From the IMG/VR virus record IMGVR_UViG_3300046542_000086, positions 1-64,000 of that record: a stretch of 64,000 nucleotides of DNA. The stretch is one strand, 5' to 3'. Shown one piece after another: positions 1 through 64,000 of this stretch. The number at the start of each line of letters is the position of its first letter. Positions within the stretch are counted from its first letter, which is position 1. The notes beneath the pieces were generated by a model that did no database searches, was not told where the DNA came from, and saw nothing but the letters and a program-made list of their open reading frames with translations. This stretch comes from a virus. Position numbers and translations under genes: made by a program.

Positions 1-217
1 CGACAGTAGTCCAGAAGAGTTCTAGAAGGTCGTGGTCTAACGCTTGAATGTCAAGATCGAAGGGATCTTGCAGGCCCAAAGCCATGCTTGCCAGCTCTTC
101 GAAACTCGAAGTCTGATCTTCCTCTTCACCCAACTCGTCAATGACGACAGGATTCAAGGCTCGGTATATCGTCAGGGCCTCCATTAAGTTGGTGGACACG
201 AAAGCAGCACGACCCAC
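1..217 (-). CDS. Hypothetical protein, cut by the left edge
   Basis: An open minus-strand frame runs from a GTG at 217 off the left edge, so only about 72 N-terminal codons are seen. GAGG lies 5 bases before the GTG and the gene follows the stop of the next gene by 11 bases, as in an operon. The sequence is acidic in its middle (GEEEDQ) and ends leucine-rich. No family is recognised. The same frame stays open upstream to 301 inside the preceding gene, so a longer form or a frameshift fusion with that gene cannot be ruled out. Confidence 0.5.
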   Translation of the reverse strand, partial: MGRAAFVSTNLMEALTIYRALNPVVIDELGEEEDQTSSFEELASMALGLQDPFDLDIQALDHDLLELFWTTV

Positions 218-228
218 AATAACCTCAC

Positions 229-582
229 TTAGCCGATGGGTTCCAATAGAATGGTGGAACTCACCAGCGACTGGAAACGGTACATCAAATGACCGGAACT
301 GTTATATAGACGCATCTGTGCCATACAGCGACCCAGTGCTTCTCCGTACTCCTTCAACGCTCGTGACAAGATCTCACCATCAGAGGTGAACTCCCCACGA
401 GTTGATGTTTCGGACAGTACGACTAGACAGTAGCGATCTAACTCGCTCATGTTATTACAGTCGCTGATGTGTTTAATTACTCTTTGGGTGAGATCCCCTA
501 GGTCGTAGTCCACTACTTCCATCATTGCAGTGGTGGTTCGAAACTGTTTAACCGCAGCAGCGCTGTTCAAAGCAACGTTCAT
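229..582 (-). CDS. Hypothetical protein (117 aa)
   Basis: Small alpha-helical protein of unknown role, the next-to-last visible gene of the minus-strand run between 1 and 2760. No signal peptide, membrane segment or known motif is seen. A hairpin at 593-623 separates it from the gene upstream, so it may have its own start of transcription or depend on read-through. Confidence 0.7.
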   Translation of the reverse strand: MNVALNSAAAVKQFRTTTAMMEVVDYDLGDLTQRVIKHISDCNNMSELDRYCLVVLSETSTRGEFTSDGEILSRALKEYGEALGRCMAQMRLYNSSGHLMYRFQSLVSSTILLEPIG

Positions 583-592
583 AATTCACTCG

Positions 593-623
593 TCATAAAG
601 GGAGGAGTGCCTGAACACTCCTC
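593..623 (-). terminator. Hairpin terminator with TCATAAA flank
   Basis: GAGGAGTG and CACTCCTC form a stem of about 8 bp between the genes at 622-1026 and 229-582. The downstream side carries TTTATGAC, the same flank seen at most terminators in this window. Confidence 0.55.
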
Positions 624-1026
624 ATTTATAAGATTCGACCAGCACGTTACCCCCGATCCATTGACGGTTACGGTGATACGTAAAGCCAAGGTAAGGTGAA
701 TACTGGCGGTACATGTCAGAGATCAGTGTGTGAATCTCCAACGCAAGGTTTGTCAGGTTGTGGAGTGCGATGGCTTCATCGTCGGTCAGTTCGCTGATAT
801 TCTGTTGCCCTTTAACATTGCACAGGAAGTGATCCTCTACAATGCTCATCACCGTCCAGTGCTTACTGTTAGGTAAGTTCAAGTCAGTGATGCTGAAGGA
901 CAATTCGGCAAGCCCCTTCAGGCTCACTTCATGCTCCAACAGATAGGGCTCCAGATGCCAGTAGTCCCGGAGGATTCGACTCACCGGGATCAAGATTGGA
1001 TTCGCTTGAGCTTTTTGGATACACAT
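622..1026 (-). CDS. Hypothetical protein (about 134 aa)
   Basis: Soluble protein of unknown function in the minus-strand run. The frame can also start at GTG 1035, three codons earlier. The ATG at 1026 is chosen as the first ATG, but neither start has a strong ribosome site (GCGAG about 9 bases before the ATG). No motif is recognised. Confidence 0.7.
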   Translation of the reverse strand: MCIQKAQANPILIPVSRILRDYWHLEPYLLEHEVSLKGLAELSFSITDLNLPNSKHWTVMSIVEDHFLCNVKGQQNISELTDDEAIALHNLTNLALEIHTLISDMYRQYSPYLGFTYHRNRQWIGGNVLVESYK

Positions 1027-1053
1027 AGCAGTCACTCGCTCGAGTGCATTAGC

Positions 1054-1425
1054 TTAACAACGTACTAGGTCTACGTAGTGTCCGTGGTTAGGATTCAACC
1101 GTAGATCGAAGTCGTAGTTCCCGTGTCTCAGAATCGGCTTCAGGTAGCGGGCTACTGTTACCTGTGCTCGGAGGTAGTTATCCTCATAAGCCAGTAGTTG
1201 ACCCTTGTGTGCCCTGAAGTATGCGTAGTCTAGTTCCGACAGGTGTTGCACCAGGAAGTCATCCATGGAGCAGATCACACTGGCGTCGTAGTCACTAGGG
1301 TCGCGTGTGAGTTCCCCGTAGATCACGCTATTGAGGAACTCGTCACGATCAACCCCAAGTTGGTTGAGAATGTCTTTATCCACTGGTGGGAGTAAGGCAT
1401 CCCGTATGTATAAACGCATGGACAT
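1054..1425 (-). CDS. Hypothetical protein (123 aa)
   Basis: Unknown acidic protein. GGAG lies 6 bases before the ATG at 1425 and supports this start. It begins one base after the end of the next upstream gene (1427), so the two are probably translationally coupled. Confidence 0.75.
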   Translation of the reverse strand: MSMRLYIRDALLPPVDKDILNQLGVDRDEFLNSVIYGELTRDPSDYDASVICSMDDFLVQHLSELDYAYFRAHKGQLLAYEDNYLRAQVTVARYLKPILRHGNYDFDLRLNPNHGHYVDLVRC

Positions 1426-1426
1426 G

Positions 1427-1921
1427 TCAGACTCCTAGGTATTGACGCAAGCTGGAAGACACCCAGTCACCGTTCTCCACACTACTCTCTACATCCTTTT
1501 TCAGGAGGTCGATGTGATTCTGGGGGTTATGGGGGCGACACCGTGCTAACTGCAACAGCTTGATGTCACCTCGTGGGGTCATGTCAAAGTGCCAACTCCA
1601 ATCGTCAGCATTCTCTTTGATCATTCTCCAGATGTAACGTTTGATAAAGTCGATCGCTTCTTCAACCATATCCTCAACTTCTGTTTGAGGGATAGCAGTC
1701 GAGTAGGAGCGAATCTGGTTCACCACAATCTCACGCGCTGCCATTACGTTGCCGTAGAAGCAGTTCTCAACCGTACCAGAGAGAATCCCGGCTAGGTTGA
1801 TGTACTGGGTAGCTGGACCCAAGTAGGGCTGTAGGCGCCCTTCCAGTTGCTTAATGATTGGCATCCCAGGAATGACGTATGTTGCCGCGAGCGTAGTGCC
1901 AATCCCAAATTCGGTAGTCAC
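1427..1921 (-). CDS. Hypothetical protein (164 aa), GTG start
   Basis: Starts at a GTG with GGAG 7 bases upstream. Its first 71 bases overlap the end of the upstream gene (1851-2393) in another frame, which is long for this genome. A run TTAAAAGGTGAC lies at the overlap, so a +1 frameshift joining the two genes is possible but unproved. No function is recognised. Confidence 0.7.
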   Translation of the reverse strand: MTTEFGIGTTLAATYVIPGMPIIKQLEGRLQPYLGPATQYINLAGILSGTVENCFYGNVMAAREIVVNQIRSYSTAIPQTEVEDMVEEAIDFIKRYIWRMIKENADDWSWHFDMTPRGDIKLLQLARCRPHNPQNHIDLLKKDVESSVENGDWVSSSLRQYLGV

Positions 1922-2393
1922 CTTTTAACTCCAACATCAAATTATTGCCTAACTGCTTGATTGTACAGACCTTCCACGTAGGTTCTGTCAGCAGTCTCAT
2001 CATGATCTGGTTCACGTTCCCTGCAATAGGGTCCAAGACTTGGTTATCCAATTCCGAGAAGAAGCAGTCACCCACACCAGGAGTAACCTGTTGTCCGACG
2101 GTTTGTTCGTAACCCGGCATCAAGCGAGCCAGTGCACCAGCGATGAATCCTGCTTCAAAGAATTCACGAGGGTACTGACCAAATACACGAGACAGCTTAC
2201 GATCGCTCTTCTCGAGCTCGTACCACTGGAACCACTGGCGAAGTTCCCGCAAGATAATCGCTTGTGCCAACAGACGGCACTTGTTGACGGTGATGTTAGG
2301 CACCATCTCAGGATGGCCGACCGTGATCAAGAAGTTATCAAAATGATACTTCAAGCTTAGCGCTGTAGCATCAACAGGGAATAGGAAATTCAT
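1851..2393 (-). CDS. Hypothetical protein (180 aa)
   Basis: Unknown, mixed alpha-helical protein. AAAGG lies 7 bases before the ATG at 2393. It is second in the transcription unit that begins near 2800. Its 3' end overlaps the next gene by 71 bases. Confidence 0.75.
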   Translation of the reverse strand: MNFLFPVDATALSLKYHFDNFLITVGHPEMVPNITVNKCRLLAQAIILRELRQWFQWYELEKSDRKLSRVFGQYPREFFEAGFIAGALARLMPGYEQTVGQQVTPGVGDCFFSELDNQVLDPIAGNVNQIMMRLLTEPTWKVCTIKQLGNNLMLELKGDYRIWDWHYARGNIRHSWDANH

Positions 2394-2403
2394 TGGGTAG
2401 CCT

Positions 2404-2760
2404 TTAAAGGTACAGATACAAACCCGTGGGTCTGATCATCAACGTCAATTCACCTTCTTGGACCAAGTGGTGGTTACACGCCTTGATCTTCCGGTAAAGC
2501 TGGGTGCGCAGGGTGTTACGCTTGTCAATCAGGTGGATCAGTTTGTAAATGTCATTTGGCGCATTATCCTCACGGAATACCAACAACAGTGTACTTTCAA
2601 TGCAGTCCTTCAACCAGATAGTCTCGATGGTGATCATCAACCACTGGAGTTCGTGTTGCTTTAATAGATGTTGAAACTGAGGGGTGCTTAAGGCGTCCCT
2701 GATCTCAGCCTGCAATAGGATCTGCAAGTTCCGGTAATCAGTTACTATTTGTAAATCCAT
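2404..2760 (-). CDS. Hypothetical protein (118 aa), first gene after an early-type promoter
   Basis: Leucine/isoleucine-rich small protein of unknown function. AAAGG lies 8 bases before the ATG. An early-type promoter (TATATTAT variant) lies about 35 bases upstream, so it probably leads an early minus-strand operon with the genes down to position 1. Confidence 0.75.
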   Translation of the reverse strand: MDLQIVTDYRNLQILLQAEIRDALSTPQFQHLLKQHELQWLMITIETIWLKDCIESTLLLVFREDNAPNDIYKLIHLIDKRNTLRTQLYRKIKACNHHLVQEGELTLMIRPTGLYLYL

Positions 2761-2790
2761 CGTTCTAACCTTTCTGAAGGTTTGTTCAAT

Positions 2791-2815
2791 TGGATAATAT
2801 AGGTCTCAAACTAAT
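2791..2815 (-). promoter_or_regulatory. Early-type phage promoter (TATATTAT variant)
   Basis: Reads TTTGAGACCTATATTATCC on the minus strand, matching five other minus-strand copies in the window (TTT-n-AGAC-n-TATATTAC). The family resembles the known phiKZ early promoter with its TATATTAC core, which is used by virion RNA polymerase. The last core base differs here (T for C). Confidence 0.6.
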
Positions 2816-2901
2816 TAGGATGACCTCTATGCCCTTTGCTCTATAAGATCAGGGGTATGTGTCAACTTATACAGAGAGTCGACTGAGGAGGCTTACAGAC
2901 G

Positions 2902-2943
2902 GCATAAAGCCCCTCACCGGATAACCAGCAAGGGGCTTTGCGC
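2902..2943 (-). terminator. Terminator ending the large non-coding stretch
   Basis: AAAGCCCC and GGGGCTTT pair around an 18-base loop, followed on the minus strand by TTTATGCC. It lies at the 3' end of the ORF-free stretch 2945-3940 and marks the likely end of that transcript. Confidence 0.65.
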
Positions 2944-3940
2944 TTTCTACTCGTCGGTCAGCTATCTGTGAGTGGAGTCAGGTCCCCTCTCGGCCAACCT
3001 CATGGCGTCGGATGTAGCCAGGCGTGTTTTCCCACCTCTCGCTCCTGACAGCGATGAGGATTACGGCTAGAACGTACGCACCCCTCCAAATGCCCGGCTC
3101 GGCTGGTAAAGGTAGGATTCCCGATGCGTACTCGATTTACTCTAAAGTAAACCCCCTAGTGTATTACCCTAAGTCTGGCCAGACCGAAGGAGCAATAGAC
3201 TAGAGGCTGCACTTTACCGGGGTGACCAACTATAATGTCGCACGCCCCGACTCTTTACAACTTGAGCCCTTCGCAGGGGCCCCGTATCCTTTACATCGGG
3301 TCTGAGTGCGAGTCAGGTTCCAATGCTTCCTGTAGTACGTCTGCATTCCAGGATGAGGTTGCAAACGCTCAGCCCTTACCGGGCGGAGATACGTGATCCT
3401 CCGCACTCGCAGAGGACGACGATTTAGTACCCCCGAACCTACCAGCTCTCTTGGACATATAGTCGTTTGATTTTGGCTGTGGACGGGGGAATCAAGCTAC
3501 CCTCTCTCTTTGAGTCGTCTACGCTTACAGATTTGCCTTGAAGGGGATCTGATTTGTGGTCCGGTCCTAAAAAGTAGTAACCATATCCTACGACGAACAG
3601 GGGATTAGCCTGTGAGGGTACAACTTAGGGTGAGCGGGAAAGCCGAAACCTTCCAGACAGTTAGATGCCCGACGGGGTGGGGCCTGTCCAAGAGTTGGGT
3701 AGATAAAGTCCAACTCAAGACTTGCGATACGCTCACTTAGGGAGCCTTCTCTCTACGTCGGGAAGGTTTATGTTCCGTTGCGCAGTACCATGACCTCGTT
3801 TGACCGAGAGAAGACATTACTCTTTACCCCATTAGTTCCCTTATCCCTGATTACCCTGCGCGTCAGGTCGAACGTAGATAAGGTAGGCGCGACAATGTCG
3901 CCTCGTTTTACTTCTGTTCCCTAAGGAACCTTCTAATGGG
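2905..3940 (-). ncRNA. Large structured non-coding RNA candidate (about 1 kb)
   Basis: No reading frame of useful length exists here on either strand. Read on the minus strand it is full of stem-loops: GTTCC/GGGAAC near 3916-3935, GAGTTGG/CCAACTC near 3690-3717, GCCC/GGGC closed by TGCGAA near 3262-3280, and TTTACT/AGTAAA near 3135-3152. It sits directly 3' of tRNA-type elements and ends in a terminator. Size and position beside tRNAs recall the large ornate phage RNAs GOLLD and ROOL (known families), but no sequence match to them could be tested. The strand is inferred from the neighbours and the terminator. Confidence 0.5.
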
Positions 3941-3941
3941 C

Positions 3942-4070
3942 ATCCACCGGCAAGACTCGAACTTGCGACCTCCCGCGCTTCCCTCGCGCTAAACCACCCT
4001 CGCTACCGAAGTAGCTATCGATGGAGCCTTGGGATTAGACGAGTGTTCTAACCGACTGAACTACGGTGGC
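3942..4070 (-). tRNA. Interrupted tRNA-like gene (about 55-nt insert in anticodon loop)
   Basis: A normal 5' half (acceptor GCCACCG, TA, D-arm GTTC/GAAC with GG in the loop, stem CTCGT) and a normal 3' half (stem GCGGG, AGGTC, T-arm GCAAG TTCGAGT CTTGC, acceptor CGGTGGA) are separated by 62 bases where 7 are expected. Six of seven acceptor pairs form; 1-72 is G-A. The insert contains two hairpins (GCTAC/GGTAGC and GCGC/GCGC). The anticodon cannot be assigned and CCA is not encoded. It could be a split or intron-bearing tRNA, or a decayed fusion of two tRNAs. Confidence 0.4.
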
Positions 4071-4085
4071 GACTACAACTTAAAT

Positions 4086-4173
4086 TGGCGGAAGAACAGA
4101 GATTCGAACTCTGGGGGCTGTTACACCCGACGGTTTTCAAGACCGTTGCCTTAAGCCACTCGGCCATCCTTCC
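4086..4173 (-). tRNA. tRNA-Ser (anticodon UGA)
   Basis: Complete class II tRNA. Acceptor GGAAGGA/TTCTTCC (one wobble), D-arm GCC/GGC, anticodon stem ACGGT/ACCGT with loop CTTGAAA, long variable arm, T-arm CAGAG TTCGAAT CTCTG, discriminator G and encoded CCA. It reads UCA-type serine codons. Confidence 0.93.
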
Positions 4174-4387
4174 AGAAATGATCCAGGATTCTATTCACCC
4201 TGGGAGTCACCGTACAGCCAAGGCGGCGGCTGTAATTCATTGGGAACTGAGTAAGGATCGCATGAACCTACGACATCAATACTCACTCTGCCTACCGAAG
4301 ACAGAGCAACACCTCATCGGTTCGTAACGAGTGTGAGCCCGTTACGCTGAGGGTGGTTGGGTAGACACCAGCAGGCGCAGGTGTTCT
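4174..4387 (-). other. Spacer with two hairpins
   Basis: No gene is seen. On the minus strand GTAACG/CGTTAC (around 4325-4346) and ACACC/GGTGT (around 4365-4385) form hairpins between the gene at 4388-4645 and the tRNA-Ser, which could be processing or terminator structures. Confidence 0.3.
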
Positions 4388-4645
4388 TCAAGTCAAGCCT
4401 TCGCTCGACTCAGTAACTTCAGCAGACCCTTTGACAGGGGCTTGCTCTTCACCTTGCGGCGAAGTGGTGTACACATGGGGAAACAAGGCATTGCATTGCT
4501 CCTTACTGTCTTTTCCGAAGATACGATTCAACGCCTCAGTGAAGCGGACTTCGTCTTCAGGGGTGGGTGGTGGTAAAGGACGACCTGTACAAGCGTGCCA
4601 TCCGACACAACCACAGAGAGAACAACCAGCTGCTGTTTGCGACAT
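4388..4645 (-). CDS. Small Cys-rich protein (85 aa)
   Basis: The N-terminus has a cysteine cluster (CSLCGC followed by HACTG) that could bind zinc. The rest is acidic and probably disordered at the C-terminus. GAGG lies 9 bases before the ATG. It stands alone between two tRNA-Ser genes. Function unknown. Confidence 0.65.
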   Translation of the reverse strand: MSQTAAGCSLCGCVGWHACTGRPLPPPTPEDEVRFTEALNRIFGKDSKEQCNALFPHVYTTSPQGEEQAPVKGSAEVTESSEGLT

Positions 4646-4664
4646 TTGGTAATCCTCAGAATGG

Positions 4665-4753
4665 TGGCAGTAGATGAGAGATTCGAACTCTCGAGGCCCG
4701 AAGACCTACACCCTTAGCAGGGGCGCTCCTTAATCCATCTCAGACAATCTACT
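4665..4753 (-). tRNA. tRNA-Ser (anticodon GCU)
   Basis: Class II tRNA with acceptor AGTAGAT/ATCTACT, anticodon stem CGCCC/GGGTG with loop CTGCTAA, variable arm closed by GGTC-TTCG-GGCC, T-arm GAGAG TTCGAAT CTCTC, discriminator G and encoded CCA. It reads AGU/AGC codons and complements the UGA tRNA-Ser nearby. Confidence 0.93.
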
Positions 4754-4810
4754 GTAAAAGGGTGCTTCGATCATTACCCGGTGTGTGGTCTGTTTTTTGG
4801 TTTGTAGATC

Positions 4811-4898
4811 TGGTGGCCCCACCAGGATTTCGGGTTGTACCTGAAATGCTACCTCGGAGGGTAGAGTTATACCTTACGGCGTTTTTAACTACAGGGCC
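4811..4898 (-). tRNA. tRNA-like element with enlarged D- and T-loops
   Basis: Acceptor strands GGCCCTG and TGGGGCC pair over 7 positions with two wobbles and are followed by A and an encoded CCA. D-stem GTTA/TAAC, a stem CTACC/GGTAG and T-stem TCAGG/CCTGG are present, but the D-loop has about 16 bases, the anticodon loop 6 and the T-loop 13 in place of 7. The anticodon is uncertain (CTCC/CCG region). It may be decayed or carry small insertions. Confidence 0.4.
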
Positions 4899-4923
4899 TT
4901 TCTTACCACACCACTGATCGAAT

Positions 4924-4995
4924 GTCTTCTTAGGAGAATCGAACTCCCGTGAGTCGCCTGTGTGGCAACCGTTCTACCATTGAACTATCGAAGAC
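4924..4995 (-). tRNA. tRNA-like gene, possible Val (CAC), non-U33 loop
   Basis: 72 bases with a good D-arm (GTTC AATGGTA GAAC) and T-arm (GGGAG TTCGATT CTCCT). The anticodon stem GTTGC/GCGAC holds the loop CACACAG, giving CAC in the anticodon position but A instead of the near-universal U at position 33. The acceptor GTCTTC/GAAGAC pairs over 6 bases. No CCA is encoded. The T- and D-arms make a tRNA origin likely; the charging identity is not secure. Confidence 0.55.
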
Positions 4996-5000
4996 GGGGC

Positions 5001-5173
5001 GAGTTGTTTCCCTTAGGTCTGTGCTTTCTGAGGTCGGATTCGAACCGACAAAGTCGCGTGCTCAAGCCATTACGCTGCGCACTGGACGGCACCCACAGAC
5101 AGGCGGCCCACTATGGGACTAGGGGATGCGATCCCCAGGGTATACCAATTCCCCCACTCGAGGGAAACAACTC
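5001..5173 (-). ncRNA. 173-nt element closed by a 13-bp inverted repeat, with tRNA-like arms
   Basis: GAGTTGTTTCCCT at one end is perfectly complementary to AGGGAAACAACTC at the other. Inside, in 5' to 3' order on the minus strand, are a D-arm-like hairpin containing AATTGGTA, an anticodon-arm-like hairpin GGGG-ATCGCAT-CCCC, a hairpin CCCA/TGGG, then a 7-bp stem GTCTGTG/CACAGAC enclosing a canonical T-arm GTCGG TTCGAAT CCGAC. The parts look like one tRNA nested in another or a tRNA with large insertions. No normal cloverleaf fits all of it. Confidence 0.45.
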
Positions 5174-5195
5174 TATCCACCCCTAAGGTGGAATT

Positions 5196-5272
5196 TGGCT
5201 CACCTTCTAGGACTCGAACCTAGGACACCTCGGTTAACAGCCGAGTGCAACTACCAACTGTGCTAAAGGTGA
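5196..5272 (-). tRNA. tRNA-Asn (anticodon GUU)
   Basis: Acceptor TCACCTT/AAGGTGA pairs fully. Anticodon stem CTCGG/CCGAG has loop CTGTTAA, the T-arm is CTAGG TTCGAGT CCTAG, then discriminator G and encoded CCA. The D-stem has one mismatch. Confidence 0.92.
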
Positions 5273-5281
5273 ATGAAACTT

Positions 5282-5512
5282 TTAACACATGACAGCAGGG
5301 CCAGTGTCACTATGACAAGGACAGGTACAAACCTTCTCCTCATCGCCATTTGGTTTTACCATGACCCAGTTACGGTGGGGTCTTGGTGAAGTGAAATCAC
5401 GTTCTTCAATACGAACAATCTCACCAAACAGTTTTCGAAGGCGTTCGACATCGGGTTGACTATCGTAACCGACCTTGAAAGTTGCTTGGGGGACACTGCA
5501 ACATCCGAACAT
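5282..5512 (-). CDS. Small protein with C-terminal Cys/His cluster (about 76 aa)
   Basis: Unknown protein ending in a cysteine/histidine cluster (CTCPCH) that may bind metal, with another CC pair near the N-terminus. The frame also allows an ATG at 5521, but GGAG is better spaced (8 bases) for the ATG at 5512. It is followed directly by tRNA-Asn on the same strand. Confidence 0.65.
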   Translation of the reverse strand: MFGCCSVPQATFKVGYDSQPDVERLRKLFGEIVRIEERDFTSPRPHRNWVMVKPNGDEEKVCTCPCHSDTGPAVMC

Positions 5513-5529
5513 GACATTCACTCCGGTGC

Positions 5530-5712
5530 TTAGGAAGCCGTTACAACTTCGGCAACCTTGATTTCGCGGTCGTCGTAGACAACACGATCAGCGGACTGAC
5601 CATCTTGCAGGACGAACTGTTCGTGAACTTCGCCAGTGACGCGATTCACGATGGTCACTTCTACATGCTTTTCAGCCGAGCAGTGAGCTTGAACTTTTAC
5701 AGAAGTAGTCAT
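5530..5712 (-). CDS. Small beta-rich protein (60 aa)
   Basis: Short protein with alternating hydrophobic residues that suggests a small beta fold. A strong ribosome site, AAAGGAG, lies 5 bases before the ATG. It lies 10 bases after the DUF2829-like gene and is probably co-expressed with it. No family is recognised. Confidence 0.7.
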   Translation of the reverse strand: MTTSVKVQAHCSAEKHVEVTIVNRVTGEVHEQFVLQDGQSADRVVYDDREIKVAEVVTAS

Positions 5713-5722
5713 GATGACTCCT

Positions 5723-6184
5723 TTAGAGGGTTTCCAGGATCTGCCAGTCGTCAGCCAGTTGATCCGACTGAGCCGGAGTCCACGGGGTGAAGACGTTCTG
5801 AGCAGTCTTCATGCCGACCCATGGAGCTAAGGTTGGACACTCGTTGACACCGGGTTTGAAGCCAATGGTTGCGCAGCCTACGTCGTAATGACCAGGCTTA
5901 ACCATCACCAACCACATACCTTGACCATTCCACGAAGGGCGAGTAACTCGCTTACCTTGCTTCAGGGCTTCGATAGCGAGACCGAAGTTCAGAGCATCGC
6001 ATGGACGGTAGCTGTCCTCGAACACGGCTTTAGGCGACCACGACTGGTGACCGTTGTCGTATTCAACTAGGTAGCCTTCATCAGCACCGTTCTCGCCGGC
6101 AGGAAGTTCCCAGCCTTTACGGTGGTTGTACTCCAACCGAGTCATCGGTTTACCAACAACCTTCTTGGTGCCAATGTAGTTCAT
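5723..6184 (-). CDS. DUF2829/Tad2-like protein, candidate anti-Thoeris factor
   Basis: The C-terminal 90 residues match the DUF2829 pattern: LNFGLAIEALKQGKRV, then RPSWNGQGMWL, then PWVGMKTA and SDQLADDWQIL. DUF2829 members include Tad2, a known phage protein that sequesters the Thoeris signal molecule. The first 60 residues resemble a separate domain common in phages (GYLVEYDNGHQSWSPKAVF). The residues that bind the signal were not checked, so the anti-defence role is inferred from the family. It sits with other small minus-strand accessory genes beside the tRNAs. Confidence 0.78.
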   Translation of the reverse strand: MNYIGTKKVVGKPMTRLEYNHRKGWELPAGENGADEGYLVEYDNGHQSWSPKAVFEDSYRPCDALNFGLAIEALKQGKRVTRPSWNGQGMWLVMVKPGHYDVGCATIGFKPGVNECPTLAPWVGMKTAQNVFTPWTPAQSDQLADDWQILETL

Positions 6185-6193
6185 GACTAATCC

Positions 6194-6355
6194 TTAACAG
6201 ACCATGATGGGCACTGGTATGCCCTGTTCTTTGCAAACACGCTCAAGGTTCTCCTGAGCATCCTGCCATTGCTTTAGCCTAGCGAGGGTTTCCTCACGAG
6301 ACTGGGGTTTGATCTTGGAACGATCCAGATCACGTAAGCGAAATGTACGTACCAT
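6194..6355 (-). CDS. Small basic/helical protein (53 aa)
   Basis: A 53-codon frame with a strong ribosome site AAGGAG 6 bases before the ATG at 6355, ending 9 bases before the Tad2-like gene. The sequence is rich in Arg, Lys, Glu and Gln and probably helical. It appears to be the first gene of this short operon. Function unknown. Confidence 0.65.
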   Translation of the reverse strand: MVRTFRLRDLDRSKIKPQSREETLARLKQWQDAQENLERVCKEQGIPVPIMVC

Positions 6356-6360
6356 GACCA

Positions 6361-6437
6361 ACTCCTTAAAAAATGGGACTGTTGCCTCGAAAGGCTTAGA
6401 GTCTGTGACGACCCGACCCCGACAGTTAGCGGGATTT
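6361..6437 (-). terminator. Hairpins between structured RNA and small gene
   Basis: On the minus strand CCCG/CGGG (around 6418-6433) and GCCT-TTCG-AGGC (around 6385-6396) form hairpins, and a T-run lies at 6367-6373. This could end the RNA transcript upstream of the 53-aa gene. Strength uncertain. Confidence 0.35.
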
Positions 6438-6521
6438 CAACGTAGGTTGCTTTATACCTGACTAAGCGACCAACCTGTTGAGGATTGGCTAGGGGTATGA
6501 TCCCTAGTTCTCTCTACGTTG
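6438..6521 (-). ncRNA. 84-nt cloverleaf with unusual arm order
   Basis: An 8-bp closing stem CAACGTAG/CTACGTTG encloses three hairpins on the minus strand: CTAGGG-ATCATAC-CCCTAG (a 7-base loop with CAT in anticodon position), CCAA/TTGG, and GCTT-AGTCAGGTATA-AAGC, which looks like a D-arm. An ordinary tRNA has the D-arm before the anticodon arm; here it follows. A circularly permuted tRNA or an unrelated small RNA both fit. Confidence 0.45.
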
Positions 6522-6528
6522 ATTTTCT

Positions 6529-6653
6529 GAAGTTGACAGAGGAGAAAGGCGGCTCGTTTTATCTCCCGACTTGTACCCATGCACCTTAATGAACCACTGG
6601 GCGGCTCCTTTGAGTGCGGTTCGGCTGTACCCTACCGTCTGTCAATCAACTTC
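6529..6653 (-). ncRNA. 125-nt structured RNA candidate
   Basis: The ends GAAGTTG and CAACTTC, with GACAGA/TCTGTC just inside, form a long closing stem around about 90 bases without a reading frame. GGCGGCTC occurs twice inside on the plus strand. It lies between tRNA-Asp and the 84-nt cloverleaf, so it may be processed from the same transcript. No known family was recognised. Confidence 0.4.
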
Positions 6654-6660
6654 AAAAAAC

Positions 6661-6737
6661 TGGCGCCTCCGAACGGACTTGAACCGTCGACCCCTAGCGT
6701 GACAGGCTAGTGCTCTAACCAACTGAGCTACGGAAGC
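6661..6737 (-). tRNA. tRNA-Asp (anticodon GUC)
   Basis: Canonical tRNA: acceptor GCTTCCG/CGGAGGC with one wobble, D-arm GCTC/GAGC with TTGG, anticodon stem CTAGC/GCTAG with loop CTGTCAC, T-arm GACGG TTCAAGT CCGTT, discriminator G and encoded CCA. The stop end of the small gene at 6728-6931 overlaps its 5' end by 10 bases. Confidence 0.94.
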
Positions 6738-6931
6738 GAAAAGGTCCTGAGGAAGATGGACTCTGCGATCACCCAGACTGTGCCTGTAGGTGCATCGCTT
6801 GTAGGCTCAAGGTTCGTATAGACAACCATGGGCCAAGAACAGTCTTGAGCGTGACGAGCTAGGCTTAGCACTTTAAAGCGCAGCCCACTAGGAGATTTGT
6901 ACTCTCTTAGTTCCTCGATACTCTCTAACAT
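6728..6931 (-). CDS. Hypothetical protein (about 67 aa)
   Basis: Short frame beginning at the ATG at 6931, chosen because GAGGA is spaced 6 bases from it. An in-frame ATG at 6937 directly abuts the GAGGA. The C-terminus runs 10 bases into the 5' end of tRNA-Asp, so the message and the tRNA would compete. No motif is seen. Confidence 0.5.
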   Translation of the reverse strand: MLESIEELREYKSPSGLRFKVLSLARHAQDCSWPMVVYTNLEPTSDAPTGTVWVIAESIFLRTFSLP

Positions 6932-6944
6932 GTTCATTCCTCAA

Positions 6945-7180
6945 ATAGGTGATCCTCCCAGCGTCTGAACGCCGGGTTAATGCTGAGGCGCGCCCGTAAC
7001 CGACATTCGCTCAAAAGGCTCGTCTAAGTGGGCGCACAGCAAAGGATCGTAAATGTGACCAGTGTTGTGCATCGAAGCACTGCTAGTTCCCGGACCGCAC
7101 TAGCTTTCCAATGTATACGGCTGACGCGATGTCAGCTATGGCCCTACACACTGACCTCCCTGAGGTACACTGGTATAAAC
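6945..7180 (-). ncRNA. Chain of hairpins, structured RNA candidate
   Basis: No convincing gene. On the minus strand a row of hairpins is visible: GCTGAC-ATCGC-GTCAGC, GCTAGT/ACTAGC, GTGC-TTCGAT-GCAC inside CAGTG/CACTG, GCGCCC/GGGCGC, and GCGT/ACGC next to the following gene. It lies directly 3' of the interrupted tRNA at 7181-7337. It could be a leader, a processing region or a separate small RNA. Confidence 0.4.
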
Positions 7181-7337
7181 TGGCCCCGAGGGATGGATTC
7201 GAACCATCGACCTATCCGTTCAACCGACTCCGTTTGACGGGAGAGTTTAGTTACACCCGCCCAGTCAACTCCACCTTGCGGCTCACGTTGCGAATACGGA
7301 TGCTCTCGGACTGTTCTACCAACTGAACTACCCAGGG
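7181..7337 (-). tRNA. Interrupted tRNA-like gene (about 81-nt insert in anticodon loop)
   Basis: Removal of 81 bases from the anticodon loop leaves an exact 76-base tRNA: acceptor CCCTGGG/CCTCGGG (one mismatch, one wobble), TA, D-arm GTTC AGTTGGTA GAAC, stem GTCCG/CGGAT, AGGTC, T-arm GATGG TTCGAAT CCATC, G and encoded CCA. The loop plus insert is 88 bases (7219-7306) and contains TTGAC/GTCAA and GGG/CCC pairings. TTG just before the 3' stem would give Gln, but U33 is absent. The insert is far too short for a group I intron. Confidence 0.5.
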
Positions 7338-7346
7338 GATAAACCT

Positions 7347-7502
7347 TTAATAGTACTCACCACGCTCAGGACGAGCCTTAGTGGCACCGATCCCAACGAT
7401 GAACACGACTGCGAATACAACCAGTCCTGCTGTTGGGCTGAAGACTGCTGGAACAGCCGCCGTGAGTAACGCGGGTACAAATACAAACACTGCGCGCATC
7501 AT
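7347..7502 (-). CDS. Small membrane protein (51 aa)
   Basis: A 51-codon frame with AAGGAG 7 bases before the first of two adjacent ATGs at 7502. Two hydrophobic stretches (residues about 4-20 and 24-40) suggest a helical hairpin in the membrane, with a short charged tail. It ends 9 bases before the interrupted tRNA. Function unknown. Confidence 0.6.
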   Translation of the reverse strand: MMRAVFVFVPALLTAAVPAVFSPTAGLVVFAVVFIVGIGATKARPERGEYY

Positions 7503-7563
7503 GACGACTCTCCTTGAATTTAACCGCTACCCCGACCTACGGAACGAAATACAACAGTGTGGC

Positions 7564-7596
7564 CCAAGTGGTAAAAAGAAAAGAAAAACCACTTGG
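7564..7596. repeat. Perfect 8-bp hairpin with purine-only loop
   Basis: CCAAGTGG and CCACTTGG flank a 17-base spacer that is all A and G after its first base on the plus strand. The stem is perfect and the loop would remain single-stranded. It lies in the leader of the 51-aa membrane protein gene, so it could be a terminator, a processing site or a protein target. Confidence 0.45.
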
Positions 7597-7816
7597 TAAT
7601 GCGGCATGCAAGCGCATCATGTATCACACCGTTGCCGGGTCACGCATTGACTAAACCGTAATCTACCGGATACCCGTCATTTCCAGTATATCCCAAAGGG
7701 AAGATTCCCCCAAAGCCGTGAAGCCTTAGGTCGTGCTGGAATCACTACTATCAGCCAATAACGCGTTAGTCTCTCAATAGATCAGTGTTCCATGTAAAAA
7801 AATACGTAAGTACAGG

Positions 7817-7848
7817 CAAAAAAAAAGAAGCCCCCGAAGAGGCTCCCT
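7817..7848 (-). terminator. Rho-independent terminator
   Basis: On the minus strand AGCC/GGCT with TTCGGG in the loop is followed by a run of nine T, just after the stop of the membrane protein gene at 7852. Confidence 0.75.
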
Positions 7849-7851
7849 TAA

Positions 7852-8040
7852 TCACCAACCAACTTTACGCCTCAACCTAGGATTTAGGAAGGGGGCGATA
7901 AACCCTACGAAGAGGATCACGTTGGCCAGTATGTACATTGCGAAGTGGTGCACAAACTTGATGTCGATCACTGCTACGAGCACGTAGAGCATGATTACGC
8001 AGAACGGATAGATGTAACCGCTGGGCATAGGTTTCTTCAT
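7852..8040 (-). CDS. Small membrane protein (62 aa)
   Basis: Two transmembrane segments, about residues 7-27 and 32-52, followed by a basic tail (RLRRK). The start at 8040 has AAGG 8 bases upstream; the longer frame to 8073 only overlaps the upstream gene. Second gene of the early-promoter unit at 8515. Function unknown. Confidence 0.65.
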   Translation of the reverse strand: MKKPMPSGYIYPFCVIMLYVLVAVIDIKFVHHFAMYILANVILFVGFIAPFLNPRLRRKVGW

Positions 8041-8050
8041 GGACTGTACC

Positions 8051-8461
8051 TTAAGGGATTGCTGGGAAACCAACGATCTTCAAGATCAGATTGCGTTTAC
8101 GACGGTACCAACCTGCTGACTTCGCTGGGAAGCCTCTGTCACCACTTTGCTTACGGATTTGATTGTCGTCTTCGAACAACAGGGGGATGGGGAAGTATCT
8201 CCAGTGTTTAGGGTCACCAGAGCGCACCAGAGCGTGCAGGGTGCGTTTGCTCCACTTACCTGTCTCAATGCCCATGATCAACTCTTGCTTGATCTCTTCG
8301 TGCTCTGCTTCGCTTGGATAGATCTCGAACAAGTTCTTGTAATGAGCAACTGTGGTTTTGTCATCGTTGGTAGTCTTCTCCATGATGAAGAGGACGCCAC
8401 CGATGTCGTGTAGGGAAGTGTTACCGTTTTCGTACTTGTGGGTGATATGATCGGCAGACAT
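8051..8461 (-). CDS. Hypothetical protein (136 aa), early operon
   Basis: Acidic, soluble protein with a basic C-terminus (WYRRKRN). The ATG at 8461 is preceded by AAGAAGG at 8 bases; the 14 extra codons upstream lie in the leader. An early-type promoter lies about 55 bases upstream. Function unknown, but early expression suggests a host-takeover role. Confidence 0.72.
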   Translation of the reverse strand: MSADHITHKYENGNTSLHDIGGVLFIMEKTTNDDKTTVAHYKNLFEIYPSEAEHEEIKQELIMGIETGKWSKRTLHALVRSGDPKHWRYFPIPLLFEDDNQIRKQSGDRGFPAKSAGWYRRKRNLILKIVGFPAIP

Positions 8462-8502
8462 GATTTTTGCCTTCTTAGGTATGGGGAGATTAAAGAGTCT
8501 CA

Positions 8503-8535
8503 CTATTCACCTGAGTAATATAGGTCTGAAACTTA
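8503..8535 (-). promoter_or_regulatory. Early-type phage promoter
   Basis: Minus strand reads TTTCAGACCTATATTACTCAGG. The 18 bases from TATTAC onward are identical to the copy at 16861. TATATTAC is the known core of phiKZ early promoters. It points at the gene ending at 8051. Confidence 0.7.
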
Positions 8536-8590
8536 TTTGCTTCAACCCAAATAGAATGTAGGTGTTATCTTTAATCACTGGGGTGTCCAC

Positions 8591-9211
8591 ATGGGGCGTT
8601 TAATAAATCTGCTAGAGGAAGCTGAACTTTCCTTAACGTACAGCGCAGAAGGGATCGCTTCATTGGAAGACGGTGCCAACGAAGCAGTAGCTACAAAAGC
8701 CATCTATATCCTCCTCACCGATACCAAGACCCTAGTTAGTAAGGTCAGCCGTATGGTGACTGGTGATCCGTATAACCACGTTTCGCTGATGTTGTCGGAT
8801 GACTTTGACGATGGTATCTATACCTTCAGTCTTAGCAATGGCTTAAACGGCATAAAGGGCGGGTTCATGGTGGAGAGTCGTAAGAACCTGAAAGGCTCAC
8901 GCTACTCCATGTATCGCTTGCCTGTTACGTCAGCTAGCTACGACCGGATTAAAGATCGGGTAACTGGGTACGTTAAGGGTGTTGACAAAACCTCCTACAA
9001 CCACCTAGGGTTGTTCAATGCGATCTTCAACAAGAACATCTTCAAGACAGAGGACGGACAATCCTCAATCTGCTCTGAGTTCGTGGTGGAAGTCCTGAAG
9101 TTCTCTGGAGTGGAACTCTTCTCCAAAAGATTAGCGAGCACTGTAAGACCTTACGAGATCGTTAAATCGAAACTGCTGAAGTTCCACAAGCGTGGCGTCA
9201 TAAAAGGCTAA
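8591..9211 (+). CDS. Permuted NlpC/P60-type papain-fold enzyme (206 aa)
   Basis: Residues about 35-70 (KAIYILLTDTKTLVSKVSRM, DPYNHVSLML) and about 155-170 (SSICSEFVVEVL) match the permuted papain-like fold of the YiiX/YaeF type: a histidine in NHVSL precedes the catalytic cysteine in CSEF. Such enzymes cleave amide or thioester bonds in peptidoglycan or lipoproteins. The order His before Cys is the permuted form. It is the only plus-strand gene in the accessory region and has its own terminator. Confidence 0.6.
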   Translation: MGRLINLLEEAELSLTYSAEGIASLEDGANEAVATKAIYILLTDTKTLVSKVSRMVTGDPYNHVSLMLSDDFDDGIYTFSLSNGLNGIKGGFMVESRKNLKGSRYSMYRLPVTSASYDRIKDRVTGYVKGVDKTSYNHLGLFNAIFNKNIFKTEDGQSSICSEFVVEVLKFSGVELFSKRLASTVRPYEIVKSKLLKFHKRGVIKG

Positions 9212-9247
9212 ACCTCCCAGTCCATTTCGGTGGGCTGGGTTTATGAC
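9186..9247 (+). terminator. Terminator with GTCATAAA/TTTATGAC arms
   Basis: GTCATAAA and TTTATGAC form an inverted repeat around the inner CCCAG/CTGGG stem at the end of the papain-fold gene. Confidence 0.6.
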
Positions 9248-9361
9248 GGCATAGAAGGAAAGCTCGAGGGAATCTCAACCTACTCCAGAACTTTCCCACC
9301 CCGGTAGGGAGGGCACGTCTGTTTCGCGTGGAATCCCTGCGGCTTTCATTGTCTTCTATGT
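9248..9361. ncRNA. Structured element closed by CATAGAAG-GAAAG / CTTTC-CTTCTATG
   Basis: Two end segments, 8 and 5 bp, pair across about 80 bases (with ATTGT bulged on one side). The inside has CCC/GGG pairs and repeated GGGATT/GGAATC-type strings. There is no reading frame. It lies between two convergent genes, so either strand could be transcribed. It reuses the GGCATA flank seen at terminators but is much larger than those. Confidence 0.4.
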
Positions 9362-9537
9362 TTCTTACTTACAAACTAGCACGAGTTTATCGTGACTGTG
9401 GTTATCGTGGCTACTAGGTCCATACGGACGCTTTGCTCTTAGAACCCCGCAATACTAACTTACACCCTGTACTATTCCGGCCCCAAACAGAGGCTCTATC
9501 ACATTAAATGCTCGTGAACCTCTAAGCACCCTGGCGG
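9362..9537. other. Spacer ending in a hairpin
   Basis: No gene is seen. A hairpin CCTCT/AGAGG with inner TAGC/GCTA-type pairs at about 9517-9543 overlaps the stop of the gene at 9538 and may end its transcript. Confidence 0.35.
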
Positions 9538-10143
9538 CTAAGAGGTATGCCTACCCGGCCCTTTGCCGAGTGCATTACCACCGAACCACTTAGAGGTGAT
9601 CTTAGAAAGGCGCAAGGCGTTTGATTGTGGTTTGCCGGAATCTCTCCCTATGCTGGGCTCCTCACTGAACACGAGCGTGTGCGTCAGTAAGAAAAGTACG
9701 AATACTCTAACCCAACTAGAAATCCCCAACCAAAGCCAGTTCTTCAACTCTTCTGTCACGGTGTGCGCATTAACCGTTGGCTTCAGGCTCAGTAATATAC
9801 TCGAGAAGTCCTCTATGCCAGACCACGTACCACGAACGTGCGGCAGTCGAAGCTTCTCTAAGTCACTACGCAGTAACTCAGGCTTGTGGAACGCGTGCCA
9901 TCGCCGTTCTATCTCTACCACCGGGTCGTAGTCTAAGACCATACCCGCAGTGAGCGAAGGCAATACGACAGCGTGTTCCAAGTGAGAGAGTGCAACGAGC
10001 TGTCCCAAACCGACGTATGTACGTTGGCCGGATTCAGATCGGTACTCTTCTTCAGTAACTACGTCCAAGCCGCAGTTAGCTAGAAGTCTCGCTAAGCCTA
10101 GTGCGCAACCACCGAGGATCAAGATCCGTCGACCGGTGCTCAA
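9538..10143 (-). CDS. Hypothetical protein (201 aa) with one membrane segment
   Basis: Begins at a TTG with AAGGA 6 bases upstream. The first 40 residues (RILILGGCALGLARLL) look like the nucleotide-binding start of a Rossmann fold, and a hydrophobic stretch near residues 143-160 may be a membrane helix. The combination matches no family known to me. It follows phuZ and the zinc-ribbon gene on the same strand. Confidence 0.6.
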   Translation of the reverse strand: MSTGRRILILGGCALGLARLLANCGLDVVTEEEYRSESGQRTYVGLGQLVALSHLEHAVVLPSLTAGMVLDYDPVVEIERRWHAFHKPELLRSDLEKLRLPHVRGTWSGIEDFSSILLSLKPTVNAHTVTEELKNWLWLGISSWVRVFVLFLLTHTLVFSEEPSIGRDSGKPQSNALRLSKITSKWFGGNALGKGPGRHTS

Positions 10144-10155
10144 TAGACATCCTTA

Positions 10156-10347
10156 TCAGCCCAGACCAATACCTGAAGTACGGTTTTCGACCTGATGTTT
10201 CGCAGGATCGTAAACCACCTTCTCGTAAAAGTTGTGCCAAGGTTTACCCAAACAGCAAGTGCAATGGAACGGGGCTGCCGCTGGATTGCTCAGGAGTTCA
10301 ATGACTCCGCACTTGTCGCAAGCGTATTCCAGCAGCGTACCGCTCAT
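10156..10347 (-). CDS. Zinc-ribbon-like small protein (63 aa)
   Basis: Two CxxC pairs (CDKC near residue 10 and CTCC near residue 30) form a likely zinc ribbon. Its ATG overlaps the stop of phuZ by one base (TAATG), so translation is coupled. No other function is visible. Confidence 0.7.
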   Translation of the reverse strand: MSGTLLEYACDKCGVIELLSNPAAAPFHCTCCLGKPWHNFYEKVVYDPAKHQVENRTSGIGLG

Positions 10348-11309
10348 TACAACACCAGGCCATCGTCAGTAGTGGCAGCGTTGCCCACCAAGTCGATAGC
10401 AGCAGCACGGCCTTCACGGCGCTGGATGAACTTTTCCAGAGTGCCGTTCAGCTTTTCGTAGGTAGCATCCAGGTTCTCGGTGGAGACCACCAAGTGGAGC
10501 TCAGGGATGCCGTCGATTTTGGTCGTGAAGTAACCGGTGCACGGATATTCCGGGATCGGCTCTTCCAGATGCGGTTGGTCACGGTCGCTGTACAGCGAAG
10601 CGATAGTGATCGGGTCGGTGATCGAAGCAACTTGTTCCGGTGCGGAGAAGATGTCGAGCAGGGCCAGTTGAGCAGGCACGCTGGTGCTGTGGTTGAAACG
10701 CAACCAGTTCGCAACGTCCTTGGTGTCCAGCTCGTCGTTCTGACGCGAAGTCAGGTAGCACAGGCTGGAGATGGCCAGGTTCAGTTGACCGTCGACGACC
10801 GAACGAGTGCACTCGCCGCCGTTGTGACGATAGAACATGACCACCGGGGTGTCGATCTGCTTCGAGATAGCCGACAGCGACTTCAAGGTGTTCAGGGTGT
10901 TCTGTGCGGTGATGGTCGATTCAGAAGAACCGGCCAAGCACACTACGACGGAGTGGCCACGTGCCAGCAGTTCTTTGGCGAGCAAAGGACCGATTACCGA
11001 ACCCGAACCACCAGACGCCGAGAAAACAACGATGTTGAAATCTTCGGGAGGCTGTTGGAGCAGGATCTGTTTGACCGCTGCGGAGATCTGCGCGTGGTTT
11101 TCTTTACGCACTTTACCGGAGCCGTCGGTTTTGTCGAGGACGTAGATCGTTTTCTCGTCCTCGATACCAGCGAGGTTGGAGCGGCTGGTATCAATGAAAC
11201 TTGGGAGGGTGATCGCGAATCCAGGAGCTGGCTGACGACCGATGTAGTCTTTGACAATGTTGGTACCCAGACCACCACAGCCGTACAGACGAACTTTACC
11301 TTGTTCCAT
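10347..11309 (-). CDS. phuZ: PhuZ-like phage tubulin
   Basis: 320 residues, close to the known PhuZ length of about 315-320. The tubulin signature loop is seen as SASGGSGSVIG near residue 105, and the N-terminal RLYGCGGLGTNIV matches the first nucleotide-binding loop. In phiKZ-like phages PhuZ forms a GTP-driven spindle that centres the phage nucleus and carries capsids. The start at 11309 has AGGAAG 7 bases upstream; the longer frame to 11327 lacks one. The C-terminus ends in an acidic patch (TTDDG), as expected for filament contacts. Confidence 0.9.
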   Translation of the reverse strand: MEQGKVRLYGCGGLGTNIVKDYIGRQPAPGFAITLPSFIDTSRSNLAGIEDEKTIYVLDKTDGSGKVRKENHAQISAAVKQILLQQPPEDFNIVVFSASGGSGSVIGPLLAKELLARGHSVVVCLAGSSESTITAQNTLNTLKSLSAISKQIDTPVVMFYRHNGGECTRSVVDGQLNLAISSLCYLTSRQNDELDTKDVANWLRFNHSTSVPAQLALLDIFSAPEQVASITDPITIASLYSDRDQPHLEEPIPEYPCTGYFTTKIDGIPELHLVVSTENLDATYEKLNGTLEKFIQRREGRAAAIDLVGNAATTDDGLVL

Positions 11310-11376
11310 GATTCGACTTCCTAACAAACAGATTAAAGAAACGAGTGGTGTTCAACAGAGTCCCCAGACTTAACGG

Positions 11377-11709
11377 TTAAGACTCAGCGCTAAGCTTGAT
11401 CAACAGTTCTCGCATTTCTGCGGAGAACTCCCCGAAGTAAGAGGAGTCATCCTCAATGCGTTTGAGCAGGATCACAAGAGGCACCTCTTCAGGTTCCCAC
11501 TGATCTTCCAACCCATAGCACGAGCAATGTCCACCGAACACTTCAAACAACTTTCCGTCTCGACGAAACAGTACGTAAGCGCTACCCGAATAGTCCTCGT
11601 ACGAATACGAAGCCAACAGTATTTCAGTGCCCACGAGATCTGCTTCAGCGATATTGAAATCGTTGATCATGCCTTCGCGTTGTGATTCTGCCCAGTCGTG
11701 CATATACAT
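11377..11709 (-). CDS. Hypothetical protein (110 aa), conserved phage type
   Basis: Contains the string HCSCYGLEDQWEPEE, which recurs in many phage proteins of unknown function as far as I recall. AGGA lies 8 bases before the ATG. Acidic throughout. It lies upstream of phuZ on the same strand. The role is unknown. Confidence 0.7.
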   Translation of the reverse strand: MYMHDWAESQREGMINDFNIAEADLVGTEILLASYSYEDYSGSAYVLFRRDGKLFEVFGGHCSCYGLEDQWEPEEVPLVILLKRIEDDSSYFGEFSAEMRELLIKLSAES

Positions 11710-11925
11710 GTAGTTATTCCTAAGTGTGGTCGATTAGCAATCGACGTAATTTTCCGCATTCAAGGCGCGGTACACTTTCGGATGTCACTAACTGGGGACT
11801 CGATTGAACGAGAGCGCATGTACTCTCTATTTCATAACTCCGGTATATCTTTTTTTACAGACGTAGGACTTATGGTGCGTTATTGAATGACCGCAGGGTC
11901 TTCTTTATCCACCGGAGACGCTATC

Positions 11926-12741
11926 GTGAATCCTATTCAGAAAGCAATTTCGGACGTGAAGGCGGCGATCCCTCGGGAAATCCTCGAACGCACGTTCATG
12001 AAACCTGAGCAAGTCGCTTTCGGACAACGTCAGAGTTTCAACCCTACCTCGCTAGACTTCCGTATTCGTACGGCTGTGATCGAAGCTAACGTACTCCCCG
12101 ACTGTAACTTGGTGGGTGGTACTGAAGTAACGATTCCGTTGAGAGAAGTCATCCCGCAATGGATTACCGATTACAACGTTCTGTACCGTATCCCTAAACA
12201 CTTGACCCAGAACCGGAGCATCTTGCGTCTGATCCACATGACGTTCGGTGACGGTGGTGTGGTCGGTAGTATGAACTTGGCGATCCAAGGTCGCTCTCCT
12301 TTAATGGACGCGGCTCAGGGGACCTTACAAGCTCACTTACCGATTCCGATCATCTCTACTGCGAACATGGAGATCGTGGCAGAGAACACCGTAATGGTGA
12401 AAGACAACATCACCATGCCGGGTAACCCGTACTTGCGTTGTGTGATTGAAGGTGACAGTGAACTCAACCACTTGCAACCTACGTCGTACAAAGCCTTCAG
12501 TAAGCTGGTCGTACTGGCGGTCAAGGCTTACATCTTCAACAACATGGCGGTTATGACTGACCAAGCTGCGTTGTCAGGTGGTATGGCCTTGGGTCGTATC
12601 CGTGAAATCATCGATGGCTACTCAGATGCTTACGAGCTGTACGAGGAATACTTCGAGAACACTTGGCGTAAGGTGGCAATTTTTAACGATCCAGAAGCCA
12701 ACAAGCGCCATCTTAAGTACATCACTGGGGGTCGCTGGTAA
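11926..12741 (+). CDS. Hypothetical protein (271 aa), possible virion protein
   Basis: Starts at GTG 11926, with GGAG 8 bases upstream; the frame to 11887 is rejected because the extra codons precede that site. The sequence has even composition and aromatic C-terminus (EEYFENTWRKV) and resembles structural proteins in codon use, but no family is recognised. It overlaps the GNAT gene by one base. Confidence 0.7.
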   Translation: MNPIQKAISDVKAAIPREILERTFMKPEQVAFGQRQSFNPTSLDFRIRTAVIEANVLPDCNLVGGTEVTIPLREVIPQWITDYNVLYRIPKHLTQNRSILRLIHMTFGDGGVVGSMNLAIQGRSPLMDAAQGTLQAHLPIPIISTANMEIVAENTVMVKDNITMPGNPYLRCVIEGDSELNHLQPTSYKAFSKLVVLAVKAYIFNNMAVMTDQAALSGGMALGRIREIIDGYSDAYELYEEYFENTWRKVAIFNDPEANKRHLKYITGGRW

Positions 12742-13148
12742 TGTCTGAATATACTGTTGGCAAGGTTACTCGTGAACAAGCCTTCGAGTGGCTAGCTGAG
12801 CACAGTCAGTCTCGTCCAGAGCCTTTCAATGCTGGGGCGTTCAATCCAGCAGGGGCTAACGAAGACCGGGTCTACGCCTTTGCTTATAAGGGTGACGAGG
12901 TCGTAGGCTACGCAAGTCTACTCAACGGTCAGCGTTACCTGATTGACATGTTCGTCCCAGAGTCCTTACGGGGTCAGGGTATTGGACGTCAGTTGGTTGA
13001 CTCTCTCCTAGTGGATCTCGTGGTTGTAAGGAAACACCAGACAGAGATCATTGAGTTCCTCAAGGCTACAGGCTTTAGCCTAGAGAATGACTTTGTCGGC
13101 ACTAAGGTGTATCGCAAGTACCACGGTCCTAAGGTTCACGCTTACTGA
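12741..13148 (+). CDS. GNAT-family N-acetyltransferase (135 aa)
   Basis: The acetyl-CoA binding motif A is clear as VPESLRGQGIGRQLVDSLL near residues 78-97 (R-x-x-G-x-G/A). Preceding strands (VVGYASLLNGQRYLIDMFV) fit the fold. The substrate is unknown. Translation is coupled to the gene before it (TAATG), and a terminator follows. Confidence 0.8.
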   Translation: MSEYTVGKVTREQAFEWLAEHSQSRPEPFNAGAFNPAGANEDRVYAFAYKGDEVVGYASLLNGQRYLIDMFVPESLRGQGIGRQLVDSLLVDLVVVRKHQTEIIEFLKATGFSLENDFVGTKVYRKYHGPKVHAY

Positions 13149-13150
13149 CA

Positions 13151-13185
13151 GCATAGGGGCTCCCACGCAGGGAGCCTCTTTATGC
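13151..13185. terminator. Bidirectional terminator with GCATA/TATGC arms
   Basis: GGGGCTCCC and GGGAGCCTC form a strong stem with ACGCA in the loop, flanked by GCATA and TTATGC. It lies between the convergent genes ending at 13148 and 13188. Confidence 0.8.
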
Positions 13186-13187
13186 GC

Positions 13188-13556
13188 TTAGTAACGCTTG
13201 TGCCATGCGTACATCGGTTCATCCTTCAGCTTGATGACCTCATGTCCAGGAGCAGCAAAGGTAAAGTACCCCACGCTGGTAGACATCCGGATAGCAGAAC
13301 GGTCACGTACGTTGATTCCCCACGACACTTTACGGACAGTATCCTCAAACTCAACGTCAAGGGCTTGGTAATGCTTACGAGCGTACTCCATAAGCGTACC
13401 AGTCAGCTTCAGCTTGACGTTGTCCAACAGACTGACCTTCTCTAGGTCTCTGGTCTCACAACGCCCTATGCGAGCTGTCAGGGCTTCGATGTGTTGTTGG
13501 AACGCTAGCTTGTGCATCATCAGCTCAGTAGCGGTATACTCTTTGTATTCAGACAT
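13188..13556 (-). CDS. Hypothetical protein (122 aa)
   Basis: Begins with a helical, charged N-terminus (first 60 residues, possible coiled coil) and ends with a mixed domain. A divergent early-type promoter variant lies about 70 bases upstream. Function unknown. Confidence 0.72.
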   Translation of the reverse strand: MSEYKEYTATELMMHKLAFQQHIEALTARIGRCETRDLEKVSLLDNVKLKLTGTLMEYARKHYQALDVEFEDTVRKVSWGINVRDRSAIRMSTSVGYFTFAAPGHEVIKLKDEPMYAWHKRY

Positions 13557-13611
13557 TCTACGGTCTTCGATTAGGTTAAGTGATAGTGGCTTTTCATAAT
13601 CATTAGAACGT

Positions 13612-13645
13612 AGTAGATTATTATATCTTAGTCTAAATTTGAAAA
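13612..13645 (-). promoter_or_regulatory. Possible early-type promoter, divergent from consensus
   Basis: Minus strand reads AAATTTAGACTAAGATATAATAATC. The upstream TTTAGAC part matches the six better copies but the core is GATATAATAAT. It would serve the gene ending at 13188. Confidence 0.35.
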
Positions 13646-13967
13646 TTTCGGGAATTTTTTATTAGCGTTGTCTAGTTAAAGCTCTCCGTGTAGTAGGTGA
13701 CATGGATGCTTGTCGTACTCGCGTACTAGCATCCTGTACTACTAGGTAAGCATAAAACGCCCAGAGAACAAGGCTAGCATAGACTATGGAATAGGATTTG
13801 CTACGCATCCATTCACAAAGCTTAACTTAATTTAATTAATTCTTTGCTTTGTGTTTATTGATCCACCCCCAAACCCCCTCCTTACTTCATTGAAACGCGA
13901 ATAATCCTACTAACAAAAGATAGGTAGAGTTAATTATTCTTTTACTCAACACGTCAGAGAAACCTAG

Positions 13968-13993
13968 GGAAAGCAGGGAGCTACACTCCCTGC
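13968..13993 (-). terminator. Terminator hairpin
   Basis: GCAGGGAG and CTCCCTGC pair around a short loop just after the stop at 13996. Confidence 0.6.
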
Positions 13994-13995
13994 AC

Positions 13996-14403
13996 TCACA
14001 CGTAGAAGTAATCGGTAGTCTTGGAACTCTGGAAATGGTAAACGGTAGAGCCATTAAACAACACCCTGAAATCGTCACTGTGTACTTCAAACAACTCACC
14101 ACCAGTCCCTACAAAGAAACGATCGTACAGACAACGCTTAAGCTGACTGAACACCGTAGGCGTAGCTTGGTAGTGATTAGGCCTTACCTTGATGTCGTTC
14201 AAGAACTTCAACTTAGGTAAGTAATCGTAGACAAACAGACGAATCGGAGTCTTCCCTTCCGCAGCATCTACCCCCAGCTCACGGAATGCAACCAAACCAT
14301 CTACCTCACCCTCTAGGAAGCTCTCTAACGAACGTTCTGTTCGATTGAGTACAAAGCCTAAGGCCTCAGCTAGAACCTCCCCTACATCCTTAGAATCGGT
14401 CAT
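13996..14403 (-). CDS. Hypothetical protein (135 aa)
   Basis: The frame opens at 14502, but GGAG lies before ATG ATG at 14406/14403, which is taken as the start. The longer frame would overlap the next gene by 50 bases. C-terminus rich in aromatic residues. Function unknown. Confidence 0.7.
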   Translation of the reverse strand: MTDSKDVGEVLAEALGFVLNRTERSLESFLEGEVDGLVAFRELGVDAAEGKTPIRLFVYDYLPKLKFLNDIKVRPNHYQATPTVFSQLKRCLYDRFFVGTGGELFEVHSDDFRVLFNGSTVYHFQSSKTTDYFYV

Positions 14404-14452
14404 CATTAAACTCCAGCATAATGGGACTGCCACGACAGCAGTCCCAGAATGT

Positions 14453-14947
14453 TTAGACAGCACACGCAATGTAGAGCGCCGCGTCTTCCATAGAAGCCAC
14501 AACTACCGCACCTGAGTCAGTGTAGTGAGTGTGGAGACGTCCACGATCGGGTCGACCCAGTGGAATCACCACCAGAGTATCTTCAGGGTCGTTCATCGCC
14601 GCAGCAGACAGCTCTTCGTATGCGGTGAAACCCTGTTGGTCTTCTGGTAGTACGAACACCTTGGTAGCTGCTGAGAGTTGCCCTAGGACATCGGCGACGG
14701 CCTGTTCCTGTAGCTGCACAGTTTCCAAGGATGGCTGAGCATTGCCATTAACGTTCCAGACTTTAACTTCCTTGTGGCACTCCATGAGCACCGCTTCCCA
14801 TTCACCCGCAGACACGTCACCATAGATGATCACGTTGCGTTCATTCTTGATCCCATCAACGTCCGCCAACTCGTCATTAGGAGTGGCCACGTGATTTGGA
14901 CCTTCATCAGCTTCATCAGAAGGATCGAGGTAATCACTGAGAGACAT
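14453..14947 (-). CDS. Hypothetical protein (164 aa)
   Basis: Acidic N-terminal tail of about 35 residues, then a probable alpha/beta domain with hydrophobic strands (NVIIYGDV, KVFVLPE, TLVVIPLG). The pattern resembles nucleotide-handling folds but no motif is certain. AAGGAG lies 7 bases before the ATG. Confidence 0.72.
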   Translation of the reverse strand: MSLSDYLDPSDEADEGPNHVATPNDELADVDGIKNERNVIIYGDVSAGEWEAVLMECHKEVKVWNVNGNAQPSLETVQLQEQAVADVLGQLSAATKVFVLPEDQQGFTAYEELSAAAMNDPEDTLVVIPLGRPDRGRLHTHYTDSGAVVVASMEDAALYIACAV

Positions 14948-14991
14948 CGTTAACTCCTTAAGTACAGTTGGGTCTCATAACGTATATCGGA

Positions 14992-15022
14992 CAAAAAGAA
15001 AAGGGGGTGTGAAACCCCCGAT
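14992..15022 (-). terminator. Terminator hairpin
   Basis: GGGGGT and ACCCCC form a short strong stem after the stop at 15026; on the minus strand it is followed by a T-rich run (CCTTTTCTTTTTG). Confidence 0.7.
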
Positions 15023-15025
15023 CTC

Positions 15026-15631
15026 TTAAAGCATCCCTACCACCCGTTGGCGGAGGATTGCTTTGTCACGTGCCACTTGAATGAAACCGCCTTCTAGCGT
15101 CACGTCGATATTCGCTGATTCGATTCGAGCAAGGTGCTCAGGATTCAAGGTACCGCCAGGACTGACCAGTACGTCATGTACTCGTTTGCCTAACAGCTTC
15201 AGCTCACTGAGCTTAGGTTGCGCTTCTTCTGGATAACCTTCCAGCAGAACCACGTGTTCATAGAAGATGTTGAAGTGGAGAATCAAATCGCTGACTGGGT
15301 CACCCAGGCTCGAAGTATTCTCAGGAGTAACCACCACTGGTTTCCAACGTTCTTTAAGCTCTGCTACAGCTGCTTCCACATCCACGCCTTGTTCACGCAG
15401 GTAGGTACCCAGACCACGCCCTACAGACTCAGCACTGAAGTGTACATCGGGATGCTGCTCCAACCAGGTCTCTGCAAAAGACTTGCGAGGTTTCTCATCA
15501 GGGAGAACCCAAGTAACAGGTTCGCCGCCAGTGAAGTTTGGTATTACAGTTTGCGCGACGTCCATGATCGAGCTGAAGTCGCAAGGGTACATTGCTTCGT
15601 CTACGAAGCTGTTGCGTTCGGTGCTTTGCAT
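15026..15631 (-). CDS. Hypothetical protein (201 aa)
   Basis: The start at 15631 is chosen because GGAG lies 8 bases upstream; the longer frame to 15685 has none. Soluble protein without a recognised motif. It follows the duplicated protein gene and is probably in the same early operon. Confidence 0.7.
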   Translation of the reverse strand: MQSTERNSFVDEAMYPCDFSSIMDVAQTVIPNFTGGEPVTWVLPDEKPRKSFAETWLEQHPDVHFSAESVGRGLGTYLREQGVDVEAAVAELKERWKPVVVTPENTSSLGDPVSDLILHFNIFYEHVVLLEGYPEEAQPKLSELKLLGKRVHDVLVSPGGTLNPEHLARIESANIDVTLEGGFIQVARDKAILRQRVVGML

Positions 15632-15704
15632 TTCTGTAACTCCGATTGAAAAGAGAGGGTGTAACAAAGGGGTCAGCGTAGCCAACCCCCTGCTGCTAAG
15701 CGAT

Positions 15705-16811
15705 TTACTTACCGTCTACACGAACCAGGTTCCACAACATATTGTGATCCCAGTCCTGATAAGTAGCCAGACGTGCTTCCATGTCCAGCTCTTTGTGGTC
15801 AACGTTACCGCCGACCGAACTGGTAGCCAGGTACGGTTCGTCGTGATCCAGGAAGATCGGATTCAGACAGAACAGCTTACCGTCCATCAACGCCACAACC
15901 GTTTCCTTGTAACCCGGTACGCCGAACAGCGCGACGTGGGTCAGTTGGATCTTGGCTTCGAAGCGATGCATGTCACGGATGTTACCCAGCGCCGCTTTCA
16001 CGGCTTCGATGGTTTTGTAGTTGCTGACCTGAATTTTCGGATTGATTGGTTTCCAGTCCGAACGATCAGGAGTTGGATACGGGTTAGCTTCAACCCGAGC
16101 ATCGAACTCTTCTTCCAGCACTACTGGTTTGTCCATGTCGATGACCGTAGTCTTGACGATGTCCACACCAGCTTGCAGTTCAGTGAAGCCTTTACCATCA
16201 ACGCGGGTTACGTCCCACAGCTCGCTCTTGCTGAAGTCTTCATAGCCATCAACGGCTTCTTCAACAGATTGAATAGTGGTATCCAGTACGCCACCTACCG
16301 AACAGGTGCTCAGGAACACGTTACCCTCACGGTCCATACCAACTTGGTTCAGGCAGAAGCGACTGTTGTTGTAGATAGCCACGACTACTTCACGACCACC
16401 TTTTTTACCGAACCGTGCAACGTGCGACAGTTGGGTCTTGGTGCCTTCTTGGTGGGCATCATCGATTAAGCCTTTAGCCAAGTTCACTGCGATGAAGATG
16501 GCTTCGTTCTGAACGATGCACTTAGCCCGGATACGCTCTTCACGAGTTTCCATAGGCAGCCACAGTGGTTCCAGCTTAGCGACGAATTCGTCGTTGACTG
16601 GATAGACGTCCAGCATTACGTTGTCACCTTCTTTGTAAGCATTGAAGATAACGTTGTTCTTGTTGCGAGTGTAGATCACTGGGGTGCCATCGATCGAGGC
16701 AACCACACAATGCTGAATCATGCTGCGACCCAGCACACCAACGGAACCATCACGCAGGGCAACGACGATAGCGTCGATTGCAGCGTTTACAGCTTGAGTG
16801 GAGATAGTCAT
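15705..16811 (-). CDS. Tandem-duplicated hypothetical protein (368 aa), early
   Basis: Two copies of a domain of about 80 residues are visible. The first runs from TQLSHVARFGKKGGREVVVA to WDVTRVDGK, near residues 130-210. The second runs from IQLTHVALFGVPGYKETVVA to WNLVRVDGK at the C-terminus. Both share RFCLN/LFCLN and TCSVGG/TSSVGG. The start at 16811 has AAGGA 7 bases upstream. An early-type promoter lies about 65 bases before it. No function is recognised; an early, duplicated protein could be a host or defence-binding factor, but that is inference. Confidence 0.75.
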   Translation of the reverse strand: MTISTQAVNAAIDAIVVALRDGSVGVLGRSMIQHCVVASIDGTPVIYTRNKNNVIFNAYKEGDNVMLDVYPVNDEFVAKLEPLWLPMETREERIRAKCIVQNEAIFIAVNLAKGLIDDAHQEGTKTQLSHVARFGKKGGREVVVAIYNNSRFCLNQVGMDREGNVFLSTCSVGGVLDTTIQSVEEAVDGYEDFSKSELWDVTRVDGKGFTELQAGVDIVKTTVIDMDKPVVLEEEFDARVEANPYPTPDRSDWKPINPKIQVSNYKTIEAVKAALGNIRDMHRFEAKIQLTHVALFGVPGYKETVVALMDGKLFCLNPIFLDHDEPYLATSSVGGNVDHKELDMEARLATYQDWDHNMLWNLVRVDGK

Positions 16812-16860
16812 GATACTTTCCTTCTTAGGATTGGGATTAGATGAACGAGATATTGCTATC

Positions 16861-16895
16861 CTATTCACCTGAGTAATATGTATCTGAGATTTTTT
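16861..16895 (-). promoter_or_regulatory. Early-type phage promoter
   Basis: Minus strand TCTCAGATACATATTACTCAGG, with CATATTAC in place of TATATTAC. The downstream 18 bases are identical to the promoter at 8503. It drives the 15705-16811 gene. Confidence 0.65.
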
Positions 16896-16996
16896 TATTT
16901 CAACAAATCGGCACAGATCCCTCTGTACACATATGTCAACAAAGTAATTTTAAATGAGCGGTATTTTGTGACTACCGTTACTCTTGAGGCTCGACC

Positions 16997-18223
16997 ATGT
17001 CTTCTAGTATTAAGGAGGTCTTTAAAAGAGAGCTTAAAGACCTAGAGTTGGACAGCAAGCTGGTAAAGCGATTGTCCCACTTCAAGCACGCCTTCATTAA
17101 CAAGAACGACGATCACATCAAGTTCTTCGGTGGTAACCTCTTGGGCGTAGAGGTTGTTCGCTATCTACAGGCAGACCGGGATGAATGGTTCAGTGAGGTA
17201 CTGGACGTGGACGACGTCTCCCTGACTGAGTCCCTCTATTCGTTGGAAGTGATCAACGAGGAATACAAACGCACCTCGGACGTGGTCAACCTAACCAGCG
17301 TCTGGCTGCTACACGCGATCTCTAACTCCAATAAGCTCAGTGCTGCGGAGAAAGAAAAAGCGATGATCGATGTGGTGTACATGTTGCAGGTGAAGTTTAT
17401 CACCAGTATCTTTGCCCACTACTTTAAGTTCCCTGCTGACAAAGAGATTGCTCAGGCTGTCTACGAGTCGTTGAGTCGTAAGTACGCACTCAAGCAAGCC
17501 GGTAGCTGGAATGCGCTGTTCACTGAACGGTCCAAAGACGTGATTGCCCACAACAGCATCCACCTCAAGACCATCAAGAACTTTGATGACGATGATGCGA
17601 TCTTGTACATGATCACAGACATCCAAGGGCGTATCCGGGAAGTTGTGAAGAAGATGTACGCGGTGTTGATCCAGATGCGCGATAACAAAGACCGCATCCA
17701 CTCGACCACCAGCATTGCTTTGACGACCGATGGGGAAGCTATCCTCAAAGACCGTCAACGTAGCTTCTCGACGTACAAGCGGTACATCCACAGTGTGATC
17801 CCTGATAGACAAACGTTTATCCGTGACGAGGTGGTGTCAGTTATTACAGATGCCATGCACACTATGTCCCCGAAGTTATTTATCGACGTATTGGAACACT
17901 GTAGTGCTAACTACGGCAAAGCCCAACACGCTGAGATTGGGGAGTTGTGCGATGAGACGTTACTCCACGCCTTTGAGTTCTTGGCCACTAACCGTGCGCT
18001 ACTGCGCAACCAAGGCGACCTGAGTAAACTCCTAACGCGTCTGCGTTCGTTGTATATGGCCTCCCGGATGGTAGATCCTGTATTACTGAAAATGCGTGAC
18101 CTTGCTGACAGCATTGTAGCCAAGTCCTCAATCAGTAAGAACAAAGCCATGCAAGCCAGTCTCCGAACGGGTTTGGAGTTGTACATCGTCCTGCGCACCT
18201 TTACCATGAACTACTACTCTTGA
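16997..18223 (+). CDS. Probable virion structural protein (408 aa)
   Basis: Mostly helical, leucine- and charge-rich sequence with no enzyme motif. It lies next to the terminase and a 122-aa gene, in the region where phiKZ-like phages keep structural genes, and its length is typical of such proteins. The structural call rests on context only. Confidence 0.6.
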   Translation: MSSSIKEVFKRELKDLELDSKLVKRLSHFKHAFINKNDDHIKFFGGNLLGVEVVRYLQADRDEWFSEVLDVDDVSLTESLYSLEVINEEYKRTSDVVNLTSVWLLHAISNSNKLSAAEKEKAMIDVVYMLQVKFITSIFAHYFKFPADKEIAQAVYESLSRKYALKQAGSWNALFTERSKDVIAHNSIHLKTIKNFDDDDAILYMITDIQGRIREVVKKMYAVLIQMRDNKDRIHSTTSIALTTDGEAILKDRQRSFSTYKRYIHSVIPDRQTFIRDEVVSVITDAMHTMSPKLFIDVLEHCSANYGKAQHAEIGELCDETLLHAFEFLATNRALLRNQGDLSKLLTRLRSLYMASRMVDPVLLKMRDLADSIVAKSSISKNKAMQASLRTGLELYIVLRTFTMNYYS

Positions 18224-18230
18224 GGCAACC

Positions 18231-18599
18231 ATGAAAGAACTGCTCCGCGCACTGGGCACCCAATTCAATACTGAAAAGTCGAAGTGGGATCTGATCATCG
18301 AGCGTCCTCCGTTTGAGCCGGAGTTGCGTAAGATTATCAAAAGTACCCGACAGGTGATTAAGACCACCACGAAGATCAGAAGTTGGCAGTGCCTGTGGTG
18401 GAATGGTTACGAGGAAGAAGTGGTGGTGGATTACCACGTTGTTCACTACCTGGTTCGCGGTGACGTCCTGTCGTACACCAAACGCTCTACCAATGGGCAG
18501 GTTGATCCTGCTAAGTTGGAAGCGTTGTACCAAGAGTCGTTGTTCTACGTCAAAGGTGCTTTGGCTGAAGACGAGTTCTTCGCCGAGATCAATGAGTAA
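18231..18599 (+). CDS. Hypothetical protein (122 aa)
   Basis: Small protein with a tryptophan-rich middle (WQCLWWNGYEEEV). GAGG lies 5 bases before the ATG. It follows the 408-aa gene by 7 bases, so the two are co-transcribed. Function unknown; a structural role is possible. Confidence 0.7.
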   Translation: MKELLRALGTQFNTEKSKWDLIIERPPFEPELRKIIKSTRQVIKTTTKIRSWQCLWWNGYEEEVVVDYHVVHYLVRGDVLSYTKRSTNGQVDPAKLEALYQESLFYVKGALAEDEFFAEINE

Positions 18600-18601
18600 G
18601 C

Positions 18602-18635
18602 GCATAACGAGGGAGGCCTAGGCCTCCCTCTATGC
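18602..18635. terminator. Bidirectional terminator with GCATAA/TATGC arms
   Basis: GAGGGAGGCC and GGCCTCCCTC form a near-perfect palindrome between the convergent genes ending at 18599 and 18639, flanked by GCATAA and CTATGC. Confidence 0.8.
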
Positions 18636-18638
18636 CGT

Positions 18639-20849
18639 CTATCGACGCATCAGTGCTTGCCAGTGACTGGTGTCACGTTTGGTCGAGTTACCGCCCCAGT
18701 TGATTCCCTTCTGGAAGAAATCACTTTGAGTCAGTCGCTGAGACTTCTGGTTACGAGCCATCCGTTCATCAGCCGCACGCTTGATCAAGGAGTCCATGTT
18801 AGTGATCTCCTCGGAGTCTTCCTCAACCCGAGTACTCAAGAACCGCAAACGAGCCTCACACTTAGTCACAGTGAAAGTATCATTAGCATCCGTGAGCTGA
18901 GCGTACAAGTCGTCAATCTCCTTACGGAACAGCTTCTGCATCTGTCGCTCGTAGATCTCCTCCTGAGTCATCTGCTTACTATTGTCACTGACCCCAATCA
19001 TTACCTGACTTCGGTCAATCCCATAGAACTCGAGGTTCTTCCCGATCGTGAGCAACCAGTTCGCCAACAGCCACGCAACTACCGTGTCATCGTGTCCAGA
19101 AGCTTCGTGGTCAATCCTACCCCGCTTCACTACCAACGCTCGGATCTCTCCTGACAGCACCTTATCCCTCACCAGATGTCCTGCCTTCTTCGCCGCGTTC
19201 TGCAACACAGTGGAGTAGAGGGTCATCCGTGATTCAGCTGAGGTGTTGAAACCAAAGTACTTCTTGGTCGTGTCGTAGAAGCTGGTGGTACGACTACCCG
19301 CAGGCTTGGAGATCTCTTTGAACAGATCTGGCTTCTCGTTAGCTTCATCGACAATGCGGTTGAAGATACGACGGAATGGATCGATACCGTGTTTAGGCAG
19401 GATCATCAACAGGGCGTCAACGATCATCTGGCCAGTGGACTTCTTCTCAGGGATCAAGGTCATGTTAGGGTACTTAACCATGATCTCAGCCAGAGCGTTC
19501 GAGAAGCGGATCAAGTTGGTTTCGTTCACAGTGAACGCACCGACTACCGACAGGTCACGCGCAGAGATAATCACACCAGCAATGGCGTCTCGCCCTACGG
19601 CTTCTGAAGTATCGAGACCGAGGATAAACTGGTCGTTGCGTTTGGCCGCTTCCAGTTCCTTCTCGTCCAAGTACCAACGAATGCAGTACAGCTCTTTCGT
19701 GATCTCGGTGTGTTTGACATCTCGTACCGAATCGCGAATCTTTTCGTTGAGTGCTGGAGACAGTGGAGAACTCTGTGTACCAGAAGTCCACACGTTGAAG
19801 AAGTCACGGTCAGCTGCTTCACCAAACGAGGAAGCCTGTGCCATCGCTTCGTACAGCCATTCGTCAGTGTAACCCAATTGACGGTGACTGAAGGTAGCGT
19901 TGATCATCAACTTACGACCAGCGCAGTTGACTTTAACCATTTGACGTAGTGCTTCCAGATCCATGCAGTCGTAGAACAGTTCAGTCCAAGTCGCTGCACC
20001 GTGGATCATGTCGTACATGAACTTACCGTCACGGTCGTCTTTCTTACCGGCGGTTGTGGTAAAGATGTTTCCGTGTGGAGCCCCGTGTAGCTTAGCTTCA
20101 GCACGAGCGGTAGTAGCAGCAGCCAGTGCAGCAGGCAGTGTAGTACCGATGTGGTTAATGAAGGGACCTTCGTCGATGTGGGTAATCGGAGCAGTCAAAC
20201 CCCGACCCAAGTTGTTTGCAGTGGACTCAGAGTTCTGAGCAACACCAGTGGTGTACTGGTTGTTGTGTTCCTTACAAGTAACTTCGAATTGGTTGTCCGA
20301 GTCTTCGCGGTGCTTAGGTACCAAGTACTGCGGCAACAGGTCACGCAGCTTCTTAATACGCTCCACGTTCTTCTTACGCAGACCGTCATCCTTCGTGATC
20401 ATGTTGATGATGGAGTTACCAGCACCAATGAACAGAAGCCACAACATCACACAGTCAGTAGACACTGACTTACCTGTCTGTCGTGGTTGGATCAACGCGA
20501 TGTCGATACTGTTTAAGAAAGCCCAGGTGATCGCAATGTTGCCCCGGTTCGCTTTGTACGAAATAGGGTTAGGGCCGGACACTGGAGGAATGCGGACGAC
20601 TTCACGCAGGAAGTACCAGATGTTGTAGCGACACTCCAAACCGATCGCAATCTTGGTTGCATCAGACAGAATAGCGCTGTGTGGATCTACCCCTTTCAAG
20701 TCTTGGTTGATCAAGGCTAAGGGGAAAAACCGGTTCTTTATGCCCATTTCATCGTACAAGGAAACCAGTCGTAGAAAGGACTCGTTCTTTGTGTCGAAGT
20801 CTGGTCTGGCAGTACTAAACCGATTCCAATCTTGGTGAAATAGAATCAT
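18639..20849 (-). CDS. terL: Terminase large subunit
   Basis: About 736 residues. The ATPase half shows Walker A as QPRQTGKS near residue 136 and a Walker B region APITHIDEGPF near residue 235. The nuclease half shows FILGLDTSEAVGRDAI near residue 420, the first acidic position of the RNase H-like fold. It powers DNA packaging and cuts the concatemer. The frame extends to 20927, but the first 26 codons run through a terminator hairpin with the TTTATGCC flank, so the ATG at 20849 is preferred. Confidence 0.88.
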   Translation of the reverse strand: MILFHQDWNRFSTARPDFDTKNESFLRLVSLYDEMGIKNRFFPLALINQDLKGVDPHSAILSDATKIAIGLECRYNIWYFLREVVRIPPVSGPNPISYKANRGNIAITWAFLNSIDIALIQPRQTGKSVSTDCVMLWLLFIGAGNSIINMITKDDGLRKKNVERIKKLRDLLPQYLVPKHREDSDNQFEVTCKEHNNQYTTGVAQNSESTANNLGRGLTAPITHIDEGPFINHIGTTLPAALAAATTARAEAKLHGAPHGNIFTTTAGKKDDRDGKFMYDMIHGAATWTELFYDCMDLEALRQMVKVNCAGRKLMINATFSHRQLGYTDEWLYEAMAQASSFGEAADRDFFNVWTSGTQSSPLSPALNEKIRDSVRDVKHTEITKELYCIRWYLDEKELEAAKRNDQFILGLDTSEAVGRDAIAGVIISARDLSVVGAFTVNETNLIRFSNALAEIMVKYPNMTLIPEKKSTGQMIVDALLMILPKHGIDPFRRIFNRIVDEANEKPDLFKEISKPAGSRTTSFYDTTKKYFGFNTSAESRMTLYSTVLQNAAKKAGHLVRDKVLSGEIRALVVKRGRIDHEASGHDDTVVAWLLANWLLTIGKNLEFYGIDRSQVMIGVSDNSKQMTQEEIYERQMQKLFRKEIDDLYAQLTDANDTFTVTKCEARLRFLSTRVEEDSEEITNMDSLIKRAADERMARNQKSQRLTQSDFFQKGINWGGNSTKRDTSHWQALMRR

Positions 20850-20895
20850 AGGGGAACCCGTGGGTATAGGGAAGTATTCATAGGTATACCCCACA

Positions 20896-20927
20896 GGGCA
20901 TAAACGGAGCCCGAAGGCCCCGTTCAC
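20896..20927 (-). terminator. Terminator upstream of terL
   Basis: On the minus strand CGGGGCC/GGCTCCG with TTCG in the loop is followed by TTTATGCCC. It lies just after the stop of the structural gene at 20933 and before the terL start. Confidence 0.6.
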
Positions 20928-20932
20928 TTAGA

Positions 20933-22621
20933 TCACGCCGAAGCGTCCTGTTGCAACACGATCATGCCACCGATGCCGAGCTGGAGATCAGCCTCAGGTA
21001 GACGACGGATGAAGCGAATGAACAACGGTTCACCACTTGCCGGTACCGCAGGAACCAACAGCTCAGTGTTCCAACGATCAATCGGGTAAGTGTACTCCGT
21101 ACCATTGATCATCAAGATGAAATGGTTTGGTTCTGGAGCACGGGTTTCCGATTGGGTGTTAACCAACGGCTCGGAGTTGTAGAACACCTTCTGGAGCCAA
21201 GTCGATTGCAATTCCAGTCCGCAGTCGATCTTGATCTTCCAGTTGTTGACGTTGACAAAGGTCGTGATCGCTCGCAGACCCTTACCGTACAACTCAGCTT
21301 GACCTGGACTGTACTCGATGTTCCAACCGTTGCTGGTGTCGTTCCCTGGAGCCAACAGACCGATACCAATCTCTTGCGAGTGGCGCCAGTTACCGTAGCT
21401 GGAGTCCAAGTCAGACATGTTGATACCGACTGTAACCCGCTGAAGCGGACCGTAAGCAATCGGATCGAACGGGTTGGAGTTCACACCGAAGGTCACCATC
21501 GAAGTCACTTCGAAGAACTGCGAACGGTTCAAGTTGAACAAGAACCAGCGCAGGCGGTAACCCGATACAGCATCGACCCATTGCGGGAAGCAGAACAGCT
21601 TGACCGAGAACGCACCATCGAGTCGTGTAGTGGTTGCCCAATACGGAACCGACATGTGTTTCTGCAAGCTGGCTGAAGCGCCGTAGACGTATTCCTCAGC
21701 CGACAGACGGTAAGACAGAACCAACTCAACCTTCTGACCTACGATCGTCGCAATGAAGTTCTGCAAGCCGTACAGGTTGAACTTAGTACCATCCACTGGG
21801 AACTGTTTCTTCGAACCGTCACTGTAAGTCACCACACCTCGGGCGTTGAGGGCTTCGACTGGCATGTTGATCGCAAACTTCAACAGACTGTCATCGCCTT
21901 CCGAGATAAACGGAGACTCCAAGTGAATACTGGTGATGAACTTCTTCGACGCGTCCGTAGTACGGATAAACGCCGTGTTCATGATCAACAGTTTAGCCAA
22001 CGAGGTCACGTTACCGACATCATCGTACATTACGACAGTGACGACTTCGTTATCCGGCAGCTGCTGGTTCGTGTAACCAACCATCGGGGTTTTCACCGCG
22101 TAGTTGATTGCTGAAGGAACACCTGACTGTGGGTTGGTCGGCATCTGAACCAGTTCGAGTGGGATGTTCTCCCCGAGCAAAGTACCACCTTGGTCATACA
22201 TCGCCGAGATGACTTTGGACTCGTCACTGATGTCCGTACCCCAGAACACTTTGATCTGACTCACGCTAGTACCGTACACCCGCAAGCGAGAGTCGATAGC
22301 CAGTACGTGAGGGATTACCGAAGTGTCCAGATACACACGGTAGGATTCTGACTGATAGCCAGGTCCCACGCCCAACAGCATGTCTTCCTCGGTCACAGTC
22401 TCACCGGTAGCCGGTGGAACGTATTGAACCAGTTGGCTCAGACCAGTAGACAGGTTGACACTGGCGACGCGCCACAGACCAGTGATCCAGTCCCAGACTT
22501 CATCGTCGATGTTGGGGATGTATACACCAGTACCCGTGGGGCCGGTATAGATTTCACTTTTTAGCCACCGACGGTGTCCCCGGTTAGGATCGCCAATCGG
22601 GACAATAGCCACATCACTCAT
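20933..22621 (-). CDS. Virion structural protein (562 aa)
   Basis: Large beta-rich protein without enzyme motifs, between terL and the 856-aa structural gene. Its ATG at 22621 lies 2 bases after the stop of the 856-aa gene; the frame also allows an ATG at 22633 inside that gene. Gene order (terL, two large proteins, a 303-aa protein, sheath, tube) matches the phiKZ region around gp25-gp30 as I know it, where these are virion proteins. A baseplate or tail role is possible. Confidence 0.68.
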   Translation of the reverse strand: MSDVAIVPIGDPNRGHRRWLKSEIYTGPTGTGVYIPNIDDEVWDWITGLWRVASVNLSTGLSQLVQYVPPATGETVTEEDMLLGVGPGYQSESYRVYLDTSVIPHVLAIDSRLRVYGTSVSQIKVFWGTDISDESKVISAMYDQGGTLLGENIPLELVQMPTNPQSGVPSAINYAVKTPMVGYTNQQLPDNEVVTVVMYDDVGNVTSLAKLLIMNTAFIRTTDASKKFITSIHLESPFISEGDDSLLKFAINMPVEALNARGVVTYSDGSKKQFPVDGTKFNLYGLQNFIATIVGQKVELVLSYRLSAEEYVYGASASLQKHMSVPYWATTTRLDGAFSVKLFCFPQWVDAVSGYRLRWFLFNLNRSQFFEVTSMVTFGVNSNPFDPIAYGPLQRVTVGINMSDLDSSYGNWRHSQEIGIGLLAPGNDTSNGWNIEYSPGQAELYGKGLRAITTFVNVNNWKIKIDCGLELQSTWLQKVFYNSEPLVNTQSETRAPEPNHFILMINGTEYTYPIDRWNTELLVPAVPASGEPLFIRFIRRLPEADLQLGIGGMIVLQQDASA

Positions 22622-22623
22622 GG

Positions 22624-25194
22624 TTATACCCATCCGTCTTTGATAGAGATAAAGTGACTGATGTCAACTTTAGACTCCAAGTAAAAGGCAATAGCCCGTT
22701 TTAAGAAGTTGTACTGGTAGATGTTCAACTCCACTACGCTGGACCGGTGGTGTGGATGGATACTGACGTACCGCGTGTCCACATCCTGCTTACACGGATC
22801 GAAATCCAGCAGGTACTCGTAAGAGGCCAGCCAACGCTTGATGTCCATGTCACCGTAGTGGGTCATCATCTGGTCGTCCCAGATCACTCCACTGATCAGG
22901 TCAAACATCACCTTGCACGCAAACGGGCTGAACACCTCGTAACGCTCAGTGATAACGTTTGGATCAGACACCTGTGGCTCAGGAAGCTTCAAGGTGAGGT
23001 AGTTGGAGATACTCGTGTCGATTGCCTGCGACTTAGCACGCAATGAGTAAGTGTTCTCGTCCACCAGATTACGCAACGGGACAACCACGTCATCAATCAG
23101 GTACGGGCTTCCGTTTTGCACGACGTTAGTGAGGTACACACCACTGTGCTCTTCTGCAAACTTCAGCTTGTCACGAGTCAGCGTCTTTCCACGCACGATG
23201 ATCCGCATGACTTTGTCGTCACGAATATCGAAGCGTTTATTACGACTGAGCAAACCTAGGTTCACAAAACCAAACTCAGCAGGTGGCTCCATCGACATGT
23301 CGTCGTCAGGGAAACCTGTTACCCGCACCACTACGTTCTGGGTGTCACCTGGGACCAAGAACTCGCGGTTCGTGATCGTGACGTACGGCCAGTTCAAGAA
23401 GTAGTCGAGACCTTCGATCAAGGCGTGTCGATTCAAGAACAGTTCGACCTTACCCATCCGCAGGTTCATCGGCTGGTTATAGTAGTTACCGTCGCTGCGC
23501 TTTTCAGTCGCTTTGATCGGGAAGTAGTACAACCCATCTGGAGCTGTGATGTTGACGCTGTAAGTCAGGAACTTGCGGTCATCACGTACAGCGGTATACC
23601 ACGACACTCGGTCGAGCATCCAGACCACTTTACCATCAACGAAGGTGTAGTCAACGTCTTCCACCGCCGTGACCCAGTTATACGACGGCGTACCAGCCAC
23701 CATCGAACACTTGTAGTATCGATAGTTGTAGACCGGATCAATCGTCGTGGTCAGGGCGTTATAGACAGTGTCCAAGATCTCAGAACCTGTCCCCACCAGA
23801 GCCTCAACCAAACGACAGTCGACGTTACGTGGGTTGTAGTAGACCCCGGAGGTGTGAGGATAGATCCCCAATAGCAAACCGTCAGCGTCAAACTCGTAGC
23901 ACGTCGCCGCACTCTGCAAACCGTAAGGCATGGTCGCAAAGCGGTCACGGGTGAGTACTGTCACCTTCTGTGGCGTGTCAGCAACCAACTTACTGATGGC
24001 GTTGTAGCCATAAGCGTTCTGTACCAACTCACGAGTAATCCCAGGACCTAAGTCCCGCATCACTTTAGGGTACATGGCTGCTTCGAGGTTGTCGGCTCGC
24101 CAAACGGCTACAGTCGATTCAATCCCGAGCATGGCTTTAGGGATGTCTGCCGCACTGAGTTTGTACAACTCTTTAATGCGGGAGTTCTCATTCACCAGCG
24201 GACGTTTCCATCCTGACTCACGAATGCACAACCGAACCGTGATGTCTGAGGGATTGGACCAACCTTCTTTAGCCGCAATGAAACCTGCCACGTAAGGCAC
24301 TACAATCGAGTAGTCCTTGTGCGTGACCATGCGCATCGAGTCTTCCTGATTGCGGTGATGGAACACCCCAGTAAAGCGACCGTTGGTCTCTTTCTTGATC
24401 AGGTAGATGTCAATGTCATCGCAGTAGTCGATCGTTTCCTGTTGGTCAGCGGTGTAGTGCAACAGGTACTTGAACTTATTGTCCAAGCTACTGGTGAACG
24501 TACTGAGCCCACTGATCGGCAAGTCTACTACCCGACGAATTGTCGAATCGTAAACGTACTCCAACACATCCCCCACCTTGTAGCGGTTAGGTTGGAAGTC
24601 GTCGACCAGATAGCCGTTGCAGTAAGCGTAGGTGTGACCCAACTTAGCTTTCCAAGCGAGGTACTCACGTTGGAAGGTTAGCAGGCGACCAGAGTCTCCA
24701 TCGAACGTGTAGCCATTAACGACCACAGAGTTCGCCACGTTGTACGAACGTTCAGAAGCCAAGTAGGCGTTGGAGTAAACCCGGAAGAACACGGGCTCGT
24801 TGTACAGGCTATCAAACTGCTCGTTACGCTTAATGGCGATCACGAGGTTTCGATCACCCATCACTTGGAAATACGCCAAGTGGCGAGGAATCTGAACACC
24901 GTCGTTGTTGTACAGATCCACCATCATCTTCGCCTCATTACAGACGACGGAGAACGGGGTCCAGGTCTTCCACGAGTCAACCAACCCGAGGAGCTTAGGA
25001 TGAATCTGTCCAATCCAGTAAACGTTGAAGGTATCGGTGCGGTTTGGCAACACGATGGTTTGCCATTCTACATCGACCAAACGAGTAGTACCGTACGGCC
25101 CAGTGATGTGTGCCAAACGGTAGATGTATTGATAGTCCTGATCGGGAGTGCACCAGACATTGTCTAGCGCGTGCTCAATCAAGAAATCAGACAT
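22624..25194 (-). CDS. Virion structural protein (856 aa)
   Basis: Beta-rich, tyrosine- and aspartate-rich protein, typical of tail or baseplate components. It overlaps the 303-aa gene by 8 bases at its start. No catalytic motif is visible. The structural call rests on size, composition and position in the sheath-terminase cluster. Confidence 0.68.
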   Translation of the reverse strand: MSDFLIEHALDNVWCTPDQDYQYIYRLAHITGPYGTTRLVDVEWQTIVLPNRTDTFNVYWIGQIHPKLLGLVDSWKTWTPFSVVCNEAKMMVDLYNNDGVQIPRHLAYFQVMGDRNLVIAIKRNEQFDSLYNEPVFFRVYSNAYLASERSYNVANSVVVNGYTFDGDSGRLLTFQREYLAWKAKLGHTYAYCNGYLVDDFQPNRYKVGDVLEYVYDSTIRRVVDLPISGLSTFTSSLDNKFKYLLHYTADQQETIDYCDDIDIYLIKKETNGRFTGVFHHRNQEDSMRMVTHKDYSIVVPYVAGFIAAKEGWSNPSDITVRLCIRESGWKRPLVNENSRIKELYKLSAADIPKAMLGIESTVAVWRADNLEAAMYPKVMRDLGPGITRELVQNAYGYNAISKLVADTPQKVTVLTRDRFATMPYGLQSAATCYEFDADGLLLGIYPHTSGVYYNPRNVDCRLVEALVGTGSEILDTVYNALTTTIDPVYNYRYYKCSMVAGTPSYNWVTAVEDVDYTFVDGKVVWMLDRVSWYTAVRDDRKFLTYSVNITAPDGLYYFPIKATEKRSDGNYYNQPMNLRMGKVELFLNRHALIEGLDYFLNWPYVTITNREFLVPGDTQNVVVRVTGFPDDDMSMEPPAEFGFVNLGLLSRNKRFDIRDDKVMRIIVRGKTLTRDKLKFAEEHSGVYLTNVVQNGSPYLIDDVVVPLRNLVDENTYSLRAKSQAIDTSISNYLTLKLPEPQVSDPNVITERYEVFSPFACKVMFDLISGVIWDDQMMTHYGDMDIKRWLASYEYLLDFDPCKQDVDTRYVSIHPHHRSSVVELNIYQYNFLKRAIAFYLESKVDISHFISIKDGWV

Positions 25195-26098
25195 TCAAGG
25201 CCTCGATTAGACGTGAAACGTTCAGGAGGAAACTCTTGCCTGCGTTGTTACGATCGGACGCTTGAACGATCTTGGCAACACCCGAGTTACGGTAGCTGCG
25301 ATCCAACAGAGACATGTACACCATCGCCAAAAACGTCGGGACGTGTTCCAGTGCCACAGCCATGGTTTCTTTCTGGTTCAGACCAAACCAACCACCGCCA
25401 ACAATAGCGAACAACAGTGGAACGTTGAGGTTCTCACCGCGCTTGTTGTTCAGCACTTCTTTAAGCACTGCAACGAAGTCTTCTGGACCGTCCATGTGAC
25501 GCAATGAAGCGGCGTGATCGAATACCACGTCGGCTGGAATGCGGGTAGCTCGAGCTACTTTCAACGCAATCTTTTGCAGTTCACGCTCGTCGAGTTCTTC
25601 GGCAGGACGGAACATACAAGCGTACCAAACGGCAGCAGTCATGGTGATCAGCATTTGTTCTTGCGGACTGAACATCAAACGCTTGGTGATGTTCTCACCG
25701 AGGTAACGGGCAAACACGGTCATGGGGAGATCACCCAAACCAGCCATGTCTTCTACACCGTAACGGTGGGCATAAACAGTCAGTGCAGCACGCACCATGT
25801 TGAAGTTGTATTCACCCATGTTGCTGATGCTCAGCTCGTCACCCTTACGACCACGAGTGTAACCCCGTACGTCCAGAATCACCATCTCGCTGCCGTCACG
25901 CGACTTGAAGAACAGTGGGTGAGCAAAGCCGGGTACTTCTTTGTTCTCAGGACTCACGCCCCAGACGCAATTGATGTACTTACCATTCAGCTTCAGAGGT
26001 TGCAGCTCGCCTTCAATCTCAGCGAGGGACAGAGCCTTTTTAATGCCGTCCATTTGGTACCCAGCACAGGGTTTTGTTTCATACGGTGAGATCTTCAT
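25187..26098 (-). CDS. Virion structural protein (303 aa)
   Basis: Mixed helical protein read divergently from the sheath gene. It heads the minus-strand cluster that runs through two large structural genes to terL. Equivalent position to phiKZ gp28 by gene order (inference). No motif is recognised. Confidence 0.65.
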   Translation of the reverse strand: MKISPYETKPCAGYQMDGIKKALSLAEIEGELQPLKLNGKYINCVWGVSPENKEVPGFAHPLFFKSRDGSEMVILDVRGYTRGRKGDELSISNMGEYNFNMVRAALTVYAHRYGVEDMAGLGDLPMTVFARYLGENITKRLMFSPQEQMLITMTAAVWYACMFRPAEELDERELQKIALKVARATRIPADVVFDHAASLRHMDGPEDFVAVLKEVLNNKRGENLNVPLLFAIVGGGWFGLNQKETMAVALEHVPTFLAMVYMSLLDRSYRNSGVAKIVQASDRNNAGKSFLLNVSRLIEALNV

Positions 26099-26308
26099 TC
26101 GCTCAGGTCCCCAGTGGAATGTAGGTGTAAAAGTTTACTAAACCGACATATATACATTTTAACTTAGAATAGTATGATGTATTCCATCGGTACGGTAACT
26201 ATACCATTCAAGTCAATTCTCTCTCTAAAGGACCATGGCCTTGAAAGATGAGAGATTTGAGTGGGTTCCCAAAGCGGTAACTTAGATAGATCTATCACAG
26301 GAGCTGTT
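26099..26308. other. Divergent intergenic region
   Basis: AT-rich spacer between the 303-aa gene (minus) and the sheath gene (plus). Promoters for both should lie here, for example around the AT-rich stretch 26140-26185, but no motif is certain. Confidence 0.4.
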
Positions 26309-28366
26309 ATGATCAATATCAGAAACGCTGCTCCTCGCGCAATCCTGAAGGGCTTCAAAGATGAGAGCGGTCGTGCTCCGGTTGTAGAACCGGAACAGCT
26401 TCCTTCTCACTTGGCGCACTCGTTCATCTTCGCTGAACGTGGTACGCTTTTGCCCCAACTGGTTGTCGGGGACAGCCTGACTACTACTTACGGTGCCAAG
26501 TCATTCGACTACCGTTCGAAGTTTGCCAACCACCAAACCGTGCTGGTTAACACCATCAATGGCGAGGGCAACTCGCAGATGGTTCAACGTCTGGTTCCAG
26601 ACGATGCCGCGACTGCAACGCTGGTTCTGTGGCTGGACGTGGTGGAAGATAACGTTCCCCAATTCGAGCGTAACACCGACCTGTCGTTTAAGCTGTCACA
26701 GCTGAACGAACGCATTCCTACCGCGACCGTGGTGCTCGGTCACCGTGTGCGCTGGGCTGTTGAAGTTCTCCCTGAGGGTAAAGCCCTGAGTGAGCTGGTT
26801 CCGAAAGTTGGTAGCCTGACTTCGGTTCTGAACAGCAGCCAATCCCAGATGTACCCAATCCACGCGTTCACCGTTGCCTCCCCAGGCTCGTACGGTAACC
26901 TGGTTGGCGTCCGTCTGTCAGCTCCGACTACCGTTTCGGCTTCACCAATCGACGATGCCACCGTAGATGCGGCGAAAGCCTATATGTACCGGTTCGCGAT
27001 GGTTGAACGTCCAGACGAATTCTCCACCCCGAATGTGAAAGAAACAATTCAGGGTGAGCAGTCGGTTGACTTCACCTACAAGGCTGGCGTAATCAACCGC
27101 AACGACAAGCTGGTATCTGTCGATGACGTGTTGCTGCAATCGTGGAACGCTTCGGCGATCAACGGTATCCCAGCGACCGTGGGCGTGATCAACGATCACC
27201 ACGTTTACCACGATCACATCGCTACTCTGCTGGCTCAGTTCCAAGCTGCTGAAGCCGAGTTCGATCTGATCTCTGACCTGGACGAAGACGTACACCTCTT
27301 CAACTTCGTCGGCGGTACCTCGATCCAAAACGTACCGTACTACTCGTACGTCGTTGAAGGTCCTGCGTCCGGTGGGGTGCTCCTGTCCGAAACCTCCAGC
27401 CACTACGCCAAAGGTGGTGCTGACGGTACCCTGGACTTCGCTACTTTCGACGCACTCGTTGCTAACGCCACCGCCAACTACGGCGACCTGGCTGGCTTCG
27501 ATTTCCTCGATACCGCGATCTACCCTCAGAGCTGCATCTACGATACCGGCTTCACGCTGGACACGAAGAAGAAGCTGCTGACCGTACTCGGTCGTCGTAA
27601 AGACATGTGGGTCGTGCTGTCGACTCAAGACGTGTCTGCCAAACAGAACACTCCGTCTGAAGAATCGAGCATCGCGGTTGCCCTGCGTACTGCTGCTCGT
27701 ATGTACCCAGAATCGGAAGTTTACGGTACCCCGGTTTGCCGTGCTATCGTGATCGGCCACTCTGGCTACCTGATCAACTCCCAATGGACCAAACTGACCC
27801 CGCTGACCATCGAGTTCGCGGCCAAGTCGGCTCGTTACATGGGTGCTGGTAACGGTATCTGGAAATCGGCTTCGTCGTTCAGCATCTCCCCAGCTAACCA
27901 AGTCACCATGTTCCGTGACGTAAACGCCAGCTTCAAGAAAGCTGACGTCCGTTCACAAGACTGGGACACTGGTCTGGTGTGGGTACAGAACTACGACCGC
28001 CGTAGCCTGTTCTTCCCGGCGTTCCAAACTGTGTACGATGACGACACCTCGATCCTGAACAGCTTCTTCAACATGGCTATCGCCGTGGAGCTGGAAAAGA
28101 TCGCAGACCGCGCCTGGCGTGATCTGGTCGGTATCGACAGTCTGACCCCAGAGCAGTTCATCGCTCGTTCCAACCGCATCATCAGTCAAGCCGTAGCTGG
28201 TCGTTTCGACGGTCGTGTAACGATTGAGGTAGATACTTTCCTCACCGCAGCCGACACCCAGCGTGGTTACTCGTGGTCGTGTAACATCATCATGTACGGT
28301 AACAACATGATGACCGTTGGTTCGTTCACCATCGTTGCCCGTCGTCGTGAGGATCTCGCACAATGA
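26309..28366 (+). CDS. Contractile tail sheath protein
   Basis: 685 residues, close to the phiKZ sheath (gp29, about 695). The C-terminal third has the sheath-type features: DDTSILNSFFNMAIAVELEK, then DRAWRDLVGIDSLTPEQFI, and a final strand region. Start at ATG 26309 with GGAG 5 bases upstream. The tube gene follows with a 4-base overlap, as in phiKZ. The sheath contracts to drive the tube through the envelope. Confidence 0.85.
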   Translation: MINIRNAAPRAILKGFKDESGRAPVVEPEQLPSHLAHSFIFAERGTLLPQLVVGDSLTTTYGAKSFDYRSKFANHQTVLVNTINGEGNSQMVQRLVPDDAATATLVLWLDVVEDNVPQFERNTDLSFKLSQLNERIPTATVVLGHRVRWAVEVLPEGKALSELVPKVGSLTSVLNSSQSQMYPIHAFTVASPGSYGNLVGVRLSAPTTVSASPIDDATVDAAKAYMYRFAMVERPDEFSTPNVKETIQGEQSVDFTYKAGVINRNDKLVSVDDVLLQSWNASAINGIPATVGVINDHHVYHDHIATLLAQFQAAEAEFDLISDLDEDVHLFNFVGGTSIQNVPYYSYVVEGPASGGVLLSETSSHYAKGGADGTLDFATFDALVANATANYGDLAGFDFLDTAIYPQSCIYDTGFTLDTKKKLLTVLGRRKDMWVVLSTQDVSAKQNTPSEESSIAVALRTAARMYPESEVYGTPVCRAIVIGHSGYLINSQWTKLTPLTIEFAAKSARYMGAGNGIWKSASSFSISPANQVTMFRDVNASFKKADVRSQDWDTGLVWVQNYDRRSLFFPAFQTVYDDDTSILNSFFNMAIAVELEKIADRAWRDLVGIDSLTPEQFIARSNRIISQAVAGRFDGRVTIEVDTFLTAADTQRGYSWSCNIIMYGNNMMTVGSFTIVARRREDLAQ

Positions 28367-29223
28367 GCCGATTAGCCGATACGATCCTTGATAACAAGGC
28401 GTACAACCAGTACGGTCGTCAGGCCATGGTTGACATCCGTAAGGGTGGTCAGAATGGTGTAGCACCAGATTTCTCGACGTATGTCAGCAACGCTGCGTAC
28501 GTTCGCCGGAACCTGATCGCGATCTTGATCGAGGCCCCTCGGGGCTTCCAAGATCTCGAGAACCCGGACTACTGGGTTTCGACCCTGAAGAACCTGGTTG
28601 AGCTGGCACCGAAGTCCATTGAAGGTCTCGTACAGACCCTCAGCGTTGAGCACATCGAAAACCCATTCGGTGGCGCTGGTGAGATGCAACAAGACATCTC
28701 CAACGTTACCCGTGCTCGTTCGAGCCCGTCGTTCACCTGGACCGAGAAATACGGTAAGTCGGTAGCGACATTCCTGAACGGTTGGGTACTCAACCTGATC
28801 ATGGACCCAGAAACCAAGTACCCTCGTGTGGTCAACAACGCTGAAAAGCCGACTGACCTGCTGCCGGATTACACTGGCATGACGGTACTGTTCCTGGAGC
28901 CAGATCCAACTGGCACCAAGGTGATCACCGCATGGCTGTCTACCAACATGCGTCCAAACAGCAACGTAGCTGAAATCACGGGTAACCGTGACGTAACTGC
29001 CGCGCTACAAGGTCAGGACTACAGCGTGGAGTTCACTGCTCTGACTCAGGTCGGTGAAGGCGTAAATACCTTCGCTCAAGAGCTGCTGGACAACATGACT
29101 CTGACTGGTGCTAACCCTAACCTGCAAGAAGCGTTCGTTCGAGAAATCGACGCCGACGTTAAAGCCGGTGAATCGGGTTACGCCGAACAGATCAACAAGA
29201 TGGCCTCCTCGGCGATCTCGTAA
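28363..29223 (+). CDS. Tail tube protein
   Basis: 286 residues, directly after the sheath with a 4-base overlap (ATGA). The order sheath then tube and the size match phiKZ gp29-gp30. The sequence is beta-rich. Together they form the contractile tail. Confidence 0.8.
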   Translation: MSRLADTILDNKAYNQYGRQAMVDIRKGGQNGVAPDFSTYVSNAAYVRRNLIAILIEAPRGFQDLENPDYWVSTLKNLVELAPKSIEGLVQTLSVEHIENPFGGAGEMQQDISNVTRARSSPSFTWTEKYGKSVATFLNGWVLNLIMDPETKYPRVVNNAEKPTDLLPDYTGMTVLFLEPDPTGTKVITAWLSTNMRPNSNVAEITGNRDVTAALQGQDYSVEFTALTQVGEGVNTFAQELLDNMTLTGANPNLQEAFVREIDADVKAGESGYAEQINKMASSAIS

Positions 29224-29228
29224 GTCTG

Positions 29229-29268
29229 GTATTAAAGCGGGGGCCTTCGGGCTTCCGCTTTATGCCGT
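29229..29268 (+). terminator. Terminator after tail tube gene
   Basis: AAAGCGG and CCGCTTT pair around GGGCCTTCGGGCTT, followed by TTTATGCC. Confidence 0.75.
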
Positions 29269-29307
29269 ATCTAATGAATAAACCTAACCCAATAAGGATT
29301 TGGCAAC

Positions 29308-30579
29308 ATGGCCCTTAATGAATACTTTGAAGAACCCCCAGTAGCCAAGAGCGCACTGGATAGCTACGATGCTCTGCGTGTGGTGGCCCGTGACCGTCAG
29401 GTTGATCCATTCGTACATGACGACAACCTCGATGCTTTGGCTGATGACGTGGACACTTTCGTGGCTAGCGTTGAGTCGATCATTGACTCAGGTCAGTGCA
29501 GTAAAGGTACAGCGGCCATGGTGTACGCCTCGCTGGAAAGCATCTCCACGCGCATGGGGATCGTTCTGGAACTGCCATCGCTGGAGTCGGATGACCATAG
29601 TCCTGAAGACATCCACACGATCGCTATGGAAGCTTTCACTGACATCCTCGGTCGTATCATCCAGGGTTACGTGAACAAGTACAAGACGATGTTCGCTGGT
29701 CTGATCATCCTCTTCCGTGGCCGTGCTAAGTTGGCACAGCGTCACAAGCGCCGCATTGGTGAATACCGCCAAGAGTGGAAAGACAAGGGTGACGAAATCT
29801 TCCAGATCCGTCAAACCGGTAGCGCTCTGGGTCTGATGACTCAGCAAGTGTTCTATGCGAACAACCGCGTAGTAACCGACCCGTTTGCCCAACTGTCTCA
29901 CGACATGGTGTTCTACCGCTGGTTCTTTGGTCCTTACTCGCGCAGTCTGGAACAAGCAGCCAACACGGTAGGTCAGACGTTCAAGTCTACCCGAATCAAT
30001 TCGGACAAAGACATTGAAACCTTGGCTGGCAAGATCGTCAAGCTCAAGCGTCCAGCACAACTGTTCGATCAGAAGTACCTGAACAAAGGTCCGATCCTGA
30101 TGAAGAACGTAGGCTTTACGGTAAAGACCAGTAAAGCTCCTCGTCCTGCTGGTCGTGGACCTGTCTTCGATCGTCTGGCTGAAATCTCCGGTAAAGAGCT
30201 GGTCTACCCAACTGCCAAAGTGTTGAAGCTAGCCTTCGACCCTAGCCAGATCTGGAAAGACGTCCACATCAAAACGGCTGACGTCGTGAAGTACCTGGAC
30301 ATGTGCGACGAGGCCTGTGACATCATCATCGACTACGTCGAGCGTATGAAGATCCACACTGCGCCGTACTGGAACATGGTTGACGACATGAAGCAGGCTG
30401 CTGATGCTGTTGACGGTCTGTCCAACACCAGCAAACGTGCCTTGAAGCAAGCGATTGGTTTCGGCGACTCGATCCGGTACCAGCACTTCTTCTTGGTCAA
30501 ACAGATGTCGATGGTGCTTAACGATGTGTCTATCGGGTGCACGTACTTCATCTCGCGTTTGATTGCTCGTTCGAAATGA
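29308..30579 (+). CDS. Probable head/inner-body structural protein (423 aa)
   Basis: The acidic N-terminal 110 residues contain several S/A-x-E sites (SVES, SLES), the type cut by phiKZ-like prohead protease; the rest is basic and helical. phiKZ inner-body proteins have removable acidic propeptides (known). Here the propeptide idea is inferred from the charge change. It follows the tube gene and has its own terminator. Confidence 0.55.
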   Translation: MALNEYFEEPPVAKSALDSYDALRVVARDRQVDPFVHDDNLDALADDVDTFVASVESIIDSGQCSKGTAAMVYASLESISTRMGIVLELPSLESDDHSPEDIHTIAMEAFTDILGRIIQGYVNKYKTMFAGLIILFRGRAKLAQRHKRRIGEYRQEWKDKGDEIFQIRQTGSALGLMTQQVFYANNRVVTDPFAQLSHDMVFYRWFFGPYSRSLEQAANTVGQTFKSTRINSDKDIETLAGKIVKLKRPAQLFDQKYLNKGPILMKNVGFTVKTSKAPRPAGRGPVFDRLAEISGKELVYPTAKVLKLAFDPSQIWKDVHIKTADVVKYLDMCDEACDIIIDYVERMKIHTAPYWNMVDDMKQAADAVDGLSNTSKRALKQAIGFGDSIRYQHFFLVKQMSMVLNDVSIGCTYFISRLIARSK

Positions 30580-30580
30580 C

Positions 30581-30629
30581 GGCATAAAGACCAAAAAAAA
30601 GGAGGGCCCGAAAGCCCTCCTTTTATGCC
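30581..30629. terminator. Bidirectional terminator with GGCATAAA/TTTATGCC arms
   Basis: GGCATAAA and TTTATGCC flank GGAGGGC/GCCCTCC with CCGAAA in the loop. It lies between convergent genes ending at 30579 and 30623. The best example of the shared motif. Confidence 0.85.
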
Positions 30630-31009
30630 GCCTTACGTAGACGGTGTCCTAACACCAACTCGTGTACAAGGTAGAATAGCTCTAGTTCAACAAGATACTC
30701 TTTGTCCAATGACCATGGTCTGATGTAGTTGTTCTTAAGGGAGTAATCGTAGAACTGTTGGTAGCACTGAGCCTTCTCAGGCCAGCGATCACTGAATGCC
30801 AAACACCACTGGAAGTAGAACACCACCAACGGATTGTTCCCACAGACTTGATGCACCCTCATGGGTCGTAGTTCTTTATGGAACTCTGCCACTAAGGAGT
30901 TGAACTCCTTGTGTTCGGTATCTGTACGTCCCCGCAGATCAACCGAATCGTAAAGGATCACCCCATCCATTACAGCAACCAACATTGTTCTGTAGCGATC
31001 AACGTCCAT
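30623..31009 (-). CDS. Hypothetical protein (128 aa)
   Basis: Aromatic-rich soluble protein (VVFYFQWCLAF, QQFYDYSLK) of unknown function. It has a long leader of 38 bases to the next gene. No motif is seen. Confidence 0.7.
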   Translation of the reverse strand: MDVDRYRTMLVAVMDGVILYDSVDLRGRTDTEHKEFNSLVAEFHKELRPMRVHQVCGNNPLVVFYFQWCLAFSDRWPEKAQCYQQFYDYSLKNNYIRPWSLDKEYLVELELFYLVHELVLGHRLRKAA

Positions 31010-31047
31010 GCCCCAACCCCTAACATAGCCTCAATTATACAGTAGGC

Positions 31048-31404
31048 TTAGATTTCACCCATGTACACGCAGTCAAGACCCTTCTCGACAGCGTAAGCTT
31101 GAATCTTCAGCACACACAAGTGACGATGACAGAATACCCCAGCTCGACACATACAGGCTATGGCTACCTTACCGTGTTCAAAGAGCGCAGCCCATTCTTC
31201 GGGACTGGTCTCTTGGGACTGGTTCAGGATGTCGTTGTAGAGTTCTGCGTATTCGTCTTGCGACATGCTCCCGTACTTGTAGGAATGTACCATCCACTTG
31301 GTAGGGGAGAAGGCTGTTTCTTTTTTGAAGGTGGTGTCCACAAAGTGAATACCCAGTGGTGCACAGCGTCGCCACTGACCCATTTGGATTGTATACAGTT
31401 CCAT
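31048..31404 (-). CDS. Cys/His-rich hypothetical protein (118 aa)
   Basis: The segment ACMCRAGVFCHRHLC near residue 87-101 has four cysteines and two histidines and could bind metal. A similar CxCKxGxFCHR pattern occurs in phage proteins of unknown function as I recall. Otherwise unknown. Confidence 0.7.
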   Translation of the reverse strand: MELYTIQMGQWRRCAPLGIHFVDTTFKKETAFSPTKWMVHSYKYGSMSQDEYAELYNDILNQSQETSPEEWAALFEHGKVAIACMCRAGVFCHRHLCVLKIQAYAVEKGLDCVYMGEI

Positions 31405-31432
31405 TTCGACCTCAACAAAAAAATAAGACTCA

Positions 31433-31465
31433 GCATAAAAGCGGTAGGGTTGGCCCCTACCGCTT
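31433..31465 (-). terminator. Terminator with GCATAAA flank
   Basis: AGCGGTAGGG and CCCTACCGCT pair around TTGGC, with GCATAA on the far side, just after the stop at 31480. Confidence 0.75.
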
Positions 31466-31479
31466 TCACACTTTAGTAC

Positions 31480-32355
31480 TTAGGCCTTGGCCAGAGCTTC
31501 AGCAGCACGCTTGTTGATGCCGTCGCGGACTTTCTTCAGCGAACCCTTGTTCGCATGAGCGTTAACGCCGTACTTCATGTTGACGATGCCGTACTTGACG
31601 ACGGTCGCGTTTGGATCACGCACTTCGCCTTCTTTCGGGATGCCGCCAGCTGGGTACTCTTTCGAGCGCTGGATGGTGCCGGCCAGGGAGTCACTGCCGC
31701 AGCCGAATTCGACGCTCAGTTGTTCCAGCTTGTCGTCAGCCTGGAACGCCGGGATCGCGATGTTTGCCAGAGCTTCAGCAGTACCGGCAACCAGGTCGCT
31801 GGTGTGGTCCTGGTAAACCTTGACGAGTTCCGGGGTCAGGGTTTCAGGCAGCAGCTTGGTGTACAGATCGCTGCTGACTTCGACGATGCCCGCTTCACCG
31901 ATTTTCATTTCGGCTTGGATAGCTGCGGCCAGGTCCAGAACGTTCTTTTTGATGTCGCTCATTGCACGATTTCCTTGCGGTTGATTTGGTGTATCTGAAT
32001 TTTGAGGGGTAACTACATACTCTTGTTCATCACAGTAATCTTTTACTGATAGATTATCGAGCGGTGTAGCGTTGACTAAGGCTCCAACAACGACTTTATC
32101 AATGATCGCTTTGATCTCGTCGGCGTCGAGTTCCCTAGGTTCAGGGTACGTAACCCTGATTACATCTGCCATCTCTGTGACGATCTCGAGTTGATTGTCA
32201 CTATCGATGTTGTCGAACCAGCCGTCAAAGCCTCCACGACAGCTTAGGTTAAACAGGATGTCCTTTGCTGCTTGGTTAGCTGGATCAGAGAGATCGAGTT
32301 TAGTGAAGGGATCTCCATCATCCTCGTCCTCATCCAGATCGTAATTAGACATCAC
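31480..32355 (-). CDS. Early two-part protein (291 aa) with internal start
   Basis: The first 125 residues are acidic and distinct from the last 160, which begin at an internal ATG (31962) with AAGGA 9 bases upstream. The C-terminal part has a regular helical repeat-like start (MSDIKKNVLDLAAAIQAEM). A full-length and a short product of about 160 residues are both possible. The gene is headed by an early-type promoter at 32398. No function is recognised. Confidence 0.68.
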   Translation of the reverse strand: MMSNYDLDEDEDDGDPFTKLDLSDPANQAAKDILFNLSCRGGFDGWFDNIDSDNQLEIVTEMADVIRVTYPEPRELDADEIKAIIDKVVVGALVNATPLDNLSVKDYCDEQEYVVTPQNSDTPNQPQGNRAMSDIKKNVLDLAAAIQAEMKIGEAGIVEVSSDLYTKLLPETLTPELVKVYQDHTSDLVAGTAEALANIAIPAFQADDKLEQLSVEFGCGSDSLAGTIQRSKEYPAGGIPKEGEVRDPNATVVKYGIVNMKYGVNAHANKGSLKKVRDGINKRAAEALAKA

Positions 32356-32390
32356 ACGACTCCATAGACAATGGATTCAGCTAGTTATTG

Positions 32391-32420
32391 CACTTAGGTA
32401 ATATGTGTCTCAAATCTATT
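32391..32420 (-). promoter_or_regulatory. Early-type phage promoter (CATATTAC)
   Basis: Minus strand GATTTGAGACACATATTACC. It overlaps the stop end of the gene 32394-32732 and drives the 291-aa gene, showing that early units are nested in operons. Confidence 0.65.
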
Positions 32421-32732
32421 TGGATCAAGTCTTTCGAATACGGTTACGCTAGCAGCCTCCAGTAGCTTAGGCTCAGGTCGTTCTACCTCAAAGGTGTAAG
32501 GTAGTTCAACCCGCTTCCAAGGAACTGTTAGCTGGCCGCTCTTGTGGACATTCAATAGCAAGCGTTCTCTAGCGAGGATCACCCGGTTGTCGCTGAGGGT
32601 AATCTTAAGATTGTGCTTGATCCGTTTGTACTTACCACCGAGGATGTTCGTAATCCCAACCACCACAGCATCGAGGTGGATGATCCGATCGAGGACCTGT
32701 AGCTGATAAGGGTTCACAGTGACCCGACTCAT
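32394..32732 (-). CDS. Hypothetical protein (112 aa)
   Basis: Basic beta-rich small protein. Its start ATG overlaps the stop of the previous gene by one base (32732). The 3' end carries the promoter for the next gene. Function unknown. Confidence 0.7.
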   Translation of the reverse strand: MSRVTVNPYQLQVLDRIIHLDAVVVGITNILGGKYKRIKHNLKITLSDNRVILARERLLLNVHKSGQLTVPWKRVELPYTFEVERPEPKLLEAASVTVFERLDPNRFETHIT

Positions 32733-33103
32733 CAGTCCTTCATCCCGTAGTACTTAGTCCGAGGAAAAGCACCGCACAATGCCGAGCGTGCCTGTGTAGC
32801 CCGCTTAACAATCATCACCTCTTTACCAATGTCCTCAGTGGACACAGGGTCGATCTTGTTGTCGCAGCGAACCAACGTGCCGAGAGTAGGGAAGATGAAA
32901 GCAGTGCGCTTAGACTCAACCTCCTCCAGACGAATCCGTTCGATAGTGTAAGGGACCTCATCCGTCCACATACCTGCCGCATTCACCGTACCACTGAAAC
33001 CCGGTGGATAGCCAAAGCCACGTTCTTTAACGCACACGTCGTACTCAACCAACATGTCACCAACCCGCAGGTTGTTCAGAACCATGCTTTCAAGCTCAAC
33101 CAT
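32732..33103 (-). CDS. Hypothetical protein (123 aa)
   Basis: Beta-rich small protein. The ATG at 33103 has GGAG 8 bases upstream; the GTG at 33112 overlaps that site and is rejected. It overlaps the previous membrane protein gene by 8 bases. Unknown. Confidence 0.68.
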   Translation of the reverse strand: MVELESMVLNNLRVGDMLVEYDVCVKERGFGYPPGFSGTVNAAGMWTDEVPYTIERIRLEEVESKRTAFIFPTLGTLVRCDNKIDPVSTEDIGKEVMIVKRATQARSALCGAFPRTKYYGMKD

Positions 33104-33290
33104 TTTTAGCACTCCACATTAGTAGACCACCAAGACCACGCCGAATCGGCTTACAGACTACCACCAGTAACAGGAACACAATCTGAAGAGCAGTGATCAC
33201 CAGACTGAGTTTCAGGAAGATCAGACAGAACAGATCCACCGCTAGGAAACCCAGCAAGCAGATCAGTAGGAATTTCTTAATTGCTTTCAT
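33096..33290 (-). CDS. Small membrane protein (64 aa)
   Basis: Two hydrophobic stretches of about 20 residues near the N-terminus and centre, then a basic tail. The ATG at 33290 overlaps the end of the gene at 33287, and the frame allows an earlier ATG at 33305. It forms a pair with the next membrane protein. Function unknown. Confidence 0.65.
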   Translation of the reverse strand: MKAIKKFLLICLLGFLAVDLFCLIFLKLSLVITALQIVFLLLVVVCKPIRRGLGGLLMWSAKNG

Positions 33291-33487
33291 CGCCGTTGAT
33301 ACCACCGATAGGTTTTCAGCACAGCCAAGCCTAGGGTCAAGATGAACACAAAGAAGATCTGTGCGTAGAAGATGGCATCTTCAGTTGAGAAGAACTGCAT
33401 CAGCACCACGATGGTGAGGAGGTACGCAATGGAACAACCAATCAAGTACCAAGCCTTGGGGGTAATGCTTCGGATATATGCTTTCAC
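33287..33487 (-). CDS. Small membrane protein (66 aa), first gene after early promoter
   Basis: Starts at GTG with AAAGG about 9 bases upstream. Two membrane helices near residues 12-32 and 40-58, then basic YRWYQRR. It heads an early unit of two overlapping membrane proteins, possibly acting together at the host membrane (inference). Confidence 0.68.
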   Translation of the reverse strand: MKAYIRSITPKAWYLIGCSIAYLLTIVVLMQFFSTEDAIFYAQIFFVFILTLGLAVLKTYRWYQRR

Positions 33488-33537
33488 GGTAAGTCTACCT
33501 TTTGATTAAAAGACTATGCTACAACTTTGTAGTTCAT

Positions 33538-33565
33538 CACCTAAGTAATATAGGTTTGAAATTTA
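33538..33565 (-). promoter_or_regulatory. Early-type phage promoter
   Basis: Minus strand TTTCAAACCTATATTACTTAGG, a close match to the consensus. It drives the paired membrane protein genes. Confidence 0.7.
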
Positions 33566-33588
33566 TTTCAACAGAACTCGATTTAAAG

Positions 33589-33631
33589 GGCATAAAAGCC
33601 CCAAGGGCTACACACCCTTGGGGTCTTATGC
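33589..33631 (-). terminator. Terminator with GCATAAAA/TTATGC arms
   Basis: AGCCCCAAGGG and CCCTTGGGGT pair around CTACACA, with the shared flanks, ending the 33639 gene's transcript. Confidence 0.8.
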
Positions 33632-33638
33632 GATCGTG

Positions 33639-34352
33639 TCACCAGCGAGCGCTGGGAGGCTCCTGATGGGACAGGAGGTCTGCTGTTTGGCCTTTGATCT
33701 TCTTCCACTCAGTCGAGGTCAGTTGGCGAAGGTTTGACACTTCCCCTTTGTTCCAACCCTCTACCATACGAGCGTATTCCAACGTCCAGAACCCCTCAGT
33801 CAGAATGATGTCATCCATCACTCGAACCACAGCACCCTTACTCACCTCGAAGAACATCTCGATAGCTTTCTGGTACTTGTCGTTGAGTTGCCTTACGTAG
33901 ATCGACCGGTAGAAATACTTACCGATGATCTCGGCTGGGTATTGCCACTTGTTGTCAGCGTAAGGAACCAACCACCGCTCATCAGTGTAGTCAGCATCAA
34001 ACAAGATCTTGACGGACGGTTTGACGTTCACCTCGTTGCGGAAACCGTAGATGTACCAACCATCACGCCACTTCTTGTTATAGCGACCCTCTTCCCAATC
34101 GATGCGATCCTGTTGATAACCCAAGATGCAACCGATGATTGTTGGCGCTGTACTGATTCGAGGAACAGAACGATCCTCGTGCTTGGCAGAACGTTGGGTC
34201 AACTGAGGGACAAACTTCTTAATCCCAGGGTTAACGGAGATGTGATACAGAAACTCCTGACCCGTCTCTTCTGGCGACACTACCTTGCAGTTCTTACCCA
34301 CACCGTTCTTGAAGGAATCAATGTAGGTCTGGCAGTCTTCGACGTCGCTCAT
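33639..34352 (-). CDS. Hypothetical protein (237 aa)
   Basis: Mixed protein of unknown function with tryptophan-rich segments. It lies downstream of the prohead protease and GNAT-like genes. The C-terminal end (EPPSARW) resembles the last residues of the protease product, which is probably chance. Possibly virion-related from position. Confidence 0.65.
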   Translation of the reverse strand: MSDVEDCQTYIDSFKNGVGKNCKVVSPEETGQEFLYHISVNPGIKKFVPQLTQRSAKHEDRSVPRISTAPTIIGCILGYQQDRIDWEEGRYNKKWRDGWYIYGFRNEVNVKPSVKILFDADYTDERWLVPYADNKWQYPAEIIGKYFYRSIYVRQLNDKYQKAIEMFFEVSKGAVVRVMDDIILTEGFWTLEYARMVEGWNKGEVSNLRQLTSTEWKKIKGQTADLLSHQEPPSARW

Positions 34353-34362
34353 TGTTCCTCCC

Positions 34363-34758
34363 CTAATCTTTCAAATACTGCACCAACACTTCCTCATCGT
34401 CCTTGATAGACTTTGCGGTAGCGTAGAACCCAGCCTTTGTGAAGGCGTGGATACTCGGTTGGTTCGTTGGGTTGATATAAGAACGACCCCGACGATGCTT
34501 GAAGAACTCTACAAGCCACTTACCCCCAAACCCTTTACCGCGTTCTTTCGCAGTAATGAAGATAGGGCCAGAGCGCCAGCGTCCGTCGCTTTCCTTTCGA
34601 GGGATCGCAAACCCAATCAACTCACGCCCTGAATAGATCGGGACAATGTCTTTAGGGTTCTTGTGTAACGCGATGTCCCCAAGGTAAGGATCGTGGGTCG
34701 ACTCATTGAGCAACTCGATCATCCCTTTCGGAAGCTTGGAATAGTCAGGGTTACTCAT
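34363..34758 (-). CDS. GNAT-like acetyltransferase (131 aa)
   Basis: The segment GPIFITAKERGKGFGGKWLVEFF near residues 65-87 resembles the acetyl-CoA motif of GNAT enzymes (R-G-x-G-x-G), and NPTNQPSIHAFTKAGFYAT fits the C-terminal motif. The start at 34758 overlaps the protease stop; the frame to 34878 lies inside the protease gene. The substrate is unknown. Confidence 0.6.
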   Translation of the reverse strand: MSNPDYSKLPKGMIELLNESTHDPYLGDIALHKNPKDIVPIYSGRELIGFAIPRKESDGRWRSGPIFITAKERGKGFGGKWLVEFFKHRRGRSYINPTNQPSIHAFTKAGFYATAKSIKDDEEVLVQYLKD

Positions 34759-34762
34759 TAAA

Positions 34763-35524
34763 TCACCAACGGGCAGAAGGAGGGAGAACCAAACCAGCAG
34801 GGCCAGTTTTCTTCCAACCGAAGTCAACGAAGATCGTGCCGCTAGACACCCCGTTGTCTTCCATCGACACGCCTTCACCTACACCACCGTCCAGACCTTC
34901 AACGTGCTCACGGGTGAACTCAGCTTCTTGGAAGGATTCCAACGACGGAGAGTGCCACTTGCGAGCAATGTCAATGCCAGGCTCGTTCACGTAGTCCCAG
35001 GTGACGATTGTGCGGATGTGCTTGACCAGACGTCCGCCTTCGATCTTGTCGTCCGTCAGCGAGCGTACAGAGAAGCACACGCTTTCGTTCGGGTTCTCCA
35101 TCGATTCGCCCAGTGACTGACCTTTAGGACCAGACGGCTTGACGTGTCCGATGACAGCAACCACACGATTACCCGACTTGTCTTTGATCGTGTCCTTCTC
35201 GATGCGTACATCTTTGAAGTGGCAGCAGACGTTGTCTTCGTAGATCGTTGACACACGACGCAAGAAGCTGCGCATGTCTTGACCCGGTAGTTGTTTCGGG
35301 TGACCGTACTCGCCACGACAAGCACCGGTCTCGATACGACGCATCAGGTTCGAGGATTGCTCGAACAGTGACTGTGCCGACTTCAGCGGATAGAAAGCAC
35401 CACCGCTGTTGTAGGTGTCTAGTCCACCCAGAACGAATTCGTAGTAGCCCGAACTGTCTGGGGTCATCTTGCCTACTTTGTTAGTGCCGAGCAACGCGAC
35501 ACAACCATAACTCACACGTTCCAT
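34763..35524 (-). CDS. Prohead maturation protease
   Basis: 253 residues, with the histidine in GEYGHPKQL near residue 72 and the serine in ESVCFSVRS near residue 149, the His/Ser spacing and motif style of the T4 gp21 / phiKZ gp175 type protease. It trims head proteins after S/A-x-E sites. The neighbours (RNA polymerase, tail protein) match the phiKZ order around gp175-gp181. The third catalytic residue was not assigned. Confidence 0.75.
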   Translation of the reverse strand: MERVSYGCVALLGTNKVGKMTPDSSGYYEFVLGGLDTYNSGGAFYPLKSAQSLFEQSSNLMRRIETGACRGEYGHPKQLPGQDMRSFLRRVSTIYEDNVCCHFKDVRIEKDTIKDKSGNRVVAVIGHVKPSGPKGQSLGESMENPNESVCFSVRSLTDDKIEGGRLVKHIRTIVTWDYVNEPGIDIARKWHSPSLESFQEAEFTREHVEGLDGGVGEGVSMEDNGVSSGTIFVDFGWKKTGPAGLVLPPSARW

Positions 35525-35534
35525 AATGGCACCA

Positions 35535-36260
35535 TTACCTTCTCAAGAGTCCTTCAATGGGCTCTACTGTATCGGAAGGATTCACCAAAGCCGAAGTGAG
35601 ACCCTCTTCCCAATAAGCACCCACCAGTTTTGCTGTAGTGTTACTTGCACCGTACGTCACCGAACGCAGAGGGATATAAAACGCAGGGACAGTCCCCAAG
35701 TCTTTCTCCATCTTAACCGCATGGCGATAGAACATTGACCGATCCGCAGACAGACGACTGATCGCAGCGATGATCATCTCCACGATGGCGAAGTTAGCAC
35801 CCACTGACACACCAGCATGTTTCGGTGCACTCTCGAAGATCCGCCCCAAGTCCTCGTAAGACATAAACCAAGGAACGTGTCCCTTAGCAATGATCTCTGA
35901 GTACACTCGGTAGATGAACGTGTCTCGCTTAACCAAGTTGGTGTCAGCAATAACCACGCTACCAGGCTCGAAAACAAACTCAAGGTAGTCTTCGTCTTCG
36001 ATCTTGATGTAGTTCGTGCTTGTGGGTTCAATACGCATCATGGCGTTGACCAACGACACACCGTAGTAAGTGTCGTCGACCGTGATTGCAAAGATACCAG
36101 AGATGCTAGTCTCAGTACCTAAGAACGCCATCTGTTGTTCAGTAAAACGGGCAGGGACGTAGATCTTACATCCCTTGGTAGTTACCAGTGTCCCGTCTTC
36201 CATCTCCCGCAGATACGCATGAACCTTCGAAGGATCGCGTTTGAGCTTTCTCGGGTCCAT
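35535..36260 (-). CDS. Hypothetical protein (241 aa)
   Basis: Beta-rich protein between the protease and a 483-aa probable virion protein. Position corresponds roughly to phiKZ gp176 by order (inference). No motif. Confidence 0.65.
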   Translation of the reverse strand: MDPRKLKRDPSKVHAYLREMEDGTLVTTKGCKIYVPARFTEQQMAFLGTETSISGIFAITVDDTYYGVSLVNAMMRIEPTSTNYIKIEDEDYLEFVFEPGSVVIADTNLVKRDTFIYRVYSEIIAKGHVPWFMSYEDLGRIFESAPKHAGVSVGANFAIVEMIIAAISRLSADRSMFYRHAVKMEKDLGTVPAFYIPLRSVTYGASNTTAKLVGAYWEEGLTSALVNPSDTVEPIEGLLRR

Positions 36261-36271
36261 TAGTCAGTTCC

Positions 36272-37723
36272 TTAGGCGGCTGGGTTAACGCGGTCAGCAG
36301 TGATCAGAGTAGCAACCCAGTTCGGGATGTATTCGATCATTGCCAGCAAGCCAGCTTCACGAAGATCCAGAGTTGGGTTTTCTTTGGCCGCTGTGTCGAG
36401 CATGGTGAGGATTTCCAGCGCATCGGTGTGCGGGAACATCACGTTGCAGATCACTTTACGGCAAGTGGTGAACAGGCAGTCTTCGTACCAGTTGTTCGGC
36501 ATGTCCTTCACGTAAGCGTGCAGGGACGTCACGTAGATGCTGCGCTCGGTAACCAACAGGTCATCTGGCAGAGCAGCGATCTGTTGTTCCACACCACGTA
36601 CCAGGCCGGTCAGGTAATGGTTAGCCTTTTGCAGACGCAGGTTGGTGTTCATCACACGTTCCTGACTTTCCCACACTTTGACGTACTGGTCTTTACGCTC
36701 GAGCAGCATGTCGTAGTTGTAGTTACGATCGGTCAGGAAAGCCCCGAACAACACTTCAGGAGAACCACCGGCTTCGAGGAACGTGCCGTAGATGTCGCCG
36801 TTCACGCGGATAACAATCGGAGTCACACCGATGTCGTCTTCGCGGTACTGGGTCCAATCGTTGATCAGCACCTTACGCTTGGCAGCAGCTTCACGACGCT
36901 CGAGGATACGTACCAACGCACGGCCCGATTGGGCGATGATGTCAGAGACGTACTCTTTATAGTCGTTGAGGCTGGCACGGATACCTTCCGGCACCACTTC
37001 CAACAGCTTGAGAGCCATCAGGTGGATCAACAGAACCTGGTTCGGTTCAACGTACAGGTGGTTCAGGTGCGACAACAGCGACGGGTTGTAGTCGGCGTCC
37101 TGGGTCACGAACAACTTGTTGTACAGGCTGGTGATGTAGTTCTCTGGCAGGGTAGCCACGAACTCAGTCAGCTCAGTGTTGAAGCGGGTGATCCCGGTTT
37201 CGATCAGCGCAGTAGGACTGGCCATGTTTTCCGGCAGTGGAACAGCGATTGCCATCTTGATGTCTTTGACGGCAGTTTCGTTGTAACGCTCGATCATCCC
37301 CTGGAGGTAATGGCTACCCCAGATGGAGTGGTAAGTGTCAGCACGCACCGAGATCGCAGTGTTCTTCAGAGTCATCGCCGAAGCGGTGTAGTCTTCGATG
37401 AACTGTACGGTGGTGTGGACGCATGGGTTAACTTGGTTACGGGCCAAGTCCAGACCCCAAGTCACGGTACGCTTGAGGACTTCCACAACTTCGTCCATGA
37501 CGAGGTCGTGTTCACACACGCCTTGGGCGTTCTTGCTCACGCTACCAAACTGGATGCGCTCTTCAGCCGACATCTCCATGCTACCCACGTCGGGGTTAGG
37601 CAGGTAGCCAGCAGAGATCAAGGTGGCCAACGGCGTGCCAGTGATGGCTTTCAGTTGAACGCCTTTCTTTTCCAGCTTGTCCGCCAGAGCGATAGCTGCT
37701 GTTAAGGAATTGTAGTTAAGCAT
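36272..37723 (-). CDS. Probable virion protein (483 aa)
   Basis: Helical protein with acidic character and no enzyme motif, between the protease block and the RNA polymerase genes. By order it could correspond to phiKZ gp177 (inference). A small 64-aa gene follows upstream by 3 bases. Confidence 0.62.
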   Translation of the reverse strand: MLNYNSLTAAIALADKLEKKGVQLKAITGTPLATLISAGYLPNPDVGSMEMSAEERIQFGSVSKNAQGVCEHDLVMDEVVEVLKRTVTWGLDLARNQVNPCVHTTVQFIEDYTASAMTLKNTAISVRADTYHSIWGSHYLQGMIERYNETAVKDIKMAIAVPLPENMASPTALIETGITRFNTELTEFVATLPENYITSLYNKLFVTQDADYNPSLLSHLNHLYVEPNQVLLIHLMALKLLEVVPEGIRASLNDYKEYVSDIIAQSGRALVRILERREAAAKRKVLINDWTQYREDDIGVTPIVIRVNGDIYGTFLEAGGSPEVLFGAFLTDRNYNYDMLLERKDQYVKVWESQERVMNTNLRLQKANHYLTGLVRGVEQQIAALPDDLLVTERSIYVTSLHAYVKDMPNNWYEDCLFTTCRKVICNVMFPHTDALEILTMLDTAAKENPTLDLREAGLLAMIEYIPNWVATLITADRVNPAA

Positions 37724-37725
37724 GG

Positions 37726-37920
37726 TTACACCACCCCTTGGTCTTTCGACAGACGACGTTGAATGGTCGCCGCGATGGCGCTCTTCATGGTAGCTGGAGG
37801 AATCTTTTTCCCGTTGACAGTGTTGGACACTGCTTCACCGGCTACTGCCAGAATCAGACAGGCTGACAGTTCAATGGCGTTACCCAAAACGGTCAGGTTT
37901 TGTTCAGTTACTTTGTTCAT
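37726..37920 (-). CDS. Hypothetical protein (64 aa)
   Basis: Small protein with a hydrophobic middle (LSACLILAVAGEAVS), possibly a short membrane segment. It is 3 bases upstream of the 483-aa gene, so both are co-expressed. Unknown. Confidence 0.6.
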   Translation of the reverse strand: MNKVTEQNLTVLGNAIELSACLILAVAGEAVSNTVNGKKIPPATMKSAIAATIQRRLSKDQGVV

Positions 37921-37949
37921 AAGAAGAACCCGATTGAGAGTTAACGTAG

Positions 37950-37975
37950 ATCAGGGGCCGAAGCCCCTAACCACT
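37950..37975 (-). terminator. Hairpin after RNA polymerase gene
   Basis: AGGGGC/GCCCCT around CGAA at the end of the beta-subunit gene. Lacks the GCATAA flank. Confidence 0.5.
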
Positions 37976-40900
37976 AACCTTTTTTGTACGCCTCTACTAC
38001 CTTCTTGCTCAACACCTTCAACAACGTGGTGGTGGTCCCGATTAACTCAGGAGAGAGACAGATCCGGTTTGAGAAACTGGTGTACGAGAAGATGGCGTCC
38101 AAGTCTTCGCCGGATTCAGTCTGGTTACGACCTGACATTACCCGACCAAAGATCGTCTTCATCTGGTTAACGAAGACACCCTTGTCACCCACCCCAGCAG
38201 ACACACGAGTCGTGATGTAAACGCGAATAGCCATAGAATCCATGTTCAAAGGATTCCCTGCCACTCGCAAAGCACCGTCGACGCTACCTGTTAGCACTTT
38301 ACGGTTGAGGTTCTTGGAGAGCTTAGCACGCTCCTTGTCACCCAGATCCGCAATCGCCCGCAGGCTTGGAGACATGTCTTCTTTGTCCCCATTGTAGAAC
38401 ACTTCGATCCGTTCAATCACACCGTTGTGCTTGGCTTTAGGGGTTTGAGCCCCGAGCAAACGCAGTGTATCAATGGTGTCTTCATCGAACAGTTCGGTGT
38501 TCGCCGTAACAGCGTCTTCGATAGTACATAAAATATCTTCACTATCGACCGTTTGCCCTGTTTTGACGAAGTTACGAACCGTCTGGTCAAACGTCAGAAC
38601 GATGTCACGGATCTCGGTGACCGAGGTAGTCATCAACTTAGCAACACGCTCAGAGATGACCGAGGAGTCTTCCAGGGTGTCCGCACATTCCAGAATGGCT
38701 GTCCGAACCATCACACCCGTTTTCATCGAAACCTGTTTAGGGTTCAGCGTAGACGGTTGGAAGTACAGAGTGTTGTAGGAAACAACGTCACCGGCTTTAA
38801 CCTTCTGACCCAACTTCAGATCAGTGGCGATGTTGTGTGGGAACGTCTTACCCGCTACCGTACCGAAGCGACGACCTAACTCAACCGAACGAGTAGTCCC
38901 GTCCTTATAAGTAACAGTGATCGCATCATCTGACAACGCAGTGATAGTTCCGTCCAATTGCGCAGTGTAAGCGAACAAGTCGTTCACCCGGTGAGCAATG
39001 ACTTCGTCGTAGCCAGTTTGTACTGGTTGGACTTGGTAGCCTTCCGAGAACATTGTCGAGTGATACTGAATGCCGATGAAGTTAACCCGTTTCGGGTCAT
39101 CACGGTCAGCACAAGGCGACACCAACGCAGCGGTAGAGATCAGCTTAGTAGCACCGTCCTCACCTGAGCGATAACGACGAGAGATACCACGCAGCGACGT
39201 GAAGCTTGGGTCAGCTGTGAGGAACGTTGAGATAGCTACGTCACCAGAGTCCACGGTCGACTCAGAGATTACCCCCATGTCGTTTGGATGGAACACCCGA
39301 GAACGTTTAACCATCGAACGACGGCTACGACCACCCACACCACCAAAGGTTACGGCTTCCTGAGTACGCAGACACTCGATCGGGTTGGACTCTTCCACCA
39401 GACCTTTCGAGGGGTCTTCTTGAATAGCCTGCCAGATAGCGTGTGGAGCCATCTCTAGTTTGTTACCTGAACTACCACGACGAGCATTGTGGATACGGGT
39501 AGATCTCACTACCTCAGCATACACAGCACCGGCGATACGCTCGTAGCCTTTGATCCGCATGAACTCCATGTCAGTCTCAGCTGGAGCCCAGTCAGTGATC
39601 AACAGTTCCACAGCACGGGTCAACAAACCTTCCCATTGCGTTGGTTCCTTCATCTCAACCAGCAGGTCGTAAGTGACAGGGTCAACAAACATATCCCGCA
39701 GCAAGTCCAGTTCACGCAAGTAGCGTACACCGATCTTGTTGGTTTCCAGAACGTTGAGGTACACGTCCTTACGGTTGAAGTCTTGAACGCTGTAGTTCTT
39801 GATGGTCTTAGCGTAGGTGTTGAAACCTTCCATCAACAACGCAATGACTTTATCGTCACGGTGGAAGATCAAGTTCTCATCAGCAAAGCGAACAGCGTAC
39901 TCACCGTCTGCCAACTTCAGTCGTTCACCGACTGGAGAGCGGCGGAACGAGGTAGGCTTCAGAGACTTAATGATGCGCTCCAAACCTAGGTAGTAGCTGA
40001 GCACCATACCCAACGGAATGGTCTTGTTGAACACACGCAGTTCAGCCATCTCCATTGGGGCTGTAGAGATGTCGAGTTCCAACAGCTCTTCGATCTTGCC
40101 GAGTGGTTCCAGACCTTTGGCTTTAACAGCGTACAGAGTGTCGTAGTGGTCCACTACAATCAGTTCCGTACCCTTACGACCAATCACTACTACGCCTTTG
40201 CCTTCCGCAGCTTGCACTGCTTTAGCACCGAACTCTTCTTCGCGCTTGGTGTACTCCAGCACAAAGTCAATCCCCACCGCTTTGAAACGACGGAAGTGTT
40301 GAGCCAGTGTTGAGTAAAGCTTAGGTACGCTCACCAGTTGGTCAAAGACGTTAGACGGTTTCATTTCCGTCACACGCTTGTCGCTGTCATCCAGTCCGAT
40401 AGCACGGATTTTGTTGCACAGCCATTTCGGGTAATCGTTTACTGCTCGCTCAGATCGATCAACGAACACTTTACCGTAATAGCTAGTGAGAGCAACACGG
40501 GACGGAGAGACCTTGCGAATCGGGACATCGCCACGTTGCTTGCGTAGGCTGTACCGTACGCCGTTTGCCAGATAAGAACCATCAGGGTCCACCTTAGGAA
40601 TTTTGAATCGGATAGTCGATGACTGACCAGTTGCAGGTGTCAGTTTGATCGTGTGAATCTCGTAGTGGTTGAGAACGTCTTCTACGTCTTCTACGTCGTA
40701 CGAGGTCACCGCCACACCAGCGTTCTGGATGGACATTACCGAGTTCACAACGTCTTTGGGCAGAATGTTTTCAATGTAACGTTTATCGAACTCCAGCAAC
40801 GAGGACTGAAGCATCGACTTGTCAAACACGGTTGGTGAATCAGGAATCAACACCGGCTTGGTGATCTTGAGCGACTCAGGGTTGATAACCATGTGGTCAG

Positions 40901-42242
40901 CCAGAGTTCCTTTACCGTACGGGTTAGGGATCTCTTTATAGCTGTTGGCAAGTTTCATCAGACGACGATACTCAGCCCCCGAGACCATACCAGAGTCGGC
41001 CAGTTCATTAGCCTTCTCGATGATCCCTTGGTCCATGCCTTTGCGTTCACCACCGATGACGATCAGTTCAGCCGTAGCCGACTCTTCAGCAGCCGCTTCA
41101 GTGTTCTCCGCAATCTGAGTCAAACCAGCAAGGTCTTTCTCCAGATCCTCGTCCATCAAGCCATCAGCTTTAGCTTGATCCAAGTCTTCACGCAGGTGAC
41201 GCTCAACCTCTTCAGCAAAGCTGGCATCAGAGATGGATTCTTCCTCTTCGGTCAATACAACCGGAGCGGTGTCTTCCAAACGCTTCTTGACGGTCTTGGT
41301 CCCTTTGTCGTTTTCCACGGCATCAGGATGCAGGTCGTCTTCGTCCAGTTCCTCGTTATCAGCTTCATCCTCGATCTCAACGATCGTGTGGGCTTCTTGC
41401 AAGGACATCATGGCTTTGAGGAAACGTTTCTGCAAGACGAAAGGATCAACCCCTTCAGTCTTCTTGCCGTTGACAATCTTGGCACGCCACGAGTCCAACA
41501 GACCCAAGTTGATGGTGAACCATTTGTCTTGGCTTTGGAAGATCAGGTTGACTTTGTCGAGGTTAGCTTCCTTGACGTGAGCCATCGGCGTCTCAGCACG
41601 GTGTTCACCCAACCACTGGTACATGTCCAGCAAGTTGAAAGCTTCCCAACCCTTGAGCTTACCCAACGAGTTACGGTCGATGTTCTTTTCAGCCAACATC
41701 AACGCTGGGAGTGCTGGGATCACCTGAGGCAACAGCATCCGTACAAACTGCTGACGCTCAGGTTGTTTGTCGATCAGCTGGTCAATGTGTTTCCACATCG
41801 TGTGGCGAATGTTCACCCAACGATAGTAGTTGGCAAAGAAGCTCGACGTGTAGCGCTTGGTGAACAGTAGTGGAGCAAAGTTCTCCAGTACCAACGTCCG
41901 AGGGTTAGCGAACGCCGATTGAGGGTTAGTCAACAGACGCATCTTGCTACGGTTCTTACGCTGGTAGTCCCGCAGTGGTTTACCAATCAGGAACTGGGCT
42001 ACCTTCGGGTTACCAACGTCGCTCTGCATGTCAAAGATGTGCTCAACGAACACGATCTTCTCAGCAGTCTTGATCAGCGGGTCTTCAACGGACGGACCGA
42101 AGTTGACCATGTCTTCAGGGAAGTAGTTGACCACCGCCCCTTGGGGGAGTGTTAACTTACCGATCCCAAACGTAACAGGTACCGTGAAATTCGGTAAGCG
42201 ACGCACACCAAACCGACGGTACCAAATAGGGTACAGAATCAT
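37974..42242 (-). CDS. Virion RNA polymerase, beta-type subunit (1422 aa)
   Basis: The C-terminal part has SAGVGDKGVFVNQMKTIFGR near residue 1348, matching the GDK region of bacterial beta, and NGVRYSLRKQRGDVPIRKVS near residue 585 matches the region of beta that begins GERVIVSQ. An acidic, Glu/Asp-rich linker occupies about residues 295-400, unlike bacterial beta. With the 542-aa beta-prime part it belongs to the phage-encoded polymerase packed in the virion to transcribe early genes (phiKZ gp178 type). The promoter family in this window would be its target. Confidence 0.82.
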   Translation of the reverse strand: MILYPIWYRRFGVRRLPNFTVPVTFGIGKLTLPQGAVVNYFPEDMVNFGPSVEDPLIKTAEKIVFVEHIFDMQSDVGNPKVAQFLIGKPLRDYQRKNRSKMRLLTNPQSAFANPRTLVLENFAPLLFTKRYTSSFFANYYRWVNIRHTMWKHIDQLIDKQPERQQFVRMLLPQVIPALPALMLAEKNIDRNSLGKLKGWEAFNLLDMYQWLGEHRAETPMAHVKEANLDKVNLIFQSQDKWFTINLGLLDSWRAKIVNGKKTEGVDPFVLQKRFLKAMMSLQEAHTIVEIEDEADNEELDEDDLHPDAVENDKGTKTVKKRLEDTAPVVLTEEEESISDASFAEEVERHLREDLDQAKADGLMDEDLEKDLAGLTQIAENTEAAAEESATAELIVIGGERKGMDQGIIEKANELADSGMVSGAEYRRLMKLANSYKEIPNPYGKGTLADHMVINPESLKITKPVLIPDSPTVFDKSMLQSSLLEFDKRYIENILPKDVVNSVMSIQNAGVAVTSYDVEDVEDVLNHYEIHTIKLTPATGQSSTIRFKIPKVDPDGSYLANGVRYSLRKQRGDVPIRKVSPSRVALTSYYGKVFVDRSERAVNDYPKWLCNKIRAIGLDDSDKRVTEMKPSNVFDQLVSVPKLYSTLAQHFRRFKAVGIDFVLEYTKREEEFGAKAVQAAEGKGVVVIGRKGTELIVVDHYDTLYAVKAKGLEPLGKIEELLELDISTAPMEMAELRVFNKTIPLGMVLSYYLGLERIIKSLKPTSFRRSPVGERLKLADGEYAVRFADENLIFHRDDKVIALLMEGFNTYAKTIKNYSVQDFNRKDVYLNVLETNKIGVRYLRELDLLRDMFVDPVTYDLLVEMKEPTQWEGLLTRAVELLITDWAPAETDMEFMRIKGYERIAGAVYAEVVRSTRIHNARRGSSGNKLEMAPHAIWQAIQEDPSKGLVEESNPIECLRTQEAVTFGGVGGRSRRSMVKRSRVFHPNDMGVISESTVDSGDVAISTFLTADPSFTSLRGISRRYRSGEDGATKLISTAALVSPCADRDDPKRVNFIGIQYHSTMFSEGYQVQPVQTGYDEVIAHRVNDLFAYTAQLDGTITALSDDAITVTYKDGTTRSVELGRRFGTVAGKTFPHNIATDLKLGQKVKAGDVVSYNTLYFQPSTLNPKQVSMKTGVMVRTAILECADTLEDSSVISERVAKLMTTSVTEIRDIVLTFDQTVRNFVKTGQTVDSEDILCTIEDAVTANTELFDEDTIDTLRLLGAQTPKAKHNGVIERIEVFYNGDKEDMSPSLRAIADLGDKERAKLSKNLNRKVLTGSVDGALRVAGNPLNMDSMAIRVYITTRVSAGVGDKGVFVNQMKTIFGRVMSGRNQTESGEDLDAIFSYTSFSNRICLSPELIGTTTTLLKVLSKKVVEAYKKG

Positions 42243-42245
42243 GGG

Positions 42246-43874
42246 TTAATCTCCGGTCATATTTCTCAAAACAAGTTGTACGGTGGTGACGTTACTGGAA
42301 GCACGGAAGCCACCACGAGGATCAAGGAACGCCTCACGACTGTCCAAGAGACGGTCGATCTCAGCAATCGCTTCAGAGGTATAGACCAGAGTCGACGACG
42401 CCGTGTCACCGTCATAGTCCGCACCCAAGCCTGCGATACGAGACGGGTGGATTACTTGACTGTCTACGAAAGCATTCGGAACACGAGTCGGGAACTCCAA
42501 TGCGAGTGGTCCCTCAACTGGTGTCCAAGTAGCATCCAGTTCAGTACGCACTTCACCACGGATACTGGTCTTGCAATACACAGTGGATGGGTAGGTCGAA
42601 CCAATACCGGTTACGGGGTAACGCGTCACGATACTCTTCAGGGTGTTCCACTTGTGGTAACCCGAGAGGTAAAGGAGTTCCACCAGAGTCAGTGGCTCGA
42701 CGTATTGACGATCGTAACCTTCGGGGAGTTCATTGATGTCGCCAAAGATACGGAACGTCATGTCCGGACCTTTATAGATCAGCCCGAGGTAACGTCCTTC
42801 CACCAAGATTGGCTTGTGACGGTTCTCAACGATCCGATACGACTCAATGACTTTCTCCAAACCTTCCACAGTGATCCAACGGTCACGAGTGTCCGAAGGC
42901 AAGTCAACCATTTCCGACTTGAGGGTTTTGACATCTACCAGTCTCGCAGTAGTAGCCGAACCACCCACGGAGAACACTTCACCCAACCAACCGGTACGCA
43001 ACAGGTTAATGGTCAGAGGCAGGGCACCTTTAATCACTTGGAACAACCCAAGGATTGTATCGGTGTAGTCAGGAGCCTGAACGCCATCCAAGTCAGCTGT
43101 GGAAGTATCCATCGCCGAGATTACGTTTCGAGTACCGTTAAAGATACGACGAGAACCGAACTTCTCTTGGATGAAACCTTTCTTGCCGGTTATCATTCCG
43201 AGGATGGTGTCGTAGACGTCGTTGAAGCCTTGCTGGAGAGACTTGCGACTGTTGTCGTACAACGACGAGGTCTCTGCTCCATCAGCCCCTACGATGACCT
43301 TAGAGGCCCCGAGGATGCGACGGTACACGTCGTTGATTTCGTCCTCAGTACCACGACCACTGGCATCAATAACAAAGTCACGCAGACCAGCTGGCATGAC
43401 CAAGATTTGTTTGGTGGTGGAGATAGGGAGATACTTATCAATCATCTTCACCCGTTCAGTCCGCACAGGAGACTTCGACGGTTTGAACTTGATCTTCTTC
43501 CAGTGTTTGAGAAAGAAAGCGTAGCCGGTTTCACCCGTCATTTCGTTAGCAGGAACGAAGTCGTTTTCTTCATTACTCCACTGGGCATAAGCAGTGCCGC
43601 CCATGATGTCACGATACAGAGAACGCAACTGCACCAAAGCGCGGTAAATAGTAGGATGAAGGACATTCAAATGCATGTCGATATAAGAGAACTTCTGGTC
43701 TCGAATTTCGTCACCTACACGCCCGAATGTCAGCACACTGAAGAGCCCATCCTCATGAAAGTTACCGGTCACTGGATCGTACACATCCGGCGATTTTACT
43801 GGACGTAACGTCTTGAGTTTCTCTGGAGTAAGATTCAAGATGGAAACGTTAAAAGGAATCTGACTATTTTTCAT
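42246..43874 (-). CDS. Virion RNA polymerase, beta-prime N-terminal part (542 aa)
   Basis: GADYDGDTASSTLV near residue 490 is the catalytic NADFDGD motif with a Tyr for Phe change; the three metal-binding aspartates are present. KKGFIQEKFGSRRIFNGTRN near residue 240 matches the lid/rudder entry of beta-prime. The rest of beta-prime is not in this window, so the subunit is split, as in phiKZ (gp180 type). Ends 3 bases before the beta gene. Confidence 0.82.
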   Translation of the reverse strand: MKNSQIPFNVSILNLTPEKLKTLRPVKSPDVYDPVTGNFHEDGLFSVLTFGRVGDEIRDQKFSYIDMHLNVLHPTIYRALVQLRSLYRDIMGGTAYAQWSNEENDFVPANEMTGETGYAFFLKHWKKIKFKPSKSPVRTERVKMIDKYLPISTTKQILVMPAGLRDFVIDASGRGTEDEINDVYRRILGASKVIVGADGAETSSLYDNSRKSLQQGFNDVYDTILGMITGKKGFIQEKFGSRRIFNGTRNVISAMDTSTADLDGVQAPDYTDTILGLFQVIKGALPLTINLLRTGWLGEVFSVGGSATTARLVDVKTLKSEMVDLPSDTRDRWITVEGLEKVIESYRIVENRHKPILVEGRYLGLIYKGPDMTFRIFGDINELPEGYDRQYVEPLTLVELLYLSGYHKWNTLKSIVTRYPVTGIGSTYPSTVYCKTSIRGEVRTELDATWTPVEGPLALEFPTRVPNAFVDSQVIHPSRIAGLGADYDGDTASSTLVYTSEAIAEIDRLLDSREAFLDPRGGFRASSNVTTVQLVLRNMTGD

Positions 43875-43935
43875 TGGTAACTCTCAGGAATTTATATGAA
43901 TACCAATACTTCACCCAAGAGCCGGGAGCGTAACC

Positions 43936-46900
43936 ATGGCTAAGGATAAGAACGAATTTGGGGATGATGACGATCTGAAGTGGGATGACTTAGACTTTGG
44001 GGATGACTTTCCCGACTTCGATGCGCCTCCGCCAGCAGACGATCGTAAACCAGTGGTTAAGGTAGCGACCTCTTTCTTGAAGGGTGCTGCCGAAGAACTC
44101 ACTGACCCCACCAGAGTCCGTAAAATGGCCCTGGATGCGTTACCTGAAGGCTATGGCAAAGCAGCTAATCTCGCCGATACCATAGCGTCAACGGGACGCG
44201 AACTATACCATACGACCGCCGAGGAATTGAAGCCCGTAATTAAAGACGCAAAGCGCGTTGCTAGACGGGTTCTACCGCTGACCAAAAGTCTGTTGCCAGA
44301 GAAACTCCAGAAGAAACTGGAGGACATGACTTCTGACAACGAGTACAAAGGTCCAAGCGTTGAACAGACTCGGGACTCACAGATCAACTCTGAAGTTGCG
44401 GACATCTTCAAACTCCAAATGGAGAATGACGCCCGTGACAAAGCAGAGGACGAAGTAGCTGACCAAACCAAACGCAAACAGGACACGGCTCGGTTTAAGA
44501 CTGAGTTGCAAACCCTGAATGCGATCTTGGGTGGCGTGAACCGTCAAGTGGCTTACCAAGACCAGATTGCCTCGAAGTACCAGCGTAAACATCTGGAGCT
44601 TCAGTTCCTTCAATACTTCACCCTGCGTGACACTTACGAGTTGCACAAGGCTTCTGCTAAAGAGACCAAGTCCCAACTCGACAACGTGATCAAGAACACT
44701 GGCTTGCCTGAGTTTGCGAAATCAAACGTAACTGAGCATGCGGGTCACTTGTTCCGTGAACGGTTGCTCAACGCAGCGTCGTCGAAGGTGAACCAGTTCG
44801 CTAAAGGGTACATCGATAAGTACAAAGACAACATCATCAAGAAAGGCAAGGAACAGATCGGTGCCTTTAAAGATGGCGCTATGCAAGGTCTGACCGGCGT
44901 CGACATGTTGCTAGACTCGCGTGAGCAGATGGCTGACATGGGTGAAGGCGGAGACGCTTACACTGGTGGCGGGAAGATGCTCGGCGGGATGGCTGGTGGT
45001 TGGTTAGGGAGTAAAGTCTCTAAGCTGGCTAAGCCTCTGTTGGAACGTAATCCAGGGATTGCTAAATGGGGCAACAAACTGGAATACGGTGTCGATAACT
45101 TTGCCTCGTTGTCTTCTGATTGGGCGAAGAGTGACAAGGGCGAGAACACCGGGATGGATTGGTGGAACAAAGCTCTACGGGGCTTTAAAGACCTTTCCCC
45201 GACTGAGGTGGTTGACTCCAGTCTCGGCGACTCTGACCTGACTCGTTCACAAGACGCCGTACCGTTCAACCATCTGGCACGCAAAACCCTCACGGACATT
45301 ATCCCTGGCTACCTGTCGCGGATTCACCATGAGTTGGCTATCATCCGTACAGGAGATCCTTCGCTTAAACGCCTAGGCTACGACCTGAAGGATGGTGGGT
45401 TTGCTTCGATGGATAAAGTCACCAAGTCGATGGGTTCGGTGCTGTTCGATCAGACCAAGAACTTCGATAAGGTTAAAGGCACTACCAACAACCTGATTGA
45501 TGGGTTGGAAAAGCAACACGGGCAAAAGTTCTCTGACACCCAACGCAAAGCTCTCTATGACAAGTTCATTGGCGAAGCAGCTTCGGGGCAGGGTCGTTTT
45601 GACGTCAAGAAGTTCGCAGACGTTGACCAATGGAAGGACCTCAGTGATGAGGACGCTCTGAAGCTCTCCTACATGTTCAGTGATGACGTGGGTGAAGAGC
45701 AACAGAATAAATACTCGAAAGAGTTCTTGAAGATCCGTGAAGGCGTCAACAACCCGACCGACGCTATTAAAGGTCTGATTGATTCTGGTCAACTCGAGAG
45801 TATGCGAGCACTGGGGCTAGTTACGGGTGAGGGTGACGGTCGCAAGGTATCACAAGAGCGTATCGTAGACATCCTACGTAATGGAGGTTTCGGTGAGCCA
45901 ACTGATGAAGGAACTCCTCCTCCTAACGGTTCTCCTCCTAGTCCTGACAGCCGTCCAGGCGGTGGAGGCCCTCTTGGCGGTCTTCGTAATGCCAACGACG
46001 CTCCTAAAGGCGCTGGCCAGAAAGATGGGGGGATAGACACACCTAAGAATCCTAATGAGTTCATGGAGGTCATTGGGGAATACCAAATGCTGTTGCTGGA
46101 AGACATCCGTAAGGGGATTGCTAACCCAGCCGCACTCTCTCAATACGCCGAGGCTGCACGCAATGCTCCGGGCGCTACTGAAGAGACGTGTGAGTGTGTG
46201 GACAAGATGGTGGAGGCGTATAAAGCTGGTAACGATGAGCTGGTGCAACACTTAGCTAACGTGTACGAGCTGCTGGCTTCTGGGCAACTGCAAACCATGT
46301 CGATGAGTATGCCGTTTGACCCTGAGCGTTTCAACACGGTAGGCGGTCACCTAGGTCGTGGGTTGAGCAAACTCAAAGGGGCTGGTAAGTGGGGCTTGGG
46401 CAAAGTTACTGGTTTCTATGGCTCGATGCTGTCCATGCAAAAGAACCTCCTCAAAGGTGGGGTGAAAGGTGCGTGGTCTGCTGCTAAGGGTGCAGGCAAT
46501 CTGCTTCTGGGTAGAGCCAAAGACCAACTGAACGAATGGGGTGACGTCTACATTAAAGGACAGGGTCGACCTATCCTGACGTGGGCTCAACTCAAGGCTG
46601 GTGAATACTTAAACGAAGACGGTACGCCGATTACTTCGTGGAAGGACGTCAAAGGTCCAGTGAAGAACAAAGCGGGTCAGTACGTTCTGACAGCTGAGCA
46701 GTTTGCAAAAGGCTTGGTCGACGAACACGCTCGTCCGATGTTCACCAAGATCAAAGACTTCGGGATGAAATGGGCTGGCCGTTTGAGCAGCTTCGTGACG
46801 TCTCCGTTCCGTGGAATGAAAGACGCTATCAAAGGCACTTTCAACACAGTCAAGGACTTTGTAGAACGTCCACGCGACATGTACCTGCCGGGCAATCCGA

Positions 46901-49900
46901 TTCCGGTACTGTTGGCGAGTGTGATGCAAGCTGGTGGTTATAAGAACTCTGACGGTTCTGAGATCCGTAAGATCACCGACATCAAAGGTACCGTGTACGA
47001 TCTGGAAGGGAACGTAGTAGTCTCTCTCGAATCGTTGCGGGCTGGTCTGGTCGACGTTGCGGGCAAGAAGTTCAAGTCATTGGGTCAGGCTGTACTGGGG
47101 GGTGCTGGGAAGCTGATCGGGGGAGCTGTTGGCCTCGGGATCAAAGCGTTCAAAGGCGTCTCCAACCACATGAGTAAAATGCTCGGTGGATTGAAGTCTG
47201 GTGCTGGCAATCTGTTTAACAAAGGTCGAGGAATGCTGAAGGGACTTAAGGTCCCTGGTCTGGGTGGCGATACAGAAATGATGGAAGTGATTGGTGAATA
47301 CCAAATCCTTCTGCTCGAAGAGATTCGAGACGCTATCCGTGCACAATCGGCTAAAAAGGTTAAAGGCGACTTTGACGGTGACGGACTACGCAATGGTTCT
47401 GGGGAAGCCCTCAGTGCTAGCCGTAAGAAAACTCGTGACGAACGTGAGGCTAAACAGAAGGCTGCTGACGAAGAACGCAAGAAAGGTAAAGGCGAGAAGA
47501 AAGGCGGCTTGATGGGGTTGTTGACCATGATCGGTGGCGCTGTGATGGGGATGGCTAAAGGCTTCATGGACCTACCTAAAACCCTGATCACTGCGATGCG
47601 TGCAATGTCTGCGGCGAAAGCTTTGGGTAGTGCGGCTGACCTAGCTGGTGGTGCTGGTCGTGGTGGTAAGTTGGCTCGTGGGGCGAAAGCTCTAGGTCGT
47701 GGTCTGTTGGGTGCTGGCTCGATGTTGGGGACAGCAGCAATGGGTGTCGGTCGTCTGGCCTTCGGTGGCGTGAGTGGTTTGGCTCGTGGTGCTTGGGCGG
47801 TGGGTTCAGCAGCAGTCGGTGTGCTGGGTGCTCCAGTCGTCTTGGGTATCGCTGCGGCTGCGGCTGTTGGGTATCTGGGTTACAAAGCTTGGAAGTCTTA
47901 CAAGAAGACTGGCAACAGTGACCTGTTGAAGTACCGAGTAGCACAGTACGGTCTCGACTACGAGGATGACGAGCAGACTAAGAAAGTCTTCGAGTTGGAA
48001 AGCTTGATTGGTCCGAACGTTAAGTTCAATGGGCGTGGTCCAGAGATCAACTGGCAGAACGTTGACGTTAAACGTGTCCGTGAGATCTTTGGTCTGAAGG
48101 ACGATGATCCTGAGGGTCTCAAACGTTTCGGTACTTGGTTCGAGACTCGCTTTGGTCCAGTGTTCGTCAGTCACCTTAAAATGCTTCAGAAGTATTCGAC
48201 GTCTACCAAGATCGAAGAAGCTGATGAAGTGGTGAAGATCGAAGACAAACTGAAGTTCCTCGAAGGTGTCCAAGTTGATGACGCTGACACCACTTACGGT
48301 GAGTTGACCAGTCCGTTTGGTGACGAAGCTTTGTCTATGGGTCCGTCTCAGGTGAAAGCGGTCTACGATACAGTAGTAGCGCACATCAAAGAGCAGCTAC
48401 CTAAAGGCAAGGACAAAACCGGTAAAGAACCAGCGGTTGGCATTGCTGGGGCTGCTGCGGCAGCGACTTTGGCTGGTGGTCCTCTGGCTGGCCTCGCTAC
48501 GGCGAACGCTAAGGCAGAAGTTGAGCAGACCCTAGCCTCTAAGGTTGGTGGTTGGTTGTCCAACGCGGTCTCGTCTATCCCCGGTGCGGGTATGGTGGGC
48601 TCAGCTTTCAACTGGCTCAAGGACAAGGTGCTCGGGAAAGACTTCAAAGTCCCTGACATCATGAACCGTGAGATTGATCCACTGACCTCTATTCGCTACC
48701 GCTTGTACGGTTTAGCGGAGATGAACTACTCTCGTGTGTCGCCGATCTCTCGCTTGGAAGAGCGGGTGTTGAAGGACATCTCGTACAGTGGTTCGAAACA
48801 GGCAGAGTTTAACGGGGATGCTGAAGACATCTGGAATGAGGTAGCTGGTGGCTTTACGTCCAGTCCTAATTCTGAAGCAGTCAAGACCCGTTGGATGAAG
48901 TGGTTCGGTGAGCGTTTCCTCCCAGTGATGATTGCGTTCTTAACCGGTGTGCAGAAGTTTGTCTCGAACGGTAACCCGTTTGAAGCACACGATCGCCTCA
49001 AAGCGTCTCAGAGTCTTGAGATTGCTCGGTTCATGAACAGCTCCCAGTCCAACTACGACAAACAGTCGAATGAGAATTCTTCGGTTTGGGGTGTGACTGC
49101 TTCGCCGTTTGATGACTACGAGGTCAACACTGACGCTACGGTACTCAAACCGTTCATGGCTGCTCTGGAAGAGTCTGCTAACAAAGAGACCCTCAACGAG
49201 AAAGTCAAAACGGAACGAGCGGGGAAAGTACAAGCCCTGTTGAATAAAGTCACCGGTAGTTCGGGTAAGGCTAATCCAAGTCCGCTGTGGGAAGACGAAG
49301 GCGTAGCTGATCGCAGCAGTGTGCCTAAGCCGTTGCTGAAAGCCATGTACGGCGTAATGCCAATGGCTGGTGGTGAGGCGGGTTACACGAAAGGCGGTCT
49401 CGGGACGTTGGATGTGGGTGCAGGGGCTGGCGGTAACATTGCTGGTCTACCTGAAGTCACAGGTCCTGACGGAGAATACTCCACCTACAAAGACATGATC
49501 ATCGCTGTGTCGAAGATGGTGGGTGTTGACCCTGGTCTGATGGCTACCATGGCATCGATCGAGTCAGGCTTCCGTGGTCGAGTGAAAGCTGCTACGTCCT
49601 CTGCGACTGGTTTGTATCAGTTCATCAGTGGTACGTGGAAGACCATGTTGGCGAAGTACGGTTCCAAGTATGGGTTGTCTCCGGATACCCCGTCCTCTGA
49701 TCCTCGTGCTAACGCCTTGATGGGTGCGGAGTACATCCGTGAGAACTCGGCAATCCTCAAAGCCAAAACTGGACGGACTCCAACTGACACCGATATTTAC
49801 TTGGCGCACTTCTTGGGCCCAGGTGGTGCGGCTAAGTTGCTCAGTGCTGACCCTAGTGCAAACGCGGCAACGCTGATGCCTTCGGCTGCTGGTGCGAACA

Positions 49901-50658
49901 AGTCGATCTTCTTCGCAGATGGTCGTCCTCGTACGGTAGCACAAGTCTACGCTGAGATTGACCGTCGGGTTCGTGTACACCGGGCTAAGTATGCTGGTGA
50001 CGCACGTGCGGCTGGTGGGTTCTCTGCTAACGTAGACGTTCCTACTTCGGCTCCGTCAATTCCGGGTGTAACAGCTCCGACTGCTGCTCCATCAGCTAGT
50101 GGGACTCCTGCTCCTAAAGCTCCTGCAAGTGGCGGTCCAATTGGGATCATGGCTCCAGCGGCTCCGACTGCTGCTCCTGAAGTCCCAGCGACTAAACAGT
50201 CTCCATTGGTTCAATCGGTTGCTGCTGCGGCACCAGCTGCAATGCCAACGGGTCCTGTCGCCCCAGTAACTAACAGCGTTCCTCCAAGCACTGGTGTAAC
50301 TAGTGAGCCTGCACTGGGTGGTAACGTAGCTGAAGCCGCTGTGATCCGTAAGGCACAGGCTGAGAGACAAGCACAAGCTGCCTCGTTGCAAGACCAGGAA
50401 TCAAGTGCTGCGTTGAATCAGAACTTCAGTGGTGTGGCTGAGGTCATGCGCAAACAACTGGAGATTCAGCTGAAGATGGCTCAGTCGTTGGATAACATCG
50501 ACCAAGGTATTCAGACGCTGGTCAAGAGTGGTTCTGTAGCAGCCGCAGGTCAACCTGCTCGTAATGAACCTGTTGCGAGTAGATCCAACACCGCAGTTAA
50601 ACCGACAGACGTGCCTGCACGTTTGACGCCCATTAGCATGAAGCGGTTGAAGGCGTAA
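43936..50658 (+). CDS. Giant tail protein with lytic transglycosylase domain (2240 aa)
   Basis: Residues about 1855-1990 form a soluble-lytic-transglycosylase domain: GVDPGLMATMASIESGFRGR (catalytic Glu about residue 1876), GLYQF, and YLAHFLGPGGA. Low-complexity Ala/Pro linkers follow. Two internal repeats are visible: MEVIGEYQMLLLEDIR (about 710) and MEVIGEYQILLLEEIR (about 1115), and a pair containing GxYxNxDGxxI with DIKGxVxxxxG. Size and position after beta-prime match phiKZ gp181 (2237 aa). It probably acts as a tail/tape-measure-like component that also opens peptidoglycan. Confidence 0.82.
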   Translation: MAKDKNEFGDDDDLKWDDLDFGDDFPDFDAPPPADDRKPVVKVATSFLKGAAEELTDPTRVRKMALDALPEGYGKAANLADTIASTGRELYHTTAEELKPVIKDAKRVARRVLPLTKSLLPEKLQKKLEDMTSDNEYKGPSVEQTRDSQINSEVADIFKLQMENDARDKAEDEVADQTKRKQDTARFKTELQTLNAILGGVNRQVAYQDQIASKYQRKHLELQFLQYFTLRDTYELHKASAKETKSQLDNVIKNTGLPEFAKSNVTEHAGHLFRERLLNAASSKVNQFAKGYIDKYKDNIIKKGKEQIGAFKDGAMQGLTGVDMLLDSREQMADMGEGGDAYTGGGKMLGGMAGGWLGSKVSKLAKPLLERNPGIAKWGNKLEYGVDNFASLSSDWAKSDKGENTGMDWWNKALRGFKDLSPTEVVDSSLGDSDLTRSQDAVPFNHLARKTLTDIIPGYLSRIHHELAIIRTGDPSLKRLGYDLKDGGFASMDKVTKSMGSVLFDQTKNFDKVKGTTNNLIDGLEKQHGQKFSDTQRKALYDKFIGEAASGQGRFDVKKFADVDQWKDLSDEDALKLSYMFSDDVGEEQQNKYSKEFLKIREGVNNPTDAIKGLIDSGQLESMRALGLVTGEGDGRKVSQERIVDILRNGGFGEPTDEGTPPPNGSPPSPDSRPGGGGPLGGLRNANDAPKGAGQKDGGIDTPKNPNEFMEVIGEYQMLLLEDIRKGIANPAALSQYAEAARNAPGATEETCECVDKMVEAYKAGNDELVQHLANVYELLASGQLQTMSMSMPFDPERFNTVGGHLGRGLSKLKGAGKWGLGKVTGFYGSMLSMQKNLLKGGVKGAWSAAKGAGNLLLGRAKDQLNEWGDVYIKGQGRPILTWAQLKAGEYLNEDGTPITSWKDVKGPVKNKAGQYVLTAEQFAKGLVDEHARPMFTKIKDFGMKWAGRLSSFVTSPFRGMKDAIKGTFNTVKDFVERPRDMYLPGNPIPVLLASVMQAGGYKNSDGSEIRKITDIKGTVYDLEGNVVVSLESLRAGLVDVAGKKFKSLGQAVLGGAGKLIGGAVGLGIKAFKGVSNHMSKMLGGLKSGAGNLFNKGRGMLKGLKVPGLGGDTEMMEVIGEYQILLLEEIRDAIRAQSAKKVKGDFDGDGLRNGSGEALSASRKKTRDEREAKQKAADEERKKGKGEKKGGLMGLLTMIGGAVMGMAKGFMDLPKTLITAMRAMSAAKALGSAADLAGGAGRGGKLARGAKALGRGLLGAGSMLGTAAMGVGRLAFGGVSGLARGAWAVGSAAVGVLGAPVVLGIAAAAAVGYLGYKAWKSYKKTGNSDLLKYRVAQYGLDYEDDEQTKKVFELESLIGPNVKFNGRGPEINWQNVDVKRVREIFGLKDDDPEGLKRFGTWFETRFGPVFVSHLKMLQKYSTSTKIEEADEVVKIEDKLKFLEGVQVDDADTTYGELTSPFGDEALSMGPSQVKAVYDTVVAHIKEQLPKGKDKTGKEPAVGIAGAAAAATLAGGPLAGLATANAKAEVEQTLASKVGGWLSNAVSSIPGAGMVGSAFNWLKDKVLGKDFKVPDIMNREIDPLTSIRYRLYGLAEMNYSRVSPISRLEERVLKDISYSGSKQAEFNGDAEDIWNEVAGGFTSSPNSEAVKTRWMKWFGERFLPVMIAFLTGVQKFVSNGNPFEAHDRLKASQSLEIARFMNSSQSNYDKQSNENSSVWGVTASPFDDYEVNTDATVLKPFMAALEESANKETLNEKVKTERAGKVQALLNKVTGSSGKANPSPLWEDEGVADRSSVPKPLLKAMYGVMPMAGGEAGYTKGGLGTLDVGAGAGGNIAGLPEVTGPDGEYSTYKDMIIAVSKMVGVDPGLMATMASIESGFRGRVKAATSSATGLYQFISGTWKTMLAKYGSKYGLSPDTPSSDPRANALMGAEYIRENSAILKAKTGRTPTDTDIYLAHFLGPGGAAKLLSADPSANAATLMPSAAGANKSIFFADGRPRTVAQVYAEIDRRVRVHRAKYAGDARAAGGFSANVDVPTSAPSIPGVTAPTAAPSASGTPAPKAPASGGPIGIMAPAAPTAAPEVPATKQSPLVQSVAAAAPAAMPTGPVAPVTNSVPPSTGVTSEPALGGNVAEAAVIRKAQAERQAQAASLQDQESSAALNQNFSGVAEVMRKQLEIQLKMAQSLDNIDQGIQTLVKSGSVAAAGQPARNEPVASRSNTAVKPTDVPARLTPISMKRLKA

Positions 50659-50690
50659 CTAGAGTGGGGGCAACCCCACTCTCCCTTTAC
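50659..50690 (+). terminator. Hairpin after giant tail gene
   Basis: AGAGTGGGG/CCCCACTCT with a short loop. Confidence 0.65.
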
Positions 50691-50707
50691 TTAAACGAGA
50701 TCAGGTC

Positions 50708-52663
50708 ATGGCTGAATTAAAGGACACAGACTGGATCAGACAATCGTTTATGTTGCCACGCAAGTCTATTGCGAATGCTGACTCCATTCGTCGTACCCTA
50801 ACAGATGCTCGGTTCAAGTTCACCGACACCACGCTAGGCGGCAACTTCGCGATTAACCCTCCTCCTCAGTTTACTCGTTATGCTGACTTGGTGGTACCTA
50901 GCTTGTACAGTAAGTCCACGGGGATGGGTCGTTACTACAGTGAGGCCATCGATGACAACGCACAACTGATCCACATGCGTTTCGGTGTACCAGAGTTCAA
51001 CTCCCTCACGAACTTCTTCTTCAACTTCTATAACCCTCAAGCGGCTTCCCTAGCGCGGACCGGTAGGGCTAACGAGATCTCGTTTGCTCTGGGTAAGTTG
51101 TTGGGGACGATCATTACCTTGCCTGCTCAGTTGTTTATCACAGCAGGTTCGGCACTGAACTTCTTCTTGGGTCGTCCTACCTCGAAGTACTACTACCTCA
51201 AACCAGCGATGCCTTTGTATTGGAACGCTGTGAACACCATTGCCAACGGCATTGCCGTGAACATGGGTATCACCCCTCGTACCTTTCAGGACGATGAAAA
51301 GAAATCCATTCCGGGTTCACTGGAGAACACTGCCGAACAAGCCAAGCTCTATCACAAACTCAATCCGGGGTTGTGGCATGAGTCTGGTCAGATCGACGTG
51401 TACTCACTGGCAACCAAAGCGCAACGCTTGGCCAACAGTCAACGTGACAAGATGGCGGAGATCCTCGAGTCCCGTGAGAGTCCTACGGCGATTCGCAATG
51501 CGATCCTAAGCTTCCGGGAAAACCCTCAGCTTAACGACAACCGCATCTATAAGGACTTCGAGTCTTACCTGTCTGCCTACCAAGGTCTCAACGAACGCAA
51601 GTCTGATACTGATGACGGTGCTGCGGAGATGACTGGAGACAAACGGGAGTACAAGAAGAACTTCCTTGAGTTTGTGGAAGCCGAGCACAACGACGGTGCA
51701 CAGTGGGTTACGTTTAACGTAGAACACACAGGGTCTGCCTCTGAGAGTTTCAACAGCTCGGTGGGTGAGTCTGACATCTCGTCCAAGTTGAATGGGTTGT
51801 CGGCTGCTGGTCGTTCGGCACGTTTCTCTACAGCTGATGGTCAGTCCGGTATCAACTTCATTGACGATGCGATGAAGATGGTGGGGAGCTTTGTAGACGG
51901 TGCGTTGGATTCTATTAAGCTCTCGGGCTTGATGGCGTTCTCTGGTATGGCCATTGCTGACATTCCCAAGATGTGGCAATCGTCTTCGGCTAACCTACCA
52001 CGCATGGATTACACGATCAAACTACGCACGCCGTACGGGAACAAGTTCTCCCGGTTCACGGATATGTACGTTCAGTTGTCGATGTTGTTGGCAGCCGCTC
52101 TACCGATCTCCACTGGTAAGCAATCGTACACCAGTCCGTTTCTGTGTGAGGTCTATTCCAAAGGGCGGGCACAAACCCGTCTGGGTATGATCGAGTCTAT
52201 GACGATCACTCGGGGTACTGGTAACCTTGGGTGGACACAGGACAGTGAAGCACTGGGTATTGACGTGACGTTCTCGATTGTGGACATGTCTACGATCATG
52301 CACATGCCAATCAACGCAGGCTTCCAGTTGAACGACGCTATCGTTGGCGGTCTCGGTGTAGCAACCGCAATCGCTGGTGGTGGTAGCGGTAAAGCTATTG
52401 CTGCGGGTGTGTCACTGGTGGCGGGAACAGACTTTGCCAAAGGGGTGTTTGCTGAAGACACCATGTTCTCGGACTACTTAGCAGTCTTAAGTAGTATGTC
52501 ACTCGTCGAACAAACGTACACGTATCAGAAACTGCGCTTGAACCTTGCGAAACAAATGGGTTCGATGGATACGTGGTTCTCGCAGTCGCACTTCGCCAAC
52601 TGGTTCATGAACACCAAACCAGCACGCCTGATCTCTGGGTTTGCTACGGGTACAGGTATCTGA
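50708..52663 (+). CDS. Virion structural protein (651 aa)
   Basis: Follows the giant tail gene. Contains hydrophobic stretches (TIITLPAQLFITAGSALNFF, near residues 138-157) and another around residue 555-585 (AIVGGLGVATAIAGGGSGK), suggesting membrane or pore contact. No enzyme motif. A tail-tip or baseplate role is possible. Confidence 0.65.
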   Translation: MAELKDTDWIRQSFMLPRKSIANADSIRRTLTDARFKFTDTTLGGNFAINPPPQFTRYADLVVPSLYSKSTGMGRYYSEAIDDNAQLIHMRFGVPEFNSLTNFFFNFYNPQAASLARTGRANEISFALGKLLGTIITLPAQLFITAGSALNFFLGRPTSKYYYLKPAMPLYWNAVNTIANGIAVNMGITPRTFQDDEKKSIPGSLENTAEQAKLYHKLNPGLWHESGQIDVYSLATKAQRLANSQRDKMAEILESRESPTAIRNAILSFRENPQLNDNRIYKDFESYLSAYQGLNERKSDTDDGAAEMTGDKREYKKNFLEFVEAEHNDGAQWVTFNVEHTGSASESFNSSVGESDISSKLNGLSAAGRSARFSTADGQSGINFIDDAMKMVGSFVDGALDSIKLSGLMAFSGMAIADIPKMWQSSSANLPRMDYTIKLRTPYGNKFSRFTDMYVQLSMLLAAALPISTGKQSYTSPFLCEVYSKGRAQTRLGMIESMTITRGTGNLGWTQDSEALGIDVTFSIVDMSTIMHMPINAGFQLNDAIVGGLGVATAIAGGGSGKAIAAGVSLVAGTDFAKGVFAEDTMFSDYLAVLSSMSLVEQTYTYQKLRLNLAKQMGSMDTWFSQSHFANWFMNTKPARLISGFATGTGI

Positions 52664-52699
52664 CGGCATAGAGGCTCCCTTCGGGGAGCCTCGTTATGC
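52664..52699. terminator. Bidirectional terminator with GGCATA/TATGC arms
   Basis: GAGGCTCCC and GGGAGCCTC with TTCG in the loop, between convergent genes ending at 52663 and 52702. Confidence 0.8.
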
Positions 52700-52701
52700 G
52701 C

Positions 52702-53706
52702 TTACAAATTGACACCGGGGTAGTACTGACGAATCAACGAAGTCAAAGCAGCCGCCTTGTGCGTTGGTGCAATCATCACTGGCAACTTGTATTCTTCCAT
52801 TTGACCCAGTAACGTCAAAGCACTGGCGGAAGCGTACGTGAACATTTCCAAGTTGTCGATGCTCACACCGTTACGAGTGTACTTCGCCCAATTGGGGTCA
52901 ATGTGATTCAAGACCGCTAGCAGCTCCGTGGTGCGTTCTGGATACTGAGCCGGTGTGGTTTTATCAGCGAACTTGTAAAACATCAGGATGCGCTTACAGG
53001 CGTCCGGAGCAGTGTTCAACACACCACCTGCGGTTAACGTCTCACCCATAATCTTCAACGCTTCGATATTACTCGACAGGATGGCTACTGTGTAGGACTT
53101 ACCGTAAGAATACAACGTTACGGAATTATCGCTAACCGAAGCCACAGCTTCCTGAATCAAGTCAGTAGCACCCGACTTAATTGCGTAGTCGATGATCGTG
53201 CTAGCCATCGATGCTTCAGCTGCCAAATCGAACACACTGAAGATGTCAGACTTACCAGTTAACTGCCGCGCTAGACCAGCCAGTCCGTTGATGTCATCCA
53301 AGTTACCTGACATGTACGCCTTCACGCCAGTCTTGGTTGCCCCCATGATTGACGCCACGGTACCCTTAGACACCCCGAACTTATCGAAGGTATCGAACAG
53401 AGTGTTCTGCATGTTCCCCGTCAAGCCTTTCATCAGACCTGTGGAGCCCATGCTCTTACCGATCCGAGTCAGTACGTCCAGCTTAGACAGTCGTCCATTC
53501 TGAGCCGCCGTAACGTCCCGCATGATGTTTTTGAGCATCGCTGGGTTTTTACGGATGGTCTGTGCAGCGTCAGCACTGAAGTTCTTCAGTACGTCCGGTA
53601 ACGAGTTAAGCGTCTGGTTAGCTTTCTGTTTATACGTATCGACCGTTAGGAGTGCGTCCACCGGCCCAGACTTAAACAGAGAGGTTGCAATCTTACCTGT
53701 AGTCAC
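52702..53706 (-). CDS. Probable virion protein (334 aa)
   Basis: Helical protein with alanine- and threonine-rich stretches and a hydrophobic middle. It lies beside the 651-aa structural gene in opposite orientation. Function unknown; structural role inferred from position. Confidence 0.6.
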   Translation of the reverse strand: MTTGKIATSLFKSGPVDALLTVDTYKQKANQTLNSLPDVLKNFSADAAQTIRKNPAMLKNIMRDVTAAQNGRLSKLDVLTRIGKSMGSTGLMKGLTGNMQNTLFDTFDKFGVSKGTVASIMGATKTGVKAYMSGNLDDINGLAGLARQLTGKSDIFSVFDLAAEASMASTIIDYAIKSGATDLIQEAVASVSDNSVTLYSYGKSYTVAILSSNIEALKIMGETLTAGGVLNTAPDACKRILMFYKFADKTTPAQYPERTTELLAVLNHIDPNWAKYTRNGVSIDNLEMFTYASASALTLLGQMEEYKLPVMIAPTHKAAALTSLIRQYYPGVNL

Positions 53707-53724
53707 GGTTCTCTCCCAAACGAG

Positions 53725-53760
53725 ACAAAAAAAAGAAGGGGCGTGAACCCCTTCTTAATT
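53725..53760 (-). terminator. Terminator before the 334-aa gene
   Basis: GAAGGGG/CCCCTTC with a short loop and a T-run on the minus strand, ending the 53770 transcript. Confidence 0.7.
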
Positions 53761-53769
53761 CTTTAGAGC

Positions 53770-54078
53770 TTAGAAATGCTGGGTGCCGACTGGGCGCTCC
53801 AGTTTACACAGCTTCAGGAAACCAGCGGCTTCCAGTTTCTGCATGAACACAGCAGGAGGGTACAGTAGCTTACCGATCTGGATGAAGTCGCCATCTTGCA
53901 CGTCTTCAGCCTGATGGAACTCAAAGCCGTCCATGGAAGGCGGTACCAAACGAACCATGTGGTCGTGATACGCCTTGCCAGTGACTTTGCGCCAGTAGGT
54001 CATGTCGGTCGGATTCAGCTTCGGAAGCGGAGTCTCTTCACCAACAATACGGCACTTCAGAACAGTTTCCAAACTCAT
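53770..54078 (-). CDS. Hypothetical protein (102 aa)
   Basis: Small soluble protein, last gene of a minus-strand run. Unknown. Confidence 0.68.
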   Translation of the reverse strand: MSLETVLKCRIVGEETPLPKLNPTDMTYWRKVTGKAYHDHMVRLVPPSMDGFEFHQAEDVQDGDFIQIGKLLYPPAVFMQKLEAAGFLKLCKLERPVGTQHF

Positions 54079-54080
54079 CT

Positions 54081-54599
54081 TTATTTCTTCCCAATCAATC
54101 CAGTATGTCCGGCTTTCAAGAAGACACGAATGTCTTCCAAGTCGGTCACCAACGTTCCTGTTTCCTTGGCGTTGACCACTTTACATTTATCCAAGGAGTC
54201 AGGGTCTCCATAGTAATAGTAATGGGTAAACGGTAGCTCGCTCTCGATGAAGAGCTCGAACAGTTCTTGGTTCTGTGTAATCTTGGCTACTAAGCCAATA
54301 CGGAACATCCAGTCGAACTGGTAGTCTAGTACGATGTTGTTAGGAATCTTGCAGTAGGCCACGCCCAACTCTTTTGCTTTATAGCCCCACAGCTTACGGA
54401 ACTCCTGTACCTTGCGTCCTGTCTTCAGGAAGTAATGGAGTCCCTCGGTGGATTCAAACTGCCCTAGCAACGGGTGCCAGAACGGTTCATGGGCGAAGTT
54501 AGTTAGCTTCAGTCCCAATGGTGACTTCGCTTTTGTGTAGACGTTGATGTGGTCTACATTGTCCGTCGACGGATGCCAAGATTTAAGTACTTCTGTCAC
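54081..54599 (-). CDS. Hypothetical protein (172 aa)
   Basis: Aromatic-rich protein with a histidine-rich N-terminus (WHPSTDNVDH). It ends 2 bases before the 102-aa gene. Unknown. Confidence 0.68.
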   Translation of the reverse strand: MTEVLKSWHPSTDNVDHINVYTKAKSPLGLKLTNFAHEPFWHPLLGQFESTEGLHYFLKTGRKVQEFRKLWGYKAKELGVAYCKIPNNIVLDYQFDWMFRIGLVAKITQNQELFELFIESELPFTHYYYYGDPDSLDKCKVVNAKETGTLVTDLEDIRVFLKAGHTGLIGKK

Positions 54600-54612
54600 G
54601 ATAACTACTCTT

Positions 54613-54645
54613 CGGGCATAAAGCCGCCTCGCTAAAGGCGGCTGT
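54613..54645 (-). terminator. Terminator with GCATAAA flank
   Basis: AGCCGCCTC and GAGGCGGCT-type arms (AGCCGCC/GGCGGCT) with GCATAA on the outer side. Confidence 0.7.
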
Positions 54646-54650
54646 TGGGA

Positions 54651-55124
54651 TCAAACACCACTATTGGGGTCAATGTCTCTGATCGCCTTCACGAGGTTCT
54701 CAACACTGACGCCTGTGTGTTTAACGGGAATGGTGGATTCATCAGACTCTTGCGCAGTCTCAGTTCCCACATGAATGATCGCAGAATACTCGGTCTTAAG
54801 ACCCGTACGCCATTCGAACTCCAGAGTCAATCTCACACGCATGGGATTGAGGAATCGAATAGCCTTCTCAAAGACACCCCAAGTCATCGAGGGCTTCAAG
54901 AGTTCCTTAGACAGGTTGCCCCTTGCGGAGGACATGTCGCGGGAGTTTTGCGGGATACGGTTACGTGGATCTTTCAGGTACCGTAGCATGTTACGGTTCC
55001 ACGTACTCATATTGAAGTTCTGGTCACTCAAGATCTGTCGAAACAACTTGCTCAACGTACCGTTGGCTTCTTCAGACCTTTTGGTTTTGGAGCTGAGTAC
55101 CTGATTGAGTTCCTTGTTTTGCAT
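54651..55124 (-). CDS. Hypothetical protein (157 aa)
   Basis: Basic, helical protein. GGAGG lies about 9 bases before the ATG at 55124. It overlaps the 3' end of the upstream gene by 53 bases. Unknown. Confidence 0.68.
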   Translation of the reverse strand: MQNKELNQVLSSKTKRSEEANGTLSKLFRQILSDQNFNMSTWNRNMLRYLKDPRNRIPQNSRDMSSARGNLSKELLKPSMTWGVFEKAIRFLNPMRVRLTLEFEWRTGLKTEYSAIIHVGTETAQESDESTIPVKHTGVSVENLVKAIRDIDPNSGV

Positions 55125-55716
55125 ACGATTGGACCTCCAGGAAAGCTTTAACTACCGCTTCCACATCACCCATCAGGTGTGTGAATTGTCGGGTGTAGTA
55201 CTCAACACCACTTTTGGAATCTGCACTTTCATGCAACAACGCTTTCTGGATATATTCCAGTTGTAGAATGAGGGCATTATAAACCTCCACAGGTTCTAGT
55301 TGATGACCCTTATCAGTAGACAAGTAGTCGTCCAGTTTTACAACACGCACGTTACCGGGTAGGTTACGGCTTTTCTGGATACGTTCAGACACAAGGTCTT
55401 TGTCATGTACGATGCGTGAACACTCGTTCAGCAGCAGTAACAAGGAATGTACCGTAGGGTTGATTACGCGAACATTGATGGAAAGTCCCAGCAATGGTGT
55501 GTATTGCTTAAGTTGCGCGACATCAACCAACCGTGCCAAATCCATGCAGTAAAGTACGTCCATCAGGACAGTGCCTTCTACTGTGTGTTTACGGATCACC
55601 GATTCGATTTGGTTCTGCAACGTGGGCTTCTTTACTACTCCACTAAGCAGTTTTCTCAAACTAGCTTCAATGGAATAATATACACTTGTAATTTTTTTGA
55701 GCGAGGAGCTGAACAT
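55072..55716 (-). CDS. Hypothetical protein (about 214 aa), start uncertain
   Basis: Helical, leucine-rich protein. The frame stays open to 55920, but the extra N-terminus is the antisense of the plus-strand gene. The ATG at 55716 has AAGG about 9 bases upstream and is chosen. It shares the sequence CATG with the opposite gene's start at 55715. A TATATTAT string inside the first codons was considered as a promoter and rejected. Confidence 0.6.
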   Translation of the reverse strand: MFSSSLKKITSVYYSIEASLRKLLSGVVKKPTLQNQIESVIRKHTVEGTVLMDVLYCMDLARLVDVAQLKQYTPLLGLSINVRVINPTVHSLLLLLNECSRIVHDKDLVSERIQKSRNLPGNVRVVKLDDYLSTDKGHQLEPVEVYNALILQLEYIQKALLHESADSKSGVEYYTRQFTHLMGDVEAVVKAFLEVQSYAKQGTQSGTQLQNQKV

Positions 55717-56137
55717 GTCTGAGGACCTTTTAACGGACGACAACATTCTACGGTTTACCCAGAAGCAACGGAAGTCACTCGAAGCTGAGCTGATGAAAAA
55801 CGGCTGGCCTAAGGATACGGATACCCAAGAACAGTTGATGACTCTGTGGAATGACATGGATCGCCAAGCTCTGGGTAACAAGCGAATCGGTGCGGCAGAG
55901 AAGCTGGCTGACTCCGACAAATACGTAGCAAGTGTGATCGCTGACGTAGTGAAGAAGTTCGGCTCGAAAATTCCTTACGAGAACGGAAGCCGTGGGGACA
56001 CTGGTCTGTTGATCGAACAGTACACGGAAGGCGAGAAGCACAAGTTGCCTAAAGCTGAGCCAGTGCCGGGGGAAATGGGCATCGGTACAGCCAACATGAA
56101 CTTCACGGACTTCGTTAAGGCGTTCGAGGAGGAATAA
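55715..56137 (+). CDS. Hypothetical protein (140 aa)
   Basis: Acidic helical protein. GAGGAG lies 6 bases before the ATG at 55715; a TTG at 55697 in the same frame is ignored. Starts back-to-back with the minus-strand gene. Function unknown. Confidence 0.72.
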   Translation: MSEDLLTDDNILRFTQKQRKSLEAELMKNGWPKDTDTQEQLMTLWNDMDRQALGNKRIGAAEKLADSDKYVASVIADVVKKFGSKIPYENGSRGDTGLLIEQYTEGEKHKLPKAEPVPGEMGIGTANMNFTDFVKAFEEE

Positions 56138-56175
56138 GCAACATAATATCGCACTACCCCGTAATTTTAAATACG

Positions 56176-56211
56176 GTCATAAAGGGAGGCCTGGGGCCTC
56201 CTTCTATGCCG
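56176..56211. terminator. Bidirectional terminator with TCATAAA/TATGCC arms
   Basis: GGGAGGCC and GGCCTCC around TG, with the shared flanks, between the genes ending at 56137 and 56212. Confidence 0.8.
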
Positions 56212-56916
56212 TTAGCGAACGGGGCTGAACTGAGCGATGTCTAGCAGCTGGAGGTTAACGTACAGTTTACTGGTGAACTCAAGCATCTCGAAGGGAGACA
56301 CTATACCAATCCCAGGCAGGGTGATGTCCTCCTCAGTAAAGTCGCCCACTGCCGATCTAGCCGGAGCAAAGACCGTGATGCTGGGGATAACCTTATTGTG
56401 GAAGCGAGCTTCCTGTAGACCCATCCATTCGTCAAAGTCGTACAGGATGTAAGCTGAGTAGTCTGCATCCAACAACGCTGGAGTGATTTCGTCAGGAGCC
56501 ATCCAGACGTGGTCTAACTTAACCTCGTTGTTAGTGAACACCGCAAGGCTGGTCAGGTACATCTCGATCTGGTCATCATCCAAGTGGTATGGATAGAAGT
56601 TGATCGTAAGCTTGACGTCGTGTACCAGCGGAGAGTTGATACGCTGGTCACAGAGGTTCGCAAACATGCTCGTCAATGACAGACACAGGTTTGTACACAA
56701 CGAGCCCCGTAGGGTGTCTACATCGCGTTTGGCGTACTGAGCTTGATAAGCCTCGTTAGTCACCATCCCACCAGTGTACTTAGCAAAGTCATCAGACAGA
56801 CGTTGCCAGTAGTACTCGTTCACCATCTTTGCAGCTGCCTCAGGATTGACCCGTGCCAGAGACGGCAACCGGGTATCAACCAAGGCATCAATCTGACACA
56901 GGACATGTTGATCCAT
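56212..56916 (-). CDS. Hypothetical protein (234 aa)
   Basis: Acidic alpha/beta protein. Its start overlaps the stop of the 159-aa gene by one base (TAATG), indicating coupling. Probably a member of the small-gene block 56212-58894. Unknown. Confidence 0.7.
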   Translation of the reverse strand: MDQHVLCQIDALVDTRLPSLARVNPEAAAKMVNEYYWQRLSDDFAKYTGGMVTNEAYQAQYAKRDVDTLRGSLCTNLCLSLTSMFANLCDQRINSPLVHDVKLTINFYPYHLDDDQIEMYLTSLAVFTNNEVKLDHVWMAPDEITPALLDADYSAYILYDFDEWMGLQEARFHNKVIPSITVFAPARSAVGDFTEEDITLPGIGIVSPFEMLEFTSKLYVNLQLLDIAQFSPVR

Positions 56917-57395
56917 TACGCAGCCTCTTCCGGACGCAGACCACCCAACACACGATCGAGTTCGAGGAAGTCAATCAGCAACACAAGAACCAACCACGGA
57001 TAGGCACTCATGTACTTGGTCAGGTTAGGCTCAGACACCATCCGTTCCAACATGTCCTCACCGATGGTTTTATCTTCCTCTACGTCCAGACTGGATTCGT
57101 AGTGAACAGTGAACGCATCGGCCAACTTAGCCACCAGTTCATCCCAACCCTCTTTACCGAGGATGAATCGCATCTGCTGACTACCACCGTGAACGAAGTC
57201 CACCAGCACTTCTTTCTCACGGATCATTTCCCACAGTTCTTGAACCTGAGTCTCCGTGGCGAGTTGGTTCAGACGGATGTCGTTCTGGAGGAAGAACAGA
57301 AACTCCACTACATCAATCTTGCCTGGCTCATCCAACATCGCTTCGAAGCGACGACGCAGAGCGTACGTGATGTCATTGATGACGTCTTTCATCAT
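56916..57395 (-). CDS. Hypothetical protein (159 aa)
   Basis: Helical, acidic protein with two ATG choices (57395 or 57392). It overlaps both neighbours by a few bases. Unknown. Confidence 0.68.
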   Translation of the reverse strand: MMKDVINDITYALRRRFEAMLDEPGKIDVVEFLFFLQNDIRLNQLATETQVQELWEMIREKEVLVDFVHGGSQQMRFILGKEGWDELVAKLADAFTVHYESSLDVEEDKTIGEDMLERMVSEPNLTKYMSAYPWLVLVLLIDFLELDRVLGGLRPEEAA

Positions 57396-58063
57396 TTATC
57401 CAAAGTGTTGTCGAGGTGGATAGTTTTGAGGAGGGTGGATAGAGTCGTTACAGACTTGACCTTAGTGCCGAACTGAGACAAGTACTCGATACTCACCCCA
57501 CCCGTTTCAATGATCGAACGGTTCATGGCGTTGAAAGCCTGAGCGTCGCCCCCACGGAACTTGATCAGCTCAGTGATCGTAGCGTCCAACCCTTGAGCGA
57601 ACAACACCTGTAGTTCAGGGAAGGAGATCTTCGAACCTTTGGAAGGGCCAGTAGACTGACCAGACAGTTCGTCGATGTGCTTGTTGTTCTCTGGGATGGT
57701 CGCTTTACTTTGCAGCAACTGAACCTGACGACGCAGTGGTACGTCAATGACCAGATACTTCACCGGAGTCTTGTAGACTTCCCCAGTGGTCGGATCAGTC
57801 AGGATCAGGTATTGGAAGAAGTCGTGTCCCAGTTCCTTAGCGATCGCAAGGTTACGGTCTAGACTCAACTTCTGTTTCGACAGGTTCGGTGTCTTGATGG
57901 TCAGGATCTCAGTCCCGTCCTCTAGATTCTTCATGAACTGGTCGAATTCTTTGTCCGTCATCTCAGACAGACGCATCGTGTAGAACGCAGTATTCGGGCT
58001 ACCGGGTAGGATCTTTTCGATGTACTTCAAGATCATAGCGGTAGCAGCTTTACGGTTGCTCAT
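57392..58063 (-). CDS. Hypothetical protein (223 aa)
   Basis: Basic-N-terminal helical protein. Overlaps the next gene at the ATGA. Unknown; no enzyme motif. Confidence 0.7.
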   Translation of the reverse strand: MSNRKAATAMILKYIEKILPGSPNTAFYTMRLSEMTDKEFDQFMKNLEDGTEILTIKTPNLSKQKLSLDRNLAIAKELGHDFFQYLILTDPTTGEVYKTPVKYLVIDVPLRRQVQLLQSKATIPENNKHIDELSGQSTGPSKGSKISFPELQVLFAQGLDATITELIKFRGGDAQAFNAMNRSIIETGGVSIEYLSQFGTKVKSVTTLSTLLKTIHLDNTLDK

Positions 58064-58092
58064 GGTCGTGTCCTAATTAGTTCCCTATAGGA

Positions 58093-58611
58093 TCACTCAT
58101 TAAGAATGAACTTAAGGTAAGACAAACCATGTGACCACGCCAAAGTGGCAAAGTGAGATTGTTGTGTAAAGTTCTGGGTAGCCATGCGACGTGAGGTGAA
58201 TTCCACAGCATGGGTACATTGCTTCAGGAGATGGTCAATTGATTCCTGGGCTTCTGCATTGTCCTTAGATAACCGCACGCCATGGTGGGGTAGGCGCTGT
58301 TTGGTTACGCAGTAGGTCATCGCGTTGACGAACTCTGTACTCCCGGAGATGTGTAACACAGCACCGACACGCGGTAGTTCTGGGTCCCATCCGAGGTCCT
58401 TGAGTAACGTCAGTACGGTATTCTCAATCGATACCATGTCCCCTACGAAGTCTGAGCAGTACACCAACAAGTGTACGACGTCGTAAAGACCACGGGTTTC
58501 AAGCTTCACATTAACCGAAGGCAGTGCATCGTTACGTTCACTTCTCCCCGTGGTAGCCATAATGGCTTGGGCGAAGACGTCGATGCCTCCGGTGGGGAGT
58601 TGAATGTTCAT
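58093..58611 (-). CDS. Hypothetical protein (172 aa)
   Basis: GGAAG lies 7 bases before ATG 58611, chosen over the 58647 start which lies inside the previous gene. No motif. Unknown. Confidence 0.68.
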   Translation of the reverse strand: MNIQLPTGGIDVFAQAIMATTGRSERNDALPSVNVKLETRGLYDVVHLLVYCSDFVGDMVSIENTVLTLLKDLGWDPELPRVGAVLHISGSTEFVNAMTYCVTKQRLPHHGVRLSKDNAEAQESIDHLLKQCTHAVEFTSRRMATQNFTQQSHFATLAWSHGLSYLKFILNE

Positions 58612-58615
58612 GGGG

Positions 58616-58894
58616 TCACTTCCAGCTAGGTAGTCCGTAAGCCGCAATGGTCGGAGCTACGTGTTTATTGAACAGACGCAACCAGTCTTTCTCGGTAACG
58701 TCATCCATCAAGCATTCACGTTCGTTCACCGTGGAGCACGGCAACATGCCCAACTGTACCCGCAGGTAGTTGTTGGTCGTAATCACTGGATTGGGAACAT
58801 CTGCGGAAGGGCTGAAGTGTGCTTGCATTTTAGCGGCAGCATCAGCACTGTGTTTACTCAAGCACTGTAATACGTTGTCGTAAAAGGTATTCAT
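58616..58894 (-). CDS. Hypothetical protein (92 aa)
   Basis: Small helical protein; AGGTGATCC precedes the ATG. First gene of the block reaching to 56212. Unknown. Confidence 0.68.
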   Translation of the reverse strand: MNTFYDNVLQCLSKHSADAAAKMQAHFSPSADVPNPVITTNNYLRVQLGMLPCSTVNERECLMDDVTEKDWLRLFNKHVAPTIAAYGLPSWK

Positions 58895-58965
58895 TGGATC
58901 ACCTGTCGTTTAAGAAGGCGGACATTCCACCTATATAGTTACTTTGCTGCATTAAGAATTACTAG

Positions 58966-59006
58966 GCACAAAAAAATAGCCCCTAGGTAAGCAGGCTATT
59001 TTCTCT
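58966..59006 (-). terminator. Terminator hairpin without the GCATAA flank
   Basis: AATAGCC and GGCTATT pair around CCTAGGTAAGCA, with a T-run on the minus strand, ending the 59012 transcript. Confidence 0.75.
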
Positions 59007-59011
59007 AGAGT

Positions 59012-59398
59012 TCAACCGCCAATCCGATTCTGGATAGCTTTGATCTCTTTGCCCAGCGCCAAGACTTGGCTGCCGATTTTCTCAGCGATGTTACCAATGC
59101 GATTAGCTTGATGCTGACGAAGATGTTCAATCTTAATACAGTGCTGAATGTCTTCGGCGACTTGGGTAGTGGCGTCGAGCCAGAACACCATCATCAACCA
59201 ATTACCACTGCAAAGCGCAGCCATACTGTAGACCAACAACGTGGACATGTTTTCATCAGTATAAGGCATCTCACGACATTTGATTATCCGGTCATTGAGT
59301 GCACGCAGTCGAAGCAGCTTCTTATGAAGCTTACCAAGTTCACCCATCTTGACATTGATCAAGATACGTCCTGCATTGTATTGTGCGTCAGTTACCAT
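59012..59398 (-). CDS. Hypothetical protein (128 aa), early
   Basis: The ATG at 59398 has GGAG 8 bases upstream; the longer frame to 59419 starts before that site. Helical protein with cysteine residues in the middle (KCREMPYTDENMSTLLVY). Behind an early-type promoter. Unknown. Confidence 0.7.
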   Translation of the reverse strand: MVTDAQYNAGRILINVKMGELGKLHKKLLRLRALNDRIIKCREMPYTDENMSTLLVYSMAALCSGNWLMMVFWLDATTQVAEDIQHCIKIEHLRQHQANRIGNIAEKIGSQVLALGKEIKAIQNRIGG

Positions 59399-59454
59399 TA
59401 TCAGTTCTCCAGAGAACACTAGATTGTTGTAAACAAGATATTGCTATCCTATCC

Positions 59455-59482
59455 CCTAGGTAATATATACCTGAGATATTTT
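59455..59482 (-). promoter_or_regulatory. Early-type phage promoter
   Basis: Minus strand TATCTCAGGTATATATTACC with the TATATTAC core, in front of the 59012-59398 gene. It ends the row of six minus-strand copies. Confidence 0.68.
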
Positions 59483-59494
59483 TAGTTTTACTGG

Positions 59495-59527
59495 CGGCAT
59501 AAAAGCCTCCCCGAAGGGAGGCTCCCA
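59495..59527 (-). terminator. Terminator with GCATAAA flank
   Basis: AGCCTCCC and GGGAGGCT with CGAA in the loop and GGCATAAA upstream of the stem; it closes the 56-aa/UvsX-like unit. Confidence 0.75.
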
Positions 59528-59530
59528 CGT

Positions 59531-59701
59531 TTACCGATCAGGTCTCTTGAGACCGAGCTTTAACAACCCACTGATACTGAGCTTTAACTCAGACATCCTG
59601 ATTATGGTTTGCTCCCAGAACGCTATCCGATCATCAGTCACCAGATCTAAGCACTTCTCTTTGAGTACACGACAACCGATGGTAGCCCGACGCCGCTTCA
59701 T
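59531..59701 (-). CDS. Small basic protein (56 aa), coupled to UvsX-like gene
   Basis: Its ATG overlaps the UvsX-like stop (TAATG). Begins MKRRRATIG and is rich in Arg/Lys/Leu. A terminator follows 4 bases after the stop. Coupling suggests a partner or regulator of the UvsX-like protein, but there is no direct evidence. Confidence 0.6.
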   Translation of the reverse strand: MKRRRATIGCRVLKEKCLDLVTDDRIAFWEQTIIRMSELKLSISGLLKLGLKRPDR

Positions 59702-61107
59702 TACGCAGCCGCCTTGTTGACCACGCCCTTGTACCAGTAAGGAACGTACTCACCCTTGGCCATACGGAGCAAGTCGAAGGTGGACATGAACTGTTTAGGG
59801 TTCTTGTTCTCTTCGAAGTCCCAGTAACCACGAGTGTCCAGCAACTCGTCCCAGTTGTAACCCATCGCCTTGATCTTCTCGTAGAGCTCTTTAGGCTCCA
59901 TCAGGTAGCCACGAGTTTGAACAAAGCCGAGGTTTTCCATCTGGCAAAGCTCAGAGGTGATTTCCATCGCCCGCTGGAGACGCTCAGAGTCACGGATCTT
60001 GCCACGCACAGTCGTACGCTGCATGGTGATCTCTGGACACAGTTCCATGTAGTACGCACGGTCGTGACCGCCAATACCGTACTTGAAGAACTTGCAGTAG
60101 TTGAACTCAGTCATCCCTACCAGCAAACCTTCACGCTGAGAGTAGATCACTTCGAACGGCATCCCGGTAGGACCCGCCTTAGCCCGCAGGTTCTGTAGAA
60201 CCAGCAAGTTCAGGTCAGTGTCGCCTTCAAGGTTGTCATCCGGCCCTGCTGGGAACTCAGGAGCTTTGGTGGCCTTGTTCTGGAGTACCGTAACGCTGTT
60301 GCAGTACCACAGGTTGTTCGTGAGGAACGTAAACTTCTCAGGAACGTTCTTGAAGACGTTCTTCCCTTTGAGGAAGGCCAGCTTCTTCGGATCAGGTGCG
60401 TACTGATCGAGCTGGTGCTTGTCGCCCACGTGTGCCGTTGCAATCAGGTAGTTGTTAGCACCTGCTGTCAAGTTCGGCAACTGCATCAACATCTGCGTCT
60501 TAGCCGCAGCAGAACGCAAGGCGTCAGTGTTAGCACCGGAGTCACCGATCTCGTTCTTGTCGTAGATGCCTTCGACCGAGTCAGTGATGAACATGCTGAG
60601 GGAATCGATCTCGAACAAGTGCGGCATGATGCACTTGATGAACTCACCCTTGTTGTCGATGAAAGGCATGGTCCGTTGCATGGACTTCGCCTCTTTCTTC
60701 TTGAGGTTGGACATGTCACGGAACTTGTCGAACCATTTGTTACCGGAGACCATCGTCGAGTCAGTGAGGACGATCTTCTTCAGTTCAGCCAGATCCTGAC
60801 CCATCAGCTCAGGGAACTGCATGGCCAACTGGTACAGACGTTCGAGCGTCATAGACGTTTCGGTGTCGTAGAAGTTAGCCTTAGCCAGATAGCGGGCAAT
60901 GATCCGAAGAATCATGAAGTGGGCAATCAGCGACTTACCCATATTACCGCGACCAGCAATACCAGTGAACGGCGACAAACCACCGTTCATGATCATCTCC
61001 CCATGCTTACCTTTGTAGTAGCGTCCAGTGGGAAGGTCAAACAGGCAGCCCAAGTTAAAGAAAGGGCGAAGGCGTGGTGCCTGTTCAAAGAAATCGTCTA
61101 ATTCCAT
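59701..61107 (-). CDS. UvsX/RecA-like ATPase
   Basis: Walker A GIAGRGNMGKSL near residue 50 and a Walker B-like EIDSLSMFITDS near residue 167 fit the RecA/UvsX/DnaB core. The 468-residue length exceeds RecA. phiKZ has a related protein (gp152) in the same neighbourhood. It probably handles recombination or unwinding of phage DNA. Which of strand exchange and helicase activity it has is not decided here. Confidence 0.75.
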   Translation of the reverse strand: MELDDFFEQAPRLRPFFNLGCLFDLPTGRYYKGKHGEMIMNGGLSPFTGIAGRGNMGKSLIAHFMILRIIARYLAKANFYDTETSMTLERLYQLAMQFPELMGQDLAELKKIVLTDSTMVSGNKWFDKFRDMSNLKKKEAKSMQRTMPFIDNKGEFIKCIMPHLFEIDSLSMFITDSVEGIYDKNEIGDSGANTDALRSAAAKTQMLMQLPNLTAGANNYLIATAHVGDKHQLDQYAPDPKKLAFLKGKNVFKNVPEKFTFLTNNLWYCNSVTVLQNKATKAPEFPAGPDDNLEGDTDLNLLVLQNLRAKAGPTGMPFEVIYSQREGLLVGMTEFNYCKFFKYGIGGHDRAYYMELCPEITMQRTTVRGKIRDSERLQRAMEITSELCQMENLGFVQTRGYLMEPKELYEKIKAMGYNWDELLDTRGYWDFEENKNPKQFMSTFDLLRMAKGEYVPYWYKGVVNKAAA

Positions 61108-61221
61108 GTTTTACTCGCTACTGTGGCTGGAATAAATGTTTTAAACTCATTTGATACGTCCCGTGAGTTTAATTTTATGTGTCTTTGCTCAACCGAGCTA
61201 TTCCCCACTCAAGGTGACTCA

Positions 61222-62034
61222 ATGAACATCTCTTTAGAACACCAGGCCAGTGTCCTGTCGATGGAAGCGTTTAACCTGCGCGCTTCTCTGACAGCACTGA
61301 CCAAAGTCTTTCCTCAATACGCTCGTGGCATCGGCGACACCATCCTTTCGTATCTGGCCAACGACCAACCACAGATCCCTCTGGTGCAGGTACCAAAGAA
61401 GACCGGTCTGGGTAAAGGCGTTGACTACTCGTCTCACCGTAAAACTGCCATCATTGGCCCTGCTGGTCTGAAGACCAACTACCTCGAGTACCTACACGCT
61501 GTAGAAGCCTCTGTAAGCCTCGCTAAGGAAGTCTACGCTTCACAGCTGGTACCTTTCAACCAATGGGTCGGCAGCCTCTTGGGCAGCCCTGAGGAGCTTA
61601 CCAGCATCGCTGTTAAGCAAGACGTGTTGAAGTACGACGACTCGGACATCGAGAAGTGCAAGCGTCTTCTGGAGAAGTGCATTAACCGCGCTAGCTCGCA
61701 GACCAAACACGAATACGGCAAGCTGGTTAAGCAGAATGCTGAGTGGGATGCGATCTTGGAAAAGACCAACCATCTCGTGGTCGGCTACCAAACCGTGAAC
61801 CGGACTGCGGTCCTCGATGAAGTGGATGTCCTTAACGAACAACTACTGAAGCTGGCTCAGCGTATCCAAGACGAACCAGAAGTCTATAAGGCTTCAGGTG
61901 TAACGATCTCGGAACTGGCCAAGCGTTGCCTCGTAGTTGCCCGTTTCGTAGAGTTCTACTCGATCACCGGTTACCTGATGACCGAACTGTCGAACTCGGT
62001 ACAAGCATCCGTAGATGCACTGAAGCGCCTGTAA
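61222..62034 (+). CDS. Probable virion protein (270 aa)
   Basis: Divergent from the UvsX-like gene. The ATG at 61222 has AAGGTG 5 bases upstream; the frame to 61123 is only leader. Helical and even in composition. By order it would match phiKZ gp153, a virion protein (inference). A strong terminator follows. Confidence 0.62.
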   Translation: MNISLEHQASVLSMEAFNLRASLTALTKVFPQYARGIGDTILSYLANDQPQIPLVQVPKKTGLGKGVDYSSHRKTAIIGPAGLKTNYLEYLHAVEASVSLAKEVYASQLVPFNQWVGSLLGSPEELTSIAVKQDVLKYDDSDIEKCKRLLEKCINRASSQTKHEYGKLVKQNAEWDAILEKTNHLVVGYQTVNRTAVLDEVDVLNEQLLKLAQRIQDEPEVYKASGVTISELAKRCLVVARFVEFYSITGYLMTELSNSVQASVDALKRL

Positions 62035-62037
62035 GCG

Positions 62038-62095
62038 TCATAAAGACTGACTACCCGGCTGAGGCTAGGTAGTCAGTCAGCTATGCTGGCTTGTT
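62038..62095. terminator. Bidirectional terminator with GTCATAAA/TATGCTGGC flanks
   Basis: GACTGACTACC and GGTAGTCAGTC form an 11-bp perfect stem between convergent genes ending at 62034 and 62095. Confidence 0.8.
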
Positions 62096-62502
62096 TAAGC
62101 CACACCCAATCTTGCCGTTTGAATGACAGTCCGGGCATCTTCCACCATTTTGGCAGTATCGCCGTATTGCATCCATGACGGCATCGCTTTAACTACTTGG
62201 TCTGCACCAGCCCCAAGCGAGCCACAGGCAATAGCTTGATCCAAGTCACAATTCTTCCATATCCGTTTGGAGAAAAGAACCGGAATTTCCAGGGCCTCCG
62301 TACAAGAAGCCAAGCTCATCTTCTTGTTCAGCAGTTCCAGATCTTTCAGTTCTGTGTGGGAGAGCTGCTTAAGTCCGGCAAACAGACTGACAACAAACAT
62401 CAGGCGTTTACCGTACCGTGGCAACCCCACCCGCAAGAGTCGAGTCATTAGTCTGTGGTTAAGACGACTGACCCGCTCCGTGATGGCGGTAATTGGGTTC
62501 AT
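62095..62502 (-). CDS. Hypothetical protein (135 aa)
   Basis: Basic N-terminus, leucine-rich. It follows the RNase H-like gene by 14 bases. Unknown. Confidence 0.68.
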   Translation of the reverse strand: MNPITAITERVSRLNHRLMTRLLRVGLPRYGKRLMFVVSLFAGLKQLSHTELKDLELLNKKMSLASCTEALEIPVLFSKRIWKNCDLDQAIACGSLGAGADQVVKAMPSWMQYGDTAKMVEDARTVIQTARLGVA

Positions 62503-62516
62503 AGGGCGTTCTCAGG

Positions 62517-64000
62517 TCAACTGGTCAAAAGACAGATGTTGGAATAAATACCAGCCCAAATACCAATGTCGTCGTCCGTTTGAACAATGGTAGCGTAACG
62601 GAAGGCCGTGTCGCTCTCTCGCCATGTGATCAAATGAACTTTGGGATTCAAGGCCGCCAACGCCGACAACGTGTTTCGGTTAGCGATGTCAATTCCGATC
62701 GTAACCGGAAGTTTAAACACGCCAGACTTCGCACCCGTGTCATACGCCGCTTCGATCTCTAGACGCTTCACCGTACTGTTGATCGCAGGGAGCAACTTCG
62801 TCACAGGCTTCTTCTTGGCGGTATTTACCTCATAGAGTAGACCTGTAATGTCGTTAACAATCACGCCCTTGCCAGTAGGGTCGCTGATGTAGTCAATCAA
62901 CATACTTTCCATCACACCCATTTGCTGCATAACCCGGAAGGCAATGCGGGGTGGACGCAGTTCTTTGGTCAGGAGCAGTTCACTCGCTGTGAACAGATCC
63001 ATCTTGCCATAGTTACAGTTCTGAAGGAACTGATCACCATAGCGTTCCAAGTCCGTGTAGGTCTTCGATGAAGTAATGTTACTCAACCGACCGATAATCA
63101 TGCTGTTGAAACCGCCGGTGTCCAAAGAGTCTTGGTGCGCCGTCAGCATCTCCAGTACAGGATTACGCTCTTTCAAGAACAGTACCGAGAAGCTTGCCGA
63201 GCTAACTGGTTTACCCAGGAAGTCGTCTTCAGCACCATGTTCGCCAAGGTAATACACCACACGACCATCTGGACTCTTCTGAGTGCCGCCCACATTGGTA
63301 TTGAAGTACCAGTACGGGTGAGAGATCATCCGGTTGTAATCAGCCTTGACACTCCAGTAGCCTTTCGCTTCAACCAGTTCGATCGAACGCAAGGCCTTAC
63401 CTTTCTTACCAGCGATGACTGCCGAAGTAGCCAGCAAGTCTACCGTATCGTTACCGGTGTCGCCACTGTGACCACGAACCCAACGGGTGTGAATCAAAGT
63501 ACCACGGTCTGCGAGGATTTGTTTAGCCACCAGAACCTGTTTCCACAGCTCAGCGTTAGCCACTGGGGTCAGGTCCGGTCGTACCCAGTTGTTGGACTGC
63601 CACTTAGGCGACCAGTTGAGCAAACCGTTCAAGGCGTACTTACTGTCGATGATCAACATCACCGAAACAACCTGTTGTTCGATGGCAACCTGTAAGGCTT
63701 CCAGCAAACCAGTTACTTCGGCAATGTTGTTAGTGGCTTCAGGGATCAACGAACCGTAACCATTGATGTACTTCAACGGCGTCACAGTCGAGATCATCGG
63801 GTTATCGAAATACTCAACCTCAGCATCACGATCAGCCGACTTGTAGTTAAAGAAGGACGAACCCGGCGCGGCATCAACCGCATCGATGTAGCCGAAGTTA
63901 GTGACTAAGCACGGGGCTCCGGTACCTTGCTTCGACTTCTCTGTCGTATAGATGTATCCATGGACACCCCAACCACCAATACCGCGAGACGGCTTACAGC
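62517..64000 (-). CDS. RNase HI-domain protein, cut by the right edge
   Basis: The frame is open past the right edge, so the ATG at 63797 is internal. Visible RNase HI elements are GIGGWGVHGYIY at the edge, NNIAEVTGLLEAL with the second catalytic acid, VMLIIDSKYALNGL with the third, and RGHSGDTGNDTVDLLA with the C-terminal His/Asp. The RNase H domain takes about the first 190 visible residues; a C-terminal region of about 300 residues has no recognised motif. It probably removes RNA from RNA-DNA hybrids during replication. The first catalytic Asp lies off the window. Confidence 0.8.
   Translation of the reverse strand, partial: CKPSRGIGGWGVHGYIYTTEKSKQGTGAPCLVTNFGYIDAVDAAPGSSFFNYKSADRDAEVEYFDNPMISTVTPLKYINGYGSLIPEATNNIAEVTGLLEALQVAIEQQVVSVMLIIDSKYALNGLLNWSPKWQSNNWVRPDLTPVANAELWKQVLVAKQILADRGTLIHTRWVRGHSGDTGNDTVDLLATSAVIAGKKGKALRSIELVEAKGYWSVKADYNRMISHPYWYFNTNVGGTQKSPDGRVVYYLGEHGAEDDFLGKPVSSASFSVLFLKERNPVLEMLTAHQDSLDTGGFNSMIIGRLSNITSSKTYTDLERYGDQFLQNCNYGKMDLFTASELLLTKELRPPRIAFRVMQQMGVMESMLIDYISDPTGKGVIVNDITGLLYEVNTAKKKPVTKLLPAINSTVKRLEIEAAYDTGAKSGVFKLPVTIGIDIANRNTLSALAALNPKVHLITWRESDTAFRYATIVQTDDDIGIWAGIYSNICLLTS

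Follow-up and report, generated by a model that had tools for sequence, protein, structure and literature searches.

The gene-free kilobase at positions 2905-3940 of the window (the 64,000-nt stretch of DNA analysed here, part of an 81.7-kb IMG/VR virus record) is, judged by comparison with related sequences, two separate structured RNAs, both non-coding and both on the minus strand. We refer to them as RNA1 and RNA2; their elements and neighbours are listed in Table 1. RNA1 appears to be an undescribed and widespread family of phage RNAs, and RNA2 is, as far as its sequence distribution tells, a new and narrowly distributed large RNA. The literature covered, from which preprints and subscription papers were mostly absent, contained no description of either. 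The same contig encodes a phiKZ-type RNA polymerase beta subunit, the terminase large subunit, a tail sheath and a UvsX-like recombinase.

Table 1. Features of the RNA1/RNA2 locus in window coordinates.
Feature	Position	Strand	Basis or remark
RNA1, ~115-nt conserved structured RNA	3827..3941	minus	blastn, pattern scans, alignment; covariance-model match 3819-3946, 127.2 bits
RNA1 P1, 5' strand, pairs with 3828-3835	3933..3940	minus	28-sequence alignment
RNA1 P1, 3' strand	3828..3835	minus	28-sequence alignment
RNA1 hairpin P2, whose loop is the break point in permuted L080, L086, L087, L088	3916..3929	minus	
RNA1 hairpin P3 (AGGCG...CGCCT), best conserved block, preceded by conserved UAAAACG	3885..3903	minus	
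RNA1 P4 (3876-3883 with 3839-3846), capped by P5 (3864-3867 with 3855-3858)	3839..3883	minus	
Separate hairpin TCTTCTCTC...GAGAGAAGG between RNA1 and RNA2	3745..3814	minus	
Junction where relatives L013, L020, L046, L062 carry a nuclease gene absent here	3738..3739	minus	
RNA2, ~830-nt structured RNA	2905..3738	minus	4-sequence alignment
RNA2 5' domain, 91% identity in the more divergent L062	3492..3738	minus	
Terminator-like hairpin AAAGCCCC...GGGGCTTT, RNA2 3' end	2906..2939	minus	L020 keeps most of it and shows compensatory changes
tRNA-like element directly 5' of RNA1	3942..4070	minus	Rfam tRNA 42.4 bits; no ARAGORN call
tRNA-Ser (TGA), next gene upstream within the tRNA cluster	4086..4173	minus	ARAGORN; Rfam tRNA 54.5 bits

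The preliminary description had pictured an ORF-free kilobase beside a tRNA cluster, folded as a structured RNA, read from the minus strand and closed by a terminator at one end. Most of this was borne out. The longest ORF in 2905-3940 has 59 aa, and substitutions in RNA2 number 81, 94 and 92 over the three codon positions, with no periodicity and no third-position bias; a protein-coding reading was rejected on these grounds. The neighbours are tRNA-Ser and more tRNAs, and these flanking tRNAs and genes also lie on the minus strand, in agreement with the orientation proposed. The minus strand folds at -372.9 kcal/mol, its shuffled versions at -340.8 on average (z -3.3, n = 20 shuffles, none as low), and the plus strand reaches a z of only -1.7 (20 shuffles). 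Folding of a single sequence is weak evidence, so the case rests on the comparison of relatives, in which both RNA1 and RNA2 covary. RNA1 does so on the minus strand, and the RNA2 alignment has an energy of -221 kcal/mol in sense versus -190 kcal/mol in antisense. As to the terminator, the strong hairpin stands, but its U-tract is weak and a consensus scan did not call it. The limits were drawn too narrowly, as the RNA-bearing stretch reaches beyond them, to the tRNA-like element. No sigma-70-type promoter was found near the RNA1 copy of the window; another promoter type would be expected, since the phage carries a phiKZ-type RNA polymerase subunit. We also observed a weak tRNA match at 4924-4994 (31.6 bits) without an ARAGORN call, and the cluster has several odd or degenerate tRNAs.

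What did not survive the comparison is the proposal that the kilobase is a single RNA. When the window was set against L013/L064, L020, L046 and L062, a clean break appeared at 3739|3738. All four relatives hold an SNase-family nuclease gene of ~150 aa at this point (in L046, the Pfam SNase domain scores 44.4 bits, with a cut-off of 21), and L020 and L062 add extra tRNAs. Because a protein-coding gene stands between RNA1 and RNA2 in the relatives, one 1-kb RNA was rejected. With that gene absent from the window, the single kilobase is only apparent and is best read as a deletion product. A search of the 81.7-kb contig, run without a positive control, did not find the nuclease gene elsewhere. 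RNA1 was present without RNA2 in 16 phage records that were searched whole, several of them fragments. The separate hairpin between the two RNAs keeps its stem in the relatives while its interior changes, and in L062 a tRNA separates it from RNA1. A second stretch of ~360 nt, present in L020 and L046 and missing from the window near 2760 (2758-2762), adjoins the start of the downstream gene.

RNA1 is built of five helices, with P1-P4 meeting in a four-way junction and P4 ending in P5 or in a tRNA-like elbow. In the alignment of 28 sequences, every cell of P1, P2 and P5 was paired (100%), as were 93% of those of P3 and 95% of those of P4; overall, 97.2% of cells were paired, and 22 of the 30 pairs were altered on both sides. 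The 8-bp P1 was paired in all 28 sequences, with both sides changing in 6 of its 8 pairs and up to five pair types per position. The covariation score was 0.653 versus 0.162 after shuffling, and none of 500 shuffles reached the former value. With the 3' partner slid by 1-3 columns, 32-49% of cells were paired, down from 97%. The covariance model made from these 28 members recovered others, outside the training set, at 44-107 bits. The core has many invariant unpaired bases, including UAAAACG, GGUAAUCAG and GGGAAC, and the conserved loops of the P4/P5 region are ACG..CGACC and GGUAAUCAG. The P5 loop holds a self-complementary CGCG in most members, the window copy included, replaced by CGATCG or CGTACG in two longer ones. 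A kissing-dimer site in this loop is a lead only: pairing with the conserved upstream CG..CG would explain the loop equally well, and there are members that agree with neither.

Searches with blastn located a block of ~90-120 nt (window 3941-3821) in the Pseudomonas phages D6 and Psa21 and in phage TPWB-08, unannotated and within a tRNA gene cluster each time. Vibrio phages also carry RNA1, a rearranged form occurs in the E. coli phage CUS-3, and, with the contigs that pattern scans added to the blastn set, RNA1 is found in about 40 IMG/VR contigs. Among whole phage records with a match (41-344 kb), exactly one copy was present in 14 of 15 and two copies in one. The jumbo-phage contig L016 has copies at 2651-2775 and 3242-3366, about 590 bases apart, the second with the longer self-complementary P5 loop CGATCG. 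Plasmids contained no DNA similar to the RNA1/RNA2 stretch; bacterial genome contigs gave 0 and then 2 pattern matches, neither being RNA1 by the covariance model. Several other pattern matches were set aside for want of a convincing RNA1 score, namely L077, L091 and the near-identical copies of one coding-looking region in L067, L073, L075, L083 and L089.

In the window, the tRNA-like element that precedes RNA1 retains intact acceptor, D and T arms, with ~60 nt at the centre of the anticodon arm, where 5 nucleotides are usual. Of the 32 listed RNA1 loci, 31 have, by eye, a T-arm sequence and an acceptor strand immediately before P1. An automatic test recorded them in 19 of the 32, against 0-4 at shifted positions of the same size; this count is lower than that by eye since the scan had its anchor misplaced by 1-3 nt in some rows. 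The elements are heterogeneous, their anticodon loops are often odd-sized, and some may be working tRNAs. The exception among the 32 is Vibrio phage 1.106.O. There, no tRNA accompanies RNA1 and a consensus terminator comes after it, and this copy indicates that RNA1 is a unit of its own.

RNA1 also occurs in permuted gene orders. In the four copies opened at the P2 loop (Table 1), a tRNA or tRNA-like stretch joins the strands of P1 (by eye), and these forms score 53-70 bits in the covariance model. Copies opened at P4 follow the order AAUCAG-P4'-GGGAAC-P1', then P1-P3-P4. This set comprises L066, L069, L071, L074 and L079 (examples of the matches at ~20-27 bits, which count as relatives only via the kept P4 and not by score), L078, L082, L084, L085 and L092, together with coliphage, Hafnia, Aeromonas and Acinetobacter copies. 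Its members were gathered by a P3-anchored pattern and partly sorted by eye, and their P1 and P2 are less uniform. At least 7 P4 pairs were formed in 14 of 15 members, versus 30 of 210 cross-pairings between strands of different members. In several of the forms examined, a tRNA-like elbow replaces hairpin P5. In CUS-3, the P4-open RNA1 is flanked by the antiterminator gene Q and the holin gene. Of 5,426 complete E. coli genomes, 116 contain at least 80% of the CUS-3 element. Earlier reports of natural circular permutation concern hammerhead and twister ribozymes, 5S rRNA and group II introns and, at the level of the gene, tmRNA and tRNA (PMC10085705).

Two tRNAs embedded in RNA1-type elements are unusual in themselves: that at L029:2469-2537 has a UGA anticodon without a long variable arm, and that at L078:7352-7416 has a 6-base anticodon loop. 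We also noted a conserved tRNA-like element (GTTGTGGTGAATGCGCAGGCTGATGCG ... GCCGGAGATCAGCACCGGT..CACAAC) in phage P1 (L101:690-870), HK629 (L102:690-840) and mEp460 (L103:690-860), which has no Rfam match and in which a variable insert, in CUS-3 the RNA1 core, takes the place of the anticodon arm. It follows tRNA-Asn and tRNA-Thr in phage P1, where more than one tandem copy appears to be present after the two tRNA genes (L101:690-1060), and it lies upstream of the holin gene in HK629. Partial matches to it were found in 109 phage records and in 806 of 5,426 E. coli genomes.

For RNA2, the alignment consists of four closely related sequences, in which many helices are invariant, and its consensus has 228 pairs in 37 helices. 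Both sides changed in 40 pairs versus 20.1 after shuffling (0 of 500 shuffles as high), and in 3-9 pairs in slid registers. Relative to controls in which columns were shuffled with conservation and gaps preserved, the consensus energy had a z of -8.0, and 31 compensatory pairs had full support versus 4.7±2.1 (maximum 10). From 3738 to 2905, identity is 79-82% in three relatives. The more divergent L062 keeps mainly the 5' 247 nt as its only long preserved part, and much of its 3' part is lost or replaced. Exact-pattern scans, together with 20 records searched in full, placed RNA2 only in the window and four related contigs. In alignment columns about 385-470 and 500-625, L013/L064 tracks the window and then L020, so that RNA2 looks mosaic, as if recombination had swapped helices between lineages.

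We consider it moderately probable that two independent structured RNAs became adjacent here through loss of the nuclease gene, RNA1 being processed by way of its tRNA-like neighbour and acting in trans, and RNA2 being an ornate RNA specific to its lineage. RNA1 would be made within the transcript of the tRNA operon. Most likely, the tRNA-like element serves as a tag for processing, and the host enzymes that mature tRNA 3' ends would cut after the acceptor stem and free RNA1, with P1 as the closing helix; such release is suggested by the position of the element. In copies with a tRNA between the two strands of P1, removal of that tRNA by these enzymes would yield an RNA1 in two pieces, comparable to split tmRNA. 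In the infected cell, RNA1 would then work in trans as a stable, folded molecule. The main rival for RNA1, which we think unlikely, makes it a self-cleaving ribozyme that cuts beside the tRNA-like element and trims tRNA 3' trailers in the manner of theta ribozymes, for which such processing has been proposed (PMC10879173). This role would fit its location, immediately after the 3' end of a tRNA or tRNA-like element, as well as the junction core with many invariant unpaired bases and the natural permutations opened at P1, P2 and P4; apart from RNA1, such permutations are on record for hammerhead, twister and a small number of further RNAs (PMC10085705). However, no Rfam ribozyme family matches, an invariant cleavage-site context was not identified, Vibrio phages have copies without a tRNA, and in copies embedded in tRNA-like elements cutting would destroy the fold. 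That RNA1 and the tRNA-like element are tRNA genes decaying without function is barely credible. The odd anticodon arms, and the several elements not called by tRNA finders, would fit decay, but decay would break pairs, and the covariation contradicts it: P1, P2 and P5 stay fully paired across the 28 sequences while their letters change.

On the side of RNA2, a molecule ending at the terminator-like hairpin is envisaged, probably a structural or scaffold RNA, as has been proposed for GOLLD and ROOL. Its main competitor is a cis element, either a structured 3' UTR of the nuclease mRNA in the relatives or the leader of the minus-strand gene starting at 2760. In the relatives, the start of RNA2 indeed lies only a few bases from the stop codon of the nuclease gene, and a gene on the same strand follows RNA2. 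We nevertheless hold this doubtful, as RNA2 is kept in the window though the nuclease gene was not found in the contig, a negative obtained with no positive control; the terminator-like hairpin separates RNA2 from the downstream gene; and 830 nt with 37 helices are far above the usual size of a leader. It is very unlikely that all of 2905-3940 works as one RNA in which loss of the nuclease gene fused RNA1 to RNA2. The two are contiguous on the minus strand, share one terminator-like hairpin at the end, and have distant parts paired in the minimum-energy fold; this reading must contend with the coding gene between them in four relatives and with the 16 records in which RNA1, closed by its own P1, is present without RNA2. 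A very divergent member of GOLLD or ROOL is more improbable still. RNA2 resembles these families in size, phage host, tRNA neighbours and terminal hairpin (PMC12286853), but neither model matched the window (E up to 10) or the contig, the ROOL run having had no positive control. A joint reading that goes further is tentative: RNA1 might be the core of a new functional RNA class, possibly catalytic, and RNA2 a third nanocage-type phage RNA beside GOLLD and ROOL. In this joint reading, RNA1 would be a portable four-way-junction module set on tRNA-like scaffolds in at least three permuted or embedded arrangements, with hosts spanning 47-kb Vibrio phages, P22-like coliphages and, at the upper end, jumbo phages.

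Few non-coding RNAs of phages are on record; a 2021 paper counted 21 (PMC8545117). RNA1 adds a strongly covarying family across very different phages, with natural permutations of a kind seen in only a handful of RNAs (PMC10085705). Its presence in the isolated phages D6, Psa21, 1.106.O and CUS-3 makes the role of non-tRNA RNAs in phage tRNA clusters testable now. RNA2, in turn, offers a new large RNA for asking if cage-like assemblies are general among giant phage RNAs.

With respect to known families, Rfam 15 matched only tRNA in the window, in the 32 related RNA1 loci and in RNA2, and permissive searches (E up to 10) gave chance-level matches far below the family cut-offs. Neither GOLLD (RF02032) nor ROOL (RF03087) had a match in the window at E up to 10 with permissive filters, nor in the whole contig. 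In control genomes, GOLLD signalled only below its cut-off and ROOL nowhere, so the contig-wide negatives are supporting evidence and not proof. The preliminary description had named both as similar RNAs and foreseen a new class if neither applied; by the Rfam models, the stretch is neither, with the dedicated ROOL search lacking a positive control. GOLLD is a large structured phage RNA near tRNA islands, many members of which exceed 800 nt (PMC12286853). RNA2 is similar in its ~830 nt, its setting in the tRNA cluster of a phage and its terminator-like hairpin end; it differs in having no model match and in occurring in five related contigs only, and the likeness is one of size and setting. 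ROOL is an ornate RNA of phages and prophages, also near tRNA islands, with a solved example of 659 nt (PMC12286853). RNA2 is likewise a large phage RNA near tRNAs but does not match the ROOL model.

The stable RNAs C and D of phage T4 are small, lie in the phage tRNA cluster and have no assigned function. By description, RNA1 resembles them in setting; no T4-type phage was among the blastn matches listed. AgvB and AsxR are anti-sRNAs that bind Hfq, and the Pas sRNAs were identified as RNAs bound to it (PMC4104026, PMC13192938). They share with the CUS-3 form of RNA1 that they are non-coding RNAs of lambdoid prophages of E. coli; the AgvB and AsxR models (RF02702/RF02703) gave no match, and in the CUS-3 copy and its relatives Rfam found only tRNAs. 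Hammerhead, twister and other Rfam ribozymes, as well as group I/II introns, had no match in the window and the 32 related loci. The theta (HDV-like) ribozymes of gut phages are placed with tRNAs and have been proposed to process the tRNA 3' trailer (PMC10879173). RNA1 likewise adjoins the 3' end of a tRNA or tRNA-like element, but it is a four-way junction enclosed by P1, its covarying helices are nested and do not form a nested double pseudoknot, and it has no Rfam match, HDV-type models included (E up to 10). In the case of tmRNA, neither ARAGORN nor Rfam called one, and a tag reading frame and pseudoknot ring were not identified. The inner and outer tRNA-like elements also differ in the RNA1 forms, in contrast to tmRNA. 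Nevertheless, P4-open RNA1 resembles permuted, two-piece tmRNA in that a tRNA-like domain carries a large structure in place of its anticodon arm, and in both, the gene order is circularly permuted.
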